A stretch of 64,000 bases of DNA from Pseudoscardovia radai (lineage in GTDB: Bacteria; Actinomycetota; Actinomycetes; Actinomycetales; Bifidobacteriaceae): NCBI RefSeq assembly GCF_002259605.1, contig NZ_MWWR01000008.1, forward strand, positions 1 to 64,000, in the 5' to 3' direction. How positions within the stretch are numbered: position 1 is the first letter of the stretch; every line of letters starts with the position of its first letter. A model generated the notes under the pieces. It did not search any database and was not told the origin of the DNA. It saw only the letters and a program-made list of their open reading frames with translations. Both the position numbers and the translations under genes were made by a program. Of this stretch, positions 1 through 64,000 are shown in pieces.

Positions 1-881
1 CCGGTTACCCGCGTCTGTCGAGCATTTACGCCTCCTACGGCTTCGACGTGCGCCATGTGCCGCTCGATGCCGGGGGAATCGACATCGACGCCCTGGACGC
101 CAGCGGCGCCGACATCGTCCACATCATGCCCTCTCACCAGTTCCCGACGGGGCGCGTGACGTCGGTGACGCGACGCTACGAGCTGCTCGGCTGGCTCGCC
201 GGCGGATCCGAGCGCTATCTCGTGGAGGACGACTACGACAACGAGTTCCGCATGGCCGGCCGGCCGATCCCGTCGCTGGCCAGCATCGACGTGCTGGGCC
301 GCGTCATCTACATCGGCACCTTCTCCAAATCCCTCGGCTCGGCCCTGCGCCTGGCCTATATGGTGCTGCCGCCCGTCCTCGCCGCGCGCTACGACGCGGC
401 GCTCGGCTTCTACTCGAGCACCGTCGGCGTGGTGGACCAGATCTGCCTGGCGCGCCTTCTCGAATCGGGGGACTATGCGCGGCATGTCAACCGCTACCGC
501 ACGCAGCGCCGTCAGGTGCGCGATGCCCTGCTCGCCGCCCTCGCCGCCTCGCCGGCCGCACCCCGTCTGAGCGTGGAAGAGGCCGATTCGGGCCTTCATT
601 TCGTGCTTGCCGTGCGCACCGGCGCCACGGAGGCGCAGATCGCCCGGGCCGGTCTGCGCCACGGCGTGCGCCTGGCGCCGATGTCCCGGTACGCGACGGC
701 GGACGACGGCGCCCCGTGGGACGATGCCGCGGGATATGCCGGCGTGGGGGCGTCGGCGCCCCTTCCCGGCTATGCGGATACGATGCCGCGCTTCGTCATG
801 CAATACGACGGCTTGTCGCCCGAGGCCGTGCCCCGGTGCTCCGCGGCGCTCGCGGCGGCCGTTCTCGAAACGGCCCGGTGA
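1..881 (+). CDS. MocR/PdxR-type GntR-family regulator, C-terminal aminotransferase-like part (5' truncated by window)
   Basis: The reading frame is open from base 3 and stops at 881, so only the C-terminal 292 residues are present. They match the fold type I aminotransferase-like domain of MocR regulators: a VEDDYDNEFR segment, and GTFSKSLGSALRL, where the lysine at 327-329 would form the PLP Schiff base. The N-terminal GntR winged helix that would confirm the family lies off the window. MocR proteins usually sense PLP or an amino-compound and control a neighbouring gene, often a transporter, and an EamA exporter follows in the same direction. A free-standing aminotransferase is the alternative, but the spacing of motifs favours MocR. 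Confidence 0.8.
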   Translation, partial: GYPRLSSIYASYGFDVRHVPLDAGGIDIDALDASGADIVHIMPSHQFPTGRVTSVTRRYELLGWLAGGSERYLVEDDYDNEFRMAGRPIPSLASIDVLGRVIYIGTFSKSLGSALRLAYMVLPPVLAARYDAALGFYSSTVGVVDQICLARLLESGDYARHVNRYRTQRRQVRDALLAALAASPAAPRLSVEEADSGLHFVLAVRTGATEAQIARAGLRHGVRLAPMSRYATADDGAPWDDAAGYAGVGASAPLPGYADTMPRFVMQYDGLSPEAVPRCSAALAAAVLETAR

Positions 882-969
882 TCCGGCGTCGCCTGCGTCG
901 CCCGTCATGCGCGTTGCCCGTCATGCGGGCGAAACACCGTCATCGCGGTCTGGGAATAATGTGGGATCC

Positions 970-1887
970 ATGAGAAAGCCCCGTGTCTCGCGTCATTCGC
1001 GCCGCGCCATGAGCAGCAGCCTTACCATCGGTTTCCTGCTGGCCGCGGGCGGCGCCGTGCTCTGGGGCCTCAACGGCACGTTGTCGAAATACCTCATGAC
1101 GCGGTACGCCGTCACGCCCCTGTGGTTCTCCTGCGTCAGGCAGGTGGGCGCGGGGCTTCTGTTCCTCGTCTTCGCGCTTCTTCGCACGCCCCGGAGCCTG
1201 GCCGACGTGTTCTCGAGCTGGCGTCATGTGGGCACGATGGCCATGCTGTCGGTGACCTGCGTGCTCATCGTGCAGCTGGGTTACCTCGAGACGATCGACT
1301 GGACGAATTCGGCCACCGCCACCGTGCTGCAGAGCGTCAACATCGTCATGGTGCTCGTGTATGTGTGCATCGCGCACCGCAAGGCGCCGCGCGCCAGGGA
1401 TATCGTCGGCTCCCTTCTGGCCCTCGCAGGCGTCTATCTGCTCGCCACCGGCGGCAACCCGCACAACCTCGCCCTGCCGTGGCAGGGCATCGTCTGGGGC
1501 CTCGTCAACGCCGCGGGCGGCGCCGCGCTGTCGATCTTCCCGACCCGCGCCATCCGCACCTGGGGCAGCTTCACGGTCAACGCCGTCACCTTCCTGTTCT
1601 CCGGCGCCGTGCTCGTGGCCGTGGACCGGCCATGGGGGCACGTGCCGCCGCTCGATGCCGCCGGGTGGTGGCTGCTGGCGGCGTCCGTGGTGTTCGGCAC
1701 CTTCGCCTCCTTCGGCATGTTCCTCAAGGGCGTGACCATGATCGGCCCCGTGCGCGGCACCATGGTGGGCACCATCGAGCCGCTGACCGCCACCGTCTCG
1801 TCCGTGGCGTGCCTCGGCGCGCATTTCGCGGCGACCGACCTGGCCGGATTCGCCATGATCATCGCGATGGTGTTCCTCACGGTCTGA
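970..1887 (+). CDS. EamA/DMT-family membrane transporter
   Basis: A 305-residue hydrophobic protein with about ten predicted membrane segments arranged as two EamA halves, the usual length of drug/metabolite exporters. The first segment starts GFLLAAGGAVLWGLNG, a typical EamA opening with an N-G in helix 1. I chose ATG 970; ATG 1009 would remove 13 basic residues and is equally possible because neither has a clear Shine-Dalgarno site. The frame continues open upstream to 607, but that part overlaps the MocR gene and is not credible as protein. Such carriers export amino acids or metabolites; the substrate cannot be read. The gene lies 88 bases after the MocR gene, so it may be that regulator's target. 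Confidence 0.82.
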   Translation: MRKPRVSRHSRRAMSSSLTIGFLLAAGGAVLWGLNGTLSKYLMTRYAVTPLWFSCVRQVGAGLLFLVFALLRTPRSLADVFSSWRHVGTMAMLSVTCVLIVQLGYLETIDWTNSATATVLQSVNIVMVLVYVCIAHRKAPRARDIVGSLLALAGVYLLATGGNPHNLALPWQGIVWGLVNAAGGAALSIFPTRAIRTWGSFTVNAVTFLFSGAVLVAVDRPWGHVPPLDAAGWWLLAASVVFGTFASFGMFLKGVTMIGPVRGTMVGTIEPLTATVSSVACLGAHFAATDLAGFAMIIAMVFLTV

Positions 1888-1936
1888 CTTTGGCACGGGG
1901 CGGTTCACGGGCGTCGACGCGGCACGGCACGCCGAT

Positions 1937-1952
1937 TCGAACATATGTACGA
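1937..1952 (+). promoter_or_regulatory. LexA (SOS) box
   Basis: The 16 bases TCGAACATATGTACGA differ by a single base from the actinobacterial SOS palindrome TCGAAC-N4-GTTCGA. The box sits where the -35 element of the helicase promoter should be, so LexA binding would block RNA polymerase. Its position just ahead of a UvrD-type helicase fits SOS control. Confidence 0.75.
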
Positions 1953-1959
1953 AATCGTG

Positions 1960-1965
1960 TATACT
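1960..1965 (+). promoter_or_regulatory. -10 element of a leaderless promoter for the UvrD-like helicase
   Basis: TATACT is followed by seven bases and then ATG 1973. Transcription starting 7-8 bases after the hexamer would begin on or next to the start codon, so the mRNA would have no leader. There is no convincing Shine-Dalgarno sequence. The LexA box overlaps the expected -35 region. Confidence 0.6.
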
Positions 1966-1972
1966 GGGGCGT

Positions 1973-4129
1973 ATGGAAGACATTCTTGACGGACTGAACG
2001 ACGCCCAGCGCGAGGCGGTGACGACGACGGAGGGGTACGTGCGCGTCGTCGCCGGCGCCGGGTCGGGAAAGACGCGCGCCCTGACGCGGCGCTTCGCCTA
2101 TCTCGTCAACGACCTCGGCATCATGCCGGGCAACATCCTGTGCGCCACGTTCACGAACAAGGCCGCCCAGGAGATGCGCCGCAGGATCCGGGAGCTGACG
2201 GGGGACCGGGACACCGGCTACGTCAACACATTCCACGGGCTGTGCGTTGGCATCCTTCAGGAGGACGGCCATAGCCTGGGATACCCGCGCAACATGCTCG
2301 TGCTCGACAACTCCGACATCGACCAGATGCTCGCCGGCATCTACGAGGAAAGGGACCTGACCCTGCGGCAGATGACCTTCTCGCAGGCCAGGGACATGAT
2401 CGAGATGCGCAAATGCATCACCGAGCCCGACTACTACCTCGACATGGTCACCCTTCCCGTCGAGGAACTCAAGAAGGCCTACGACGCGGCGAGCAAACCC
2501 GACGACATCATCTTCCGCGGCTACCTGTACCAGGAGCGCCGCTGCTTCGGCGTGGACTACAACGACCTCATCTTCCTGACGCTGTACATGTTCCGACGAT
2601 TCCCGGAGATTCGCCTCAAATGGCAGAAGCGCCTCGAATACGTCATGGTCGACGAGTTCCAGGACATCGACGGGCCGCAGCACGAGCTCATGACGCAGCT
2701 GTGCGGCTACCACCGCAACCTTTTCGTGGTGGGGGACCCCGACCAGACCATCTACACGTGGCGCGGAGCCGACGTGCGCTTCCTCATGGACTTTCCTCAG
2801 GACTTCCCGGGCACGCGCACCGTCATGATGACGACGAACTACCGCTCCACGCCGCAGATCCTCGACGTGGCCAACTCGCTGATCTCGAAGAACAGGCACC
2901 GGATCGCCAAGGACCTCGTGCCCGTGCTGCCCGACGGGGCGCCCGTGACATGGAACCATGCCAAGGACGCCGATTCGGAGGCCGCGCAGATTGCGGCGTC
3001 CATCGGCGCCCTGCATGGGTCGGGCGCCGCCTTTCGCGACATCGCCGTGCTCTACCGCGCCCATTACGTGACGCGCGCCGTCGAGGAGGCCCTGAGGAAC
3101 GCGAAGATCCCGTACGTCATCTATTCCGGCGTGCAGTTCTTCGACCGCGCCGAGGTCAAGGACGCGCTCGCGTACCTGCGTCTCGTGGCCGAGCACGACG
3201 ACCTCTCCTTCGAGCGCGTCGTCAACCGGCCCAAACGCAACATGGGGCGCAAGCGCATGGCCTTCCTGCGCGCCTATGCCGACAGCCACGGCTGCACGCT
3301 GTTCGAGGCGCTCGAGCGCACCGTCGATGACGCCGTGTTCAAGGGCACGAAGGCGCGGCCCTTCCTGTCGATGGTCGAGAACATGTCGCTCGAATACGCG
3401 CACCGGCCCGTGTCGGAGGCGCTGGCGGCGGTGCTCGACGCCAGCGGCTACGAGGACATGCTGCGCACGGAGGGAAGCCAGGACCGTCTCGACAACCTCG
3501 CCGAGCTCAAGCAGTCCGCCTACGACTGGGAGGTGGACAGCGGCGAGGAGACGACGATGGAGGACTACCTGTCGCATGTGGCGCTGTTCAGCAACCAGGA
3601 CACCGCCGACTCCGGTGACAAGGTACGCCTCATGACGGTCCACGCGGCCAAGGGGCTCGAATTCGCGCATGTTTTCCTGTGCGGCATGAACGAGGGCATC
3701 TTCCCCTCGCGCAAGATCCGCACGGCCGAGCAGATGGAGGAGGAGCGCCGCCTCGCCTTCGTGGCGATGACGCGCGCCCGGCTGGGCCTGCATATCTCCG
3801 AGGCCGAGGGATTCACTTCGCCTGATTCCTCCGTGCGCTATCCCTCGCGCTTCCTGCTCGACGTCAGGCCCGGTCTCCTGCAGTTCGAGAATCGTCCCGA
3901 CGATACGCTCCTGGCGCGCACGCGCGACCATATCCGCCTGACGCAACGATGGACTGAGTCGTCGTCCGCCTCCTTCGCCGTGGGCGACAGGGTGGCGCAT
4001 CCCGTGTTCGGACCGGGAACGGTGACCGAGATCGATACGCAGGCCGGCGCCTACGTCATCGCCTTCGACGACATGCCCACGCCGCGCGCCATCGCGTTCC
4101 GCGTGAAGCTCCAACGCGCCGATGGCTGA
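1973..4129 (+). CDS. UvrD/PcrA-like superfamily 1 DNA helicase (short paralogue, SOS-type promoter)
   Basis: A 718-residue ATP-dependent 3'-5' helicase. Visible motifs in order: Q-motif LNDAQREAV, Walker A AGAGSGKTR (about residue 28), CATFTNKAAQEM (Ia), VDEFQDIDGPQ (II), DPDQTIYTWRGA (III), NYRSTPQIL (IV), VHAAKGLEFAHVF (V) and EERRLAFVAMTRAR (VI). The C-terminus carries the short Tudor-like tail (GDRVAHPVFGPGTVTEI) found in PcrA/UvrD. It is shorter than the second helicase in this window (16982-19669), lacks that protein's low-complexity tail and has an SOS-type promoter. I infer damage-induced repair, with the other copy as the housekeeping PcrA. No partner gene lies beside it. Confidence 0.9.
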   Translation: MEDILDGLNDAQREAVTTTEGYVRVVAGAGSGKTRALTRRFAYLVNDLGIMPGNILCATFTNKAAQEMRRRIRELTGDRDTGYVNTFHGLCVGILQEDGHSLGYPRNMLVLDNSDIDQMLAGIYEERDLTLRQMTFSQARDMIEMRKCITEPDYYLDMVTLPVEELKKAYDAASKPDDIIFRGYLYQERRCFGVDYNDLIFLTLYMFRRFPEIRLKWQKRLEYVMVDEFQDIDGPQHELMTQLCGYHRNLFVVGDPDQTIYTWRGADVRFLMDFPQDFPGTRTVMMTTNYRSTPQILDVANSLISKNRHRIAKDLVPVLPDGAPVTWNHAKDADSEAAQIAASIGALHGSGAAFRDIAVLYRAHYVTRAVEEALRNAKIPYVIYSGVQFFDRAEVKDALAYLRLVAEHDDLSFERVVNRPKRNMGRKRMAFLRAYADSHGCTLFEALERTVDDAVFKGTKARPFLSMVENMSLEYAHRPVSEALAAVLDASGYEDMLRTEGSQDRLDNLAELKQSAYDWEVDSGEETTMEDYLSHVALFSNQDTADSGDKVRLMTVHAAKGLEFAHVFLCGMNEGIFPSRKIRTAEQMEEERRLAFVAMTRARLGLHISEAEGFTSPDSSVRYPSRFLLDVRPGLLQFENRPDDTLLARTRDHIRLTQRWTESSSASFAVGDRVAHPVFGPGTVTEIDTQAGAYVIAFDDMPTPRAIAFRVKLQRADG

Positions 4130-4209
4130 CGGGGCCGGCTGACGGGGCCGGCAGGCGGGCGGTCCGGCGGCCGGACGGAGCCAAGCCGGCGGAACAGGGT
4201 GTTTCCCGT

Positions 4210-4238
4210 GTGTTATGCCGCCGGGCGGCGTGTAACAC
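4210..4238. repeat. Inverted repeat GTGTTA...TAACAC (possible operator or weak terminator)
   Basis: GTGTTA (4210-4215) and TAACAC (4233-4238) are perfect inverted arms around a G+C-rich centre (CCGCC/GGCGG). It lies between the helicase and the PuuD-like gene. There is no U-tract, so an operator is as likely as a terminator. GTAAC/GTTAC words recur ahead of livH and livJ. Confidence 0.45.
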
Positions 4239-4281
4239 AGCTTTAGCCTGTGCGAAAGCTTCCCGGCGTAGCGTGGGCGCC

Positions 4282-5049
4282 ATGAAAAGGGATAAACCGA
4301 TTATCGGGGTGACGCCGCTGTGGGATGACGCCAAGCGCAGCATCTGGATGTTGCCCGGCTATATGAATCTGCTCAAGGCGTGCGGGGCGCTTCCGGTCAT
4401 CCTCCCGTTCACCTCCGACCCCACGGACGTGGCGGCGCTTGTCGACGGACTCGACGGCCTTCTGCTCACGGGAGGCCATGACATCAACCCCGCCGTCTAC
4501 GGCCAGACGCGCCTTCCGTCGTGCGGGCCGGCGAACGAGGGGCGCGACACCCTGGAATGCCTGCTGTTCTCGAAGGCGCTCGAGCGCGACATGCCCGTGT
4601 TCGGTATCTGCCGTGGCCTGCAGTTCATCAACGTCATGATGGACGGCACGCTGTTCCAGGACCTGCCGTCGCAGCATCCCTCGTCGGTGCGCCACCACAT
4701 GTCGCCGCCCTACGATCGGCCCATCCATACGGTCGACGTTCTGGCCGGGACGCCGTTGGCCGGGGTGGTCGGGGAAGGCGTGCTCAAGGTCAACAGCTAC
4801 CATCACCAGGGCATCGACCGGCTGGGCGAGGGGCTCGAGGCCATGGCCGTCGCCCCCGACGGCCTCGTGGAGGCGGTGTGCATGCCGTTGCGCCGCTTCG
4901 TGTGGGGTGTGCAATGGCATCCCGAGTTCATGTGGCGCAAATACGCGCAGCAGCGCGCCATCCTCCGGTCCTTCGTCGACGTCTGTCGCCAGGGCCTGGA
5001 TTCGCACACGCCGCCGGACTTGGAGACGCCGGATATGTCGACGCCCTGA
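4282..5049 (+). CDS. PuuD-like class I glutamine amidotransferase (gamma-glutamyl hydrolase family, peptidase C26)
   Basis: A 255-residue protein with the complete C26 triad: nucleophile Cys110 in FGICRGLQ, and His213 and Glu215 in GVQWHPEF. The N-terminal IIGVTPLW and the LLLTGGHDINP block are typical of gamma-glutamyl-GABA hydrolases and related enzymes that cleave gamma-glutamyl amides in the cytoplasm. I chose ATG 4282; a TAGCGT hexamer seven bases upstream suggests a leaderless start. Substrate is uncertain: gamma-glutamyl-GABA, another gamma-glutamyl polyamine or a peptide. It stands alone before the amino acid importer, which suggests a role in nitrogen salvage (inference). Confidence 0.85.
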   Translation: MKRDKPIIGVTPLWDDAKRSIWMLPGYMNLLKACGALPVILPFTSDPTDVAALVDGLDGLLLTGGHDINPAVYGQTRLPSCGPANEGRDTLECLLFSKALERDMPVFGICRGLQFINVMMDGTLFQDLPSQHPSSVRHHMSPPYDRPIHTVDVLAGTPLAGVVGEGVLKVNSYHHQGIDRLGEGLEAMAVAPDGLVEAVCMPLRRFVWGVQWHPEFMWRKYAQQRAILRSFVDVCRQGLDSHTPPDLETPDMSTP

Positions 5050-5125
5050 GGGGCATACGATGGCGCGGCGCCACGATGGGGCGGCGCCGATGCGAATGAT
5101 GCGGCTCGATATGCCGAATGAGGTG

Positions 5126-5147
5126 CGCCGGCGGGAATCCGCCGGCG
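5126..5147 (+). terminator. Hairpin terminator after the PuuD-like gene
   Basis: Perfect 9-bp stem CGCCGGCGG with a GAAT loop, followed by TTGTCGT. It lies 76 bases after the stop codon. Confidence 0.6.
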
Positions 5148-5184
5148 TTGTCGTATACGCCGCATGCCTGCGCGGGCGCGATAC

Positions 5185-5235
5185 GTTACACCCGCCGATG
5201 CATGGGCGGGCGACGCGGAATAACACACAGGAAAC
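5185..5235 (+). promoter_or_regulatory. Candidate nitrogen-type operator upstream of livH (GTTAC and ATAAC-N6-GAAAC)
   Basis: GTTAC occurs at 5185-5189, and ATAAC, six bases, then GAAAC at 5220-5235. The second pair matches the spacing of the GlnR a/b-box known from Streptomyces (GTNAC-N6-GAAAC) with one base off. Whether this organism has a GlnR-type regulator cannot be seen here, so the assignment is inference from motif shape and target genes. Confidence 0.35.
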
Positions 5236-5332
5236 AAAGGGGGCCGCTTTCTAACGTGCGCGAAATGCAACCACAACGCACCATGGAGCCGGAGGAGATA
5301 CCGTCACAATCACATTCAGAGAGGACAGTGAT

Positions 5333-6811
5333 ATGACAGTCGCACACTTCCACGCGCGACGTCGCGCCTCCGGCCTTCCCGCCGTCCTACGCACGGCGAC
5401 GGCCATCATCGTGATGTCGCTTCTTTTGCTTTCCGCATCCATGCTTGTCGCGGCCCCTGCCACGGCCAGGGCCGCCGAAGCCACCGAAACCTGCACCCCG
5501 AGCGAAACGACGGGGTGCATCAACGGAATCCTTCAGGACCCCTCCCGCAATCCGATCGCCGGTGTGACGGTCACGCTTGACGGCGCCGAAAGCGCCACCG
5601 CAACGACCGGCCCCGACGGAAGATGGGCCTTCGCCGTCGAATCGGACGGCGACTACACCGTGTCCATCCCCACCGACGTCGCGAGCGCCAACGGCCTGGC
5701 GGCCTCGAGCGCCTCCGTCGCCATCGAGAGGCAGAGCTTCTCCGGCCAGCGCCAGGTGGTGCGTTTCGACAAGGCATCCGCCTCGTCGTCCTCCGCGGCA
5801 TCGTCGGGATCGGCCGGAGCGTCGTCGGGCTCGTCGGCCGCGTCGTCGGCCGCCGGCTCCGCCTCGTCGCAAGCCTCGTCCGATGACTCGTCGTCATCAT
5901 CCGCATCATCCTCGGCTCCGTCCTCGAATTTCGCGATGAGGTTCTGGCAGCAGCTGTACTCCGGCATCATCTTCGGCCTCATGCTGTGCCTCATGAGCAT
6001 GGGCATGAGCCTCGTGTACGGCACGACCGGCCTGAGCTCCTTCTCGCACGGCGAGCAGGTCACGTTCGGCGGCCTGCTTGCCTACACGGGCACGCAGCTG
6101 CTGCACTGGCCGCTGCTCGTCTCCGCGCTGTTCGCCATCGTGGCGGGCGCGCTCACCGGCTGGCTGCAGAACGCCATCATCTGGCGGCCCCTGCGCCGCA
6201 AGCGCCTGGGCGTCACGCAGAAGCTCATCGTCACCATCGGCCTGTCGATGTTCATGCAGTACACCTTCCAGTTCTTCTACGGCGGCGACACCAAGCAGAT
6301 CCGCAACGACATCGACCGTGGATTCCAGCTCGGCCCGGTCACGACCACGCGCACGACCCTTGTCTGTGCCGCCATCGCCATCGTCGTGATCCTCGGCACG
6401 TCCTGGTTCCTGTACCGCACTCGCTTCGGCCAGGCCATGCGCGCCGTCTCCGATAATTCTGCGCTCGCCGCCGCCTCCGGCATCGACGTCGACGGCGTCG
6501 TGCGCATCGTCTGGATCCTGTCCTGCGCCCTCGCCGCCCTGTCCGGCGTGCTCGTGGGCATCTATCTCAACGGCGTGGCGTGGAACACGGGCGCGGTGCT
6601 CCTGCTGCTCATGTTCTCCGCCGTCACGCTCGGCGGTCTGGGAACCGCGTCCGGCGCCATCGTCGGCTCGCTGGTCATCGGCATCGTGTCCGACATGAGC
6701 TCCCTGTGGATTCCGACCGACATGCGCTACGCCAGCGCGCTGGCGATCCTCATCATCGTCCTGCTGATCCGTCCGCAGGGCATTTTCGGAAAGGCTCAAA
6801 GGGTGGGATGA
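5333..6811 (+). CDS. livH: Branched-chain amino acid ABC transporter permease LivH with extracytoplasmic N-terminal domain
   Basis: 492 residues, about 200 more than a usual LivH. Residues 1-48 look like a signal peptide ending ATARAAEA. Residues about 50-145 resemble a carboxypeptidase-regulatory-like beta-sandwich (INGILQDPSRNPIAGVTV, TTGPDGRWAF). Residues about 150-200 are a Ser/Ala linker. The permease then begins near 207 (FWQQLYSGIIFGLMLCLMSM) and ends IRPQGIFGK, as in LivH. It forms the membrane channel with LivM. ATG 5333 follows GAGAGGACAG; livM begins one base after its stop. The fused domain would sit outside the cell, perhaps contacting the binding protein or peptidoglycan (inference). 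Confidence 0.9.
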   Translation: MTVAHFHARRRASGLPAVLRTATAIIVMSLLLLSASMLVAAPATARAAEATETCTPSETTGCINGILQDPSRNPIAGVTVTLDGAESATATTGPDGRWAFAVESDGDYTVSIPTDVASANGLAASSASVAIERQSFSGQRQVVRFDKASASSSSAASSGSAGASSGSSAASSAAGSASSQASSDDSSSSSASSSAPSSNFAMRFWQQLYSGIIFGLMLCLMSMGMSLVYGTTGLSSFSHGEQVTFGGLLAYTGTQLLHWPLLVSALFAIVAGALTGWLQNAIIWRPLRRKRLGVTQKLIVTIGLSMFMQYTFQFFYGGDTKQIRNDIDRGFQLGPVTTTRTTLVCAAIAIVVILGTSWFLYRTRFGQAMRAVSDNSALAAASGIDVDGVVRIVWILSCALAALSGVLVGIYLNGVAWNTGAVLLLLMFSAVTLGGLGTASGAIVGSLVIGIVSDMSSLWIPTDMRYASALAILIIVLLIRPQGIFGKAQRVG

Positions 6812-6812
6812 T

Positions 6813-7790
6813 ATGAACGACATCATCAGCAACGCACTCGGCGAGATCATCGCCCCGACGACCGCGGCCTACGCGCTTGCGGCCATCGGCCTCAACATCC
6901 ATTTCGGCATGACGGGTCTGTTCAACATGGGCCAGGCCGGTTTCATGCTCCTGGGCGCCTACGGCTTCGCCATCACGCAGTCCATGGGCTGGAGCGTGCT
7001 GGGCTCCGTACTCATGTCCCTCGTCCTGGCCTGCGCATACGGGCTGCTCCTGGGCATCCCCACGCTCAAGCTCGGCCCCGACTACCTGTCGATGGTGGCG
7101 CTCGCGTCTGCCGAGATCATCCGCATCGTCGGTCGCTCCACGGCCATGACGAACGTGACGGGCGGCTCTTCGGGCATCTCGCCGGAGCACTACTCCGACG
7201 GCTTCCGCGCCCTGTCGCCGCTGCCCGAGGGCAGGACGCACTTCCTGCTGTGGACGTATTCGAACAACGTGGCGAACTCCTGGTGGCTGCGCATCGTGGC
7301 CTGGAGCCTCGTGCTCATCGCCGTGCTCCTGACCTGGGCGTGGTTCCGCTCGCCGTGGGGCCGTGTGCTCAAGGGCATCCGCGAGGACGAGAACGCCATC
7401 AAGTCGCTCGGCAAGTCGCCGACGAAGTTCAAGATGCAGGCCCTCGTGCTCGGCGGCTGCTTCGGCGCCCTCGGCGGCATCGTGTTCGTGCTGCCGCGCT
7501 CCGTGCAGCCCGATTCGCTGGGACGCCAGGTCACCTTCAACACCTGGACGATCCTGCTCATGGGCGGCGCCGCCACGGTGCTGGGCCCCGTGCTCGGCTC
7601 GGTCATCATGTGGGTGGCGCTGACGCTTATCCGCGGCTTCATGCGCGGCGTCATCCCCACCACGGTCATCACATCGTCGCAGGTCGAGGCCATCGGCTGG
7701 ATCATCATGGGCGTCGTGCTCATGTGCATCGTCATCTTCCGGCCGCAGGGAATCCTCGGCGACAGAAAGGAGCTGGCGTTCAATGTCTAG
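6813..7790 (+). CDS. livM: Branched-chain amino acid ABC transporter permease LivM
   Basis: 325 residues with multiple hydrophobic segments, the second membrane subunit of the importer. Family signatures are visible: GLNIHFGMTGLFNMGQAGFM near the N-terminus, GRVLKGIREDENAIKSLGK in the cytoplasmic loop that contacts the ATPases, and the terminal FRPQGILG. Translation is probably coupled to livH (one-base gap), and the gene overlaps livG by eight bases, so livHMGF is one operon. Confidence 0.93.
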   Translation: MNDIISNALGEIIAPTTAAYALAAIGLNIHFGMTGLFNMGQAGFMLLGAYGFAITQSMGWSVLGSVLMSLVLACAYGLLLGIPTLKLGPDYLSMVALASAEIIRIVGRSTAMTNVTGGSSGISPEHYSDGFRALSPLPEGRTHFLLWTYSNNVANSWWLRIVAWSLVLIAVLLTWAWFRSPWGRVLKGIREDENAIKSLGKSPTKFKMQALVLGGCFGALGGIVFVLPRSVQPDSLGRQVTFNTWTILLMGGAATVLGPVLGSVIMWVALTLIRGFMRGVIPTTVITSSQVEAIGWIIMGVVLMCIVIFRPQGILGDRKELAFNV

Positions 7791-8886
7791 GTCACATAAC
7801 CCTGGGTCACATGATGACAAGGAACCGCACGATGGGGCGGCTGGGACCGACGTCCCGTTCCTGCGCGACGAGGGCATGACGCAGGACAGCCGCCGCCTCA
7901 TCAACAACGGCATCACGCCGGGCGCCGCCTACGGCGACCTGTCCGACTGGGCCACCAAGGCGCCCGCAGGCGAGAAGCTCGTCTCCACCGCCCTCGCCGA
8001 CCGCGTCGAGGCCGACCTCGCACCCGTCGAGAACAAGCCGGGCGTACCCAAGCCCGACCCGATTCTCATCGCAGACGGCGTGACGCGCCGCTTCGGCGGC
8101 ATCACCGCCGTCGACGTAGGGCATTTCGAAATCGAACGCCACGCCATCACGGCCCTCATCGGCCCCAACGGCGCGGGCAAGACCACCTTCTTCAACCTCA
8201 TGACCGGCTTCGACCGGCCCGACAGCGGAAGCTGGGAATTCGACGGCGTGCCGCTGAAATCCGTATCGCCCGAACGCGTCGCCAAGCTGGGCATGGTGCG
8301 CACCTTCCAGCTGACGAAGGTCATGGCGCGCCTGTCGGTGATGGACAACATGCTGCTCGGCGCCCCCGTGCAGCCGGGGGAGGGCATGGTCACCGCGCTG
8401 TTCCCCGCCCGGTGGCGCCGCTACGAGAAGGCGAACCGGGCCAAGGCGGAGGCGCTGCTCAAGCGCTTCCTGCTGTGGAAGAAGCGCGACGACCTCGCCG
8501 GCTCCCTGTCGGGCGGCCAGCGCAAGCTCCTCGAGATGGCGCGCGCCTTGATGAGGGACCCGCAGCTCGTCATGCTCGACGAGCCGATGGCCGGCGTGAA
8601 CCCCGCGCTCAAGCAGTCGCTGCTCGACGCGATCCTCTCGCTGCGCGAACAGGGCACGACGGTGCTGTTCGTCGAACACGACATGGCCATGGTGCGCCAT
8701 ATCGCCGACTGGGTCACGGTGATGGCGGAGGGGAAGATCGTGGCCGAGGGGCAGCCGAAAACCGTCATGGACGACCCGGCGGTGGTCGACGCCTACCTCG
8801 GCTCGCACGCGAACATCGACCTCGGGGACGATTCCGTGCTCGAGGAAGCGCCGCAGGCCCCGGTCGCGGCGTGGGAAGGGAAGTGA
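7783..8886 (+). CDS. livG: Branched-chain amino acid ABC transporter ATP-binding protein LivG (long N-terminus)
   Basis: 367 residues. The ATPase core starts near residue 95 (ILIADGVTRRFGGITAV), with Walker A GPNGAGKTT at about 127, signature LSGGQRKLLEMARAL, Walker B LVMLDEPMAGVNP and switch His in FVEHDMAMV. The N-terminal 90 or so residues (polar, no membrane segment) are not part of a normal 255-residue LivG, and I recognise nothing in them. ATG 7783 is preceded by AAAGGAG at a good distance and overlaps the end of livM; an internal start would leave a long gap in a tight operon, so I keep the long form. Confidence 0.9.
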   Translation: MSRSHNPGSHDDKEPHDGAAGTDVPFLRDEGMTQDSRRLINNGITPGAAYGDLSDWATKAPAGEKLVSTALADRVEADLAPVENKPGVPKPDPILIADGVTRRFGGITAVDVGHFEIERHAITALIGPNGAGKTTFFNLMTGFDRPDSGSWEFDGVPLKSVSPERVAKLGMVRTFQLTKVMARLSVMDNMLLGAPVQPGEGMVTALFPARWRRYEKANRAKAEALLKRFLLWKKRDDLAGSLSGGQRKLLEMARALMRDPQLVMLDEPMAGVNPALKQSLLDAILSLREQGTTVLFVEHDMAMVRHIADWVTVMAEGKIVAEGQPKTVMDDPAVVDAYLGSHANIDLGDDSVLEEAPQAPVAAWEGK

Positions 8887-9710
8887 TGGAGATGACGACG
8901 ATGGAGAAGACGGAACACGATGCCCCCGGCACCCCCGACAGGGCGGCGATCCACGTGGGCGAGCCCGAGGGCGAGCCGCTGCTCGACGCGCAGGACCTCG
9001 TAGCCGGGTACCTTCCCGGCGTCAACATCCTCAACGGGGCCTCGCTGTCGCTGCACGACGGCGAGATCGTGGGCATCATCGGCCCCAACGGCGCGGGCAA
9101 ATCCACATTGCTCAAGGCGCTGTTCGGCCTCGTGCACATCCACTCCGGAAAGCTCCTGCTGCGCGGCGAGGACATCACCAACCTCCGCGCCGACAAGCTC
9201 GTCAGCCGCGGCGTGGGATTCGTGCCGCAGACCGAAAACGTGTTCCCGTCCCTCACGATCGAGGAGAACATGCGCATGGGCGGCTTCCAGGCGCCCAAGG
9301 CCTTCCGCGAGCGCTTCGACTACGTGGCGTCGATCTTCCCCGTGCTGGGGCAGCGGCGCAACCAGGTGGCAGGCTCCCTGTCGGGCGGCCAGCGGCAGAT
9401 GGTCGCCATGGGGCGGGCCCTCATGATGAAGCCGTCGGTGCTTCTGCTCGACGAGCCGTCCGCCGGCCTGTCCCCGATGCTGCAGGACGATACCTTCATC
9501 CGCGTGCGCACGGTGAACAAGGCGGGCGTGTCCGTCGTCATCGTGGAGCAGAACGCCCGGCGCTGCCTGCAGATCTGCGACAGGGGCTATGTGCTCGACC
9601 AGGGACGAAACGCCTATTCGGGCACGGGCCGGGACCTCATGACCGACCCGAAGGTCGTCTCCCTGTATCTGGGCAATCTCGAGGAGGAGGTGGAGAAGGA
9701 GGGGCGCTGA
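8886..9710 (+). CDS. livF: Branched-chain amino acid ABC transporter ATP-binding protein LivF
   Basis: 274 residues with Walker A GPNGAGKST (about residue 66), Q-loop FVPQTENVFPSLT, signature LSGGQRQMVAMGRAL, Walker B VLLLDEPSAGLSP and His-switch VEQNARRCL, all diagnostic for LivF. The start ATG 8886 overlaps the livG stop as TGATG. With LivG it forms the ATPase dimer that drives LivHM. The last gene of the operon; a strong hairpin follows, and livJ is separate downstream. Confidence 0.93.
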   Translation: MEMTTMEKTEHDAPGTPDRAAIHVGEPEGEPLLDAQDLVAGYLPGVNILNGASLSLHDGEIVGIIGPNGAGKSTLLKALFGLVHIHSGKLLLRGEDITNLRADKLVSRGVGFVPQTENVFPSLTIEENMRMGGFQAPKAFRERFDYVASIFPVLGQRRNQVAGSLSGGQRQMVAMGRALMMKPSVLLLDEPSAGLSPMLQDDTFIRVRTVNKAGVSVVIVEQNARRCLQICDRGYVLDQGRNAYSGTGRDLMTDPKVVSLYLGNLEEEVEKEGR

Positions 9711-9732
9711 GCCTCCGGAAACGATTCGCGAC

Positions 9733-9758
9733 GCCCGCCGCATGCGTATGCGGCGGGC
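9733..9758 (+). terminator. Hairpin terminator after livF
   Basis: Perfect 11-bp stem (GCCCGCCGCAT) with a four-base loop, followed by CTT. It separates livHMGF from livJ, so the binding-protein gene probably has its own promoter. The rest of the 317-base gap holds the GTTAC-type motif and the livJ leader; I see no other gene in it. Confidence 0.65.
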
Positions 9759-9801
9759 CTTCGGCATGCCTGAACATCGTTGGAATTCCTATGTTTCCGG
9801 C

Positions 9802-9840
9802 GTGTTTAACGGTGACATGACGCGGTTACACGCGCAACAC
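9802..9840 (+). promoter_or_regulatory. Candidate nitrogen-type operator upstream of livJ
   Basis: GTTTAAC (9804-9810), GTGAC (9812-9816) and GTTAC (9825-9829, followed after six bases by AACAC) cluster about 200 bases before livJ. They echo the GTTAC/GTAAC words upstream of livH and the PuuD-like gene. No regulator is encoded nearby. Confidence 0.3.
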
Positions 9841-10027
9841 ACGGAGGAATCGAAGCCCCCGTATCTTCACAATCAAGAACCGGGGCGACGAAGCACCGAC
9901 GCATCCGGTTCCTTCTACATCACGTGCCCGTCCACCCTGGCACAACCGGCCGCATGGCGGCGATGGACGGGACAGGGGGCCGCCTGCGCGATCCGCAGGC
10001 GGCGAGGACGGAAGAATGGTGATTCAT

Positions 10028-11293
10028 ATGGGACAGATCAGGAACAAGGCGAAGAAAATGGCCATGACCGCGACCGCGGCGGCCGTGGCGGCGGTTCTCG
10101 CGCTGGGCGGCTGCGGGTCGTCCTCCGGGACCTCGGGATCCGGTTCGTCGGCGGCTTCGGGCGGTTTCGTACTCGGCGCCCTCATGCCGCTGACCGGCTC
10201 GCTGGCGTATATGTCGGCGGCGGAGGTCGCGGCCGTGCAGCTGGCGATCGATGATATCAACGACGCCGGCGGCGTCAACGGGGCGGATGCCACTTTCTAC
10301 CAGGCCGACACCTCCGACGCCGACCACGCCGACCAGAACACGTCGGCCGCCGAGGACGTGCTGTCGCATAACCCGTCGGCCATCGTCGGCCCCGCCTCCA
10401 GCGCCGTCGTGCGCAACGTCTATCAGGAGATTACCGAGGCGCATGTGCCCATGACGTCCATGGGCTCGACATCCACCTCGTTCTCCGGCCTGAGCGACTA
10501 CTTCTTCCGCACCGTCCCGCCGGACACCGTACAGGGCACCGTGCTGGGCAACGTCATCGCGCAGGACGGCGTGCAGAACCTCGCCATCGCGGCGTTCAAC
10601 GACGAGTACGGCACCGGTCTGCGCGACCAGATCGCCAAGACGGCAGGCGACCAAGGCGTCAACATCGTGTACGGCGCGGACCAGGCCTTCGACCCGACGG
10701 AGACGAATTTCTCGTCCATCGTCACGGCCATCAAAGCCAGCGGCGCAGACGCCATCGCCATCGTCGCCTTCGACCAGACCGAGACGCTGATCCGCGAGCT
10801 CATCACGCAGGGCGTCGATACGACGCATCTGTATCTGGTCGATGGCAACACGTCCGATTACTCCAACGAGTTCGCCGCCGGGGCGCTGACCGGCTCCAAG
10901 GGCACCATCCCGGGCGCCCACGCCTCCGACGAGTTCCAGGGCAGGCTCCAGGGCGTCTCCAGCACGCAGATCGACGACTTCACCTACGCGGCCGAGACAT
11001 ACGACGCGGTGATCCTCGAGGCGCTCGCCGCCGAGAAGGGCAAGGCGAACGACGGCGAGACCGTGCAGGCCAACATGATGGCGGTCTCCGGCTCCACCGG
11101 TGGCGAGAAGTGCGAGAGCTACAAGGACTGCAAGGCGCTTCTCGACGGGGGCAAGGAGATCCAGTACTCCGGCCAGTGCGGCATCGGTCCGTGGAACGAC
11201 GACCATGACCCGAGCACCGCGAGCATCGGCATCTACGAGTACGACGGCAGCAACGTGCCGAAGTTCAGCACCTCCGAGCAGGGCAATGTCTGA
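10028..11293 (+). CDS. livJ: Branched-chain amino acid ABC transporter substrate-binding lipoprotein LivJ
   Basis: 421 residues from ATG 10028. The N-terminus is a lipoprotein signal (basic MGQIRNKAKK, hydrophobic core, LGGC lipobox), then a Ser/Gly linker and a periplasmic-binding type I domain starting FVLGALMPLTGSLAYM. It is the cell-surface receptor that delivers amino acids to LivHM. ATG 10016 is in frame four codons earlier, but GGAAG lies directly against it, whereas 10028 has workable spacing. Two large hairpins isolate the gene, consistent with a separate and higher expression level than the membrane subunits. Exact ligand not readable. Confidence 0.92.
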   Translation: MGQIRNKAKKMAMTATAAAVAAVLALGGCGSSSGTSGSGSSAASGGFVLGALMPLTGSLAYMSAAEVAAVQLAIDDINDAGGVNGADATFYQADTSDADHADQNTSAAEDVLSHNPSAIVGPASSAVVRNVYQEITEAHVPMTSMGSTSTSFSGLSDYFFRTVPPDTVQGTVLGNVIAQDGVQNLAIAAFNDEYGTGLRDQIAKTAGDQGVNIVYGADQAFDPTETNFSSIVTAIKASGADAIAIVAFDQTETLIRELITQGVDTTHLYLVDGNTSDYSNEFAAGALTGSKGTIPGAHASDEFQGRLQGVSSTQIDDFTYAAETYDAVILEALAAEKGKANDGETVQANMMAVSGSTGGEKCESYKDCKALLDGGKEIQYSGQCGIGPWNDDHDPSTASIGIYEYDGSNVPKFSTSEQGNV

Positions 11294-11325
11294 TCGGCGC
11301 TGAGCACAGCGCCCGGTAGGGCGGC

Positions 11326-11367
11326 GCGCAAGGGGCGCGGCGGGGAAACCCGTCGCGCCCCTTGCGC
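11326..11367 (+). terminator. Strong hairpin terminator after livJ
   Basis: 19-bp stem with one G-U pair and a GAAA tetraloop, 33 bases after the stop. A U-tract is lacking (GCTTCGG follows), but stem and loop are very stable. Confidence 0.7.
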
Positions 11368-11500
11368 GCTTCGGACGCCGGCTGCGGTCACGGAGCCGGC
11401 TGCGGCGCCGCACGCGGCGTGTCGCGCCCCGCCCATTATCACGAAACCGCCCAAAAAGAAAGGGTTGATTTTCCCCGGATCGTCCTTTAGAAAAGGGTCT

Positions 11501-11866
11501 GTGACGAAAATAACTGTGACGAACGATCCGCGCGGCGGCTCCGGCGTATCCCGTGAGCCGGACCGGGGCAGGGCGCCCCGCATGACGGTGGCCGACGCCC
11601 CGCTGGGCCGCGACATGCAGGTGGCGGCCATCGACCTCGACGGCAGGCACGCCTTCCGCCTTGCCGAGATCGGCATCCGGACGGGCATGAGGGTGCGCGT
11701 CATCCAGAAGGGCAATTTCGGAGGGCGCGTCGTGGCCATGGGCAGCCAGCGCATCGCCGTCGACGGCGCCACCGCGCGCGCCATCGTGCTGCGCGAACCG
11801 CCGCTTGACGATGGCGCCGAGCACGATGGCGCCACGGGACGACGCGAGGCAGGCCAGGACGCATGA
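11501..11866 (+). CDS. feoA: Ferrous iron transport accessory protein FeoA
   Basis: 121 residues from GTG 11501, preceded by AAAAGGG. The SH3-like FeoA core runs from about residue 33: LGRDMQVAAIDLDGRHAFRL, AEIGIRTGMRVRVI and GGRVVAMGSQRIAVDGATA. FeoA binds the cytoplasmic side of FeoB and supports Fe2+ uptake. The first 30 residues are polar and lack homology I recognise. The stop overlaps the feoB start by four bases (ATGA), so the two are translationally coupled. The A+T-rich stretch at 11440-11500 probably holds the promoter, but no clear -10/-35 pair stands out. Confidence 0.88.
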   Translation: MTKITVTNDPRGGSGVSREPDRGRAPRMTVADAPLGRDMQVAAIDLDGRHAFRLAEIGIRTGMRVRVIQKGNFGGRVVAMGSQRIAVDGATARAIVLREPPLDDGAEHDGATGRREAGQDA

Positions 11867-14214
11867 CGCGGGACAGGAGCAACGAGACGATGACCGAATC
11901 CACAACGACGCGGGAGCCGGGGGCTCAGGTCGACCCGACCGCGAGCAACGACCAGGGCGCGCCGTGCGGCCACGGGGCGACGGAATCGTGTTGCGCAGGC
12001 CATGACACGCAAGCCGGGCATGAAGCCCCGTGCCACGACCATACGGAGCAGGGGGGCGCCGGAGGTTCGCACGCCGGGCATGGCGGCGGATGCCACGGAG
12101 GCGGCGGGCATGCGCACCATCGCGGCATCGCGGCGCTGTTCGACTCCCATGACTCGACCATCGCCTTCGACGCCGGCGATGGCGAACGGCTCGCGGTCGC
12201 CGCGCCCGCGGCCCCGTCCGACACCGCCGACGGCGCCGGCGCCGCGACCGGCGCCGCGGAGCGCAGCGGCATGCCGCGCGTCGTGTTCATCGGCAACCCG
12301 AACGTGGGCAAGTCGTCTCTTTTCAACGCCATGCTCGGCATGCACGCGCGCGTCATGAACGCGCCCGGCACCACGGTGCTGCTCGAAAGCGGCACCTATT
12401 CTTACCGTCCGCACGGCAACCGTCAGCCCGCGCAGGACTGGAGCTTCGTCGACACGCCCGGCACCTATTCGCTGCTGCCCATGTCACCCGACGAGGAGGT
12501 GGCCGCCGAGGCCGTCATCGGGGCCAACGGCAACACGACACCCGACCTCGTCGTGGCCGTCATCGACGCCACGAACCTGCCGCGCTCCCTGTACTTCCTC
12601 GCGCAGGTGCTCGAACTGGGGCGCCCCACCGTCGTCGCCCTCACCATGGTCGACCTCGCCGCCAAGCAGGGCCTTGACGTGAATGCCGCCAGCCTGTCAC
12701 GGGCGCTCGACGGCGTGCCCGTCGTCGCCGTCGACGGGCGCGTGGGCACCGGATGCGCCGCACTCGCGGACGCCATCGGCCGCTCCTTCGACGGCACACC
12801 CGTGCCGCATGGCCTCGAGAATGCCGCGCCGCGGCCCGGCGTCACCATGAAGGACTGGGTGCAGTCGCGCTCCGACATCCGCTTCGAGTGGGCGTCGTCC
12901 GTTCTGACGCGCCTTGGCATCGGCTCGTCGGACGGCATGACGACGTCCGACCGCATCGACCGCGTGCTGCTGCACCCGGTCGGCGGCATCGCCGCGTTCC
13001 TCGCCGTCATGTTCATCGTGTTCCAGTGCACCACGTGGCTCGCCGGGCCCCTGCAGGACTGGTTCGACGTCACGGTGCGCGCCTGGCTCACCACGGGCAT
13101 CGACTGGCTGTTCGGCCTCGCCGGCCCCGCCGCGCTTGACGGCTGGTTCCGCTCGCTGATCGTCAACGGCCTGCTCGACGGCGTCATCACGGTGCTCACG
13201 TTCATCCCGCCCATGGGCATCATGTTCATCCTGCTGTCGCTGCTCGAGGACTGCGGCTACCTGGCGCGCGCCGCGTTCGTCATGGACCGCGCCATGCGCT
13301 CGCTGGGCCTCGACGGGCGCGCGTTCCTGCCGATCGTGGTCGGCTTCGGCTGCAACCTGCCGGGCCTGGCGGCCACGCGCACGCTGCCTGACTCGCGCCA
13401 GCGCGTGTTCGTGGGCATGCTCATCCCCTTCGCCTCGTGCTCGGCGCGCCTGAGCGTGTACCTTGTGCTCGCCTACGCGTTCTTCGAGCGGTACGCAGGC
13501 CTCGTGGTGTTCGGCATGTACGTCATGTCGATCCTCGTGATCCTGGGCATCGGCCTGCTGCTGCGCCGCACCATGTTCCGCAGCCTCGAGCCCGAGCCCT
13601 TCGCCATGAGCCTGCCGCCGTACCAGTGCCCGCGCGTCGTGGCGCTGTTGCGCAGCGTTTTCGGCCGCCTGTGGGCCTTCGTCAAAGGCGCCAGCTCCAT
13701 CATCATCTCCACCATCCTCGTGCTGTGGCTTCTGCAGGGAATCCCCGTGACGGCCGCCGCCGGAAGCTTCGGGCATGTGGAGAACGTACACGATTCCGCC
13801 TACGGGCGCCTGGCCGACGCCGTGGCCCCCGTGTTCACGCCCGCCGGTTTCGGCGACTGGCACGCCTCGGCCGCCCTCGTCACCGGCTTCGTGGCCAAGG
13901 AGGTGGTGGTCGGTGCGATGAGCCAGTCGTACAGCGTCGACGAGCCCGACGACGTCTCCGAGGCGGACCAGGGCAGGGGAGCGCTCGGCGAGGCGCTGCG
14001 CGAGGGCTTCGACGAGTCCTCCGGCGGCCACGGTCGCGCCGCGGCCATCGCCTTCCTCCTGTTCGTGCTCGCGTACACGCCGTGCCTCGCCACGGTGGCG
14101 GAGCTCAGACGCCAGTACGGAGGGCGGATCGCCGCGAAAACCGTGGGCATCGGCCTCGTGAGCGCGTATATCCTCGCGGTCGTCGCCTTCCAGCTGCTGC
14201 GCCTCGTGCTGTGA
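11863..14214 (+). CDS. feoB: Ferrous iron transporter FeoB with His/Cys-rich N-terminal extension
   Basis: 783 residues. The G domain begins at residue 144 with GNPNVGKSSLFNAM (G1), then NAPGTTV (G2), DTPGTYSLLPMSPDEE (G3) and LTMVDLA (G4, Thr where many FeoB have Asn). Membrane gates follow (FIPPMGIMFILLSLLEDCGYLARAAF, then FLPIVVGFGCNLPG, and FASCSARLSVYLVLAY with the conserved Cys). Unusual is the N-terminus: about 135 residues before G1, in which residues about 35-90 contain many His and Cys (GHGATESCCAGHDT, HDHTE, HAGHGGGCHGGGGHAHH), suggesting a metal-binding sensor or scavenger tail. The transporter moves Fe2+ across the plasma membrane. Confidence 0.93.
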   Translation: MTRDRSNETMTESTTTREPGAQVDPTASNDQGAPCGHGATESCCAGHDTQAGHEAPCHDHTEQGGAGGSHAGHGGGCHGGGGHAHHRGIAALFDSHDSTIAFDAGDGERLAVAAPAAPSDTADGAGAATGAAERSGMPRVVFIGNPNVGKSSLFNAMLGMHARVMNAPGTTVLLESGTYSYRPHGNRQPAQDWSFVDTPGTYSLLPMSPDEEVAAEAVIGANGNTTPDLVVAVIDATNLPRSLYFLAQVLELGRPTVVALTMVDLAAKQGLDVNAASLSRALDGVPVVAVDGRVGTGCAALADAIGRSFDGTPVPHGLENAAPRPGVTMKDWVQSRSDIRFEWASSVLTRLGIGSSDGMTTSDRIDRVLLHPVGGIAAFLAVMFIVFQCTTWLAGPLQDWFDVTVRAWLTTGIDWLFGLAGPAALDGWFRSLIVNGLLDGVITVLTFIPPMGIMFILLSLLEDCGYLARAAFVMDRAMRSLGLDGRAFLPIVVGFGCNLPGLAATRTLPDSRQRVFVGMLIPFASCSARLSVYLVLAYAFFERYAGLVVFGMYVMSILVILGIGLLLRRTMFRSLEPEPFAMSLPPYQCPRVVALLRSVFGRLWAFVKGASSIIISTILVLWLLQGIPVTAAAGSFGHVENVHDSAYGRLADAVAPVFTPAGFGDWHASAALVTGFVAKEVVVGAMSQSYSVDEPDDVSEADQGRGALGEALREGFDESSGGHGRAAAIAFLLFVLAYTPCLATVAELRRQYGGRIAAKTVGIGLVSAYILAVVAFQLLRLVL

Positions 14215-14292
14215 CGCGCCGCGCAGACCCAAGGCATATGAGACACCCGGGGCGGAAAAGAAAGCACCTGGGCGAACAAGGCATACGATGGC

Positions 14293-14319
14293 GCCGCCGG
14301 CCGACGACAGGCCGGCGGC
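14293..14319 (+). terminator. Hairpin between feoB and the FeoC-like gene
   Basis: Perfect 10-bp stem GCCGCCGGCC with a seven-base loop, 79 bases after the feoB stop. There is no U-tract; it may attenuate read-through or protect the feoAB mRNA 3' end. It also argues against the ATG at 14288 as the start of the next gene. Confidence 0.5.
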
Positions 14320-14335
14320 GGGACGGGAGACGGAT

Positions 14336-14635
14336 ATGGGACGATGGAGGACGACGCGCCGCGCGGAGGATGACGCGGCGGAACGCGGTGTCGCGGTGGG
14401 ACACACCGCCACCGTCATGGATTCGGTCGTCGAGCTGTGCGGGCGCGGCACGCCGCCCCTCGACATCGCGCGACGGCTCCGCCTGCCCGTGCCCTTCGTG
14501 CGGCAGATCATCGACGTCGCCGCGGCGCAGGGTCGCCTCGACATGCCCGAGTGGCGCGACGCCTGCGCTTCGGGCTCCTGCAGCCCCGACCCGCAGTCCC
14601 TCGTGTGCGCCGGATGCCCGTTCCGCCCTCGCTGA
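14336..14635 (+). CDS. FeoC-like winged-helix protein with four-cysteine cluster
   Basis: 99 residues from ATG 14336 (GGGAGA six bases upstream). The middle (SVVELCGRGTPPLDIARRLRLPVPFVRQIIDVAAAQGRL) reads as a small helix-turn-helix/winged helix. The C-terminus has the pattern CASGSC...CAGC, four cysteines that could hold a metal or Fe-S cluster. FeoC proteins have this design and sit with feoAB, where they are thought to regulate transcription or FeoB stability. ATG 14288 in the same frame would add 16 residues but lies before the hairpin. No nearer homologue is recognisable. Confidence 0.7.
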   Translation: MGRWRTTRRAEDDAAERGVAVGHTATVMDSVVELCGRGTPPLDIARRLRLPVPFVRQIIDVAAAQGRLDMPEWRDACASGSCSPDPQSLVCAGCPFRPR

Positions 14636-14706
14636 CGGTCACCGAGGCGTGGTAAGGTTCGAGCGCATCGAGAGGAAACAAGCATCGTCCATAGGAGGAC
14701 CAGGGG

Positions 14707-16857
14707 GTGTCGGTCAGCATGGCGTCGGTCAGCAGGATGTCAGGTAGCCCAATGCCTTCCGCCGGGGCGTCGCGCAACGGGACGCCCTTGAACGGGACGG
14801 CGCCCGCCGCGCGACGACGCAACGCGGGCGTCGACGGGCTCAAGGGCGTGGCCATCATCGCCATCGTGCTCTACCACCTGCAGGTGGTGGGCTTCGCCGG
14901 CGGATACCTCTTCGTCGACGTCTTCTTCGCCGTCTCCGGGTTCCTCACCGTCACCGGCCTGCTGCGCCACGCCGCCGACGGGTCCGCGCATCCCGTGCGC
15001 ACCTACTACCTGCGTCGCCTGCGCCGCCTGTACCCGACGCTTCTCGTCGTCACGCTCGCCACGGTGTTCGCCGCGTGGTTCCTGTGCCGCGCCGCCCTCG
15101 TCGGCATCGGCACGCAGGTCGCCGGCGCCCTGACCTTCACATACAACTGGGTGGCCCTCGCATCCGACGCCAGCTATTTCGCGAATCTCACGCCCGAACC
15201 GCTTCAGCACCTGTGGTTCGTCGCCCTGCTCGCCCAAGTGCTTCTCGTGGCCCCGCCCCTTGTGGCGCTGTTGCGCCGCATCGGCCGGCGCACCCCGAAA
15301 GCCCCGCCCGTCATCCTCGCCGCCCTCGCCCTGGCCTCCGCCCTCGCCATGGGCATCCTGTACGACCCGGCGAACCCCACGCGCGCCTATTTCGGCACCG
15401 ACACGCATTGCTTCGGCCTGCTCCTCGGCATGGCCTACGGCTGGTCCGTCGCCACACGCACCGGCCCCGCCCCGATCGCAGGAGCCGGCGCCGCATGGCC
15501 GGACCAGCGCCTGGTGCACGGCAGGGGAGCGGCACAGGCGCTCGCGGCGCTGGCGCTGCTCGGCCTTGTCATCGGCGCCGTCGCGGTGCGCGACACCGGC
15601 ATCGCCATGCGCGGGGGCCTCGTCCTCTCCGCGGTCCTCGCCGTCCTTGCGCTGCGCGGTTGCCTTGATGCCGACAGCACCGTCTCGCGAGCGCTGGGAA
15701 TCCGCCCCCTCGCGTTCCTCGGCCGCCATTCCTACGGCATCTACCTGTGGCATTACCCGGTTTTCGTCATCATCGCCTCGCGCATGCCGGGGCTTGACCT
15801 CGCGCATCCCGATGCGCGCGCCGCCGGCCTGTACGCCGGCACGCTCGCCCTGACGGCCGCTCTGTGCGCCGCCTCGCACCATCTTTTCGACCGCCCCGTC
15901 GCGCAGCGCGGGGGAGTGATCGGCGCCTTCTTCGCCCGCGACGTGTGGATCGGCCGCGGCGCGCAGGTGGCGCGCGCCTCCGCGGGACTGGGAATCGTGG
16001 TCTGCCTCGCGCTCGGCAGCGGCCTCGTGGTCTGGAACGCGCCATGCATGACGCCCACCCAGGCGATTCTCGAAGCCGACGAGATTCTGCAGACGCATGC
16101 CTCCACGATGTCCTCGGGCGTCAACGCCATGGGCGAGGCGCGGCGCTCCGCCAAGGACGCGCCGTCCTCGATCGCGGACGCCTTCGACGCGCAGATCGAT
16201 GCCGACGCCGCCACCGAGGCCCAGCGCCAGGCCGCCCTTGACGCGGCGAACGCCGAGCAGAACCAGCAGGCGCAGCAGAATCCGGCGCAGCAATCGTCGA
16301 CTGACGCCGCACCGGCGCCCCAGCAGGCCGCGGCGACCGCGGGCATGCCGACCGGTGCGCAGATGTCGATGATCGGCGACTCCGTCATGCTCAGCGCCAT
16401 GCCCTCGCTGATGGCATCCTTCCCGGGCGCGGATATCGACGCGGAGGTGTCCCGCCAGTTCGGAAAGGGGCCGATCCTCGCGCAGCAAGGCGTTGACAAC
16501 GGCACGCTGCGCCAATGGGTGGTCATCGGCCTGTCCACGAACGGAACGGTCAGCCAGGCGGAACTCGACAACCTCCTGCGCATCTGCGGCGGCTCGCGCG
16601 TCATCGTGCTCGTCACCGGCTACGCCGAGAGCCGTTCGTGGATCGACCCCGACAGGCAGATCCTGACCTCCTTCGCCGCCGCGCACCCCGACAACGTGGT
16701 GCTCGCCGACTGGTACGCCGCCATCTCGCCGCAGGCGGGGCTCTTGGTCGACGGCGTGCACCCGCAGGGCGCCGCGGGCGAGGACCTGTACGTGCAGACC
16801 ATCCGTGACAGCATCTCGGCATGGCTCGCCGCAGGTCACGCCGCGCCGGCGCAATGA
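14707..16857 (+). CDS. OafA-type membrane acyltransferase fused to SGNH hydrolase-like domain
   Basis: 716 residues. Residues about 40-420 are an acyltransferase-3 domain: GLKGVAIIAIVLYHL opening, FVDVFFAVSGFL, about ten membrane segments and a conserved LWHYPVF. A coiled Gln/Ala-rich linker (about 500-545) leads to an extracellular SGNH domain with MIGDSVMLSAMPSL (catalytic Ser block) and DGVHPQG (catalytic Asp-x-x-His). Such proteins O-acetylate peptidoglycan or other envelope glycans. The start GTG 14707 has AGGAGG nine bases upstream; ATG 14719 is a possible alternative. It stands alone between feo and pcrA. Confidence 0.87.
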   Translation: MSVSMASVSRMSGSPMPSAGASRNGTPLNGTAPAARRRNAGVDGLKGVAIIAIVLYHLQVVGFAGGYLFVDVFFAVSGFLTVTGLLRHAADGSAHPVRTYYLRRLRRLYPTLLVVTLATVFAAWFLCRAALVGIGTQVAGALTFTYNWVALASDASYFANLTPEPLQHLWFVALLAQVLLVAPPLVALLRRIGRRTPKAPPVILAALALASALAMGILYDPANPTRAYFGTDTHCFGLLLGMAYGWSVATRTGPAPIAGAGAAWPDQRLVHGRGAAQALAALALLGLVIGAVAVRDTGIAMRGGLVLSAVLAVLALRGCLDADSTVSRALGIRPLAFLGRHSYGIYLWHYPVFVIIASRMPGLDLAHPDARAAGLYAGTLALTAALCAASHHLFDRPVAQRGGVIGAFFARDVWIGRGAQVARASAGLGIVVCLALGSGLVVWNAPCMTPTQAILEADEILQTHASTMSSGVNAMGEARRSAKDAPSSIADAFDAQIDADAATEAQRQAALDAANAEQNQQAQQNPAQQSSTDAAPAPQQAAATAGMPTGAQMSMIGDSVMLSAMPSLMASFPGADIDAEVSRQFGKGPILAQQGVDNGTLRQWVVIGLSTNGTVSQAELDNLLRICGGSRVIVLVTGYAESRSWIDPDRQILTSFAAAHPDNVVLADWYAAISPQAGLLVDGVHPQGAAGEDLYVQTIRDSISAWLAAGHAAPAQ

Positions 16858-16981
16858 CGGGCGCTAGACTTGGTGTCTTGCTGTCGCCGCACGGCCCGCG
16901 CCGCACAGCAACAATCGCAACATCGCAACGCGCGCCCCGCGGTCGGCATGCCGCCGCGCGGCGCAGACCCGGAGGTGCCCC

Positions 16982-19669
16982 ATGTCGTTCGCCACATCCC
17001 AGATGCCGGAGCCGGAGGTCATCCGACGCGATCCCCAGGAGCTGCTCGACGGCCTCAACCCGCAGCAATCCGAGGCCGTGCAGTACCAGGGGCAGGCGCT
17101 TCTCATCGGCGCAGGCGCCGGCTCGGGCAAGACGCGCGTGCTCACGCGCCGCATCGCCTGGGCCCTCAGCCAATGGCGCGCCTGGCCCAGTCAGATCCTC
17201 GCCATCACCTTCACGAACAAGGCCGCCCGTGAGATGAAGGACAGGCTCGAGACCCTCATCGGCCCCGTGGCGCAGCGCATGTGGGTGTCGACCTTCCATT
17301 CGGCGTGCGTGCGCATCCTCCGGCGCGACGGCGAGGCCGTCGGCCTGACCCGGGGTTTCACGATCTACGACCAGGCCGACAGCCAGCGCCTTATGCGCAC
17401 GGTGGAGCAGCAATACGGCATCGATCCCAAGCGCGTCAAGCCGCGCGACGTGCTGACCGCCATCTCCGACTGCAAGAACGAGCTCAAGGACTGGCGTAGC
17501 CAGCTCAAGGAATTCGCCCCCGACTTCCGCCCCGGCCAGCCGGGCGCGCGCCTGGGCCACCTCGAGGCGGGGGAGCAGCTGTACGCCTGCCTGTACGCCG
17601 AATACCAGCGCCGCCTGCAGGCCGCGAACGCCGTCGACTTCGACGACCTCATCATGCGCACCGTGCAGCTCCTGCGTCTCGACCCGCAGGTCGCCGCGTA
17701 CTATCACCACAAGTTCCGCTACATCTTCGTGGACGAGTACCAGGACACCAACCACGCGCAGTACGTGCTCATCCGCGAGCTCGCCGGACTCGACGCCGAC
17801 GACGGGGAGCGGCCGGCGGCCGTGACCGTCGTGGGCGACTCCGACCAGTCCATCTACGCCTTCCGCGGCGCCGACATCCACAACATCCTCGACTTCGAGA
17901 AGGATTTCCCCGAGGCCAAGACCATCATGCTCGAGCAGAACTACCGCTCGACCCAGACCATCCTCGACGCGGCCAACGCCGTCATCTCCAAGAACCAGGG
18001 ACGCCGTCCCAAGAAGCTGTGGACCGACGCGGGCAAGGGCTCGCCGATCGTGGGCTACGCCGCCGACAACGATTACGAGGAGGCGCAGTGGGTGGTGCAG
18101 GAGATCGTGCGCCTGACCGTGGAGGACGGCTTCACGTACGGGGACGTCGCCATCATGTACCGTGCCAACGCGCAGTCGCGCCGCTTCGAGGAGGCCCTTA
18201 TCAACGCGGGCGTGCCCTACCAGCTCATCGGCGGCACGCGCTTCTACGAGCGCAAGGAGGTCAAGGACGCCATCGCTTACCTGCAGTGCATCGCCAACCC
18301 GGCCGATGACACGAACATGCGCCGCATCCTCAACGTGCCCAAGCGCGGCTTGGGCGAGCGCGCCGAGGGAACCGTGGCCGCCTACGCCGAATCCGCGGGC
18401 CTGACCTTCTGGGACGCGCTCGGCCGCCTGCAGGAGATCCCCGGCATGACCACGCGCCTGGCCCGACCGCTCCAAGCCTTCCGGGACCTCATGGAGGAGC
18501 TGATCGCGGACGCGCAGGCGAAGGACTCCAACCCCAGCGAGATCGTGGCCGCGGTCCTCGACAAGACGGGAATCGTGGAGGAACTCAGGAAATCGCCCGA
18601 CGAGCAGGACCAGGGACGCGTCGAGAACCTCGCGCAGCTGCAGTCCGTCGCCGCCGAGTACGAGCAGAACACGCCCGATTCCACCCTCGCCGGGTTCCTC
18701 GAGAACGTGGCGTTGGTGGCGGACTCCGACCAGCTGCCCGACGAGGGCGAGAACAACGGCAGCGTCACGCTCATGACCCTGCACACCTCCAAGGGCCTCG
18801 AATACCCTGTCGTGTTCCTCGTCGGCCTCGAGGAAGGCACCTTCCCGCACCAGCGCGCGATGGAGAACGTCAGCGAGCTCGCCGAGGAGCGCCGCCTCGC
18901 CTACGTCGGCATCACGCGCGCCCGCAAGCGCCTGTACGTGACGCGCGCCGGCGAGCGCTCGCAGTGGGGCCGCTCCGAGTCCAAGACGCCCAGCGAGTTC
19001 CTCGAGGACATCCCCGACGCGCTGATCGACTGGAAGCGCAAGGAGACGGCCGTCGACCGGCGCATGATGCTCGGCGACGACGATTCCGATGAGTTCGGCG
19101 GGTTCGGCGGTTTCGCGGGCTTCGACGATTCCGACGGGTATTCGACGTTCGGCTCGCGCGGGGGATCGAGGTCCTCGTATGGCTCGGGTTCGCGCGGCGG
19201 GTCGGGGTCGTATGGGTCGCGCGGCGGGTCGTCGTATGGCTCGTCGTCGTACGGGTCGCGGGGCGGATCATCATCCTACGGTTCGCGCGGCAGGTCGTCC
19301 TACGGGTCGGGGTCGTCGTATGGCTCCGGCTCGCGCGGCCGCTCGTCCTACGGATCGTCGTCCTACGGATCGCGGTCGTCGTATGGCTCCGGCTCGTCAT
19401 CCTACGGCTCGCGCAACGGAAAGGTCTCCACGCGCCGCGTCGCCGCCACGCATTCCGCGTCCTCGTCGCACGCCTCCTCGTCGGCGCCGCGCAACAGCCT
19501 CACCCCGCAGGACCTCGCGGCCGGCGACCTCGTGACGCATGACAAGTACGGCCTGGGCACCGTCGTGGCCATGGAGGACAAGGGCGAGAACTCCGTCGTC
19601 ACGATCGATTTCGGAGACGGGGGCGTCAAGCGCCTCATGCTGCGCATGGCGCCGATCGAGAAGCTCTGA
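16982..19669 (+). CDS. pcrA: ATP-dependent DNA helicase PcrA/UvrD with Ser-Tyr-Gly low-complexity tail
   Basis: 895 residues. Motifs: LNPQQSEAV, GAGAGSGKTRVLTRR (Walker A), ITFTNKAAREM, VDEYQDTNHAQY (DEYQDTN box), DSDQSIYAFRGAD, NYRSTQTIL, LHTSKGLEYPVVFLVG and EERRLAYVGITRAR. From about residue 722 to 813 the sequence is a reiterated S-Y-G-S/G-S-R-G low-complexity stretch, then a basic Ser-rich segment and a Tudor-like end (DLVTHDKYGLGTVVAMED) that in PcrA binds RNA polymerase. GGAGGTG precedes ATG 16982. Role: nucleotide-excision repair, replication conflicts and removal of RecA. The long disordered tail is unusual for PcrA. Confidence 0.93.
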   Translation: MSFATSQMPEPEVIRRDPQELLDGLNPQQSEAVQYQGQALLIGAGAGSGKTRVLTRRIAWALSQWRAWPSQILAITFTNKAAREMKDRLETLIGPVAQRMWVSTFHSACVRILRRDGEAVGLTRGFTIYDQADSQRLMRTVEQQYGIDPKRVKPRDVLTAISDCKNELKDWRSQLKEFAPDFRPGQPGARLGHLEAGEQLYACLYAEYQRRLQAANAVDFDDLIMRTVQLLRLDPQVAAYYHHKFRYIFVDEYQDTNHAQYVLIRELAGLDADDGERPAAVTVVGDSDQSIYAFRGADIHNILDFEKDFPEAKTIMLEQNYRSTQTILDAANAVISKNQGRRPKKLWTDAGKGSPIVGYAADNDYEEAQWVVQEIVRLTVEDGFTYGDVAIMYRANAQSRRFEEALINAGVPYQLIGGTRFYERKEVKDAIAYLQCIANPADDTNMRRILNVPKRGLGERAEGTVAAYAESAGLTFWDALGRLQEIPGMTTRLARPLQAFRDLMEELIADAQAKDSNPSEIVAAVLDKTGIVEELRKSPDEQDQGRVENLAQLQSVAAEYEQNTPDSTLAGFLENVALVADSDQLPDEGENNGSVTLMTLHTSKGLEYPVVFLVGLEEGTFPHQRAMENVSELAEERRLAYVGITRARKRLYVTRAGERSQWGRSESKTPSEFLEDIPDALIDWKRKETAVDRRMMLGDDDSDEFGGFGGFAGFDDSDGYSTFGSRGGSRSSYGSGSRGGSGSYGSRGGSSYGSSSYGSRGGSSSYGSRGRSSYGSGSSYGSGSRGRSSYGSSSYGSRSSYGSGSSSYGSRNGKVSTRRVAATHSASSSHASSSAPRNSLTPQDLAAGDLVTHDKYGLGTVVAMEDKGENSVVTIDFGDGGVKRLMLRMAPIEKL

Positions 19670-19713
19670 CGCTTTTCCGGGCCGCCTGTGCGCGCGCCGT
19701 CCCCGACATCGTG

Positions 19714-19719
19714 TATAGT
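19714..19719 (+). promoter_or_regulatory. -10 element of the rpsD promoter
   Basis: TATAGT in GTGTATAGTGTCC about 160 bases before rpsD. No good -35 is visible. The long structured leader (19726-19879) between it and ATG 19880 could be a ribosomal-protein autoregulatory leader, since S4 represses its own mRNA in several bacteria; I see stems but cannot match a known leader class. Confidence 0.5.
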
Positions 19720-19879
19720 GTCCCTTTGTGTGTGCCCGCGAGGGCCGCACGTCTGGAGCCTTAGCCCGTCAGTGGGTCGGCGGCGCAAGCCGTTCGTGCG
19801 ATGCACGGTGAAGCACTGGAGAGGCTGGCTCGGCGGGTTTCCGCCTGCGTTCAGATAACGACAGAAAGTTAGGATCACA

Positions 19880-20506
19880 ATGACCAAAGTTCAGCGTGCT
19901 CGCCGTCAGGTGCGCCTTTCCCGCGCCCTCGGCATTGCGCTTACCCCCAAGGCCCAGCGCATCTTCGAGAAGCGCCCGTATGCTCCTGGTGAGCACGGCC
20001 GCACCCGTCGCCGCACCGAGTCCGATTACAGCGTTCGTCTGCGCGAGAAGCAGCGTCTGCGCGCCCAGTACGGCATCTCCGAGAAGCAGCTGCGCGCCGT
20101 CTACGACCGCTCCACGCGCGTTGCCGGCCAGACCGGTTACGCCATGATGCGCGAGCTCGAGACCCGTCTCGACGCCCTCGTGCTGCGCGCCGGCTTCGCC
20201 CGCACCACCGCCCAGGCCCGCCAGTTCGTCGTCCACGGCCACATCCTCGTCGATGGCAACAAGGTGGATCGTCCGAGCTACCGCGTCAAGCCCGGCCAGA
20301 CCATCCAGGTGCGTGCCAAGTCCCAGACCATGGAGCCGTTCGTCCAGGCCGCCGAAGGCGTGCACCGCGACGTTCTGCCCGCCGTCCCGGGTTACCTCGA
20401 CGTGAACCTGCCGTCCCTCAAGGCTACGCTGACGCGTATCCCCGAGCCGGAGGAGATCCCGGTGCAGGTCAACATCCAGTACGTCGTCGAATACTACAGC
20501 CGCTGA
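19880..20506 (+). CDS. rpsD: 30S ribosomal protein S4
   Basis: 208 residues, full length. The S4 N-terminal domain (VRLSRALGIALTPKA, RPYAPGEHGRTRRR) and the S4 RNA-binding fold (LETRLDALVLRAGFARTTAQARQFVVHGHILVDGNKVDRPSYRVKPGQ) are both plain. It binds 16S rRNA early in 30S assembly. It is the zinc-free type, since no N-terminal Cys ligands are present. ATG 19880 is preceded by AGGATC. Single-gene unit, ended by a strong terminator, as usual in this group, where rpsD is not in the alpha operon. Confidence 0.97.
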   Translation: MTKVQRARRQVRLSRALGIALTPKAQRIFEKRPYAPGEHGRTRRRTESDYSVRLREKQRLRAQYGISEKQLRAVYDRSTRVAGQTGYAMMRELETRLDALVLRAGFARTTAQARQFVVHGHILVDGNKVDRPSYRVKPGQTIQVRAKSQTMEPFVQAAEGVHRDVLPAVPGYLDVNLPSLKATLTRIPEPEEIPVQVNIQYVVEYYSR

Positions 20507-20560
20507 TGCGCGCTGACCCGCGTCCCTGACGCGGATTCGATCAACAGCCATACATACCGG

Positions 20561-20592
20561 AACGCCCATCGCCTTGCGCGGTGGGCGTTTTC
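20561..20592 (+). terminator. Rho-independent terminator of rpsD
   Basis: 12-bp stem AACGCCCATCGC/GCGGTGGGCGTT (one G-U pair) followed by TTTTCC. Classical form. Confidence 0.85.
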
Positions 20593-20611
20593 CGTATGGA
20601 GGTCCACGATT

Positions 20612-20640
20612 TTGTCTAGGGCTTTCCTAACAATGACAAT
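20612..20640 (+). promoter_or_regulatory. Promoter of the MFS exporter gene
   Basis: TTGTCT (20612-20617), a 17-base spacer and GACAAT (20635-20640). Transcription would begin near 20647, about 65 bases ahead of the start codon and just before a palindrome. Confidence 0.6.
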
Positions 20641-20659
20641 CGTCAGCCGCGAGTGTGGC

Positions 20660-20677
20660 GAGACACCATGGTGCCTC
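20660..20677. promoter_or_regulatory. 18-bp palindromic operator candidate ahead of the MFS exporter
   Basis: GAGACACCATGGTGCCTC is a palindrome with one mismatched pair; the central CACCATGGTG is perfect. It lies just downstream of the expected transcription start, the usual place for a TetR- or MarR-type repressor. No regulator gene is adjacent. Confidence 0.5.
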
Positions 20678-20711
20678 ACTGCAGTAGTGGAGCTCTATCG
20701 GAAATCGGAAC

Positions 20712-22310
20712 ATGACAGAGGACAAGAACAAGGCACAGAACAAGCAATCATCCACATCCAGTCCCGGCGTGAAGGGGAAGGCGGCGACCGCCGCGACCTC
20801 CACGGCTTCGGAAACGCCGTCCGCCGCCGCGCAAACGAAGAAAGCCGCCCCCGGCGAATTCGTCCCCCCGCAGCTCAACGTCAGCAAGGTCTCCGGCAAA
20901 CTCGTCGGATCCATCGTCGCAACAGCCGGCATCTGCTTCGTCGGCATCCTCACCGAAACCATGATGAACGTGCTGTTCCCGCATCTCATGGGCGAGTTCG
21001 GCATCGACGCGGCCACCGTCCAGTGGGTCACGAGCGCGTGCATCCTCACGGTCGCCGCCACCATCCCCGTCAGCGCCTTCCTCAAGAAGCGCTTCCTGTA
21101 CAAGCAGGTCTTCCTCGCGTCCGTCATCCTCGCAATCGTCGGCGGACTCATCGCCATGTGGTCGCCTTCCTTCGCCGTGCTCATCGTGGCGCGCATCATC
21201 CAGGGCCTGAGCACCGGCATCTGCATGCCGCTGATGTTCAACGTGGTGCTCGAGCAGTCGCCGCGCGCCAAGCTGGGCATGCTCATGGGCCTGTGCAACC
21301 TCGTCGTGGCCCTTGCCCCGGCGCTCGGCCCTACCTTCGGCGGTCTCATGATCGAGATCATGCCGTGGCGGCATATCTTCGTCATCATCATCGCGCTTAT
21401 CGTGGCGTTCGGCATCACCGGCGCCGTGTGCCTGCACCAGAGCTCGCCGGTTGACAAGGACGCGCGCATCAGCGTCATGCAGACCATCTTCGTGGCAGGC
21501 GGTTTCGCGCTGCTCATCTTCGGTCTGCAGAAATCCGGCTCCTGGATCGAGAAGGCCACGACCGGCGCCGATCTCGGCTCGCTTCCGGCCGTGTGCCTCG
21601 GAACGCTGATCGTGGGAATCGTGTTCATCGCGCTGTTCGCGCGGCTGTCGCTGTTCTCCGACAACCCGCTCATCAACCTGCGCGTGCTGCGTCATCCGGC
21701 GTTGCGCTGCGGCGTGTGCGCGGCCATCTTCACGCAGTTCATCCAGCTGACCCTCTCGTACGTGGTGCCGAACTTCAGCCAGATGGGCTTGGGCGCCTCG
21801 TCGCTGCAGGCCGGTCTGACCGTGCTGCCGGGCGCGCTCATCGGCGCCGTGCTCACCATCCTCAGCGGTCGTGTGCTCGACCGGAGGGGGCCGGTGCTGC
21901 CGATTGCATGCGGCGTGACCGTGCTCGTCCTCGGGCTTGTGTACCAGGCGGTGTTCACATCGAGCCTGACGATCGGCGGACTCATGCTCGGGTACGCGAT
22001 TTGCGAGATCGGCTTCTCCAACACGTATTCGAATATGTTCACGGTCGGCCTGCGCAAGGTGCCCGGCCGCGAGAACCCCGACGGCAACGCCTTGTTCAAC
22101 ACGATGCAGCAGTTCGGCTGCGCTTTCGGAACCACCGTGAGTGCGACCACCGTGTCGGTGTTCCAGGCCACCGAACAGGCATCCGGCGCAAGCTTCGCCT
22201 CCGCCACCGTGACCGGCGCGCACTGGGCGTATGTGTTCGCGATCGTGGCCGGCGTGATCGCAGCCGCGCTGATCGCGCGCGAGCTGCGCCACGATGCCCG
22301 CGCCGACTGA
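20712..22310 (+). CDS. MFS multidrug exporter, DHA2 (EmrB/QacA) type
   Basis: 532 residues with about 14 membrane segments, the DHA2 number. Diagnostic blocks: MMNVLFPHLMGEFGIDAATVQWV with ILTVAATIPVSAFLKKRF in helices 1-2, ARIIQGLSTGICMPLMFNV (motif B) and LGMLMGLCNLVVALAPALGPTFGG (motif C, the antiporter signature). The first 50 residues are a cytoplasmic Ser/Ala/Lys tail. It would export drugs or metabolites against protons. The gene has its own promoter and a palindromic operator candidate, which suggests inducible expression. Substrate unknown. Confidence 0.9.
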   Translation: MTEDKNKAQNKQSSTSSPGVKGKAATAATSTASETPSAAAQTKKAAPGEFVPPQLNVSKVSGKLVGSIVATAGICFVGILTETMMNVLFPHLMGEFGIDAATVQWVTSACILTVAATIPVSAFLKKRFLYKQVFLASVILAIVGGLIAMWSPSFAVLIVARIIQGLSTGICMPLMFNVVLEQSPRAKLGMLMGLCNLVVALAPALGPTFGGLMIEIMPWRHIFVIIIALIVAFGITGAVCLHQSSPVDKDARISVMQTIFVAGGFALLIFGLQKSGSWIEKATTGADLGSLPAVCLGTLIVGIVFIALFARLSLFSDNPLINLRVLRHPALRCGVCAAIFTQFIQLTLSYVVPNFSQMGLGASSLQAGLTVLPGALIGAVLTILSGRVLDRRGPVLPIACGVTVLVLGLVYQAVFTSSLTIGGLMLGYAICEIGFSNTYSNMFTVGLRKVPGRENPDGNALFNTMQQFGCAFGTTVSATTVSVFQATEQASGASFASATVTGAHWAYVFAIVAGVIAAALIARELRHDARAD

Positions 22311-22445
22311 TACGCGTGTGTAGACGTGTGGCGCGTGCGTGTTGCGTGTTGCGTGCGACGTGTGCGTTGGGTAAGCGCGTGACGGGCGTACGCTGCGTGT
22401 TGTGTGGCGCGCGTGTGCAGGTTACGCGTGTGTGATACGCAATGA
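22311..22445. repeat. GT-rich degenerate repeat
   Basis: About 130 bases made mostly of GCGTGT, GTGCGT and CGTGTT words. It is rich in alternating purine-pyrimidine steps, directly after the MFS stop. No gene is visible. Confidence 0.6.
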
Positions 22446-22447
22446 TA

Positions 22448-22481
22448 CGAGGGACCGGAACTGCCGGTCCCTCGCTTGTTT
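22448..22481 (+). terminator. Rho-independent terminator of the MFS exporter gene
   Basis: Perfect 11-bp stem CGAGGGACCGG/CCGGTCCCTCG, five-base loop, then CTTGTTT. Transcripts from the MFS gene should end before the pyrimidine tract. Confidence 0.8.
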
Positions 22482-22482
22482 A

Positions 22483-22980
<498 letters not shown>

Positions 22981-22999
22981 GGAACACTGGTATGGTAAC

Positions 23000-23490
23000 G
23001 GGGCGTTTGGTCGCCGAGGTGGGCTTCGGCGGGTGTCGGGGCACCCGTTTAGGTGGGTTTTGGGTGGTTTTCGGCCTGCTGGGTGGTCGGAATGGCGTTG
23101 GGCGGGTGCGGCGGCACCCGTTTAAGGCGGTTTTGGGCTGGTTTTTGACGATTTACCGACCGAGATGGGGTTCGGCGGGTGTGGTGGCACCCGTTTAAGG
23201 CGGTTTTGGGCTGGTTTCGGGGTGTTGGGTGGTCGGAATGGCGTTGGGCGGGTGTGGTGGCACCCGTTTAAGGCGGTTTTGGGCTGGTTTCGGGGTGTTG
23301 GGTGGTCGGAATGGCGTTGGGCGGGTGTGGTGGCACCCGTTTAAGGCGGTTTGGGGCTGGTTCTTGACGATTTACCGACCGAGATGGGCTTCGGCGGGTG
23401 TGGTGGCACCCGTTTAGGTGGGTTTTGGGTTGGTTTCGGCCTGCTGGGTGGTCGGAATGGCGTTCGGCGGGTGTGGTGGCACCCGCTGTA
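23000..23490. repeat. Tandem array: seven copies of a 73-bp unit with palindromic core
   Basis: The core CGGGTG-N6-CACCCG starts at 23030, 23103, 23176, 23249, 23322, 23395 and 23468, exactly 73 bases apart each time. After the core comes a conserved TTTAAGGCGG/TTTAGGTGGG segment, then one of two alternating 31-base fillers (TTGACGATTTACCGACCG type or GGGTGGTCGGAATGGCG type). Copies 3 and 4 are identical. Not coding: 73 is not a multiple of three and no start has a ribosome site. The array ends 68 bases before the phosphatase gene. Confidence 0.95.
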
Positions 23491-23541
23491 GACGATTTCG
23501 GATTGATCCGTGCGGTTGCGCGGCGGAACGGGGGAGGGCCA

Positions 23542-23547
23542 TACAAT
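23542..23547 (+). promoter_or_regulatory. -10 element for the histidine phosphatase gene
   Basis: TACAAT six bases before ATG 23554, another leaderless-type arrangement. If transcription starts there, ATG 23554 is the first codon; ATG 23557, with GAAGG four bases upstream, would be the leader-type alternative. Confidence 0.5.
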
Positions 23548-23553
23548 GAAGGC

Positions 23554-24225
23554 ATGATGCTGCATCTGTTTCTCGTCCGCCATGGACAGACCGAGTTCAA
23601 TCGTTATAACCGCCTCCAGGGGTGGAGCAACTCGCCGCTGACCGAGAAAGGCCTTGCCGACGCACGCCGGGCCGGCCAGAAGCTGGCCGGCGTCCCCTTC
23701 GCCGCCGCCTTCTGCTCGGACACGACGCGCGCCCAGGTGACGGCGAGCACGATTCTCGATATGAACACGGCCAGTCCCTCCCGCCCGGAGCTTGTCAGCG
23801 ACATGCATTTTCGCGAGCAGCACTACGGCTACTTCGAGGGCCAGGACATGAACCTCGCCTGGTGGGCGGCTGGGGCGCCGCATGGGACGCCCACGTACAA
23901 CAAAATCGTGGAGCAGTACGGACCTGCCGCGACGCGTGACTTCCTCAAGGAGGCTGACCCCTTCCACGACGCCGAATCGAACGATGAGTACTGGCATCGT
24001 GTGGACGGCGCCTTCGCCCTCATCGCTGCGCATCCGGGCCTCAAGGACGGCGACAATGTGCTGCAGATCTCGCACGGCAACACGCTGCTGAGCCTTATGC
24101 AACGCTTCGCCCCGACCGGCTATGACCTGTCCGAGCGGCCCGGCAACGGATCGGTCACGCGTTTCGACTTCGACACCGCCCGTCCGCTCGACGAGGCCGT
24201 GACCGTCGTGTCGTACAACGAATAG
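23554..24225 (+). CDS. Histidine phosphatase family protein (phosphoglycerate mutase-like)
   Basis: 223 residues. The N-terminal LFLVRHGQTEFNRYNRLQGW carries the phosphohistidine RHG motif. The SDTTRAQVTAS block, the acidic FREQHYGYFEGQ segment and the second histidine in ISHGNTLLSLM complete the active site. Cofactor-dependent phosphoglycerate mutase would have a different length and insert, so this is more likely a small-molecule or broad phosphatase in the cytoplasm. It stands alone immediately after the 73-bp array. Start ambiguous by one codon (23554 or 23557). Confidence 0.88.
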   Translation: MMLHLFLVRHGQTEFNRYNRLQGWSNSPLTEKGLADARRAGQKLAGVPFAAAFCSDTTRAQVTASTILDMNTASPSRPELVSDMHFREQHYGYFEGQDMNLAWWAAGAPHGTPTYNKIVEQYGPAATRDFLKEADPFHDAESNDEYWHRVDGAFALIAAHPGLKDGDNVLQISHGNTLLSLMQRFAPTGYDLSERPGNGSVTRFDFDTARPLDEAVTVVSYNE

Positions 24226-24367
24226 ATTCACCGATCAGTCCCACCGAATGGTTCCGCACGCCGCGCTTGCGGCCGGCGGCGAAAAGGCGCGGGGAAATCA
24301 CGGCGGGGCGGCGCCATCGTGCTAGCCTTGACGATGTATCTGACCTGATAGGAAAGAAGAGGTATCC

Positions 24368-24859
24368 ATGAGCTTGGGTGACGTCGCAGGGCTGATCGCC
24401 GCCATTGCATTCGTCGTGCTGGTCGGCTTCCTGATCTATCCGCTCATTCGCTTGGGAAAGCTGTTCGACCAGCTGTCGCAGACGGTCAAGGAGACCGGCG
24501 ACCACGCGTTCCCGGCCCTCGACGAGGGAACCGAGACGGTTCGCAAGATCAACCAGTCGCTGGATGACGTCAACGATGTGTCCGACGCCCTGTCGACCAC
24601 CGCGAACAACGTGTCCTCGCTCACCGACCTCTACGGCTCCATGCTTGGCAAGCCCGCCATCAAGGTGGCGTCCACACTGTGGGCCGTGCGCCAGACCGTC
24701 GGTGATTTCTTCAAGGGCTTCGGCAGGGGAGGCAAGAAAGTCGTGGAGTCCACTGCGACGCCCGCCGCCGCCAAGCCGGCCGCCGAGAAGCCGGCATCCA
24801 AGCCCGCGGCGGCCGCGGCATCCGCATCCGCATCCGCATCGACGAAGGCAGGCAAGTGA
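24368..24859 (+). CDS. DUF948-type membrane protein
   Basis: 163 residues: one N-terminal membrane helix (VAGLIAAIAFVVLVGFLIYPLIRLG), then a long amphipathic region of the DUF948 kind (LSQTVKETGDHAFPALDEGTETVRKINQSLDDVNDV), probably a coiled coil, and an Ala/Lys-rich tail with an ASASASAS run. Function unknown; DUF948 proteins are cell-envelope associated and often lie, as here, just upstream of alaS-ruvX-mltG in Actinobacteria. ATG 24368 follows AGAAGAGG. The stop overlaps the next start (TGATG), so both are coupled. Confidence 0.8.
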   Translation: MSLGDVAGLIAAIAFVVLVGFLIYPLIRLGKLFDQLSQTVKETGDHAFPALDEGTETVRKINQSLDDVNDVSDALSTTANNVSSLTDLYGSMLGKPAIKVASTLWAVRQTVGDFFKGFGRGGKKVVESTATPAAAKPAAEKPASKPAAAAASASASASTKAGK

Positions 24860-25116
24860 TGGCGAAACGAGTTTTCTGGGTCGGCGTGGGAGTCGCCGCC
24901 GGCATCGTGGTGGCATGCAAGGCCAGCGCCTACGTCAAGGCACATACGCCCAAGCAGGCGCGTGAGTTCGTGCTCGGTCCCGACCAGAACAACGTGGCCC
25001 TGCGCACGGTGCAGTCGCTGTGGAGCGATTTCAACGCGTACCGCCTGCAGCGCGAGGACGAGCTGAATCGTGAATTCATTGAGCGCAGCCGCGCGCGCCA
25101 GCGCCGCCAGGGCTGA
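24859..25116 (+). CDS. Small membrane protein of unknown function (DUF6167-like)
   Basis: 85 residues with one N-terminal hydrophobic helix (VFWVGVGVAAGIVVACKASAYV) and a charged C-terminal tail (EDELNREFIERSRARQRRQG). It starts at the ATG overlapping the DUF948 stop. The conserved pairing with the DUF948 gene suggests a two-component membrane complex, but I know no assigned function. Confidence 0.72.
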   Translation: MAKRVFWVGVGVAAGIVVACKASAYVKAHTPKQAREFVLGPDQNNVALRTVQSLWSDFNAYRLQREDELNREFIERSRARQRRQG

Positions 25117-25148
25117 GCGCGGGCCGCACCCACGAACCGAATCCCCGG

Positions 25149-25184
25149 CGCCTCCCCGATGAATGGCAATTCGCCGGGGAGGCG
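25149..25184 (+). terminator. Hairpin terminator before alaS
   Basis: Perfect 10-bp stem CGCCTCCCCG/CGGGGAGGCG with a 16-base loop, followed by TATATTCTTTAT. The TATATT right after it could also serve as -10 for alaS. Confidence 0.6.
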
Positions 25185-25268
25185 TATATTCTTTATCGGC
25201 AGAACCCGGCATGAGGCTGCTGACGACGCCGGGCGCAACACGAACGCAACACATAAGGAGACGCATAC

Positions 25269-27947
25269 ATGCGTACAGCGGAGATAGCATCGCGGTATCT
25301 CGACTACTTTGAAACGCGCGGACACCTGGTCGTGCCGTCGGCATCGCTGATCTCGCCGAATCCGACCACCCTGTTCACCATCGCGGGCATGGTGCCGTTC
25401 ATCCCGTATCTTCTGGGCGAGAAAACCCCGCCGCGCAAGCGCATGGCGAGCAACCAGAAATGCGTGCGCACGCTCGACATCGACGAGGTGGGCAAGACCA
25501 CCCGCCACGGCACCTTCTTCCAGATGCTCGGCAACTTCTCCTTCGGCGACTACTTCAAGGAGGAGGCCATCCACTACGCGTGGGAGCTCCTGACCACCCC
25601 GCAGGACAAGGGCGGCTTCGGCTTCGATCCCGCCAAGCTGTGGGTCACCACTTTCACCGATGACGAGGAGGCCCGCTCCATCTGGCGCAACGAGGGCATG
25701 GACCCCGAGCGCATCCAGCAGATGGGCATGGAGGATAACTTCTGGACCACCGGCGGCCCCGGCCCCGGCGGCCCGTGCTCCGAGATCTACGTGGACCGCG
25801 GCCCGCAGTTCGGCAAGGAGGGTGGCCCCATCGCCGACGAGAACCGCTACACCGAGATCTGGGACCTCGTGTTCGAGAACTACGAGGTCGACAACGTCAA
25901 GTCCAAGACCGACCTGCATATCGTGGGCGAGCTGGCGAACAAGAACATCGACACCGGCATGGGCCTCGAGCGCGTGGCCTACCTGCTCCAGGGAAAGAAC
26001 AACATCTACGAAACCGACGAGATGTACCCGGTGATCGAGGCCGCCGAGAAGCTCTCGGGCCGCAAGTACGGCGAGGACGCCGACGCCGACGTGCGCTTCC
26101 GCGTGGTGGCCGACCACGTGCGCTCCGCGCTGATGATCATGAGCGACGGCGTGCGCCCGAGCAACGAAGGACGCGGCTACGTGCTGCGCCGCCTCATCCG
26201 CCGCACCGAGGTCGCCATGCGCCGCCTGGGCGTGACGAGCGAGGTTCTTCCGTACCTGCTGCCGGTGAGCAAGGACGCCATGGCGCCGAACTACCCGGAG
26301 CTCAACGAGACCTTCCATGACATCTCCGAGGCCGCGTACGGCGAGGAGGACGCCTTCCGCCGCACCCTCGAGAAGGGCACCACCATCCTCGACGTGGCCG
26401 TGGGCAACGCCAAGAAGGCCGGCAACGTCGTGTCCGGCAAGGACGCGTTCGAACTGCACGACACCTACGGCTTCCCGATCGAGCTGACGCTCGAGATGGC
26501 CGCCGAGGAGGGCGTGAAGGTCGACGAGGCCAAGTTCCGCGAGCTCATGGCCGAGCAGAAGTCCCGTGCACGCGCCGACGCCCTGAAGAAGCGCGGCAAC
26601 GTGGACGTGTCGGTGTACGACGAGATCAAGAAGTCGCTGACCGCGCCGCTCGAGTTCGTCGGCTACACCACGTTCTCCACCCGCTCCACGGTGCTTGGCA
26701 TCGTGAAGGAAGGCGAGGGCGCCGTGCCGGTCGCCGTCGCACCGTGCTCCGTCGAGGTGATCCTCGACAAGACCCCGTTCTACGCCGAGGCCGGCGGCCA
26801 GCTGGCCGACCAGGGCCAGATCCTCACCGATGACGGCGCCGTGCTCGAGGTGGACGACGTGCAGAACCCGATCAAGGGCATCACCGTGCACCGCTGCCGC
26901 CTCGTCGAAGGCCGTCTGCTGTCGGGCGCCCAGGTCTCCGCCTCCATCGACCTCAACCGCCGCGGCGCCATCGCCCGTGCGCACACGGCCACGCATATGG
27001 TGCACAAGGCCCTGCGCGAGGAGCTCGGCCCGCAGGCCACGCAGCGCGGCTCCGAGGACGCGCCGAACCGCCTGCGCTTCGACTTCCAGTGGGGCAGCGC
27101 TCCGAGCAAGAGCGCGATGAACGCCGTCGAGGCCCGCGTCAACGACAAGCTGCGCGACAACCTTGCGGTCACCACGCAGGAGATGAAATACGATGACGCC
27201 ATCGCGCTCGGCGCCATGCACCTGTTCGGCGAGAAGTACGGCGACGTGGTGCGCGTCGTCACGATCGGCCAGGACGGCTGGAGCCGCGAGCTGTGTGGCG
27301 GCACCCATGTGAGCAACGTGGGCGTCATCGGCCAGGTCACGATTCTGTCCGAGGCGTCCGTCGGCACCGGCACGCGCCGCGTGGACGCGCTTGTCGGCAA
27401 GTCCGCCTACGAGTACAACGCCCGCGAGCACGCCCTCGTCTCGCAGCTGTCCGATTCGCTGAACGCGCGTCCGGACGAGCTGCAGGACCGCGTGGCCAAG
27501 CTGCTCCAGCGCCTCAAGGACTCCGACGCCAAGCTCGCCGCCCTGTACGAGCGCGAGCTGGCCGACAAGGCGGTCACCTACGTCGAGAACGCGCGCAAGA
27601 GCGCCGACCCGATTGTGGTCGTGGCCGAGAACGTCGGCTCCTTCGGCTCGAACGACGCGCTGCGCAAGACCGCGATGGACATCCGCCAGCGCATCGGTGA
27701 CGCCAAGCCCGTCGTCGTGGCCCTCGCGGGCCTGACCGAGGCCGGCTCCCCGTCCATCGTCGTGGCCACGAACGCCCCGGCGCGAGACAAGGGCATCAAG
27801 GCCGGCGACCTCGTGCGTTCCGCCTCCAAGGTGCTCGGCGGCGGTGGCGGCGGCAAGCCGGACTTCGCCCAGGGCGGCGGCCAGGACGCGACGAAGGTTG
27901 CGGACGCGCTGGCCCAGCTCGAGCACGATGTGCGCGCCAAGGCCTGA
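25269..27947 (+). CDS. alaS: Alanine-tRNA ligase
   Basis: 892 residues, normal length. The class II catalytic core opens with [19 protein letters not shown] and contains [14 protein letters not shown] and [14 protein letters not shown]. The editing domain has the zinc motif [11 protein letters not shown] and CGGTHV. The C-terminal DHHA1-type C-Ala domain ends in the usual Gly-rich [15 protein letters not shown] loop. It charges tRNA-Ala in the cytoplasm. AAGGAG lies nine bases before ATG 25269. ruvX follows after five bases, so alaS-ruvX are co-transcribed. Confidence 0.97.
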
Positions 27948-27952
27948 CGCGC

Positions 27953-28420
27953 ATGGCCGTGCATGACGATTCCCAGGTCGATGCCCCGTCCGTGTGGATG
28001 GGCGTCGACCTGGGCAACGCGAGGGTGGGCCTGGCCCTGTCGGACCCCGAGCTCACCTTCGCCCATCCGGCCGGGAACATCCGCGCCTACGGCGATTACT
28101 CGATGACCGTCGAGGATGTCATCGACCGTATCGAGGACGACCACGTCAGCCATGTTGTGGTCGGCCATCCGCTTCTTCTGAGCGGAAAAGAGGGCGAATC
28201 CGCGCGCAAGGCCGGCGCGTGGGCCGACAGGTTGCGCTACAGGCTTGCGGTCGAGGGCTTCGACGATGTCACCGTCGAGCTTCTCGACGAGCGCCTCACC
28301 ACGGTGACGGCGCACCACCAGCTGTCCGAGGCCGGCATGTCCATGCGCCGGCACCGGTCGAGCGTGGACCAGCAATCGGCCGTCGTCATCCTCCAGACGG
28401 CCCTCGACGCCCGTCGCTGA
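27953..28420 (+). CDS. ruvX: Putative pre-16S rRNA nuclease RuvX/YqgF
   Basis: 155 residues of the RNase H-like YqgF fold. The first acidic site is in WMGVDLGNARVGLALS, the middle block is VVVGHPLLLSGKEG, and the last is ELLDERLTTVTAH, with the terminal Asp in SVDQQSAVVILQ. The family trims the 16S rRNA 5' end. The alaS-ruvX-mltG-aro order is standard for Actinobacteria, which supports the call. Confidence 0.92.
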   Translation: MAVHDDSQVDAPSVWMGVDLGNARVGLALSDPELTFAHPAGNIRAYGDYSMTVEDVIDRIEDDHVSHVVVGHPLLLSGKEGESARKAGAWADRLRYRLAVEGFDDVTVELLDERLTTVTAHHQLSEAGMSMRRHRSSVDQQSAVVILQTALDARR

Positions 28421-28435
28421 GGGCGGCGTCGAACC

Positions 28436-28465
28436 GCATCCGCCGGCCGGGAATCCGGCGGATGC
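28436..28465 (+). terminator. Hairpin after ruvX
   Basis: Perfect 11-bp stem GCATCCGCCGG/CCGGCGGATGC with an eight-base loop, 15 bases after the stop. No U-tract follows. Confidence 0.5.
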
Positions 28466-28472
28466 AGGGCGT

Positions 28473-28521
28473 GGCATGCCCATGGCACAAACACACAGGC
28501 ATGCCTATGGCACAAAAGAGA
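28473..28521 (+). repeat. 25-bp direct duplication before mltG
   Basis: GGCATGCC-N-ATGGCACAAA occurs at 28473 and again at 28498, differing by one base. It lies 23 bases before the mltG start region. Each copy contains the GGCATGCC palindrome. Confidence 0.8.
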
Positions 28522-28543
28522 CAAGGAAAGCGGGGACTCGGCA

Positions 28544-29764
28544 GTGGCCGATGATTTCGATTCGTTCTTCGATGACGACAACTTCACCAAGGTGACGGAC
28601 GACCGCGATGTCGAGACTCCGGCGGAGGCCGCGCAGTCCGGGCCCGTGCGCAACCGCCGTGAGCTGCGCGAACGCCGCCGCGCCGCCGACAAGAAACGCC
28701 GCATGCGCATCGTTTTCGTGGCGGTGTTCCTCGTGCTCGTCCTCGTGCTCGTGGGCACGGTCGTCTCCTTCGCCCACCGCCGCGCCTCGTCGCCCGGCGC
28801 CTCCGCCTCGAAAACCACGGCCCAGGCCCTCGACTACTACGACGAGCAGGAGGGCGAGGAGGTGCAGTTCACGGTCAGCTCCGGCGAGGACGCGTCCACG
28901 ATCGCGCAGCATCTCGTGGAGCAGGACATCGTGAAGACGACGACAGGCTTCCTCTCCGCCGTCAATGCGGCGAACGCCTCCGCCAAGCTGCAGCCGGGCG
29001 TGTTCACACTGCACAAGCATATGAGTTCGGCCAGTGTCGTCACGGTGCTCACCGACACCTCCGCCGCGCAGGGCATCCTCGAGGTGCGCTCGGGCGAGAC
29101 CGTCAGTGATGTCATCCAGGCGGCCGCGCAGGCCTCAGGCATCGACGCGTCCGAGTTCACGGCCGTCATCCAGGCCGGCGGCGACACGATTCTGCCTGCC
29201 GAGGCGGGCGGCAGTTACGAGGGCTGGTTCGAACCGGGCTCCTATGTGGTCACCGATTCGTCGCTGACGGCCGGGAACATCATCAAGATGCTCGTGGACG
29301 CACGCATCCAGAAGCTTGAATCGCTCGGCATCGCCGAAGGCCAGCGCGAGACGATCCTCATCAAGGCGTCCATCGTGGAGGGCGAATCCAACAGCGACCG
29401 GTACCGCGCCAAGGTGGCCCGGGTCATCGAGAACCGACTGGCCGCGAATATGCCGCTCGGCATGGATTCCGTGGTGGCCTACGGCAACGGCGTGACCGGC
29501 TCGCAGCTGACGGACGCCATGCTCAACGATTCCACGAACCCGTACAACGACCGCATCCGGACCGGCCTGCCGCCGACGCCGATCAACAACCCCGGCGACG
29601 CGTCGATCCAGGCCGCGGTCACTCCGGAGGAGGGCGACTGGCTGTACTTCTGCACTGTGAATCTGGAAACCGGAGAGACGAAGTTCACGGCCAGCGAGGA
29701 CGAGTTCTACCAGTTCCGCGACGAGTACAAGCAATGGCTCGCCGACAACGGCCTCGACGGCTGA
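28544..29764 (+). CDS. mltG: Endolytic transglycosylase MltG
   Basis: 406 residues. A cytoplasmic basic segment (RNRRELRERRRAADKKRR) precedes one membrane helix (IVFVAVFLVLVLVLVGTVVSFA, about residues 57-78). The extracellular YceG domain carries a LysM-like N part and the catalytic Glu in IKASIVEGESNSDRYRAKVA, then NRLAANMPLGMDSVVAYG and TGLPPTPINNPG. MltG cuts nascent glycan strands and sets their length. GTG 28544 is preceded by AAGGAAAG; no ATG upstream is in frame. The position between ruvX and aroC is conserved in Actinobacteria. Confidence 0.93.
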   Translation: MADDFDSFFDDDNFTKVTDDRDVETPAEAAQSGPVRNRRELRERRRAADKKRRMRIVFVAVFLVLVLVLVGTVVSFAHRRASSPGASASKTTAQALDYYDEQEGEEVQFTVSSGEDASTIAQHLVEQDIVKTTTGFLSAVNAANASAKLQPGVFTLHKHMSSASVVTVLTDTSAAQGILEVRSGETVSDVIQAAAQASGIDASEFTAVIQAGGDTILPAEAGGSYEGWFEPGSYVVTDSSLTAGNIIKMLVDARIQKLESLGIAEGQRETILIKASIVEGESNSDRYRAKVARVIENRLAANMPLGMDSVVAYGNGVTGSQLTDAMLNDSTNPYNDRIRTGLPPTPINNPGDASIQAAVTPEEGDWLYFCTVNLETGETKFTASEDEFYQFRDEYKQWLADNGLDG

Positions 29765-29780
29765 CACGGGCTTCGCGCCA

Positions 29781-29803
29781 CCGCCGCCGTCGCTCGGCGG
29801 CGG
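29781..29803 (+). terminator. Hairpin terminator after mltG
   Basis: Perfect 9-bp stem CCGCCGCCG/CGGCGGCGG with a five-base loop, 17 bases after the stop codon. Confidence 0.55.
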
Positions 29804-29928
29804 CATACCCACGGTGGCCGGCTCCGATGCATATCGGCGCCGGCCGTCCGCATTCCCGGACGATTTTCCCTTTCGGCGCGGGTCTTACGTAAGATATCCT
29901 TTCAGACACGGACACGAAGGAGTAAGCA

Positions 29929-31122
29929 ATGTTGCGTTGGCAGACCGCGGGCGAATCCCATGGCGAGGCACTGGTGGCCATGATCGAGGGCCTTCCCTCG
30001 GGCGTCGAGATCCGCACCGACGACATCCGCGAGGCGCTGGCGCGCCGCCGCCTGGGCTACGGCCGCGGGGCGCGCATGAAATTCGAACAGGACCAGGTGC
30101 GTCTTCTCGCCGGCGTGCGCCACGGCTCCACGCTGGGCTCGCCGGTCGCCATCGAGATCGGCAACACCGAATGGCCCAAGTGGACCGAGGTCATGAGCGC
30201 CGACCCACTGCCCGAGGGCGTGACGCTTCCGCCCGAGGGGCGCAACGCACCGCTGAGCCGCCCCCGTCCGGGCCATGCGGACCTCACCGGCATGCGCAAG
30301 TACGGCTTCACCGATTCGCGCCCTGTGCTCGAACGCTCGTCGGCGCGCGAAACCGCGTCCCGCGTCGCCCTCGGCGCCGTGGCCGCGAAATTCCTCGAGC
30401 AGGCTCTCGGCATCCGCACGATCGCGCATGTGGTGTCGCTCGGCGGCGTGCATGCCGACGATTCCCTGCCCCTTCCCACGCCCGACGACCTCGAGGCCCT
30501 CGACGCCTCCGCCACGCGCACGCTGGACAAGGAGGCCGAGGAGCGCATGAAGCAGCGCATCGACGAGGCCAAGTCCAACGGCGACACGCTCGGCGGCGTC
30601 GTGGAGGTCATCGCCTACGGCGTTCCCGCCGGACTCGGCACCTACGTGGAGTCCGACCGTCGCCTCGACGCGGCCCTCGCGGGCGCGCTTATGGGCATCC
30701 AGGCCATCAAGGGCGTGGAGGTCGGCGACGGCTTCCTCGAGGCCGAACGCCCCGGATCCCTCGCGCATGACGAAATCGTGTCGGACGCGCAGGGCCATAT
30801 CTCGCGCCTGAGCAACCGCGCCGGCGGCATCGAGGGCGGCATGTCCAACGGCGAGCCGATCCGCGTGCGCGCCGCCATGAAGCCCATCCCATCGCTGCCG
30901 CGCGCCCTGCGCACCGTCGACGTGCTCACGGGCGAGGCCGCAACCGCCATCAACCAGCGCTCCGACGCCACCGCCGTTCCCGCAGCCTCCGTGGTGGCCG
31001 AGGCCATGGTGCGCCTGACGCTCGCCCGCTTCGCACTCGAGAAATTCGGCGGCGACTCCGTGGCCGAGGTCCGTCGCAACGCCGAGGCATACGTCGCCTC
31101 CTGGCCCGAGCACCTGCGCTAG
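29929..31122 (+). CDS. aroC: Chorismate synthase
   Basis: 397 residues. It opens [25 protein letters not shown] with the FMN/EPSP-binding GESHG motif, continues [14 protein letters not shown] and [14 protein letters not shown], and ends with the conserved [17 protein letters not shown]. It makes chorismate from EPSP. AAGGAG lies seven bases before the start. First of four consecutive biosynthetic genes aroC-aroKB-aroQ-pyrG. Confidence 0.97.
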
Positions 31123-31132
31123 ACACTCGTCG

Positions 31133-31154
31133 CCGCCCGCCGTCAGGCGGGCGG
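31133..31154 (+). terminator. Hairpin directly before the aroKB ribosome site
   Basis: Perfect 9-bp stem CCGCCCGCC/GGCGGGCGG with a GTCA loop, followed at once by GGGAGG and ATG 31165. It may attenuate read-through or hide the ribosome site; no U-tract. Confidence 0.4.
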
Positions 31155-31164
31155 GGGAGGCATT

Positions 31165-32925
31165 ATGGTCAACCGTCATAAGAATCACACGCACCGCCAT
31201 TCCTCGCGCCGCCGCCCGCAAGGCTCCGCGCGCCGCCCGCAGCAAGGGTCGCGCCGCGCCGCCCGTGCCGAGCTGGGCGATATCGTCGACCCGCGCCGGC
31301 TGCACAACCCGGGGCACCCGGCCGCCGTCTTCATCGGCATGCCGGGCGCCGGCAAGACGCGCATCGGCATGGAGGTGGCCCGTGCGCTGGGCATGGACTT
31401 CCTCGACTCCGACGACGAGATCGAACGGCGCGAGGGCATGACGATCCCGCAGATCTTCGAACGCTTCGGCGAACCGAGGTTCCGCGCCATCGAGAACGAG
31501 GTCGTCGTCGGACTGCTCGACTCCTTCGAGGGCATCCTGTCGCTCGGCGGCGGCTCGCCCATGCACGAGGGCACCCGCGAGGCGCTGGTGCGCTACGAGC
31601 GCGAGGGCGGGAAAATCGTGTATCTTCGCGCCGACCCCGAGGAAGCCATGCTCCGTTCGCAGCACGGCGGCAACCGCCCGCTTCTGGCGGACGACGCACG
31701 CGCTACGTGGATGCGCCTGTACGCGCAGCGCGACCCCGTGTACTCCGCCATCGCCACCGTGGCGGTGCCCACGCGCGGCAAAACACCCATGAAAGCAGCA
31801 AAGGCAGTGATGGAAGGTATGAACGAAAGAGTTGTGCATGTCACCGGAAGCACGATCGAACCCTACGACGTGCGCATCGGGGCGAATACGATCAGCCATC
31901 TTCCGCAGGTGCTCGGCGAGGCGCCCGTGCGCGTGGCCCTCATCCACACGAGCTCGGTGCAGCGCCATTCCGACAAGGCGCGCACGATTCTCAGGCGCGC
32001 CGGATACACGGTCAGCGACATCATCATCCCGGACGCCGAGATGGGCAAGACCATCGACGTGGCCAGCAGCATCTGGAAACGACTGGGGCAGGAGGGCTTC
32101 ACCCGCTCCGACGCCATCGTGGGCCTCGGCGGCGGCGCCTGCACCGACCTGGCCGGCTTCGTGGCGGCCACGTGGATGCGCGGCATCCGCTACGTGAACT
32201 GCCCCACGTCGCTGCTCGCCATGGTGGACGCCTCGACGGGCGGCAAAACCGGCATCAACACCGAGGAGGGCAAGAACCTCGTCGGCAGCTTCTACACGCC
32301 GGCAGGCGTGCTTGCCGACCTCGACGCGCTGGGCACGCTGCCCAATGACATCTTCGTGGAAGGCCTGGGCGAGGTGGCCAAGTCCGGCTTTATCCGCGAC
32401 CCGCGCATCCTCGACATCCTCGAGGACCACGCCGGACAGCTGCGCTCCTTCGACTGCACCGACATCAGCCCCGAACTGCTCGACGTCATCGCCGAGCTCA
32501 TCGAGCGCACGGTCACCGTCAAGGCATACCACGTGAGCAACGATCTGAGGGAGCGCGGCCTGCGCGAGTTCCTCAACTACGGCCACACCCTGGGTCACGC
32601 CATCGAGAAGCTCGAGCATTTCCGCTGGCGCCACGGCCAGGCCGTGGCCGTCGGCATGGTGTTCGCCGCCGAGCTCTCGCGCCTGACCGGGCATATCGAC
32701 CAGGAACTCGTGGACTATCACCGCGAGCTGCTCGGCTCGCTGGGACTGCGCACGAGCTGGGACGGCGGAAGCTTCGACGATGTGCTCGCCCTCATGCACC
32801 GAGACAAGAAGGCGCGCGGCAACACGCTGCGCTTCGTCATCCTCGACGACGTCGCCCACCCGATCCACCTCGACAATCCGCCGCTCGACGCGGTGCGCGA
32901 GGCCTTCGAGCTCATCCGCCGGTAG
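31165..32925 (+). CDS. aroKB: Bifunctional shikimate kinase / 3-dehydroquinate synthase
   Basis: 586 residues, a fusion of AroK and AroB. A basic, disordered head (residues 1-45) precedes the kinase: Walker [12 protein letters not shown] (about 57), shikimate-binding FLDSDDEIE and [15 protein letters not shown] and RNRPLL-like NRPLLADD. The AroB half starts near residue 219 ([21 protein letters not shown]) with NAD-binding [41 protein letters not shown] and metal ligands in [10 protein letters not shown] and [11 protein letters not shown]. An in-frame ATG at 31819 with GGAAGG just upstream marks the junction and could make a separate AroB. The fusion is known in bifidobacteria. Confidence 0.95.
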
Positions 32926-32958
32926 AAGCGAAGCGGCGGCGCAGACGGAGCAGACGGC

Positions 32959-32984
32959 GCGGCCGGCGTTCATTCGCCGGCCGC
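32959..32984 (+). terminator. Hairpin between aroKB and aroQ
   Basis: Perfect 10-bp stem GCGGCCGGCG/CGCCGGCCGC with a six-base loop. No U-tract, so termination may be partial. Confidence 0.45.
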
Positions 32985-33015
32985 AGGAAGCCACAGCACA
33001 GAAAGGACGGGGCGC

Positions 33016-33507
33016 ATGGCCCAGACAATCCAGACAGGAACGCAGAACTTCGCCGCGAACAAAATCGTGGTGGTTAACGGACCGAACCTCGGCCGCCTCG
33101 GCGTGCGCGAGCCCGAGGTCTACGGCAAGCAGGACCTCAACGCGCTGCGCCAGCTGTGCGTGGGTTGGGCCCGCGAATACGGCCTCGAGGTGGACGTGCG
33201 CCAGAGCGACGACGAGGCCGAGGTCATCGGCTGGATGCACCAGGCCGTCGACCGCCGCACGCCCGTCGTGCTCAACCCGGCCGCGTTCACGCATTACAGC
33301 TACGGCCTGCGCGACGCCGCGGTGCAGGTGACCGACGCGGGGCTGCCGCTGATCGAGGTGCATATCTCGAACCCGGCGGGGCGCGAGGCCTTCCGCCGGT
33401 ACTCGGTGATCTCGCCGATCGCCACCGGCACGATCACCGGCATGGGCTTCTACGGCTACAAGCTGGCCATCGAATCCATCGCCGTGCTTCTCAAGGCCCG
33501 CCACTGA
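33016..33507 (+). CDS. aroQ: 3-dehydroquinate dehydratase, type II
   Basis: 163 residues. VVVNGPNLGRLGVREPEVYGKQDL contains the flexible loop with the catalytic Tyr and Arg; usual sequences have Asn-Leu-Leu where this one has Gly-Arg-Leu. VLNPAAFTHYSYGLRDA and IEVHISNPAGREAFRRYSVIS complete the active site (His in VHISN). It dehydrates 3-dehydroquinate, the product of AroB next door. Type II enzymes are dodecamers. AGAAAGGAC precedes the start. Confidence 0.94.
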   Translation: MAQTIQTGTQNFAANKIVVVNGPNLGRLGVREPEVYGKQDLNALRQLCVGWAREYGLEVDVRQSDDEAEVIGWMHQAVDRRTPVVLNPAAFTHYSYGLRDAAVQVTDAGLPLIEVHISNPAGREAFRRYSVISPIATGTITGMGFYGYKLAIESIAVLLKARH

Positions 33508-33646
33508 GCTGACGCCACTGAACAAGCCCGCCGCTGACCGCATAACCGGGCCTTGGCGCATCCGCGCCGCCCGCGTGCACGAACCGCCTTTCGGGGCGGC
33601 TCCGGTACGCGGCGCGACACGGGTGCGCCTCGTCGTATTCGGCTGT

Positions 33647-33652
33647 TACTAT
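33647..33652 (+). promoter_or_regulatory. -10 element for pyrG
   Basis: TACTAT eight bases before ATG 33661, giving a leader of two bases or less if used. GGAG lies five bases before the start, so leader-type initiation from an upstream promoter is also possible. Confidence 0.45.
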
Positions 33653-33660
33653 GGAGTTCC

Positions 33661-35343
33661 ATGGTCATTGAAAATGGAATCTCCCAAGAACACGTCACCA
33701 AGCATATTTTCGTCACCGGCGGCGTCGTGTCTTCCCTCGGCAAGGGACTGACCGCATCCTCCCTCGGCCGTCTCCTGCGCAGCCGCGGCCTGCGCGTTCT
33801 CCAGCAGAAGCTCGATCCGTATATCAACGTCGACCCCGGCACCATGAACCCGTTCCAGCACGGCGAGGTCTACGTGACCGAGGACGGCGCCGAAACCGAT
33901 CTCGACATCGGCCACTACGAGCGCTTCCTCGACGTCCCGCTGTCCCAGAAGGCGAACGTCACCACCGGTCAGATCTACCAGTCCGTGCTGCGCAAGGAGC
34001 GCGCCGGCGAATACCTCGGCCAGTGCGTCCAGGTGATCCCGCATATCACGAACGAGATCAAGAGCCGCATGCGCGCCCAGGCCTCCGACAAGGTGGACGT
34101 CATCATCACCGAGATCGGCGGCACCGTCGGCGACATCGAATCCCAGCCCTTCCTCGAGGCCGCGCGCGAAGTGCGCCGCGAGCTGGGGGAGAAGAACTGC
34201 ATGTTCGTGCACGTCTCCCTCGTGCCGTATATCGCCTCCGCCCACGAGCTCAAGACCAAGCCGACGCAGCACTCCGTCATGAGCCTGCGCCAGCTGGGCA
34301 TCCGCCCGGACGCCCTCGTCCTGCGCTCCGACCGTCCGCTCGGCAAGGGCATCAAGGACAAGATCTCCCTGATGTGCGACGTGGACGAGGAGGCCGTCGT
34401 CAACTGCATCGACGCCAACTCGATCTACGACATTCCGAAGATTCTCTTCGACGAGGGCCTCGACGCCTACGTGGTGCGCAAGCTCGAGCTTCCGTTCCAC
34501 GACGTCGACTGGGCCGAGTGGTCCGACCTGCTCGAGCGCGTGCACCATCCCAAGGAGGAGGTCACGATCGCCATCGTCGGCAAGTACATCGACCTGCCCG
34601 ACGCCTATCTGTCCGTCACCGAGGCCCTCAAGGCCGGCGGCTTCGGCAACTGGGCGAAGGTCAACGTGCTGTGGATCCCGGCTGATTCCTGCGCCACGAT
34701 GGACGGCGCCGAACGCGAGCTCGGCGACGTCGATGGCATCGTGATCCCCGGCGGCTTCGGCATCCGCGGCATCGAGGGCAAGATCGGCGCGCTGCGCTGG
34801 GCCCGTGAGAAGAAGGTGCCGGCCCTGGGCCTGTGCCTCGGCCTGCAGTCGATGGTTATCGAATACGCGCGCGACGTCATGGGCATCGAGGACGCCGACT
34901 CCACCGAGTTCAACCCGGAGTGCGAGCATCCGCTCATCGCCACGATGGAGGAGCAGAAGAAGTACGTCGAACAGGGCGGCGACATGGGCCACACGATGCG
35001 CCTCGGCGCCTACCCGGCCGTGCTGCGCGAAGGCTCCCTCGTCGCGCAGCTGTACGGTACGACGAACGTGAGCGAACGCCACCGCCACCGCTACGAGGTG
35101 AACGTGGACTACAAGCAGCGTCTCGAGGACGCCGGCCTCGTCATCTCGGGCACGAGCCCGGACGGCGAGCTCACCGAGTTCGTGGAGCTTCCCCGCGACG
35201 TGCACCCGTTCTACGTGGGCACGCAGGCGCACCCGGAGTTCAAGAGCCGCCCGACCAAGCCGCACCCGCTGTTCAAGGGCCTCGTGGCCGCGGCGCTCGA
35301 GCACAAGCACGAGCGCGAAAGCGAGCAGAAGATCGGCGAGTAG
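33661..35343 (+). CDS. pyrG: CTP synthase
   Basis: 560 residues. The synthetase half opens [25 protein letters not shown] (P-loop) and has [39 protein letters not shown]. The glutaminase half has the oxyanion [12 protein letters not shown], nucleophile GLCLGLQ and the His-x-Glu pair in GTQAHPEF. It converts UTP to CTP using glutamine. The frame is open to 33553, but ATG 33661 matches the family N-terminus and the promoter. A clear terminator follows. Confidence 0.97.
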
Positions 35344-35382
35344 GCCAGCGGCGGTTGCCGAGACCTTCTTATCCGCATCCAT

Positions 35383-35414
35383 GGCGGGGCGTCCTTCGGG
35401 GGCGCCCCGCCTTT
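35383..35414 (+). terminator. Rho-independent terminator of pyrG
   Basis: Stem GGCGGGGCG/CGCCCCGCC, loop extendable by CC-TTCG-GG, followed by TTTCG. Confidence 0.75.
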
Positions 35415-35513
35415 CGTATCCAGGTGTTCGCGCGTCCGCGCGTCCTGGCATGTAGTGCGGTGTGTCCGGGTGGCCGGCGGCGAGGCGTGTGACCAGCGTC
35501 ACCTTCGCATCGG

Positions 35514-35542
35514 TTGCATGTGTCGGCGCACAACCGTAGAAT
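35514..35542 (+). promoter_or_regulatory. Sigma-A-type promoter of the L,D-transpeptidase gene
   Basis: TTGCAT (35514-35519), 17-base spacer, TAGAAT (35537-35542). It predicts a leader of about 70 bases that can fold around GCGCGCCCCCGC/GGGGATGGCGCG (35563-35588) before the GAAGAGGAG ribosome site. Confidence 0.7.
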
Positions 35543-35617
35543 CGGAACTAATTCTGTATTTGGCGCGCCCCCGCAAGGGGATGGCGCGTTTCATGTGAAG
35601 AGGAGTTCACTACACGC

Positions 35618-37633
35618 ATGGGTGATGAATCGAACGATTTCGATTTCCTGGCGGGTTCCGGCGCAGAGCGGAATGCCGCGGGCCAGAATGCCGGGGGGCA
35701 GGACGATGCCGTGCGCGGCGGTTTCGATGCGACGTATGGCGCGGCGGATGCCGCGGGCGATGCGGCAGGTTCCGCCGCCGCATGGCAGCCGGCGCCGCGT
35801 TTCGTAGCCGACGATTCCGCCGATTACGCGGGATCGCAGCCGCTTGACGGCGCATACGCCGTCCCCGGCCGCTCGGCGTCCCCCGACGCGGAGACCCAGG
35901 TGCTCGGCAACGTCTACGCCGGCGCCGACGTGCCTGCGCAGAACGCCGTCTCCTTTGATTCCATCTCGGATCAGACGTATACGGTGCCCCGCGCGGAATC
36001 GTCCTACTCCGTGGCGGATTCCGCGGCTCCCGCCGCCGGTTTCGCAACCGCTGCGGCGACTGCATCGTCCGATGCCGCTTCGACCCGTGCGGATGCCCCG
36101 GCCCCGACGGCCGGCGCCGCCTCCGATGGCGAGGCCGCCGCGACGGCGACCAGGAAGCGCCGCCATGTGTGGCCGTGGATTCTCCTGGTTCTGCTCGTGC
36201 TCGTCGGCATCGCGGTGGGCGTGTTCGTCGGCACCACGCAGAAGTACAAGGACCGCGCCCTTCCCGGCGTGACGGTCTGGGGCGTGTCGGTGCAGGGCAA
36301 AACCCAGTCCGAGATCTCCGACCAGGTGCAGAAGGCCTTCGACGATACGACCGTCACCGTCAGCTACAACGGTGACTCCGCCGATGTGACGCTGGCCGAC
36401 CTCGGTTATACGATCGACGCCGATTCCATTGCGCAGCAGGCCATGGACGCCAAGCGCTCCGACTCCTTCTTCAGCCGCTACGCCTCGTCCACGAAGGCCG
36501 ATATCTCCCCCGAGATCGGCAACCCGGCCGAGGCCGATCCGACCGGCATCGGCTCCACCCTCGGCGTGGCCTCGTCCCCGAGCACCGACGCCACGGTGGT
36601 GCTCAACGACGACCACAGCCAGTTCGTGACGACCGCCGCCTCCCAGGGCAGTGGCCTGAACGCATCCGACGCGGCCAAGGAGCTTATCGACGCCATCAAG
36701 GGCGGCAACGCCACGTCGCCGGCCCCGGTGAGCCTCCAGGTGGAGGACATCGATCCGAGCGTCACCGACGACATCGCCTCCTCCGCGGCCGACACCCTGA
36801 ACGCGCTGATCGCCAGCCCGGTCACCATCGCCGGCAATGGCGGCGACATCACGACGCTCGGCGCCGACGCCCTTGCCGCCTGCATGCGCGTCGAGCCCGA
36901 CCAGGACGCAGACCTGTCGAGCACCGAGACCCGAAACGGGTACGTGGTGTTCGACGCCGACAAACTGCAGGACTACTACGACACCCAGATCAAGGCGAAC
37001 TACCAGCCCACCGAGGAGGACCGCAACGTCATCGTGAATAACAACGGCGACGTGTTGCAGGCCAATTCCGAAGGACATCCGGGCGTCACGGTCGCCGACG
37101 GCGGCGACCGTGACGTCGGCACGGATGGCGTCAAGGCCTTCGCCAACGGTTCGGGCACCGTCACGATCGACGCGACCGTGACTCCGATGAACACGACGCA
37201 GACCAAGCGCCATGTCGTGATCGACCTGTCCGACAAGAAGCTGTACGCGTACGAGAACGACCAGGTCATCAAGACCTTCAACATCGCCGACGGCGCCGGC
37301 ATAGCCGCGGACGGCAGCTGCACCGGCGACCTGTGCACGCCGACCGGCGACTTCACCATCTGGTGGAAGCTCGACTCCCAGGACATGAAGGGTACGCTGA
37401 CGCTCTCCAACGGCTCCACCACATCGTGGAACGCCCCTGGTGTCAAGTACGTCAACTACTTCTCCCACTCGGGATGCGCCATCCACCGCATCAACTCCAC
37501 CTACGCCATCAACGACGCCGACGTGCCCACCTCGGGTGCCGAGTCGCACGGCTGCGTCGGCCTGGGCTGGGACGTGGCCGAATGGTTCTACAACTGGTGC
37601 CTGTACGGAACCTCCGTGCATATCCAGCAATAG
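35618..37633 (+). CDS. L,D-transpeptidase (YkuD) with membrane anchor and peptidoglycan-binding domains
   Basis: 671 residues. A long cytoplasmic Ala/Asp/Ser-rich region (1-183) leads to one membrane helix (WPWILLVLLVLVGIAVGVFVG, about 186-206). The extracellular part has two PG_binding_4-like segments (VTVWGVSVQGKTQSEISDQV onward) and a C-terminal YkuD domain (VVIDLSDKKLYAYEND, PTGDFTIWWK, catalytic Cys and His in HSGCAIH and ESHGCVGLG). It forms 3-3 cross-links or anchors in peptidoglycan. The 180-residue cytoplasmic head is unusual and perhaps docks signalling or division proteins (inference). Own promoter and terminator. Confidence 0.9.
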   Translation: MGDESNDFDFLAGSGAERNAAGQNAGGQDDAVRGGFDATYGAADAAGDAAGSAAAWQPAPRFVADDSADYAGSQPLDGAYAVPGRSASPDAETQVLGNVYAGADVPAQNAVSFDSISDQTYTVPRAESSYSVADSAAPAAGFATAAATASSDAASTRADAPAPTAGAASDGEAAATATRKRRHVWPWILLVLLVLVGIAVGVFVGTTQKYKDRALPGVTVWGVSVQGKTQSEISDQVQKAFDDTTVTVSYNGDSADVTLADLGYTIDADSIAQQAMDAKRSDSFFSRYASSTKADISPEIGNPAEADPTGIGSTLGVASSPSTDATVVLNDDHSQFVTTAASQGSGLNASDAAKELIDAIKGGNATSPAPVSLQVEDIDPSVTDDIASSAADTLNALIASPVTIAGNGGDITTLGADALAACMRVEPDQDADLSSTETRNGYVVFDADKLQDYYDTQIKANYQPTEEDRNVIVNNNGDVLQANSEGHPGVTVADGGDRDVGTDGVKAFANGSGTVTIDATVTPMNTTQTKRHVVIDLSDKKLYAYENDQVIKTFNIADGAGIAADGSCTGDLCTPTGDFTIWWKLDSQDMKGTLTLSNGSTTSWNAPGVKYVNYFSHSGCAIHRINSTYAINDADVPTSGAESHGCVGLGWDVAEWFYNWCLYGTSVHIQQ

Positions 37634-37648
37634 CGAGGGTTAGCTCCC

Positions 37649-37681
37649 AGGGCGTCTTCCGGAAGGAAGGCGCCCTTTTTG
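37649..37681 (+). terminator. Rho-independent terminator of the L,D-transpeptidase gene
   Basis: 12-bp stem AGGGCGTCTTCC/GGAAGGCGCCCT, GGAA loop, then TTTTTGTTTTT. The most classical terminator in the window. Confidence 0.92.
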
Positions 37682-37854
37682 TTTTTCTTTGTTTCCGCGC
37701 GCCTCCACGATGTCCGCGATGCGGTTTTCGCGCACGACGTAATCACGGCAAAATCGGCCGGACCCTTCCCAATCCGGCCGCGAGCTGTTAGGGTAGGCTG
37801 TCAGTGACGGGGGTGGCCGGCGGATGCCGGCGCCCCATCGATAAGGAGGTGCAT

Positions 37855-39348
37855 ATGGCCGAGAACGCCGGCAAACAGGCTGCTGACGTGGAGATGAGCC
37901 AGTATGTGGCCGACCGTGCGCGAGTGAACGAGGAGAAGATCCGCCAGGACGACGAGATCATCAACGAGTTCGGGGATTATACCTATGGATGGCATGATTC
38001 CGACGCGGCGGGCCAGGCGGCGAAGAAGGGAATCAGCGAGGACGTGGTCCGCGCCATTTCCGCCGACAAGAACGAGCCGAAGTGGATGCTCGACTACAGG
38101 CTCCAGGGGTATCGCGACTTCGTGAACCGCCCCATGCCCCAGTGGGGCGTCGACCTCAAGAGCTTCGACGCGGATGACTTCAAGTACTACGTCAAGCCGA
38201 TCGACAAACAGGCCCAGACATGGGACGACCTTCCCACGGATATCAGAAACACGTATGACAAACTCGGCATCCCCGAGGCCGAGAAGAAGCGCCTCGTTTC
38301 CGGCGTGGCCGCGCAGTACGAGTCCGAGGTCATCTACAACTCCATCCAGGAGGACCTGCGCAAGCAGGGCGTGATCTTCGTCGACACCGACACGGCCGTG
38401 CGCGAATACCCCGACCTCGTGCGCAAGTACTTCGGCAAGTGCATCCCGAGCAACGACAACAAGTTCGCGGCCCTCAACACGGCCGCGTGGTCCGGCGGCT
38501 CTTTCGTGTATGTTCCCAAGGGCGTGCACGTCGACATTCCGCTGCAGGCGTACTTCCGCATCAACACGCCGAACATGGGCCAGTTCGAGCGCACGCTGAT
38601 CATCGCCGACGAAGGCTCCTACGTTCATTATGTGGAAGGCTGCACGGCCCCGATCTACTCCACCGACTCGCTGCACTCCGGCGTGGTGGAGATCTTCGTC
38701 GAGCCGCACGCCCGCGTGCGCTACACCACCGTGCAGAACTGGTCGAACAACGTGTACAACCTCGTGACCCAGCGCGCCTATGTGCGCGAGGGCGGCACGA
38801 TGGAATGGGTCGACGGCAACATCGGCTCCAAGGCCACGATGAAATACCCCGCGTGCATCCTCGCCGAGCCCTACGCCAGCGGCTCGACGATGTCTCTGAG
38901 CTTCGCATCGGAAGGCCAGTACCAGGACACGGGCGCCAAGATGATCCACCTGGCACCGCATACGAGTTCGCAAATCGTGGCGAAGTCCATCTCCCGCGCC
39001 GGCGGCCGCTCCGCCTACCGCGGCCTGGTGAAAATCGTCAAGGGCGCGGAGGGCTCCAGCTCCTCCGTGGTCTGCGACGCGCTTCTGGTGGACGAGTTCT
39101 CCCGCTCCGACACGTACCCGCATGTGGATGTGCGCGAGGACGACGTGCGCATGGCGCACGAGGCCACCGTGTCGAAGGTCTCCGAAGACCAGCTCTTCTA
39201 CCTCATGAGCCGCGGCCTGAGCGAGGACGAGGCGATGGGAATGATCGTGCGCGGCTTCGTCGAGCCGATTTCGCGCGAGCTGCCGATGGAATACGCCCTC
39301 GAGCTCAACAGGCTCGTGGAGCTTCAGATGGAAGGATCGGTGGGCTGA
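37855..39348 (+). CDS. sufB: Fe-S cluster assembly protein SufB
   Basis: 497 residues from ATG 37855, which has AAGGAGGT five bases upstream; the frame is open from 37804 but lacks a ribosome site there. Family blocks: QRVYNLV-like [35 protein letters not shown] and [26 protein letters not shown]. SufB is the scaffold of the SufBC2D complex on which the cluster is built. Cys in GCTAPIYS is the usual sulfur acceptor. First gene of sufB-D-C-S-U-T; no SufR-type repressor gene lies beside it. Confidence 0.96.
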
Positions 39349-40652
39349 TGTCCGACGCAGATTCCCAGAACGCATCCGAGAAGACGATTCACGAGGTCAC
39401 CATGCCGGTGGCCGATCCGAAGGACCCGTATGCCATGCCCGCGCTCATGCCGTCGAGCGCCGACCGCGCCCTGCGCTCCTTCGAGTGGAAGGACTACGCG
39501 GAGCCGACGCGCAAACAGGAGGATTTCCGCTACACGCCCGTCGAGCGCCTGAACGAGTTCTTCGCACCCTTCGAGCCCTCCGGCTCCTGCGAGGTGTCCG
39601 TCGAGGCGATCGACGGCTCCGAGCTGCCCGACACCGTGACCGTCGAGGCCGTGGAGAAAGGCACCGCGCCGATGGGCACGGTGGGCAAGCCGGCCGACAT
39701 CATCGAGGCCGTGGAATGGGCGAGCGTCGACAGCGCGCTCGTCATCCGCCTGCACGGCGTCACCGAGACGCCTGTCCTCGTCTCCGTCGTCGGAAACGAC
39801 GCCGAGAGCCTCGACGCGCTGCATATCGTCATCGAGGCCGACGCCGGCGCACGCGGCGACGTCGTCATCTCCCATACGGGAAGCGCACGCCTCGACGAGG
39901 TCGTGGAAATCGTGACCGGACGCGACTCCGACATCTCCGTCACCTCCATCCAGGACTGGAAGGACGGCTCCAAGCACGTCGGCGGCCACCGCCTGTCCAT
40001 CGGCGAGAACGCCACGCTGCGCCACAGCGTCGTCACCCTCGGCGGCGACGTGGTGCGCCTGCGCTTCGACCAGGACTTCCAGGGCCCGCAGGGCAAGTCC
40101 GATATGCTCGGCATCTACTTCGTGAAATCCGACCAGCATATCGAGCACCGCACGATGGTGGTGCACAACCAGCGCGAATGCACGAGCCGCGTCATCTACA
40201 AGGGCGCTCTGAGCGGCGCCGGTGCCCACAGCACATGGGTGGGCAACGCGCTGATCCAGCCGCAGGCGCCGGGCACCGACTCCTACGAGCTCAACCGCAA
40301 CCTGCTGCTCACGCGCGGCGCCATCGCCGACTCCGAGCCGAACCTCGAAATCGAGAACGGCGAGATCGTGGGCGCGGGACATGCCAGCTCCGTCGGACGC
40401 TTCGACGACGAGCAGCTGTTCTACCTCGAGTCCCGTGGCGTGTCCGAAGCCGACGCGCGCCGTCTCGTCGTGCACGGCTTCTTCCGCGAACTCGTCGAGC
40501 AGATTGGCATCCCGCAGATCTCCGACACGCTGATGGCGGCGCTCGACGCCCGCCTGTCCGGCGATGCCGCGGCCATCGACGCCGCCGACGAAGCCCTGAC
40601 CGACCACACGTTCCAGGCCGCCTCCGACGAGGCGCAGTCCACTGAGGAGTAA
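39348..40652 (+). CDS. sufD: Fe-S cluster assembly protein SufD
   Basis: 434 residues of the SufB/D beta-helix fold. Recognisable: KQEDFRYTPVERLNEFF near the N-terminus, the long repeat core, ALIQPQAPGTDSYELNRNLLLT and LFYLESRGVSEADARRLVVHGFF at the end. It pairs with SufB and SufC in the scaffold. The ATG overlaps the sufB stop (TGATG), and sufC starts six bases after its stop. Confidence 0.94.
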   Translation: MSDADSQNASEKTIHEVTMPVADPKDPYAMPALMPSSADRALRSFEWKDYAEPTRKQEDFRYTPVERLNEFFAPFEPSGSCEVSVEAIDGSELPDTVTVEAVEKGTAPMGTVGKPADIIEAVEWASVDSALVIRLHGVTETPVLVSVVGNDAESLDALHIVIEADAGARGDVVISHTGSARLDEVVEIVTGRDSDISVTSIQDWKDGSKHVGGHRLSIGENATLRHSVVTLGGDVVRLRFDQDFQGPQGKSDMLGIYFVKSDQHIEHRTMVVHNQRECTSRVIYKGALSGAGAHSTWVGNALIQPQAPGTDSYELNRNLLLTRGAIADSEPNLEIENGEIVGAGHASSVGRFDDEQLFYLESRGVSEADARRLVVHGFFRELVEQIGIPQISDTLMAALDARLSGDAAAIDAADEALTDHTFQAASDEAQSTEE

Positions 40653-40658
40653 CGAAAA

Positions 40659-41435
<777 letters not shown>

Positions 41436-41494
41436 GGGCGCGCATATCGTCAGGAAACCATCGTAAAAGCCATCGTAAGAAAGCAGTGAAAGGC

Positions 41495-42769
41495 ATGGTT
41501 GATTTCGACGCGATCCGCGCCCAGTTCCCGATCCTCGACCAGGAGATCCACGGACATCCGTTCGTGTACCTCGACTCCGGCGCGACCGCGCAGAAGCCCG
41601 AATGCGTCATCGACGCCGAAAGCGAGTTCTACCGCACCATCAACGCCGGCGTGCACCGCGGCGCCCACGAGCTCGCCGCGCGCAGCACCGAGGCCTTCGA
41701 ACACGCCCGCGCGCAGGTGGCACGTCTGGTCAACGCCAACGCCGAGGAGGGCGGCGAGGAAATCGTCGTGACCCCCGGCGCCACCGGCGGCCTCAACGAG
41801 CTGGCCATCGCCATCGGCAACGCGAGCCTGGGACGTGGGGGAGAGGCGGCGAAACGATTCGCCGTCGGCCCCGGCGACAGCATCGTGGTGTCGAAGGCGG
41901 AGCACCATTCCGTGCTTCTTCCGTTCCAGGAGCTCGCCGCCCGCACGGGCGCCACGCTGCGTTGGCTCGACCTGACCGAGGACGGCCGCGTGCGCACCGA
42001 CAACGTGGACGAGGTCATCGACGAAACCACGAAGATCGTGGCCGTGACGCATGTGTCGAATGTGACGGGTGCCATCACCGATGTGCCGACGCTTGTCAGG
42101 CGCGCGCACGAGGTGGGCGCGCTGTTCATCCTCGACGCGTGCCAGTCCGTGCCGCATATCCCCGTCGATGTCAAGGCGCTGGACGTGGACTTCGCCTGCT
42201 GGAGCGCGCACAAGATGTACGGCCCCACCGGCGTGGGCTTCCTGTATGGCAAGCGCGAGCTGCTCGAGGCGCTGCCGCCGGCGAATTTCGGCGGATCCAT
42301 GGTGGAGCTCGCCTGGATGGACCGTCCGGCGCAGTATATGGAGCCGCCGGCGCGTTTCGAGGCCGGCACGCAGCCGGTGGCGCAGGTGGTGGCCGCGGGC
42401 GTGGCCGCCGAATGGATGATGAAGATCGGCGTCGAAAACATCGCCGAGCACGAGCGCACGCTCACGCACGAGCTGCTGCGCATCGGAGACCTCGACGGCT
42501 TCCGCATCCTGGGTCCGCGCGACGAGAAGGACCGCATCGGAACCGTGGCCTTCGACGTCGAGGGAGTGCACCCGCATGACGTGGGGCAGTTCGTCGACGC
42601 GCAGGGCATCGCCATCCGCGTGGGACACCACTGCGCGCAGCCGGTGCACAGGCATTTCGGTCTGTACGCGTCCAACCGCGTGTCCTGCGGCGTGTATAAC
42701 AGCGTGGACGATGTGCAGCGCCTGCTCGATGTGCTCGGCGGTGTGCGCGAGTATTTCCTCGGGCGCTAG
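41495..42769 (+). CDS. sufS: Cysteine desulfurase SufS
   Basis: 424 residues, group II desulfurase. PLP lysine lies in CWSAHKMYGPTGVGFLYG, the N-terminal part has YLDSGATAQKP and the active Cys is in RVGHHCAQPVHRHF. ATG 41495 follows GTGAAAGG. It takes sulfur from cysteine and passes it to SufU. Two CATCGTAA words in the 59-base gap from sufC have no assigned role. Confidence 0.95.
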   Translation: MVDFDAIRAQFPILDQEIHGHPFVYLDSGATAQKPECVIDAESEFYRTINAGVHRGAHELAARSTEAFEHARAQVARLVNANAEEGGEEIVVTPGATGGLNELAIAIGNASLGRGGEAAKRFAVGPGDSIVVSKAEHHSVLLPFQELAARTGATLRWLDLTEDGRVRTDNVDEVIDETTKIVAVTHVSNVTGAITDVPTLVRRAHEVGALFILDACQSVPHIPVDVKALDVDFACWSAHKMYGPTGVGFLYGKRELLEALPPANFGGSMVELAWMDRPAQYMEPPARFEAGTQPVAQVVAAGVAAEWMMKIGVENIAEHERTLTHELLRIGDLDGFRILGPRDEKDRIGTVAFDVEGVHPHDVGQFVDAQGIAIRVGHHCAQPVHRHFGLYASNRVSCGVYNSVDDVQRLLDVLGGVREYFLGR

Positions 42770-42840
42770 GCGGATTTCTCGGGTCGCGGCGTTTCCCGCG
42801 GCATGGCTTTGCAGACGATTTTTCGAAAGGTCGTACCGAC

Positions 42841-43449
42841 ATGGGTTTTGAATCCGATGGTCTGGACCAGATGTACCAGGAGGTTATTCTCGAGGCCTCC
42901 CGCGCACGCAACGGCAGCGAGCATTTCGCGCCCGACCTGGCCGACGAAAGCGAGGACACGCGCGGGGCGGCGGGCGAAGCCGGAGGCGCTGCCGGTTCCG
43001 CCGGGGCGTCCGGCAGCTCCACGTTCCAGGTCACGCATGAATACTGCGTGCCCGGCGAGTCGCACCAGTTCAACCCCACCTGCGGCGACGAGGCGACCGT
43101 GCGCGTGGAGCTGACCGACGGCTCCGACGGCGGCCCGCGCCGCATCGAGCGCCTGGTGTGGGACGGCCACGGCTGCTCCATCTCGCAGGCGAGTCTGTCG
43201 ATCATGCATGACCTCGTGGAAGGCAAGACGGTTGACGAGGCCATGCATCTGTTCGACCTGTTCCATGGCCTCATGGAGTCGCGCGGCAAAGGCCTCGACT
43301 CGGACGAGGAGATGGACGAGCTCGAGGACGCCGTGGCCTTCCAGGGCGCGTCGAAATACCCGATGCGCATCAAATGCGCCCTGCTGGGTTGGGAGGGCAT
43401 GCGCGCCTCCACGGCCCAGGCGCTTGCGCGCCTCGACGCGACGGCGTAG
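42841..43449 (+). CDS. sufU: Fe-S assembly zinc protein SufU
   Basis: 202 residues. The SufU zinc-binding ligands are visible as Cys-Gly-Asp in NPTCGDEATVRVEL, Cys in GHGCSISQAS and Cys in RIKCALLGWEGM. MYQEVILEASRARNG is the usual start. A 40-residue Gly/Ala/Glu insert (about residues 33-62) between the first helix and the core is not common and looks disordered. SufU receives sulfur from SufS by zinc-ligand exchange; Firmicutes and Actinobacteria with this pair lack SufE. Confidence 0.92.
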   Translation: MGFESDGLDQMYQEVILEASRARNGSEHFAPDLADESEDTRGAAGEAGGAAGSAGASGSSTFQVTHEYCVPGESHQFNPTCGDEATVRVELTDGSDGGPRRIERLVWDGHGCSISQASLSIMHDLVEGKTVDEAMHLFDLFHGLMESRGKGLDSDEEMDELEDAVAFQGASKYPMRIKCALLGWEGMRASTAQALARLDATA

Positions 43450-43541
43450 AGCCGGTGGCGCCGTTCGCGGCGACTTTCCGGGCGGCGCAATCGTAAGACG
43501 GCCAGAACACCGAATGTAGATACAACGGAAGGAGAAGGGCC

Positions 43542-44171
43542 ATGGGAGGAACGAACCTCGTGCCCCAGCCCGATGATTCCATCCTGCGCGCCGTCAACAA
43601 CGCGCTGGGTGACGAATCGACGGCGGAGAACATCGTGCGCAACCCTGCGGCGACCGGGCAGCTGCTCGACGCGGCGCAGCAGCAGCGCGAGCGTGCCGCC
43701 GATGCGGCGGCCGACGGCGAGACCGGAGCCGATGGGACCGATGGCGCCGCGCCCACAGCGGAGGATATGCGCGCCAAGGCGCGCCGCATCGCCGCCGACC
43801 ATCAGGAGGGCAAGGTCGACATCACCGCGGTCGACTCCATCGGCCGCGCGACGGCCGACGACGTCAAGGAGGCGCTGCACCAGGTCATCGACCCGGAGCT
43901 CGGCGTGGACGTCATGGACCTCGGCCTCGTCTACGGAATCGAGATCGACAGCCTGGGTCGCGCCATCATCACGATGACGCTGACCACTCCGGCATGCCCG
44001 CTGACGTCCCTGATCGAGGACGAATGCGCCACCGTGCTCGCCGGCCTCGTGGACGAGTTCCGCATCGACTGGACGTGGACCCCGCCGTGGAACGTCGACA
44101 TGATGACCCCCGAGGGCGCCGAGCAGATGGCCGCCCTCGGCTTCAACCCCGGCAACCTGCCCCAGTACTGA
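43542..44171 (+). CDS. sufT: SufT-type MIP18/DUF59 metal-sulfur cluster assembly factor
   Basis: 209 residues. The C-terminal half is the MIP18 domain: EALHQVIDPELGVDVMDLGLVYGIEI with the DPEL motif, then TTPACPLTSLIEDE with the conserved Cys. The first 100 or so residues (NALGDESTAENIVRNPAATGQLL..., Ala/Asp-rich) are an extension not needed by the family. SufT helps load Fe-S clusters onto target proteins. GGAAGGAGAAGG precedes ATG 43542. Last gene of the operon. Confidence 0.88.
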   Translation: MGGTNLVPQPDDSILRAVNNALGDESTAENIVRNPAATGQLLDAAQQQRERAADAAADGETGADGTDGAAPTAEDMRAKARRIAADHQEGKVDITAVDSIGRATADDVKEALHQVIDPELGVDVMDLGLVYGIEIDSLGRAIITMTLTTPACPLTSLIEDECATVLAGLVDEFRIDWTWTPPWNVDMMTPEGAEQMAALGFNPGNLPQY

Positions 44172-44222
44172 GGCCGACGGTTTTGACACGATTGCGGATT
44201 CGGCACGGCATGGATCCCAACG

Positions 44223-44262
44223 GAGGGTGCAGACGCATCAGGTGTCTGCACCCTCGCTTTTA
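44223..44262 (+). terminator. Rho-independent terminator of the suf operon
   Basis: Perfect 12-bp stem GAGGGTGCAGAC/GTCTGCACCCTC, nine-base loop, then GCTTTTATT. It lies between the convergent sufT and methyltransferase genes. Confidence 0.88.
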
Positions 44263-44269
44263 TTGCGTG

Positions 44270-45136
44270 TTATTGCGTCGGCTGCGTGGCATAGAACGCG
44301 ACGGCCGTGCTCGCCGCCACGTTCAGGGAATCCACCCCGTGGTACATGGGAATTTTCACCGTGAGGTCGGTGCGCGCAATCGTGCGGTGCTTGAGCCCAT
44401 CGCCCTCCGTGCCGAACACGAGGGCGATGCGGTCGATGCGCTGCGCGTCGCCCTCGGGCAGGCCGAGCCGTCGCGTGAGCTCCTGCATGCTGATCGAATC
44501 GTCGGTCAGCGCCATCGCCACCGTCGTGAAACCCAAATCGTGAAGCAGCGCCAGACCCTTGTCAGGCCAATCGTGGACATCCGAACCGATGCGCGTCCAC
44601 GGCACTTGGAACACGGTGCCCATCGACACGCGAGCGGCGCGGCGGTACAGCGGGTCGCCACATGACGGCGTGACGAGCACGGCGTCCACGCCCAGCGCCG
44701 CGGCCGAGCGCATGATCGCGCCGACATTCGTGAAATCCACGATATTCTCCATCACCGCAATGCGTCGGGCGCCGCGCACCACATCCTCGACGCTTGGCAG
44801 CGGCCACCGGCGCATCGCGCACAGGGCGCCGCGGTGCATGCGGTATCCCGTCAGTTGCTTGAGCAGGGCGGGGGAGGCGACGAACACGGGGATGTCGGGA
44901 CCCCATTCGGCGTCCACCTGCGCGAATTCGCGGCCCATGCCCTCGAGCCATGGCTCCTCGACGAGGAAAGACAACGGCTCCACATGTGCGTCGAGGGCGC
45001 GGTCGATGACCTTCGGGCTTTCCGCGATGAACATGCCTTTCTCGGGTTCCAGACGATTTCGCAGCTGGATTTCGGTCAGGCTGGTGTACGCCGCGAGGCG
45101 TGGGTCGTCGAGCGTGGAGACGTGGATGATGCGCAT
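44270..45136 (-). CDS. TrmH/SpoU-family RNA 2'-O-methyltransferase
   Basis: 288 residues on the minus strand. The SPOUT knot is clear: ENIVDFTNVGAIMRSAAALGVDAVLVTPSC (motif 1, Asn and Arg of the catalytic site), IALVFGTEGDGLKHRTI (motif 2) and PMYHGVDSLNVAASTAVAFY (motif 3). The N-terminal ESPKVIDRAL block is the substrate-binding part. It methylates a ribose in tRNA or rRNA; the site is not readable. Start ATG at 45136 has AAGGAG five bases upstream; the frame stays open to 45271 without a ribosome site. Confidence 0.9.
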   Translation of the reverse strand: MRIIHVSTLDDPRLAAYTSLTEIQLRNRLEPEKGMFIAESPKVIDRALDAHVEPLSFLVEEPWLEGMGREFAQVDAEWGPDIPVFVASPALLKQLTGYRMHRGALCAMRRWPLPSVEDVVRGARRIAVMENIVDFTNVGAIMRSAAALGVDAVLVTPSCGDPLYRRAARVSMGTVFQVPWTRIGSDVHDWPDKGLALLHDLGFTTVAMALTDDSISMQELTRRLGLPEGDAQRIDRIALVFGTEGDGLKHRTIARTDLTVKIPMYHGVDSLNVAASTAVAFYATQPTQ

Positions 45137-45176
45137 GAGGCTCCTTCGAAGACGGATGACGTGCATTGCGAACATC

Positions 45177-45204
45177 ATTGTAGGCAAGGCCGGAAACCGC
45201 ACAA
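45177..45204 (-). promoter_or_regulatory. Promoter of the TrmH-type methyltransferase
   Basis: On the minus strand TTGTGC (45204-45199), 16-base spacer, TACAAT (45182-45177), about 40 bases before the start codon. Confidence 0.55.
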
Positions 45205-45225
45205 AAGCGCGCGACACGCCGTAAG

Positions 45226-45253
45226 TTGCGACAATCGTGAGCGGTGGTATTCT
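45226..45253 (+). promoter_or_regulatory. Promoter of tRNA-Leu
   Basis: TTGCGA (45226-45231), 16-base spacer, TATTCT (45248-45253), 44 bases before the mature 5' end. Confidence 0.55.
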
Positions 45254-45297
45254 ATTCAACTGTTGCGCCAAGGAGCGCAGCCAAGAAAACAGAAAAT

Positions 45298-45386
45298 GTC
45301 CGGGTGGCGGAATGGTAGACGCGCTAGCTTGAGGTGCTAGTGGTCATTTTTAAACGACCGTGCGGGTTCAAGTCCCGCTCCGGACA
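45298..45386 (+). tRNA. tRNA-Leu (anticodon GAG)
   Basis: 89 bases with a long variable arm, the class II form expected for Leu. Acceptor GTCCGGG pairs with TCCGGAC, discriminator A; anticodon stem CTAGC/GCTAG encloses loop TTGAGGT (anticodon GAG); T arm GCGGG-TTCAAGT-CCCGC. CCA is not encoded. Confidence 0.96.
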
Positions 45387-45396
45387 CGATTCCGAA

Positions 45397-45420
45397 AGGC
45401 TTCCGAGAAATCGGAAGCCT
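45397..45420 (+). terminator. Rho-independent terminator of tRNA-Leu
   Basis: Perfect 10-bp stem AGGCTTCCGA/TCGGAAGCCT with a GAAA loop, followed by TCTTCGTTCT. Confidence 0.85.
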
Positions 45421-45515
45421 TCTTCGTTCTGCTACGCCGGCGATGGTGCCGTGAGCATGACGGAGTCGCGCCGTCGATGTCGCCGTGGCTGCGATATCAC
45501 CATGGCCACGATGGT

Positions 45516-45543
45516 GCCGGCTGCTCACCGTGAATTCCCCATT
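45516..45543 (+). repeat. Left copy of a 28-bp direct repeat flanking the VWA locus
   Basis: 24 of 28 bases equal those at 51219-51246, with a 15-base identical core CACCGTGAATTCCCC (45526-45540). It lies 150 bases before the small membrane-protein gene and 130 bases after tRNA-Leu. Confidence 0.7.
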
Positions 45544-45695
45544 GGGTTGGGAACGGTTTGTCTCCGTCGTGTAAAGTAACAAGTGATTCATGAGTCTTTC
45601 ATGGGTCCGCGGTGTTCTGCCGCGTATTCCGAGAGAATCACAGACAGGCCGTTGATGGAGAAAAGATCACGTGCCTGCCCGAAGGGAAACCAATA

Positions 45696-46382
45696 ATGAA
45701 AGAAGAGAGAACTGCGTCCAGACTACGCAGATGGGGAGCGATAGGATTCCTCTCCATCGCGTTCGCTTTGGGCGGACTGTCCGTTCCGATGGCGAATGCC
45801 GCGGATGCAACGGATACCGCATCCATCCGGATTCCGGCACAGACAAGTAGCGTATGGGTGGATCTGGAATCGGACAATCCCGATCTTGACGCCGTTTCGG
45901 GGGATGTGTCCGGCAACCGGTTGGATTTCAAACAGTCGGTCAATGGCCGTACGGCGATTCTCAATGTTCCTTCCTCTGCGAAGGATGCCGATGCGATGAT
46001 GACGATCAGCTCCGACAAGGATATCGCCGTGGACCTGGCGATTACGTATGTCGGAGACGATGATGTGGTTCTGGCAGAGCAACGAGGCAAATTTACGGCT
46101 TCCGGGCTCTCCGTCGAGCCTGCGAACGTTTCGGCGGGCGACGGAGAGATCGTTGTCTCGTCGAATGGTCCGGGCGATGTGGTGTCCGCACCGAAGGATC
46201 TTGGGGATTCGCTTGCCGACACAGGTTCGATGCTTCTGGGCATCGTGTTCTTCGCTCTGGCTTGTGCCATCGCTTTCACGGTGGCCATTGTCGGGCGCCG
46301 TCATATCGTCGCCGTTCGTGCTTCGGATTCGTTTGTGGATTCACGCAGTGCGGGCACTCCCGCTGACGAAGGGGAGGAGTGA
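45696..46382 (+). CDS. Secreted membrane-anchored protein with LAXTG-like signal, partner of the VWA protein
   Basis: 228 residues from ATG 45696 (GAAGGGA upstream). Signal peptide of about 35 residues (WGAIGFLSIAFALGGLSVPMANA), then a beta-rich extracellular domain of about 130 residues that I do not recognise. At residue 173 comes LADTGS, followed by a membrane helix (MLLGIVFFALACAIAFTVAIVG) and basic RRH. LAXTG is the motif of class E sortases of Actinobacteria; however, the tail after the helix is about 30 residues, longer than usual, so a plain type I membrane protein is possible. The stop overlaps the next gene's region by a few bases, so both are one operon. Base composition is lower in G+C than the flanks. 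Confidence 0.7.
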   Translation: MKEERTASRLRRWGAIGFLSIAFALGGLSVPMANAADATDTASIRIPAQTSSVWVDLESDNPDLDAVSGDVSGNRLDFKQSVNGRTAILNVPSSAKDADAMMTISSDKDIAVDLAITYVGDDDVVLAEQRGKFTASGLSVEPANVSAGDGEIVVSSNGPGDVVSAPKDLGDSLADTGSMLLGIVFFALACAIAFTVAIVGRRHIVAVRASDSFVDSRSAGTPADEGEE

Positions 46383-46387
46383 CGACA

Positions 46388-49300
46388 ATGGTTGACCGTA
46401 AGAGCACTGTCATGAGGTCCGGCCTGCGGCGCGGCATCGCGCTGTTCGTCGCGGCGGCATCCTTCCTGAGTCTGGGCGTCAACGGGGCCTATGCAGGCCA
46501 GGGCGGCATCACATCCGTGTCAGACGCCCTTGTCAGTGACGCAACGTACCGGGTTCCCGCGGTGGAAAGCACAATCGGGCTGGGTGCGATCCCCGTCGGC
46601 GCCGAGGGACCCGTTTCGGTTCGGACGGCGGACGGCGCTGCATCGGCGTTGGTTCGCATCTCGGTATTCGGTGCCGCAGAGGATACCGATGTCACGATGG
46701 GAGGAGCTGCGGTTCTGCATGTCGCCGCTGGGCACGATGCCTCGACTACGGTGCTGGCTCCAGTGAAGGACGGTGCCGTCACGATGGCCGCTACCGGACA
46801 GGTCGATGCCAGGGTCGAGGTCCTGGCCTCCTTTGGATCGGATACGACGACGCCGGGATCCACCGTGGCATTGGAATCGCCTGTTACTCGTGCCGATAAT
46901 GCCAGTGGCCTCGCCGCGTCCGCGTTGACAGTCCAGAAACAGACGATCGGTCTGCTCGGAAGGGGAGGTGTGCCTGTTGAAGGTATCCGCGCCGCATATG
47001 TGACCGCCGATATCTCGTTGGACGGTGCTGGAACTGTGACCCTCGCCGGTCAGCAGCTTCGTCTGGATGCAGGCCGAACCGTGGTCTCAACTCTCGTGAC
47101 CACGGATGACAAGGGCAATGTCGAGGTTTGCACCGACGGTGTGTCGGGCGCTTTGAGGCTTGACGTGCGCGGTTACGTGGTTGGTTCCGGGCAGAACTTG
47201 GAGTCCGCCAATGTGCAAGGTGGCTTTGTCCCTGTTGCCGGTTCGGCAGCCGAATCCGCCGTTATCGAAGATGGCGGGGTTGCCTCTGTTGATGTGGGCC
47301 AGCGAACCAAGGGCGTGAGTTTTGGTATCGGTCTTGTCGATGCAGATGGGAACGATTCGCGTGGGTACCTTGATGCCGGTGAAGAACAGCTTGGACGTTC
47401 ACATGGTGCGGTATTGGATGCCACGAACGGCGCTCAGCCGCAACTTGATGTGATCGAAGGCACGGAAGGCACCGTCCCGGTGTCCCTTCGGGGCACCGAT
47501 GCCACTGCGGATTTGCTTCTGATCGGTGATGTGCTTGCACAGGCCCCGACGGAGAAGGGTTCCGTGAGCATCTCCATCGACACGCCGGCAGAAGGGCAGA
47601 CGATTGACCTCGGACAAAAGCCGCTGTACACCGCTTCTGGAACCGTGACGTCGGACCACGCAATTAAGAGCGTGGAAGTCACGGGCGATGGCGGGGCCAC
47701 GGGAACCGCCGCAGTCAGTTATGATGCGACGGGAACCCGGTGGTCCTTCGATTTCAGTCTTCCGGAAAGTGGGAGCACGACGCTGACCTTCACCGCGACA
47801 ACCGTGAACGGAGACACCGCGTCCAAAAGCGTGACTGTAAATGCGGCGCTCCCGGACGATGATGAGACCGTGCTCAATCCCAGGACCCACGAGATTGCTT
47901 CAGGCGATTCAAGCCCTGTGATCGAGGTCGCGGATGATTCCGTGATGCTTTCCGCTGCCCCTGATTTCCAAGTCGGCGACCTGATCGTCACGGGATTCTC
48001 CGAAGGCGCTCCCGATGGTTTCATCCGATGGGTGGATGCGATTGACGAGAACAACGGCACGTGGGTCGTATCCACGCACGAGGCCACCGTCGGCGATGCA
48101 TTTTATCAGGTCAGCAAGGTCACGGCCGATCCGTCGCAGTCGCGGGTGACCGAAGTGGAAGGGGCATCCGATGCGACGATTGTCGAAGGGCAGGGGGATG
48201 CCGCTGGCAGCACCGCCACAACGGACGGTGCGATGTCGGACGATGCCGAAGATGGTGCGGATGCGTCTTCTGATGTGTCAGCGAATATCCTCTCTTCCGA
48301 TACGGGCGCGGCCACGGTAAGTGACCGAATCATGACACAGGACGGTTCTTTCGTAGCCAACCCTGCGGTGGATACCACGGGATCTTCAGGCGACGCATAC
48401 GCCGTCCGGAACGTCAGCTCGGGCAATGACTCCATCAAGAGTTCCGATTGGGTCGATGCCAACTCCCAAGATGTCACACTGAGCCAATCCTTCAGCAAGA
48501 GCGTGACCGTATATTTCGCCAAAGGCGAGAAGAAATTCCAGGTCTCCGACAGCAAGCTCAGCCATAAGGTCTCCGGGACGTTCGGATTCACAACCGGTTT
48601 CACGACGTCAATGGGCTGCGTTTTCGGACTCATCGTCAGGCCACAACGCAAGGCGTTCTTCGTCACGCCCCATCTGGAGTACTTCAGAATCGGCACCGAG
48701 AAGGACACGAGCACCACCACGAAGCTCAACCTCAGCGGTACCTATACCGCATCGGTTCCTTTGGCAACGATCGAGAACAAATACGTCTTCGACGCGATCA
48801 TTCCGATTTGCATCACCTACAAGGTGTCCGCGAGCGTCGACCTGTCGGGCACGTTCGAGCTCAGCGCGACCACAAAGAGCAGCTCCAAGCAGCAGAGCGG
48901 ATACATCTTTGACGATCGCAATGGAATCGATACCTCGTACTCGAATCAGAAGGAACCGAGTTCCGACGATTCTTCGTCCGAGGAATCGGACCGCTGCGCA
49001 AAGTCAGCGGACGAGAACGTGTCGATCAGCGTCGACGTGTGTCTGAAAGGCGAAATCAAGGGCCTTCTCTATGATGCGGCTGGCTTCACATGCACGGCGA
49101 AGGTCGGAAAGACGATTGAGAAGACCAAGACGGATAAAAGCGGCGGCAAAGGTGAGATTACGCTGAGCTTGATACCGTATGTGAGTCTCGGCGTCGTGTT
49201 CAACCTCCAGATTCCGATCGTGGACATGCCGCTGTACGATGTGAAGATCGCGGAATACAAGGTACAAGGCAAGGCGTCAGCCAAGCTGCTGTCCTACACG

Positions 49301-51082
49301 ACTTGCTCGATCACCTCCGGCGATGGCTCCGCAGGCTCCTCCGGTTCCTCCTCATCAGATTCGTCGCCATCCGATGTCGCGGATGGGCATGATGGCATGA
49401 CGAGTGTGACCTGGTATGGTGACAGGACTTCCACCGGTTCGACCACCTGGGAGAAGCCGGGGACCACGCTTGAGGTCTCTCCGAGTCTCGTCCAGGGGAA
49501 GATCGCATCCGGTGGTGGATCGGCGTCGGTGTCCGGCATGAGCGGCGTCATCGTCCAGACCCGATATGTGACGTATGCGGTGAAGAACGGGAATTCCTTC
49601 CAGATCCCTGATGAGGCGATTTCCGTCACCGCGTATTCCGGTGACTCGGGTGTCGTGACGGTCGGTGACAAGTCGAATGACCTTGTGTTCGTCATCGACA
49701 CCACCGGTTCGATGAGCGGCGAGATCTCCGGCGTCAAAACCGACATCGAGTCGCTCGTCGATTCCATCTCGTCAACCACTAGCGACTACCGCATCGCCAT
49801 CGTCGAGTACAAGGACGATTGCGATGCCTACCAGTCACGGGTCGACGTTGACTTTACCAACGATGTCAGCGCTCTCAAAAGCGGCCTGGACGGAATGTGG
49901 GCCGACGGAGGAGGGGACACGCCCGAGAGCATGTACTCGGGTATCAAAACGGGCGTCGATCTGGACTGGAGGGCAGGTTCCACCAAGTCCATCATCCTCA
50001 TCGGCGACGCGCCTGGCAAAGATCCCGAACCCGTGACCGGCTACACCTTCGACACCGTGGTGGATGCCGCCACGGCCAAGAACATCCAGATCTACCCGAT
50101 GGGCAGGGTGTGGAACTACTCCGATTCCGATTCGATTCCGACATCCACCGTCGCGTTCAGCGGTGAGACAGGGAGCGTGGGCACGGACAACACGACGGGC
50201 GCCCTGCGCCCGCTGTCCGCCGGTGCTTTGTCCAGTTCCGGTCCGAGTGTCACAGCCATGATCGCCGAACGCTCTGCGCTCGCGGCCTATGCCACTCATG
50301 GTGGCGCCGATGGCAGGACCGACGTATCAGCGCCGGCGGCAGATGGCCTGTCAATCGCAACGGCCATAAGTGACCCCGGTGATAGCTTCCGCGATTTCAC
50401 GGATCGTATAGCGCGGCAGACAGGCGGCGTCTTCATCGAATACAAGAGCGAGGATTTCGTCAATCGGCTCGAATCGGCAGTGACATTCGCGACGACACGC
50501 CCTGACGTTGACACGAACCTTCGGGGAACGCCCCACACAGGGGAGAGCGTGACATTCAACGCCACGGCCACGCTCCACGCTGATGGGGATCCGGTCGCCT
50601 CCTACATCTGGGATTTCGGCGACGGCACCGATTCCGTGACGACCACGACGGACACCGCCTCGCATACCTATGCGGCGGCCGGCAACTACGACGTCATCGT
50701 GCGAGTCCGCACGGCGAGCGGCATCGAAGGAAGCGGCACGCTTCCTGTAGCAGTCACGGACCGACAGTCACCAACCGTCTACAAGGCGCATAAGGTCGTC
50801 AGCAAGGCTGCGGCCGGTGCAGGTTCGGTGGAGCTGAACTTCCCGATAGATGAGGGAACCGACAGCTATTCCACAGCCACGTTCGCCAACGGTTCGGACA
50901 CCCTGGACGTGGCCGGCGAAGGAACATGGAGCATCAGGCGTGACTCCGATGGGCTGATGCTCGCGACGTTCACACCCGATCCGAACTTCTCCGGTTCCCA
51001 GACCACGCATGTGCCCTACACCGTTTACAACACGGGCGGGGACAGCAACACATCCGAGATGTGGGTGAGATACGTCGACTGA
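46388..51082 (+). CDS. Giant secreted VWA and PKD domain surface protein
   Basis: 1,564 residues from ATG 46388 (GGGGAGGAG upstream). A signal peptide (GIALFVAAASFLSLGVNGAYA) is followed by beta-rich N-terminal regions, an Ig-like segment at about 395-500, an unrecognised region with pairs of Cys (about 700-970) and a Ser/Asp linker. At about 1095-1270 comes a VWA domain with complete metal site: DTTGSM, Thr in GGGDTPES and Asp in ILIGDAPGKDP. A PKD domain follows near 1400 (SYIWDFGDGT, HTYAAAGNYDVIVRV). No LPXTG or membrane anchor at the C-terminus. Likely an adhesin or matrix-binding protein held by its partner (45696-46382). Codon use is less G+C-rich than that of its neighbours. Confidence 0.82.
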   Translation: MVDRKSTVMRSGLRRGIALFVAAASFLSLGVNGAYAGQGGITSVSDALVSDATYRVPAVESTIGLGAIPVGAEGPVSVRTADGAASALVRISVFGAAEDTDVTMGGAAVLHVAAGHDASTTVLAPVKDGAVTMAATGQVDARVEVLASFGSDTTTPGSTVALESPVTRADNASGLAASALTVQKQTIGLLGRGGVPVEGIRAAYVTADISLDGAGTVTLAGQQLRLDAGRTVVSTLVTTDDKGNVEVCTDGVSGALRLDVRGYVVGSGQNLESANVQGGFVPVAGSAAESAVIEDGGVASVDVGQRTKGVSFGIGLVDADGNDSRGYLDAGEEQLGRSHGAVLDATNGAQPQLDVIEGTEGTVPVSLRGTDATADLLLIGDVLAQAPTEKGSVSISIDTPAEGQTIDLGQKPLYTASGTVTSDHAIKSVEVTGDGGATGTAAVSYDATGTRWSFDFSLPESGSTTLTFTATTVNGDTASKSVTVNAALPDDDETVLNPRTHEIASGDSSPVIEVADDSVMLSAAPDFQVGDLIVTGFSEGAPDGFIRWVDAIDENNGTWVVSTHEATVGDAFYQVSKVTADPSQSRVTEVEGASDATIVEGQGDAAGSTATTDGAMSDDAEDGADASSDVSANILSSDTGAATVSDRIMTQDGSFVANPAVDTTGSSGDAYAVRNVSSGNDSIKSSDWVDANSQDVTLSQSFSKSVTVYFAKGEKKFQVSDSKLSHKVSGTFGFTTGFTTSMGCVFGLIVRPQRKAFFVTPHLEYFRIGTEKDTSTTTKLNLSGTYTASVPLATIENKYVFDAIIPICITYKVSASVDLSGTFELSATTKSSSKQQSGYIFDDRNGIDTSYSNQKEPSSDDSSSEESDRCAKSADENVSISVDVCLKGEIKGLLYDAAGFTCTAKVGKTIEKTKTDKSGGKGEITLSLIPYVSLGVVFNLQIPIVDMPLYDVKIAEYKVQGKASAKLLSYTTCSITSGDGSAGSSGSSSSDSSPSDVADGHDGMTSVTWYGDRTSTGSTTWEKPGTTLEVSPSLVQGKIASGGGSASVSGMSGVIVQTRYVTYAVKNGNSFQIPDEAISVTAYSGDSGVVTVGDKSNDLVFVIDTTGSMSGEISGVKTDIESLVDSISSTTSDYRIAIVEYKDDCDAYQSRVDVDFTNDVSALKSGLDGMWADGGGDTPESMYSGIKTGVDLDWRAGSTKSIILIGDAPGKDPEPVTGYTFDTVVDAATAKNIQIYPMGRVWNYSDSDSIPTSTVAFSGETGSVGTDNTTGALRPLSAGALSSSGPSVTAMIAERSALAAYATHGGADGRTDVSAPAADGLSIATAISDPGDSFRDFTDRIARQTGGVFIEYKSEDFVNRLESAVTFATTRPDVDTNLRGTPHTGESVTFNATATLHADGDPVASYIWDFGDGTDSVTTTTDTASHTYAAAGNYDVIVRVRTASGIEGSGTLPVAVTDRQSPTVYKAHKVVSKAAAGAGSVELNFPIDEGTDSYSTATFANGSDTLDVAGEGTWSIRRDSDGLMLATFTPDPNFSGSQTTHVPYTVYNTGGDSNTSEMWVRYVD

Positions 51083-51108
51083 CGCCATCCGTCCCATGAC
51101 GTGTGCCC

Positions 51109-51143
51109 CGGGAGGTTCCGCCGCAGAGCGGGCCTCCCGTTTC
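51109..51143 (+). terminator. Hairpin terminator of the VWA operon
   Basis: Outer stem CGGGAGG/CCTCCCG with an inner CCGC/GCGG pairing, followed by TTTCACG, 27 bases after the stop. Confidence 0.6.
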
Positions 51144-51218
51144 ACGTCTGTTGCTCTGGACCGGGCGGGGCTTTCATGGCTTCGGTGCAGCGGGATTGCG
51201 ACCGTGCGTTTTCTGTTC

Positions 51219-51246
51219 GCCGGCCGTCCACCGTGAATTCCCCGTT
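51219..51246 (+). repeat. Right copy of the 28-bp direct repeat flanking the VWA locus
   Basis: Shares CACCGTGAATTCCCC (51229-51243) and upstream GCCGGC with 45516-45543. It lies between the VWA terminator and the next gene, about 50 bases before that gene's start. Confidence 0.7.
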
Positions 51247-51286
51247 CCATTACGGTCTGGTCCATTTCTGATCGGTGGAATCGTGT

Positions 51287-51292
51287 GACAAT
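51287..51292 (+). promoter_or_regulatory. -10 element of a leaderless promoter (two-TM protein)
   Basis: GACAAT six bases before ATG 51299. No ribosome site is visible before that ATG. Confidence 0.45.
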
Positions 51293-51298
51293 GGAACA

Positions 51299-52516
51299 AT
51301 GAGTGATATGAACGTTTTTCCCCAGACGCCCGTTTCCGGCGATGACGCCGGGCGGAGCGGCGGCATGCCTGATACGAGCATTCTTAGTGCGGGCCCTGCC
51401 GGCACAAGCCCGGAGGACAACGCCTTCGCGCAGGCCATCGACCTCGACGCGCGTATCGCGCGGTTCAACGCTGGCTCCGGCGGCGCCTACGGGAAGATCC
51501 TCGGGGAGGACCTCAGGCTCGCCCGGGGCATCATCGTGGATTCCAACGCGTTGTACTGCGAGGTTTCCCAAGGCTCGGGCAGCAGCGACGGATACACACC
51601 GACGATGGCATGGTTCCATTACTTCCTCGTGGCCTTCACGGACGTGCACGGGCGCCAGGTGCGCGTGTGGAGCGGCGACGTGCCGTACTCCGCGCGTGAC
51701 CTTGAGCTCGGCAGCGCCGTCGTGGTGCAGTACGCGAACCGGGAGAGCGCCGATGACATCCGCATCCGCCGGATTTTCACCTACCCGGATTTCAACGTAT
51801 CCATGCCCGGCACAGTGAGGGATGTGCAAGGCGGCGCGGGCATTGCGCCGGCGGGACGTCGCGCGCACCATGTGTCGGGCGAGGATGATTATCAGGACCC
51901 GCGGTCTTTCGGCGCAAAGTGGCGCCAGGCGCCGTGGGGCACTCGCTACGGCACCAGCGGGATGGACGGCTACCGTCTGTTCGGCCGGTCGGCGCGGCCC
52001 GAGAATGCCGGCGAGGGGGAGACAGCCCGCGCCTCGGTGCGCGCCGCCCGCGCGCTCCAGGCGGTTATGGAGATCGCCGGCTTCGGGTTCTGCCTGTCTC
52101 TCGCCGTGTCGCCGCTTCTGTCGATGTTCGGTGTGGACGCCTCGCTTCCGTACCGATGGGTCGCCACCATCGTGTTCCTTCTCGTGTTCCTTATCTGTGC
52201 GGTCACGTACTACCTGCGCTACGGCGCCGCGAAGAGGGCAGCCGGTTCCGCGGGAAGGCCGCGCTGGCATATCGACGAGCGCGCGAAGGTACTCGACGCG
52301 GTAACCGTCCCGCTGTTCAACGCGGACGCATTCTGCGGCTACGGTTACGTGGCCAGGCTCGAGAGGCAGACCGGCGAGACCGTGTGGGCCATGGGCGATC
52401 CGGAGGCCGGCGAATCCTATCTGGCGCACGACGGACGGCCGCCCGTGGCGGCGGGTGACGAGGTGACGCTTATGAGGTCCGGCAAGCGCATGTACGTGCG
52501 TCGCGTGCAGGAGTAA
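51299..52516 (+). CDS. Membrane protein of unknown function with two transmembrane segments
   Basis: 405 residues from ATG 51299; GTG 51275 and ATG 51308 are in-frame alternatives. I do not recognise the family. The N-terminal 250 residues are soluble and polar, with an OB- or SH3-like feel in VRVWSGDVPYSARDLELGSAVVVQYANRE, suggesting a beta domain. Two close hydrophobic helices follow (about 255-280 and 288-310) and then a cytoplasmic or outer domain with WHIDERAKVLDAVTVPLFNADAFCGYGYVARL. The end is soluble (GDEVTLMRSGKRMYVRRVQE). No signal peptide. rsmE follows after 89 bases. Confidence 0.7.
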   Translation: MSDMNVFPQTPVSGDDAGRSGGMPDTSILSAGPAGTSPEDNAFAQAIDLDARIARFNAGSGGAYGKILGEDLRLARGIIVDSNALYCEVSQGSGSSDGYTPTMAWFHYFLVAFTDVHGRQVRVWSGDVPYSARDLELGSAVVVQYANRESADDIRIRRIFTYPDFNVSMPGTVRDVQGGAGIAPAGRRAHHVSGEDDYQDPRSFGAKWRQAPWGTRYGTSGMDGYRLFGRSARPENAGEGETARASVRAARALQAVMEIAGFGFCLSLAVSPLLSMFGVDASLPYRWVATIVFLLVFLICAVTYYLRYGAAKRAAGSAGRPRWHIDERAKVLDAVTVPLFNADAFCGYGYVARLERQTGETVWAMGDPEAGESYLAHDGRPPVAAGDEVTLMRSGKRMYVRRVQE

Positions 52517-52592
52517 CACCGGCAGCGGGTGGTGGCGCTGGGGCGGCGGGCGGTGGCGCGAGTTGCGCCGGGCGCGGCCTTGCGCCGGGTGC

Positions 52593-52598
52593 TACCCT
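52593..52598 (+). promoter_or_regulatory. -10 element of a leaderless promoter for rsmE
   Basis: TACCCT seven bases before ATG 52606; the GAAAGG between them is too close to act as a ribosome site. Confidence 0.4.
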
Positions 52599-52605
52599 GA
52601 AAGGC

Positions 52606-53448
52606 ATGACGCTTCCTGTTTTCGTGCTCCACGATTCCCCCGCCATGCCGGTTGACGTTGCATTTCCGGTCGGCTCGCACCCGCAGCTTCCCGAATCCGT
52701 GCAGCGCCACGCCTTCAAATCCATGCGACTGGTCGAAGGGGACGAATTCCAACTCACCGACGGCAGGGGAGCACGCATCACGATGCGCGTGGACGATGCC
52801 GACGCGATGCTCGCCCACGTCACCGCCGTCACCGCCGACCCCGCGCCCGCCGTGCGACTCGGACTCATCCAGGCCCTCGCGAAAGGCGGCCGCGACGAGC
52901 AGGCCATCGAAACATCCACCGAAATCGGCGTCGACGCGGTTATGCCGTGGCAGGCGAACCGGTCCATCGTGCAATGGAAGGGCTCGAAGGCTGACAAGGC
53001 GCTCGCGAAATGGCGCGGCGTGCTCGTCGCCGCCACAGAGCAGTCGCGCCGGGCGTGGGTTCCCGACCTCGAGCCGCTGCACACCACGCGGCAGCTGGCC
53101 GAGTGGATCGCCGACGCCACGCGGCGCGGCGACATGGTTATCGTGCTGCATCAGGATGCCACCGACACCTGGGCCGGCGTCGAATCCGCCGCCTCAGCCC
53201 TCGCCGACCGCGCGCGGAACGTGGCCGACGGCGTTTCGGCAGGCGCCTTGGCCGGCGCTTCGGCAGGCGCGGAGCCCGCGACGATCTGGGTAGTCGTCGG
53301 ACCGGAAGGCGGCATAGCGGACGATGAGGTCGCGCGCTTCGTGGAGGCCGGCGCCCGCAGTTGCGTCATCGGCAGCACGATTCTGCGGGCCTCGACCGCG
53401 GGGCCGGTGGCACTGACGCTTCTCGCCCGCGCCCTCGGCCGGATCTAG
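52606..53448 (+). CDS. rsmE: 16S rRNA (uracil-1498-N3)-methyltransferase RsmE
   Basis: 280 residues. An N-terminal PUA-like part (LPESVQRHAFKSMRLVEGDEFQLTDGRG) precedes the SPOUT methyltransferase core: ALAKGGRDEQAIETSTEIGVDAVMPWQANRSI and the SAM-binding WVVVGPEGGIADDEVARFVEAGA with STILRASTAGPVALTLLARAL at the knot. It methylates U1498 of 16S rRNA. An Ala/Gly-rich insert (about 205-225) is extra to the usual 245-residue form. The 84-bp array begins about 55 bases after the stop. Confidence 0.93.
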   Translation: MTLPVFVLHDSPAMPVDVAFPVGSHPQLPESVQRHAFKSMRLVEGDEFQLTDGRGARITMRVDDADAMLAHVTAVTADPAPAVRLGLIQALAKGGRDEQAIETSTEIGVDAVMPWQANRSIVQWKGSKADKALAKWRGVLVAATEQSRRAWVPDLEPLHTTRQLAEWIADATRRGDMVIVLHQDATDTWAGVESAASALADRARNVADGVSAGALAGASAGAEPATIWVVVGPEGGIADDEVARFVEAGARSCVIGSTILRASTAGPVALTLLARALGRI

Positions 53449-53504
53449 CCCGCGCCCGGCGCCCGGCGCCTGCAGCCAGGCCCGGTTCCCTCGTTTCCCC
53501 CACG

Positions 53505-54313
53505 GTGCCTCTCACTGGCACTCCGCCCGCCAGTGAGAGTGACTGTTGGGGTTGGGGTTGTTGGGAATGGGCGGGTTTTTCTCCAAGGGTGCCTCTCACT
53601 GGCACTGTGCCCGCCAGTGAGGGCGACTGTTGCAGAGGAAGCCCAGTGTTTTCAACGAGGGAATTGTCAACAGTGCCTCTTACTGGCACTGCGTTCGCCA
53701 GTGAGAGTGACTGTTGCGGGGGAATCCTAGTGTTTTCAGTGGTGGGATCGTGAACGGTGCCTCTCGCTGGCACTCCGCCCGCCAGTGAGGGCGACTGTTG
53801 GGGTTGGGGTTGTTGGGAATGGGCGGGTTTTTCTCCAAGGGTGCCTCTCACTGGCACTGTGCCCGCCAGTGAGGGCGACTGTTGCAGAGGAAGCCCAGTG
53901 TTTTCAACGAGGGAATTGTCAACAGTGCCTCTTACTGGCACTGCGTTCGCCAGTGAGAGTGACTGTTGCGGGGGAATCCTAGTGTTTTCAGTGGTGGGAT
54001 CGTGAACGGTGCCTCTCGCTGGCACTCCGCCCGCCAGTGAGGGCGACTGTTGGGGTTGGGGTTGTTGGGAATGGGCGGGTTTTTCTCCAAGGGTGCCTCT
54101 CACTGGCACTGTGCCCGCCAGTGAGGGCGACTGTTGCAGAGGAAGCCCAGTGTTTTCAACGAGGGAATCGTCAACAGTGCCTCTTACTGGCACTGCGTTC
54201 GCCAGTGAGAGTGACTGTTGCGGGGGAATCCTAGTGTTTTCAGTGGTGGGATCGTGAACGGTGCCTCTCGCTGGCACTCCGCCCGCCAGTGAGGCCCACC
54301 GTTGCGGAGGCCG
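53505..54313. repeat. Tandem array: ten copies of an 84-bp palindromic unit in 252-bp higher-order repeats
   Basis: The palindrome CTCACTGGC-N9-GCCAGTGAG (CTCGCTGGC or CTTACTGGC on the left arm in some copies) starts at 53511, 53595, 53679, 53763, 53847, 53931, 54015, 54099, 54183 and 54267, each 84 bases apart. Three successive unit types (A, B, C) form a 252-base block that is repeated three times, nearly base for base, plus a final A unit. The gaps between palindromes are G+T-rich on the plus strand. Frames stay open because 84 is 28 codons, but no start has a proper ribosome site, so I take it as non-coding. It fills the space between rsmE and the HIT gene. Confidence 0.96.
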
Positions 54314-54433
54314 CCCGGGCGGATCCACGATTGCCCGTTGTGCGGGTGGCGAAGGGGAGGCCAAAACGGCATGGCGGGGAATAAGATGGAAGATGACATC
54401 GCCAAGGGATGGCGCATGACCCAAGGAGTGACT

Positions 54434-54793
54434 ATGGCTGAAGAGAACGACTGCCTGTTCTGCAAGATCGCCGCCGGACAGATTCCGAGCACCAAGGTGT
54501 ACGAGGATGACACCGTCTACGCTTTCGAGGACATCAACCCCGTCAGCGAGGTGCATGTGCTGGTGATTCCGAAGAAGCATTACCCGAATGCGGCCGCCGT
54601 CGCATCCGCGGACCCGCAGCTGTTCGCGCATATCGTGGAAACCGCCCAGGCCATCGCCGACAAGCGCTGCGACGGGGCGTTCCATCTGCTGTTCAACACC
54701 GGCGAGGCCGCCGGCCAGACCGTTTTCCACTGCCATGCGCATGTGCTCGGCGGCAAGCCGGACGCTGCGAAGCTGGTCAAGGCCCTCGCCTGA
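54434..54793 (+). CDS. HIT-family nucleotide-binding protein (HinT-like)
   Basis: 119 residues from ATG 54434, with AAGGAG five bases upstream; the frame runs open from 54302. CLFCKIAAGQIPSTKVYEDD opens the fold and FHCHAHVLGG carries the histidine triad H-C-H-A-H. HinT proteins hydrolyse purine phosphoramidates. Next to phoH-ybeY-era in many Gram-positive bacteria. The upstream array would be part of its leader only if transcription comes from rsmE. Confidence 0.92.
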   Translation: MAEENDCLFCKIAAGQIPSTKVYEDDTVYAFEDINPVSEVHVLVIPKKHYPNAAAVASADPQLFAHIVETAQAIADKRCDGAFHLLFNTGEAAGQTVFHCHAHVLGGKPDAAKLVKALA

Positions 54794-54925
54794 GCGAACA
54801 GGCCGGGCATCGACCATCGGCCGGGCCTGAGCGCCCGGCCCGTCCCAACACAGCCCACATCGCATTCCCATTCCGCAATCCGCATAACTGCATAATGCTC
54901 CAGGCATGACGCGTGAAAGGTACCC

Positions 54926-56083
54926 GTGGCAACAACGACGCGAACCATCATCATTCCGTCCGAACTCGATCCCGTGGCCGTGTACGGCCCGGCGGACACC
55001 GTGATCCGCCGCATCGAGCAGGCCTTCCCCGAGGTGACGATCATCGTGCGAGGCAATCGCATCGCCGTGGTGTCGCGCTCCAAACAGACCGAGTCCCAGG
55101 CCATCAAGGCGGAGAACACGATTCGCCAGGTCATCGAGGCCGCCTACACCGCCCCGCTGGATGCCGAGGGCGTCGACCGCCTGCTCGACAGGCCGTATGT
55201 GCGCGACCCCGCCGTTCCCGCCGTTCGCGACGACGGCGCAGACGCATGGCATGATGACGACCGCGCGGAGCACCGCACGCGTGTGCCCGGCATCATCACG
55301 ATGGCGCGCGGCGTGCCCGTCCGTCCGAAAACGGCCGGCCAGATGGCCTATGTGAACGCCATCGAGACGCATACCATCACCTTTGGCATCGGCCCCGCCG
55401 GCACCGGCAAGACATACCTCGCGGTGGCCAAGGCCGTGCGCGTCTTCGAGGACGGCCTCGTGCGCCGCATCATCCTCACGCGCCCCGCCGTGGAGGCGGG
55501 GGAGAACCTCGGCTTCCTGCCGGGAACCCTGAGCGAGAAGGTCGACCCCTACCTGCGTCCGCTCTACGATGCCCTCTCCGACATGATCGGCGGCGAACGT
55601 CTGCACCGGTATCTCACCGACGGCACGATCGAGGTGGCGCCGCTCGCGTATATGCGCGGCCGCACGCTCAACGACGCGTATGTGATCCTCGACGAGGCGC
55701 AGAACACCACGCCGCAGCAGATGAAGATGTTCCTGACGCGCCTGGGCTTCAACACGCGCATGATCATCACCGGCGACATCACGCAGGTCGATTTCGAGGT
55801 GCGCAACTCCGGCCTCGTCTCGATCGAGGACGTGCTCGGTGGCATCGACGACATCGCCTTCGTGCATCTGGACTCCCGCGACGTCGTGCGACACTCCCTT
55901 GTCGGCGTCATCGTGCGCGCCTATGATGCGTATTCCGCACGGCACGGAGGGGAGCCGGGCGAACGCGGAGCCGGCCCCCGCTCGCGGCGCGGGACGCATG
56001 CGTCGTCCGCCGCCCGGCCCGGCCACACCGATACCGACACCGACAGGTACGACACCCCGCAGTACAAGGAAAGCGAACGATGA
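54926..56083 (+). CDS. phoH: PhoH family ATPase
   Basis: 385 residues from GTG 54926 (GAAAGG upstream). An N-terminal KH-like part ([23 protein letters not shown]) precedes the PhoH ATPase domain: [20 protein letters not shown] (Walker A), [38 protein letters not shown] (Walker B) and ITGDITQVD. The last 45 residues are a basic, disordered tail. PhoH acts in RNA metabolism, and its pairing with YbeY is conserved. The stop overlaps ybeY by four bases. Confidence 0.94.
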
Positions 56084-56613
56084 GCGTCGACGTTACGAAC
56101 GAAACCGAATGGGTTATCGACCCCAGGCTCTTCTCGAACCTGGCCCTGTGGACCATGGACCAGATGTGGGTCAGCTCGCAGTCCGACCTCACCATCATGT
56201 TCAACGAGCCCGAGGCCATGGCGCGCCTTCACCTCGAATGGATGAACCTCGAAGGGCCCACCGACGTCATGAGCTTCCCGATGGACGAGCTGCGCCCCGG
56301 CGACGAGAAGCACCAGCCCGAAGGCGTGCTCGGCGACATCGTGCTGTGCCCCTACGTGGCGCACCAGCAGGCGCTCGCGGCGGGCCACAGCACCGTCGAG
56401 GAGATGATGCTGCTGACCATTCACGGCATCCTTCACCTCCTGGGCTACGACCACACCACGAAGGCGCAGGAGGTGCAGATGTTCGGCCTGCAGCGCCAGC
56501 TGCTGCTCACCTTCCTCTCCAACCGCCCCGGCGTGATCCGCGACGCGTTCCTTCCGCAGGGCGCGCCCGACCTGCTCGCCGAATACGACCTCGTGCATCG
56601 GAACGAGGCGTAG
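56080..56613 (+). CDS. ybeY: Endoribonuclease / rRNA maturation factor YbeY
   Basis: 177 residues. The zinc motif [17 protein letters not shown] gives the three histidine ligands, and [11 protein letters not shown] is the second family block. It takes part in 16S rRNA 3'-end processing and ribosome quality control. Start ATG overlaps the phoH stop (ATGA). Confidence 0.95.
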
Positions 56614-56614
56614 C

Positions 56615-58012
56615 ATGGAGAATCTGTCCGGCAGCGACATAGCGCTGATCGTCGCCCTCGTCATCGTCACGCTGCTTCTCGCGTGGCTCTCCCTCGTCAT
56701 GGCATCCGTCGAGGCCGCCGTGAGCCGCGTCACACGCGCGAGTCTGAACAACCTCATCCTCGAGGTGCAGACCTCCGACGAGACGCAGTTCACGCGCATG
56801 AAGCATATCGACAAGATCCACCATGTGCAGCATCTCGTCGACGACCGTTACGCCACGGGCGGCGCGTGCGTGTTCTTCCGCGTGCTGTTCAACATCTCCA
56901 GCGGCGCGCTCGTCGCCGTCATCGCGGCGTTCTGCGGGGCGCCGCTGTGGGGCGAGGTGCTGGCGGGCGTGGTGTTCGCGCTGATCGTGGCGTTCATATC
57001 CACGATGGTGCGGCCGCGCATGGTCGGCGCCACGAAGCCGCTGCAATACCTCCTGCGCTACAGCGGCCTCGTGCGTTTCGCCCGTGCGCTCGCCCCGTTC
57101 GCGCGCGACCGCAACCGCGCGCATCTGCACCATGACGAGCTGTCGGACGACGAGGAGCTCGAGAAGATCCAGCTCGAGCAGGGCCGTGCCATGATCGACC
57201 GCCTGGCCGAAAGCAGCGACATGGACCCGGAGATCTCCGAAATGCTGCGCAATGTGCTCACGCTGTCCGACACGCTGACGCGCGAGATCATGGTGCCGCG
57301 CACCGACATGATCTGCATCGAGCGCATGGACTCGCTCCAGTCGGCGCTCAAGATGTTCTCACGCTCCGGTTTCTCGCGCGTGCCGATCATCGGCGAATCC
57401 GTCGACGACCTCGTCGGCATGGCCTACATGAAGGACGCCGTGCGCGCCGTCACCTTCAACCCCCAGGCCGCGCAGCGCCCCGTCGAGTCCATCGCGCGCG
57501 ATCCCATGCTTGTGCCCGAGACGAAGCCCGTCGACGACCTCTTCCACCAGATGCAGCGCAGCCGGCAGCATATCGCCGTCGTCGTGGACGAATACGGCGG
57601 CATCGCCGGCCTCGTCACCATCGAGGACACGATCGAGCAGATCGTGGGCGAGCTCGAGGACGAGCACGACCGCACCCAGCACACCGAGCCGGAGAAGGTG
57701 GGGGAGAAATCGTGGAAGGTGCCGGCGCGCACGCCGCTGTCCGACATCGAGGAGCTTTTCGAAATCGACCTCGACGAGGATGACGTGGACACCGTGTACG
57801 GCCTGCTGACGAAGGCGCTGGGGCGCGTGCCGCTCGTCGGCTCGTCGGCGGTGACGCGCGGCATCAGGCTGACGGCGGTGGATTCCGCGGGCCGCCGCAA
57901 GAAGGTCTCCACGATTCTCGTGGAGCCGGCCGGGGACGAGTTCGAGACCCCGGAGGATAATGATTCGGACGATACGAAGCAGGAACGGAAGGACGACGAC
58001 AATCGTGAATAG
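56615..58012 (+). CDS. CNNM/CorC-type membrane protein with CBS domains
   Basis: 465 residues. Three N-terminal hydrophobic segments (IALIVALVIVTLLLAWLSLVMA; VFFRVLFNISSGALVAVIAAF; VLAGVVFALIVAFISTMV) make the DUF21-like part. Then a CBS pair begins at MVPRTDMICIERMDSLQSALKMFSRSGFSRVPI and MLVPETKPVDDLFHQMQRSRQHIAVVVDEYGG, followed by a CorC/HlyC domain (DVDTVYGLLTKALGRVPLVG). Such proteins act in Mg2+ or Co2+ transport; older databases call them hemolysins. Start one base after ybeY; it overlaps era by eight bases. Confidence 0.9.
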   Translation: MENLSGSDIALIVALVIVTLLLAWLSLVMASVEAAVSRVTRASLNNLILEVQTSDETQFTRMKHIDKIHHVQHLVDDRYATGGACVFFRVLFNISSGALVAVIAAFCGAPLWGEVLAGVVFALIVAFISTMVRPRMVGATKPLQYLLRYSGLVRFARALAPFARDRNRAHLHHDELSDDEELEKIQLEQGRAMIDRLAESSDMDPEISEMLRNVLTLSDTLTREIMVPRTDMICIERMDSLQSALKMFSRSGFSRVPIIGESVDDLVGMAYMKDAVRAVTFNPQAAQRPVESIARDPMLVPETKPVDDLFHQMQRSRQHIAVVVDEYGGIAGLVTIEDTIEQIVGELEDEHDRTQHTEPEKVGEKSWKVPARTPLSDIEELFEIDLDEDDVDTVYGLLTKALGRVPLVGSSAVTRGIRLTAVDSAGRRKKVSTILVEPAGDEFETPEDNDSDDTKQERKDDDNRE

Positions 58013-59135
58013 CACCACAGCACCTCAGGCCGGAGGCGACGCGGGAATGGACGCGGCAGGCAAGGCCGCGGCCGGGAACCCGGCGGGAACGGAACCGCAC
58101 AGGTCCGGCTTCGTGGCCGTCGTCGGGCGGCCGAACGTCGGCAAGTCCACGCTGATCAACGCGCTGATGGGCACGCAGGTGGCCATCACCTCGAACCGAC
58201 CGGAAACCACGCGCAAGGTGATCCGCGGCATCCTCACGCTTGACAATGCGCAGATCGTGCTCGTCGACACGCCGGGCATCCACCGCCCGCGCACGCTGCT
58301 CGGCCAGCGCCTCAACGACATGGTGGACGCCTCGCTCGCCGACGCGGACGCCATCGCCTTTCTGCTGCCCGCGGACCAGGAGATCGGCCCGGGCGACCGC
58401 CGCATCCTGTCGCGCCTGAGGTCGCAGTTCGCGGCCAAGGACGACTCCGGCGCATGGTCCTGGCGCGTGCCCGTCATCGGCATCCTGACGAAAATCGACA
58501 TGCTGTCGCGCAGCCAGCTCATGGCCAAGCTCGTCGAGATCGACCAGTTCGCCGACTTCACCGACATCGTGCCTGTGTCCGCGCTTGACAAAGACAATAT
58601 GGACGAGGTGCAGCGCGTGCTGGTCGAGGCACTGCCCGAAGGGCCGCAGCTGTACCCGACCGAGCAGATCAGCGAGGAGTCCAAGGAGTCCCAGATCGCC
58701 GAGCTCGTGCGCGGCGTCATGCTCGAGGAGCTGACCGACGAGTTGCCGCATTCCCTTGCCGTGGTGGTCGATTCCATCGATTACCCCGAGGACGAGGACG
58801 ACGAGGAGAACGGCGGCGAGGGCGAGGACGCTGCGGCCGACGATGCGGCTTCTGACGGTGCAACCGCCGACGCCGCGAAGCAGGAGCAGCCGACCCCGGA
58901 GCAGACGCAGGCGCCACGCAAGGCGCGCGTGAGTATCTCCATCTACGTGGAGCGCCCCTCGCAGAAGCCGATCGTCATCGGCCACAAGGCCGAGCATATC
59001 GTGCGCGTGAAGAAGAAGCTGCGCACGCCCATCAACCGCATCGTCGGCATGAAGTCGGCCATGGACATCCACGTCAAGGTGGCCAAGAACTGGCAGTCCG
59101 ACCCCAAGAAACTCGACCGCCTCGGCTTCATGTGA
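58005..59135 (+). CDS. era: GTPase Era with acidic insert in the KH domain
   Basis: 376 residues from GTG 58005 (GGAAGGA upstream), overlapping the CBS gene. G1 GRPNVGKSTLIN, G2 TSNRPETTRKVIRG, G3 DTPGIHRP and G4 TKID are clear. The KH domain starts at AELVRGVMLEELTDELPHSLAVVVDSIDYP and ends RVSISIYVERPSQKPIVIGHKAEHI, but between these halves lies an acidic stretch (about residues 259-306, Glu/Asp/Ala-rich) absent from usual 300-residue Era. Era binds 16S rRNA and assists 30S assembly. Confidence 0.93.
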   Translation: MNSTTAPQAGGDAGMDAAGKAAAGNPAGTEPHRSGFVAVVGRPNVGKSTLINALMGTQVAITSNRPETTRKVIRGILTLDNAQIVLVDTPGIHRPRTLLGQRLNDMVDASLADADAIAFLLPADQEIGPGDRRILSRLRSQFAAKDDSGAWSWRVPVIGILTKIDMLSRSQLMAKLVEIDQFADFTDIVPVSALDKDNMDEVQRVLVEALPEGPQLYPTEQISEESKESQIAELVRGVMLEELTDELPHSLAVVVDSIDYPEDEDDEENGGEGEDAAADDAASDGATADAAKQEQPTPEQTQAPRKARVSISIYVERPSQKPIVIGHKAEHIVRVKKKLRTPINRIVGMKSAMDIHVKVAKNWQSDPKKLDRLGFM

Positions 59136-59204
59136 TCGGACGGTGCCGTCGCTGGCGCCGAACGGTTGGCGGCAGGCGTAAGAGCGGCCCGGCACCTGGC
59201 CTTG

Positions 59205-59251
59205 ATATGCGAAGGGCTCCTCCCCGAATGGGGGAGGAGCCCTTCGCATAT
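59205..59251. terminator. Bidirectional terminator between era and the oxidoreductase
   Basis: Perfect 21-bp stem with a five-base loop (GAATG); arms begin ATATGCGAAGGG and end CCCTTCGCATAT. It lies midway between the two convergent genes and is symmetrical enough to serve both. Confidence 0.85.
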
Positions 59252-59286
59252 GCCGCTGACGTGCTGATGCGCGGTATCAGTAATCG

Positions 59287-60315
59287 TCACTCGCACGGGT
59301 AGCGCATGGACCAATCGGCGCGCAGGTCGTCGAGCGCGCCGAGCATATGCAGCGACTGCGTATGCGGCATCTCCGGGCATTCGATGCGCCCGTCGAGAAT
59401 CGCCTGCGCCGCCGACGCGACCTCGTACTCGTAACCCGTCAGCTGCTCGGGCGGCACGAGGTGGTCGATGAGACGGTGGTTGGCGTCGTACACGTCGATG
59501 GCCTCGGGATTGTTGATGTTCCACACGATGGCGTAGCCCTCGGTGCCCTGGATGATTCCCAGGCGCGGCGAGGCGCACAGCATGGAGGCGGATGACGACG
59601 TGAGCACGCCGTTGTCGAGCACGGCCGCCGCCTGGAAGGTCTGGTCGACGCCTTCGGGCGACATAACCACGTTCGACAGCATGCGCGTGACCGTGGCGTT
59701 CGGGAAGATCATGCCGCCGAAATTCAAGGCGTACACGCCGCAGTCGAGCAGGATGCCGCCGCCGAGAGTCGGGTCGGTCATGCGCTTCTTATGCGTGAGC
59801 GGATACGACAGATCCGCGTGCATCTGCACGATGCGACCGATGCGACCGGAGGCGAGCATGTCGGTGAGCATCGTGCGGCTCGGCATGTAGCGCGTCCACA
59901 TGGCCTCGGCGCATAGCACGCGGTTGTCGCGGGATGTCTCGATCATCTCCTCGGCCTGCGCGATGTTGATGGCGAACGGCTTCTCGACGAGCACGTTCTT
60001 GCCATGCTCCATGGCGTCGATGGCCTGGTCCTTGTGGAAGACATTCGGCGTGGCGATGTAGACGAGGTCCACCTCGGGGTCATCAAGCAGTTCCTCGTAG
60101 CTTCCATAGGAGCGGGTGAATCCATAGGTTTCCGCCCAGTCGGCGGCGCGGTCGGCATCATCATGCGTGGCGCAGGCGTAGGGCTCCACAAGCGTGTGGT
60201 AGCGCGGATCGTCGGACATCTTCCGCAGCGTCTCGCCCATATGCGCGGCGATGCGTCCCAGACCGAGCACGCCGACGCGGACCGTGCCCTCCTTGGCTCC
60301 ATTCCTGGCGCTCAT
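59287..60315 (-). CDS. Gfo/Idh/MocA-family NAD(P)-dependent oxidoreductase
   Basis: 342 residues. The Rossmann fold opens VRVGVLGLGRIAAHMGETL, then VDLVYIATPNVFHKDQAIDAMEHGKNVLVEKPFAIN, where EKP holds the conserved Lys. GGGILLDCGVYALNF is the C-terminal domain helix with Asp-x-Gly-x-Y. The family oxidises or reduces sugars, inositols or dihydrodiols; the DCGVY form is like dimeric dihydrodiol dehydrogenases. Substrate not readable. Start ATG 60315 has AAGGAGG five bases upstream; the long frame to 60546 is not supported. Confidence 0.88.
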   Translation of the reverse strand: MSARNGAKEGTVRVGVLGLGRIAAHMGETLRKMSDDPRYHTLVEPYACATHDDADRAADWAETYGFTRSYGSYEELLDDPEVDLVYIATPNVFHKDQAIDAMEHGKNVLVEKPFAINIAQAEEMIETSRDNRVLCAEAMWTRYMPSRTMLTDMLASGRIGRIVQMHADLSYPLTHKKRMTDPTLGGGILLDCGVYALNFGGMIFPNATVTRMLSNVVMSPEGVDQTFQAAAVLDNGVLTSSSASMLCASPRLGIIQGTEGYAIVWNINNPEAIDVYDANHRLIDHLVPPEQLTGYEYEVASAAQAILDGRIECPEMPHTQSLHMLGALDDLRADWSMRYPCE

Positions 60316-60388
60316 CTCAACCTCCTTGTCACCGTGGCCTCCGGGCTGGGCGTCGTTGGACGCTCGGCGCTCGGCGGTCCGATTGGTG

Positions 60389-60421
60389 TGTGGCCATGCC
60401 ACATATCCCATCTGAATTCTA
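60389..60421 (-). promoter_or_regulatory. Promoter and palindrome ahead of the oxidoreductase
   Basis: On the minus strand a -10-like TAGAAT (60421-60416) is followed by the perfect palindrome TGTGGC-N3-GCCACA (60389-60403), about 75-90 bases before the start codon. This is a possible repressor site; no -35 is clear. Confidence 0.35.
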
Positions 60422-60501
60422 CCCGCGGGTGTGTCCGGCGCGTGACGTCGCCGCGTGCGCCTCCCCATGCGCTGAGACACCGTGCGGACACACGGCGCGG
60501 A

Positions 60502-60552
60502 AACAAAAGACGCCGTGCCGGGCCTCCGACGAGGAAGGTCCGGCACGGCGTC
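60502..60552 (-). terminator. Rho-independent terminator of the acyl-CoA ligase gene
   Basis: On the minus strand a 13-bp stem GACGCCGTGCCGG and its complement with an 18-base loop, followed by TTTTGTTT. It lies 31 bases after the ligase stop. Confidence 0.85.
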
Positions 60553-60582
60553 GGGAACATCGTATGGATGCGCCGCCCGCGC

Positions 60583-62598
60583 CTACTTGCGCGGAACGTA
60601 CATCTGCGTATCCAGCAGCCTGGAGTAGCGGCGCAGCACCTTGGGGCGGATCACCTTCATGGAGGCGGTCATGAGGCCGTTCTCCTGCGTGAAGTCCTCG
60701 GGCACGATGATGAACTTGCGCACGGACTCGGCGCGGGAGACGCCTTCGTTCGCGAGGTCCACGTACTTCTGCACCTCGGCGCGCACGGCGCCGTTCGTGC
60801 AAGCCTCCTCCATCGGCATGGAGCGGTTCAGGCCGTTGGCCTCGAGCCAGTCGCCCAGAACATCCGTGTCGAGCGTGATAAGCGCGGAGATGAACGGGCG
60901 CTTGTCGCCGAGCACCAGCGCATGCGACACGATGGAGCAGCGTTGGATGGCCTCCTCGATCGGAGTGGGGGAGACGTTCTTGCCGCCGGCCGTGATGATG
61001 AGGTCCTTCTTGCGGCCCGTGATGTACAGGAACCCGTCCACGTCGAGGCGGCCCAGGTCGCCCGTGGCGTACCAGCCGTCCTTGGTGAAGGAGCTGGCGG
61101 TGGCCTCGTCGTTCTTGTGGTAGCGCTTGAACACGCTGCGGCCCTTGAGCTGGATCTCGCCCTCCTCGGAGAGGCGCACGGAGAATCCGGGGAACGCCAC
61201 GCCCACGCTGCCGGCGCGGAACGGCGTGCCGAGCGGGGCGAAGGCGCACGGCGCGGTGGTTTCGGTCAGGCCGTAGCCCTCGTATACCGGGATTCCGGCG
61301 CCGCGGTAGAACGTCATGAGCTCGGGGTCGAGGGGGGCGCCGCCGCACACAAGCCACTTGATGCGCCCGCCGAGGGCGGACTTGAGCTGCGAGTACACAA
61401 TCTGCTCGTACATCGCGCGGTGCGCGGCGGTGACGGGGCTCGCGTGGCCGTTCGCCGCCACCTGGCGCATGTACTTGCGCGCCGTCTCGACGGCGGAGGC
61501 GAACACGAGGCCCTTGGGGCCGCGGCCGGCCTTCTGCGAAGCGGCGTTGTACACCTTCTCGAGCACACGCGGCACCACGATCAGCGCGGTGGGGCGCGCC
61601 ACCTGGAGGTCGGAGAGCAGCGTCTTGATGCCGGTGGCGATGTACACGTGCATCTGCGCGCCGACGACGCCGTAGTTGATGGCGCGGGCGAAGGTGTGCG
61701 CCTGCGGCAGGAACATGAGGATCGAGCCGTCGGGGTCGTTCACGATGTCGGGGATGAAGGCCTGCAGGTTGTAGGCGAGCTGCAGGTAGTGCTCGTGCGT
61801 CATCTCGACGCCCTTCGGCGCGGCGGTGGAGCCGGAGGTGTACACGATGGAGCACAGGTCCGTCTTGTGGATCGAGGCGATGCGCGCGTCGAGCGTGGCG
61901 TCGTCGATGGCGTCGCCGTAGGCGCGCAGGGCGTCGAGGTCGCCGTTCTCGAAGCAGCCGACGCGGCGGACGGTGGGGCAGTCCTCCTCGATGCCTTCGC
62001 ATTTGGCCGCCATGTCGCGCGTCTCCACCACCACGGCGCGGGCGTCGGAGTTATTCGCGATATTGCGGATCTGCTCGGCGGAGTCGGTGTCGTAGACGGT
62101 GGCGATCACCGCGCCCACGGCCAGTGCCGCGGCATCGAAGACATCCCACTCGTAGCTCGTGTGGCACATGAAGGCGATCGCGTCGCCCTTCTCGAGGCCG
62201 ATGTGGATGAGGCCCTTGGCGACGCGGCGGATGTCGGCGAGCGTCTCGGCCGCGGTCATCGTGACCCACTGGCCGTCCTTCTTGTACGAGAACAGCGGAT
62301 CGTCGGGCATGCGGCGGGCGCGGTCCTCGTACAGCGTGTAGACGGTGGCATCGTCGTCGATGCTGTCGACGCCTTCGGTGCGCGAGGTCAGCAGGCCCGT
62401 CTTCTCGTCGATGTACGTCGTCGTCGGATAGTCCTTCGACCACCACGCCTCGTACGGCAGCTTCGACGTGTCGATGGCCGAGGTGGGGGTGACGTCTTCG
62501 TCATAGTCGGGAGTGTCGGTGTCGGAGTACTTTCCGAGGCGATGGGCGCGCTGTGCCACTCCTGCGACGGAGGACTTGATGGATTGGAAGAATGTCAC
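60583..62598 (-). CDS. fadD: Long-chain fatty acid-CoA ligase (AMP-forming)
   Basis: 671 residues. Motifs of the ANL superfamily in order: SIVYTSGSTAAPKGVEMTH (P-loop, A3), VYEGYGLTETTA (A5), YATGDLGRLDVDGFLYITGRKKDLIIT (A7/A8 hinge) and the terminal catalytic Lys in MTASMKVIRPKVLRRY. It activates a fatty acid to acyl-AMP and then acyl-CoA. Start GTG at 62598 has AGGAG six bases upstream. Bifidobacteria have no beta-oxidation, so its use is probably lipid recycling from exogenous fatty acids (inference). Confidence 0.92.
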   Translation of the reverse strand: MTFFQSIKSSVAGVAQRAHRLGKYSDTDTPDYDEDVTPTSAIDTSKLPYEAWWSKDYPTTTYIDEKTGLLTSRTEGVDSIDDDATVYTLYEDRARRMPDDPLFSYKKDGQWVTMTAAETLADIRRVAKGLIHIGLEKGDAIAFMCHTSYEWDVFDAAALAVGAVIATVYDTDSAEQIRNIANNSDARAVVVETRDMAAKCEGIEEDCPTVRRVGCFENGDLDALRAYGDAIDDATLDARIASIHKTDLCSIVYTSGSTAAPKGVEMTHEHYLQLAYNLQAFIPDIVNDPDGSILMFLPQAHTFARAINYGVVGAQMHVYIATGIKTLLSDLQVARPTALIVVPRVLEKVYNAASQKAGRGPKGLVFASAVETARKYMRQVAANGHASPVTAAHRAMYEQIVYSQLKSALGGRIKWLVCGGAPLDPELMTFYRGAGIPVYEGYGLTETTAPCAFAPLGTPFRAGSVGVAFPGFSVRLSEEGEIQLKGRSVFKRYHKNDEATASSFTKDGWYATGDLGRLDVDGFLYITGRKKDLIITAGGKNVSPTPIEEAIQRCSIVSHALVLGDKRPFISALITLDTDVLGDWLEANGLNRSMPMEEACTNGAVRAEVQKYVDLANEGVSRAESVRKFIIVPEDFTQENGLMTASMKVIRPKVLRRYSRLLDTQMYVPRK

Positions 62599-62628
62599 GG
62601 TATCTCCTCTTCTATTTGTCCTTCATGA

Positions 62629-62634
62629 ATTGTA
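62629..62634 (-). promoter_or_regulatory. -10 element of the acyl-CoA ligase gene
   Basis: TACAAT on the minus strand, 31 bases before the GTG start. No clear -35. Confidence 0.45.
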
Positions 62635-62662
62635 CAGGGGTGCGGCGGCAAATCCTTTCGAT

Positions 62663-62696
62663 AACCTCCGGTGGGTTCGCCCCACCGGAGGTTTTT
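62663..62696 (+). terminator. Rho-independent terminator facing right between divergent genes
   Basis: 13-bp stem AACCTCCGGTGGG/CCCACCGGAGGTT, five-base loop, then TTT. It is U-tailed only on the plus strand, yet no plus-strand gene precedes it within 3 kb. Confidence 0.75.
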
Positions 62697-62810
62697 CGTA
62701 TGCGATGGCGGTCACCCCCGCGCGGCTGTTCCGGGCCGTCCGCCGTCCGTGGCATGGACCGGGGGTGTCCATTGTCTGGTGCGCACGCCTCGGGGTCTGG
62801 GAAAGTGGGT

Positions 62811-62816
62811 TATTAT
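62811..62816 (+). promoter_or_regulatory. -10 element of pntA
   Basis: TATTAT in GGGTTATTATCGGCC about 60 bases before the GTG start; no good -35 is seen. Confidence 0.4.
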
Positions 62817-62874
62817 CGGCCACGGTGCCCTCTGCCGTGAGGGGCCGTTCGTATTGTGTAAGGAGGAGGATCCA

Positions 62875-64000
62875 GTGGCAGATCAGTCACAGGCAACAGT
62901 GGCCTATGGCGTCTTCAACGAGACCTCGGATCATGAGAAAAGGGTGGCGCTGACGCCTGACATCGTGACGCGCCTGAAGAAGTCCGGCGTCACATGCCTG
63001 ATCGAGAAGGGCGCGGGAGAGGCCGCCCTGTATTCCGACGACGATTACGCCAAGGCAGGCGCGAAGGTCGTAGACCGCGACGGCGTCATCGCCGGCGCCC
63101 AGGCCTTCGGCTTCGTGGGCCGCCCGGACGACGCGCTTATCGCCAAGCTCCCCAAGGGCTCGTGGGTTATCGGCATGCTCGGCTCGTTCACCGACAAGGA
63201 CTACGTCGAGTCCCTGAACCAGCACGGCCTCGTCGCCGTCGCCATCGAGAAGTTGCCCCGCCAGCTGAGCTCCGCCCAGTCCATGGACGAGATGACCAGC
63301 CAGAACTCCGTCATGGGCTACAAGGCCGCCCTCGTCGCGGCCAACGAGTACGGCGCCTTCTTCCCGATGATGACCACCGCCGCCGGCACCATCCGCCCGG
63401 CCAAGGTGCTCGTCCTCGGCGCCGGCATCGCCGGCCTCCAGGCCATCGCCACCGCCCGCCGCCTCGGCGCGGTCGTGACGGCATACGATGTCCGCCCCGC
63501 CTCGAAGAACGAGGTCCTCTCGCTCGGCGCGAAGTTCCTCGACCTTGGCCTCGACTTCTCCAAGGGGCAGGGCGAAGGCGGCTACGCGCGTGCCCTCACC
63601 CCCGAGGAGCAGGCGCAGCAGCAGGCCGCCGTCGACCAGAAGGCCGCCGGCTTCGACGTCATCATCACCACCGCGAAGGTGCCCGGCCGCAAGCCTCCGG
63701 TCCTCCTGACCAAGGCCGGCGTCGACGGCCTCAAGCGCGGCGCCGTCATCGTGGATTGCGCGGCCTCGGACCTGGGCGGCAACGTGCCCGGCTCCGTGCC
63801 CGAGCAGACCATCGTCACCGACAACGGCGTCAAGATCATCGGCGCCCCGACGCTGTCGAGCGAGGTGTCCACCACCGCGTCGAACCTGCTGGCCCGCAAC
63901 GTGGCCGACGTCCTGACCCATTTCATCCGCGACGGCAAGCTGTCCGTCGACCTGTCCGAGGAGCTCGACGACAAGATGGTCGTCGCCGGCCGCCCCGCCC
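62875..64000 (+). CDS. pntA: NAD(P) transhydrogenase subunit alpha (3' end cut by window)
   Basis: GTG 62875 (AAGGAGGAGG six bases upstream) opens a frame that runs to the window end, 375 codons. The alanine dehydrogenase/PNT N-terminal domain reads VFNETSDHEKRVALTPDIV, and EMTSQNSVMGYKAAL is present. The NAD-binding domain has VLVLGAGIAGLQAIATARRLGAVVTAYDVRP. The piece TTAKVPGRKPPVLLTKAGVDGLKRGAVIVDCAASDLGGNV is specific to PntA rather than alanine dehydrogenase. It is the NAD(H)-binding domain of the proton-pumping enzyme that passes hydride from NADH to NADP+; pntB should follow outside the window. Confidence 0.93.
   Translation, partial: MADQSQATVAYGVFNETSDHEKRVALTPDIVTRLKKSGVTCLIEKGAGEAALYSDDDYAKAGAKVVDRDGVIAGAQAFGFVGRPDDALIAKLPKGSWVIGMLGSFTDKDYVESLNQHGLVAVAIEKLPRQLSSAQSMDEMTSQNSVMGYKAALVAANEYGAFFPMMTTAAGTIRPAKVLVLGAGIAGLQAIATARRLGAVVTAYDVRPASKNEVLSLGAKFLDLGLDFSKGQGEGGYARALTPEEQAQQQAAVDQKAAGFDVIITTAKVPGRKPPVLLTKAGVDGLKRGAVIVDCAASDLGGNVPGSVPEQTIVTDNGVKIIGAPTLSSEVSTTASNLLARNVADVLTHFIRDGKLSVDLSEELDDKMVVAGRPA

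What the first reader, a model, noticed from the sequence alone, without database searches (positions are those of the whole stretch)
53505..54313. Ten 84-bp palindromic units organised as 252-bp higher-order repeats
CTCACTGGC-N9-GCCAGTGAG occurs ten times exactly 84 bases apart. Units A, B and C differ from each other, but the A-B-C block of 252 bases is copied three times almost without change. This is the architecture of satellite-type higher-order repeats: old divergence of 84-base units, then recent block amplification. Such order is rare in compact bacterial chromosomes.
Basis: seen in the sequence. Interest (0 to 1): 0.78.

Follow-up and report, generated by a model that had tools for sequence, protein, structure and literature searches.

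The report
Genome-wide 84-bp palindromic satellite in Pseudoscardovia
The ten repeats are one of about 42 intergenic arrays of the same 84-base palindromic unit scattered through this Pseudoscardovia genome; relatives in the genus carry different repeat families of similar design, so this looks like a fast-evolving, satellite-like kind of bacterial repeat that is spread without any transposase we could recognise.

Summary
In detail: ten dyads, exact 84-bp period, order-3 (252-bp) blocks 99% alike. It is one copy of a genome-wide family. I mapped 215 units in 45 placements (about 42 loci); all lie between predicted genes. Each array is (49-bp dyad + 35-bp linker)n + dyad and ends sharply at dyads. 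Blocks of order 2, 3, 4 and 5 occur elsewhere.

Of 189 Bifidobacteriaceae genomes, only this one has the expansion; a second has one two-unit locus. Three relatives have no array between rsmE and HIT. Sister species carry other palindromic satellites (74, 71, 106 bp); this genome also has 93-, 74- and 73-bp families. One (71 bp) sits in a low-GC island of a species of another genus.

Opposite arms vary independently, so a conserved RNA or ssDNA hairpin is not supported. Loop length (11) is invariant and linker length (35) nearly so, while sequences diverge. Linkers are found flipped in place. A single dyad on contig C35 is a near-copy of an array on C30, joined through 9- and 6-bp microhomology. 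No REP transposase was found in the assembly.

Best reading: a REP/BIME-like extragenic palindromic satellite, amplified by recombination or template switching. Function is inferred, not shown. Copy number is uncertain because contigs break at arrays.

The parts
53500..54304 (+). Family A array: ten 49-bp dyads separated by nine 35-bp linkers, bounded on both sides by a dyad
53500..53751 (+). 252-bp higher-order block 1 (units A-B-C); linker cores oriented R,F,F
53752..54003 (+). 252-bp higher-order block 2
54004..54255 (+). 252-bp higher-order block 3
54256..54304 (+). Closing dyad (A type); the array ends at GTTG without a linker
53511..53537 (.). Inner palindrome of the first dyad (CTCACTGGC-N9-GCCAGTGAG), repeated every 84 bp to 54293
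52606..53448 (+).
54434..54793 (+). Downstream gene, HIT-family protein (119 aa); name from general knowledge

Best explanation
The array is one locus of a lineage-specific, dispersed, extragenic palindromic satellite (family A) of a Pseudoscardovia species; it works like REP/BIME-type repeats. Shown: the unit is a directional 49-bp dyad plus a 35-bp linker; arrays of 1-10 units begin and end with dyads; array polarity is constant while individual linkers occur flipped in place; 2- to 5-unit blocks have been amplified; all mapped arrays lie between predicted genes; orthologous sites in relatives lack the array. Inferred: arrays grow by unequal recombination or replication slippage between repeats; linkers flip by recombination or template switching between the inverted arms of neighbouring dyads; new loci are seeded when part of an array is copied into a new site through short microhomology (one clear case, C30:255068 to C35:41367). 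Selection confines arrays to intergenic DNA. Fixed loop length and strongly conserved half-sites suggest that the dyad is also read by a protein as double-stranded DNA, unidentified.
For: 204 matches genome-wide against 1 for the reversed-pattern control; 215 units in 45 placements. None of the 45 overlaps a predicted gene, in loci chosen around arrays; the window is 85% coding. Linker-like signal ends at the outermost dyads. Linker core at offset 10 in 100/100 forward and 41/41 flipped linkers. Block orders 2-5. Empty rsmE-HIT sites in three relatives. Single dyad at C35:41367 replaces 33 bp of the G001 sequence; its left 16 bp match unit 2 of C30:255068 at 15/16 and its right side starts like unit 4 (GCGGGGGCATCG); shared TCAGCGATC and GGCATC at the joins. 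No Y1 transposase in this assembly. 71-bp arrays in another genus were found only inside a 53-57% GC island.
Against: Sharp dyad boundaries and an invariant 11-nt loop (142/142) are more than plain slippage predicts and could mean a dedicated recombinase or binding protein. Only one insertion junction is clean enough to read, and the microhomology was noticed after the fact. No reads, expression or strain data. Gene calls come from a home-made codon model that first produced shadow ORFs and was retrained. The assembly is 91.5% complete, so a transposase could be missing.
Confidence: 0.55

Rival explanations
1. Binding array for a double-stranded-DNA-binding protein (nucleoid protein or chromosome-organising factor): each dyad binds a dimer or tetramer at two boxes per arm, and host selection keeps the arrays.
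For: Half-site positions are far more conserved between arrays (mean identity 0.89) than loop (0.58) or linker (0.44). Loop length is always 11 and linker 35 in 156/170 although linkers differ at about 17 of 35 positions between arrays. Arms vary independently. P. suis has an unrelated sequence with a similar two-box half-site.
Against: No 10.5-bp periodicity in conservation; other families have periods of 71, 73/74, 93 and 106 bp, not all whole helical turns. Near-total absence of family A in sister species argues against an essential host site. No candidate protein.
Confidence: 0.2
2. The dyads are the ends of a non-autonomous mobile element moved by a dedicated enzyme (RAYT-like, integron-like or unknown) that recognises the palindrome.
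For: Arrays are bounded by dyads, single dyads occur, high copy number in one lineage, empty sites in relatives.
Against: No Y1_Tnp (PF01797) in this genome, G001 or G002; the one in P. suis sits next to a TnpB-like gene, as in IS605. No integron integrase: best match in this genome 94 bits against a cut-off of 265. The only clean insertion carries linker remnants and microhomology rather than a precise end.
Confidence: 0.17
3. Transcribed RNA hairpins (mRNA 3'-end stabilisers or terminators).
For: Arms can pair; intergenic location.
Against: No compensatory change: Watson-Crick pairing 0.813 observed against 0.826 for shuffled partners. Placement 20 co-directional, 10 convergent, 8 divergent does not differ clearly from background gaps (p=0.07; the non-significant excess is convergent), and eight lie between divergent genes. 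No repeat matched an Rfam family in the regions searched.
Confidence: 0.06
4. Assembly artefact: the tandem copies are misassembled.
For: Six contig ends lie in or beside arrays, so short reads do not span them.
Against: About 42 loci with different unit sequences, higher-order block sizes and flanks; single and two-unit arrays occur; P. suis has comparable arrays (of another family) in another assembly.
Confidence: 0.02

Closest known systems
REP / REPIN / BIME elements (e.g. Pseudomonas fluorescens SBW25 REPINs, PMC3116915)
   Same: High-copy extragenic palindromes, species-specific families, two inverted half-sites with a spacer; ordered tandem clusters are described for REPINs.
   Different: Here tandem arrays are the rule, with higher-order blocks; no RAYT found; no GTAG or CGTC tag seen in the consensus; no compensatory change between arms; 8 of 38 arrays sit between divergent genes.
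GTAG- and CGTC-tagged palindromic repeats (PMC3733652)
   Same: Intergenic palindromes in many phyla, some without a known transposase.
   Different: Reported units are 20-40 bp with an unpaired tag at one end and predominantly between co-directional or convergent genes; ours are 49 bp in 84-bp arrays.
Eukaryotic satellite DNA with higher-order repeats (alpha satellite type)
   Same: Divergent monomers, near-identical multi-unit blocks, lineage-specific families.
   Different: Arrays of only 1-10 units dispersed at many intergenic sites; each monomer is a long palindrome. General knowledge.
CRISPR arrays
   Same: Palindromic repeat plus fixed-length spacer, repeat at both ends.
   Different: Linkers are homologous to one another, are found inverted, and repeats diverge between and within arrays.
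Integron attC sites / CALINs
   Same: Imperfect palindromes with AAC...GTT ends and a poorly paired stretch between two boxes.
   Different: No cassettes, no integron integrase, no extrahelical bases seen.

Membership tests
REP/REPIN/BIME | High-copy palindromes confined to intergenic DNA | tested here: met
   215 units, 45 placements, none overlapping a predicted gene, in loci chosen around arrays
REP/REPIN/BIME | GTAG or CGTC tag at the palindrome foot | tested here: not met
   Dyads start (C)AAC and end GTT(G); judged from the consensus, no separate tag scan was run
REP/REPIN/BIME | Associated RAYT (Y1 transposase, PF01797) gene in the genome | tested here: not met
   No match in this genome (91.5% complete), G001 or G002; the P. 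suis match sits beside a TnpB-like gene
REP/REPIN/BIME | Compensatory changes that keep the hairpin | tested here: not met
   Pairing slightly below shuffled expectation
REP/REPIN/BIME | Excision or transposition observed | not testable with these tools
   Needs reads or experiments
Satellite DNA with higher-order repeats | Tandem monomers of one length with multi-unit blocks more alike than adjacent monomers | tested here: met
   Lag analysis, TRF period 252
Integron attC / CALIN | Integron integrase (TIGR02249) in the genome (CALINs may lack it) | tested here: not met
   Best match in this genome 94 bits, in the genus 106; cut-off 265
Integron attC / CALIN | attC structure with extrahelical bases and R/L boxes | tested here: inconclusive
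   AAC/GTT ends and a 3-nt poorly paired centre seen; no attC model available
CRISPR | Unique spacers between near-identical repeats | tested here: not met
   Linkers share a core motif at a fixed offset and recur; repeats diverge
CRISPR | cas genes nearby | not tested
   No cas search was run
Structured RNA family | Match to an Rfam model or covarying stem | tested here: not met
   No repeat matched a family in the regions searched; no covariation

The most novel reading that the evidence does not exclude
The genus Pseudoscardovia maintains a rapidly turning-over set of palindromic satellites that share an architecture (outer box with AAC/GTT end, about 3 poorly paired nucleotides, inner box, loop, mirror image, fixed linker) but not sequence, because an unidentified host protein or recombinase reads and propagates such dyads: a bacterial counterpart of fast-evolving satellite DNA with its own machinery.
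Probability: 0.18. Interest if true: 0.85.

Novelty: new variant of a known kind. Interest (0 to 1): 0.62.

Why it matters
The best-known bacterial palindromic repeats are REP-type elements, thought to be moved by RAYT enzymes. Here a compact genome carries several satellite families with higher-order blocks, in-place linker inversions and lineage-specific replacement, with no recognised mobilising enzyme. It offers a small test bed (P. suis is a cultured strain, DSM 24744) for how satellites are born, amplified and replaced, and what keeps their spacing rigid.

Tried and rejected
Helical phasing (84 = 8 x 10.5): no 10.5-bp periodicity in conservation and other families have other periods. RNA or ssDNA hairpin under selection: no covariation. 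RAYT-driven REPs: no PF01797; the P. suis copy sits beside a TnpB-like gene. Integron-like arrays: no integron integrase. Coding repeat: the 886-aa minus-strand ORF overlaps HIT and the next gene, and the same frame is open in only 12 of the arrays with four or more units. Polarity relative to genes: + elements 7 codir+/2 codir-, - elements 5 codir-/6 codir+, no clear bias. Plasmid and viral origin: no match. First P. suis pattern had the wrong loop length and found nothing; corrected. The first gene model gave shadow ORFs and was retrained. Literature searches found no description of these repeats in Pseudoscardovia.

Full report
OBSERVATION. The ten palindromes are real, at the stated place and exactly 84 bp apart; shuffled sequence gives 0.07 matches in the whole window. 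The conserved dyad is 49 bp, so the array is 53500-54304: ten dyads, nine 35-bp linkers. Identity between units is 0.99 at lag 3 and about 0.67 at other lags up to 5, which confirms the 252-bp blocks.

IT IS A GENOME-WIDE FAMILY. The window lies on contig 34 of a 2.44-Mb, 35-contig draft. The motif has 204 matches genome-wide, 1 for the reversed control. In about 414 kb fetched around the matches I found 215 units in 45 placements, 1-10 units each. Some placements are probably one locus seen twice: C16:34374 and C31:256 share an identical 107-bp right flank, and C20/C23 and C32/C33 have similar units at facing contig ends, so about 42 loci. Arrays made only of degenerate units elsewhere could have been missed. 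Gene arrangement is 20 co-directional, 10 convergent, 8 divergent (7 unassigned), not clearly different from other gaps (p=0.07).

ANATOMY. Element-oriented consensus: CAACRGT sss YCTCRCTGG - CA N8 R - CCAGYGAG R sss ACYGTTG. Every array whose ends are seen starts and ends with a dyad; linker-like composition stops within a few bases outside. Loop polarity is the same throughout each array, 23 placements + and 22 -. Linkers carry a 16-bp core always at offset 10 in one orientation (100/100) or at offset 10 after reverse-complementing (41/41); 108 are forward, 42 reverse, 20 undecided, often mixed within one array. So whole linkers have flipped in place between the inverted arms of neighbouring dyads. 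Linker length is 35 in 156 of 170, and the loop is 11 nt in all 142 arm pairs found without assuming it, although linkers of different arrays differ at about 17 of 35 positions. Opposite arms do not covary: Watson-Crick pairing 0.813 against 0.826 shuffled. I therefore do not favour a conserved RNA or ssDNA hairpin; what is conserved is half-site sequence and spacing.

EVOLUTION. A search of 189 Bifidobacteriaceae genomes finds family A only here and at one place in G002, which holds two units, the locus matching the six-unit array at C16:29285. The genus contains Pseudoscardovia suis: its contig NZ_PGFC01000001.1 has the length of G003:C1, and the UBA2724 MAG contig that of G001:C13. The species of the window itself was not identified. 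rsmE-HIT gaps in three relatives are short and array-free; without its array our gap would be 176-183 bp against 193 and 145 bp in G001 and P. suis. Higher-order blocks of order 2, 3, 4 and 5 occur in other arrays.

A JUNCTION. At C35:41367 a single dyad lies between flanks 95-98% identical to G001. It replaces 33 bp of the G001 sequence, and about 345 bp are missing nearby. Its left 16 bp match unit 2 of array C30:255068 at 15/16, its dyad at 46/49, and its right side begins like unit 4 of the same array. The joins share TCAGCGATC and GGCATC with the G001 target. This fits copying from an array by microhomology; it is one case, read after the fact.

OTHER FAMILIES. The same genome has an 82-bp palindrome with 93-bp period beside many family A arrays, a 74-bp family found in all four genomes of the genus and in none of the 185 others, and a 73-bp family with 219-bp blocks inside the window at 23007-23485. 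P. suis has a 71-bp family whose 50-bp dyad has a similar two-box design with another sequence, and a 106-bp family. The 71-bp family has 77 matches in P. suis, 36 in G002, 1 in G001, 0 here, 9 in one species of another genus, G030, and a lone match in G033. In G030 it sits inside a region of 53-57% GC against 60-61% next to it, with sortase- and pilin-like genes (names are my reading, no family scan). This suggests passive transfer without further spread.

MECHANISM. I infer growth by slippage or unequal recombination, linker inversion through inverted arms, and seeding by microhomology copying. A dedicated enzyme is not excluded: boundaries are sharp and the draft is incomplete. No Y1 transposase is present in this assembly and no integron integrase reaches the cut-off. 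Helical phasing was tested and not supported.

KNOWN KINDS. It works most like REP/BIME repeats but fails the tag, RAYT and covariation features; REPIN papers describe some ordered tandem clusters and transposase-less classes exist. I file it as a new variant of extragenic palindromic repeats, not as a REPIN. No paper on these repeats was found in the library searched.

LIMITS. Draft assembly with contigs ending at arrays; no reads, expression or binding data; copy numbers are provisional.

Noticed in passing
window 23007-23485: A second tandem array with 73-bp units and a 219-bp higher-order block, containing the small palindrome GGGTGYSGTGGCACCC; the same family recurs at C34:100310-100566 (L116).
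   Followed up: partly
L034, L117 and flanks of many family A arrays: An 82-bp palindrome (AACAATGTGATGGSTTGCGGAC...GTCCGCAAGCCATCACATTGTT) in tandem with an 11-bp linker (93-bp period), often half-copied beside family A arrays, forming mosaic elements.
   Followed up: partly
L119-L121; G001, G002, G003: A 74-bp palindromic satellite (CGAGGGTGCAC-GATT-GTGCACCCTCG) found in all four Pseudoscardovia genomes held and in none of 185 other Bifidobacteriaceae genomes.
   Followed up: partly
L167, L168 (G030:C7:256000-288000): A low-GC region in a species of another Bifidobacteriaceae genus with sortase/pilin-like genes carries the P. suis-type 71-bp repeats.
   Followed up: partly
L124 (G003:C1 near 292 kb): P. 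suis TnpA-like (PF01797) and TnpB-like genes, IS605-type, next to a 71-bp palindromic array; the linkage may be accidental.
   Followed up: partly
G002:C111:30000-36249 (L123): Flanks of the two-unit array are 91-98% identical to the window's genome although rsmE is only 77% identical, suggesting recombination or MAG contamination.
   Followed up: no
window 22593-22703: Hexanucleotide tandem repeat (CTGTTC)x18.5.
   Followed up: no
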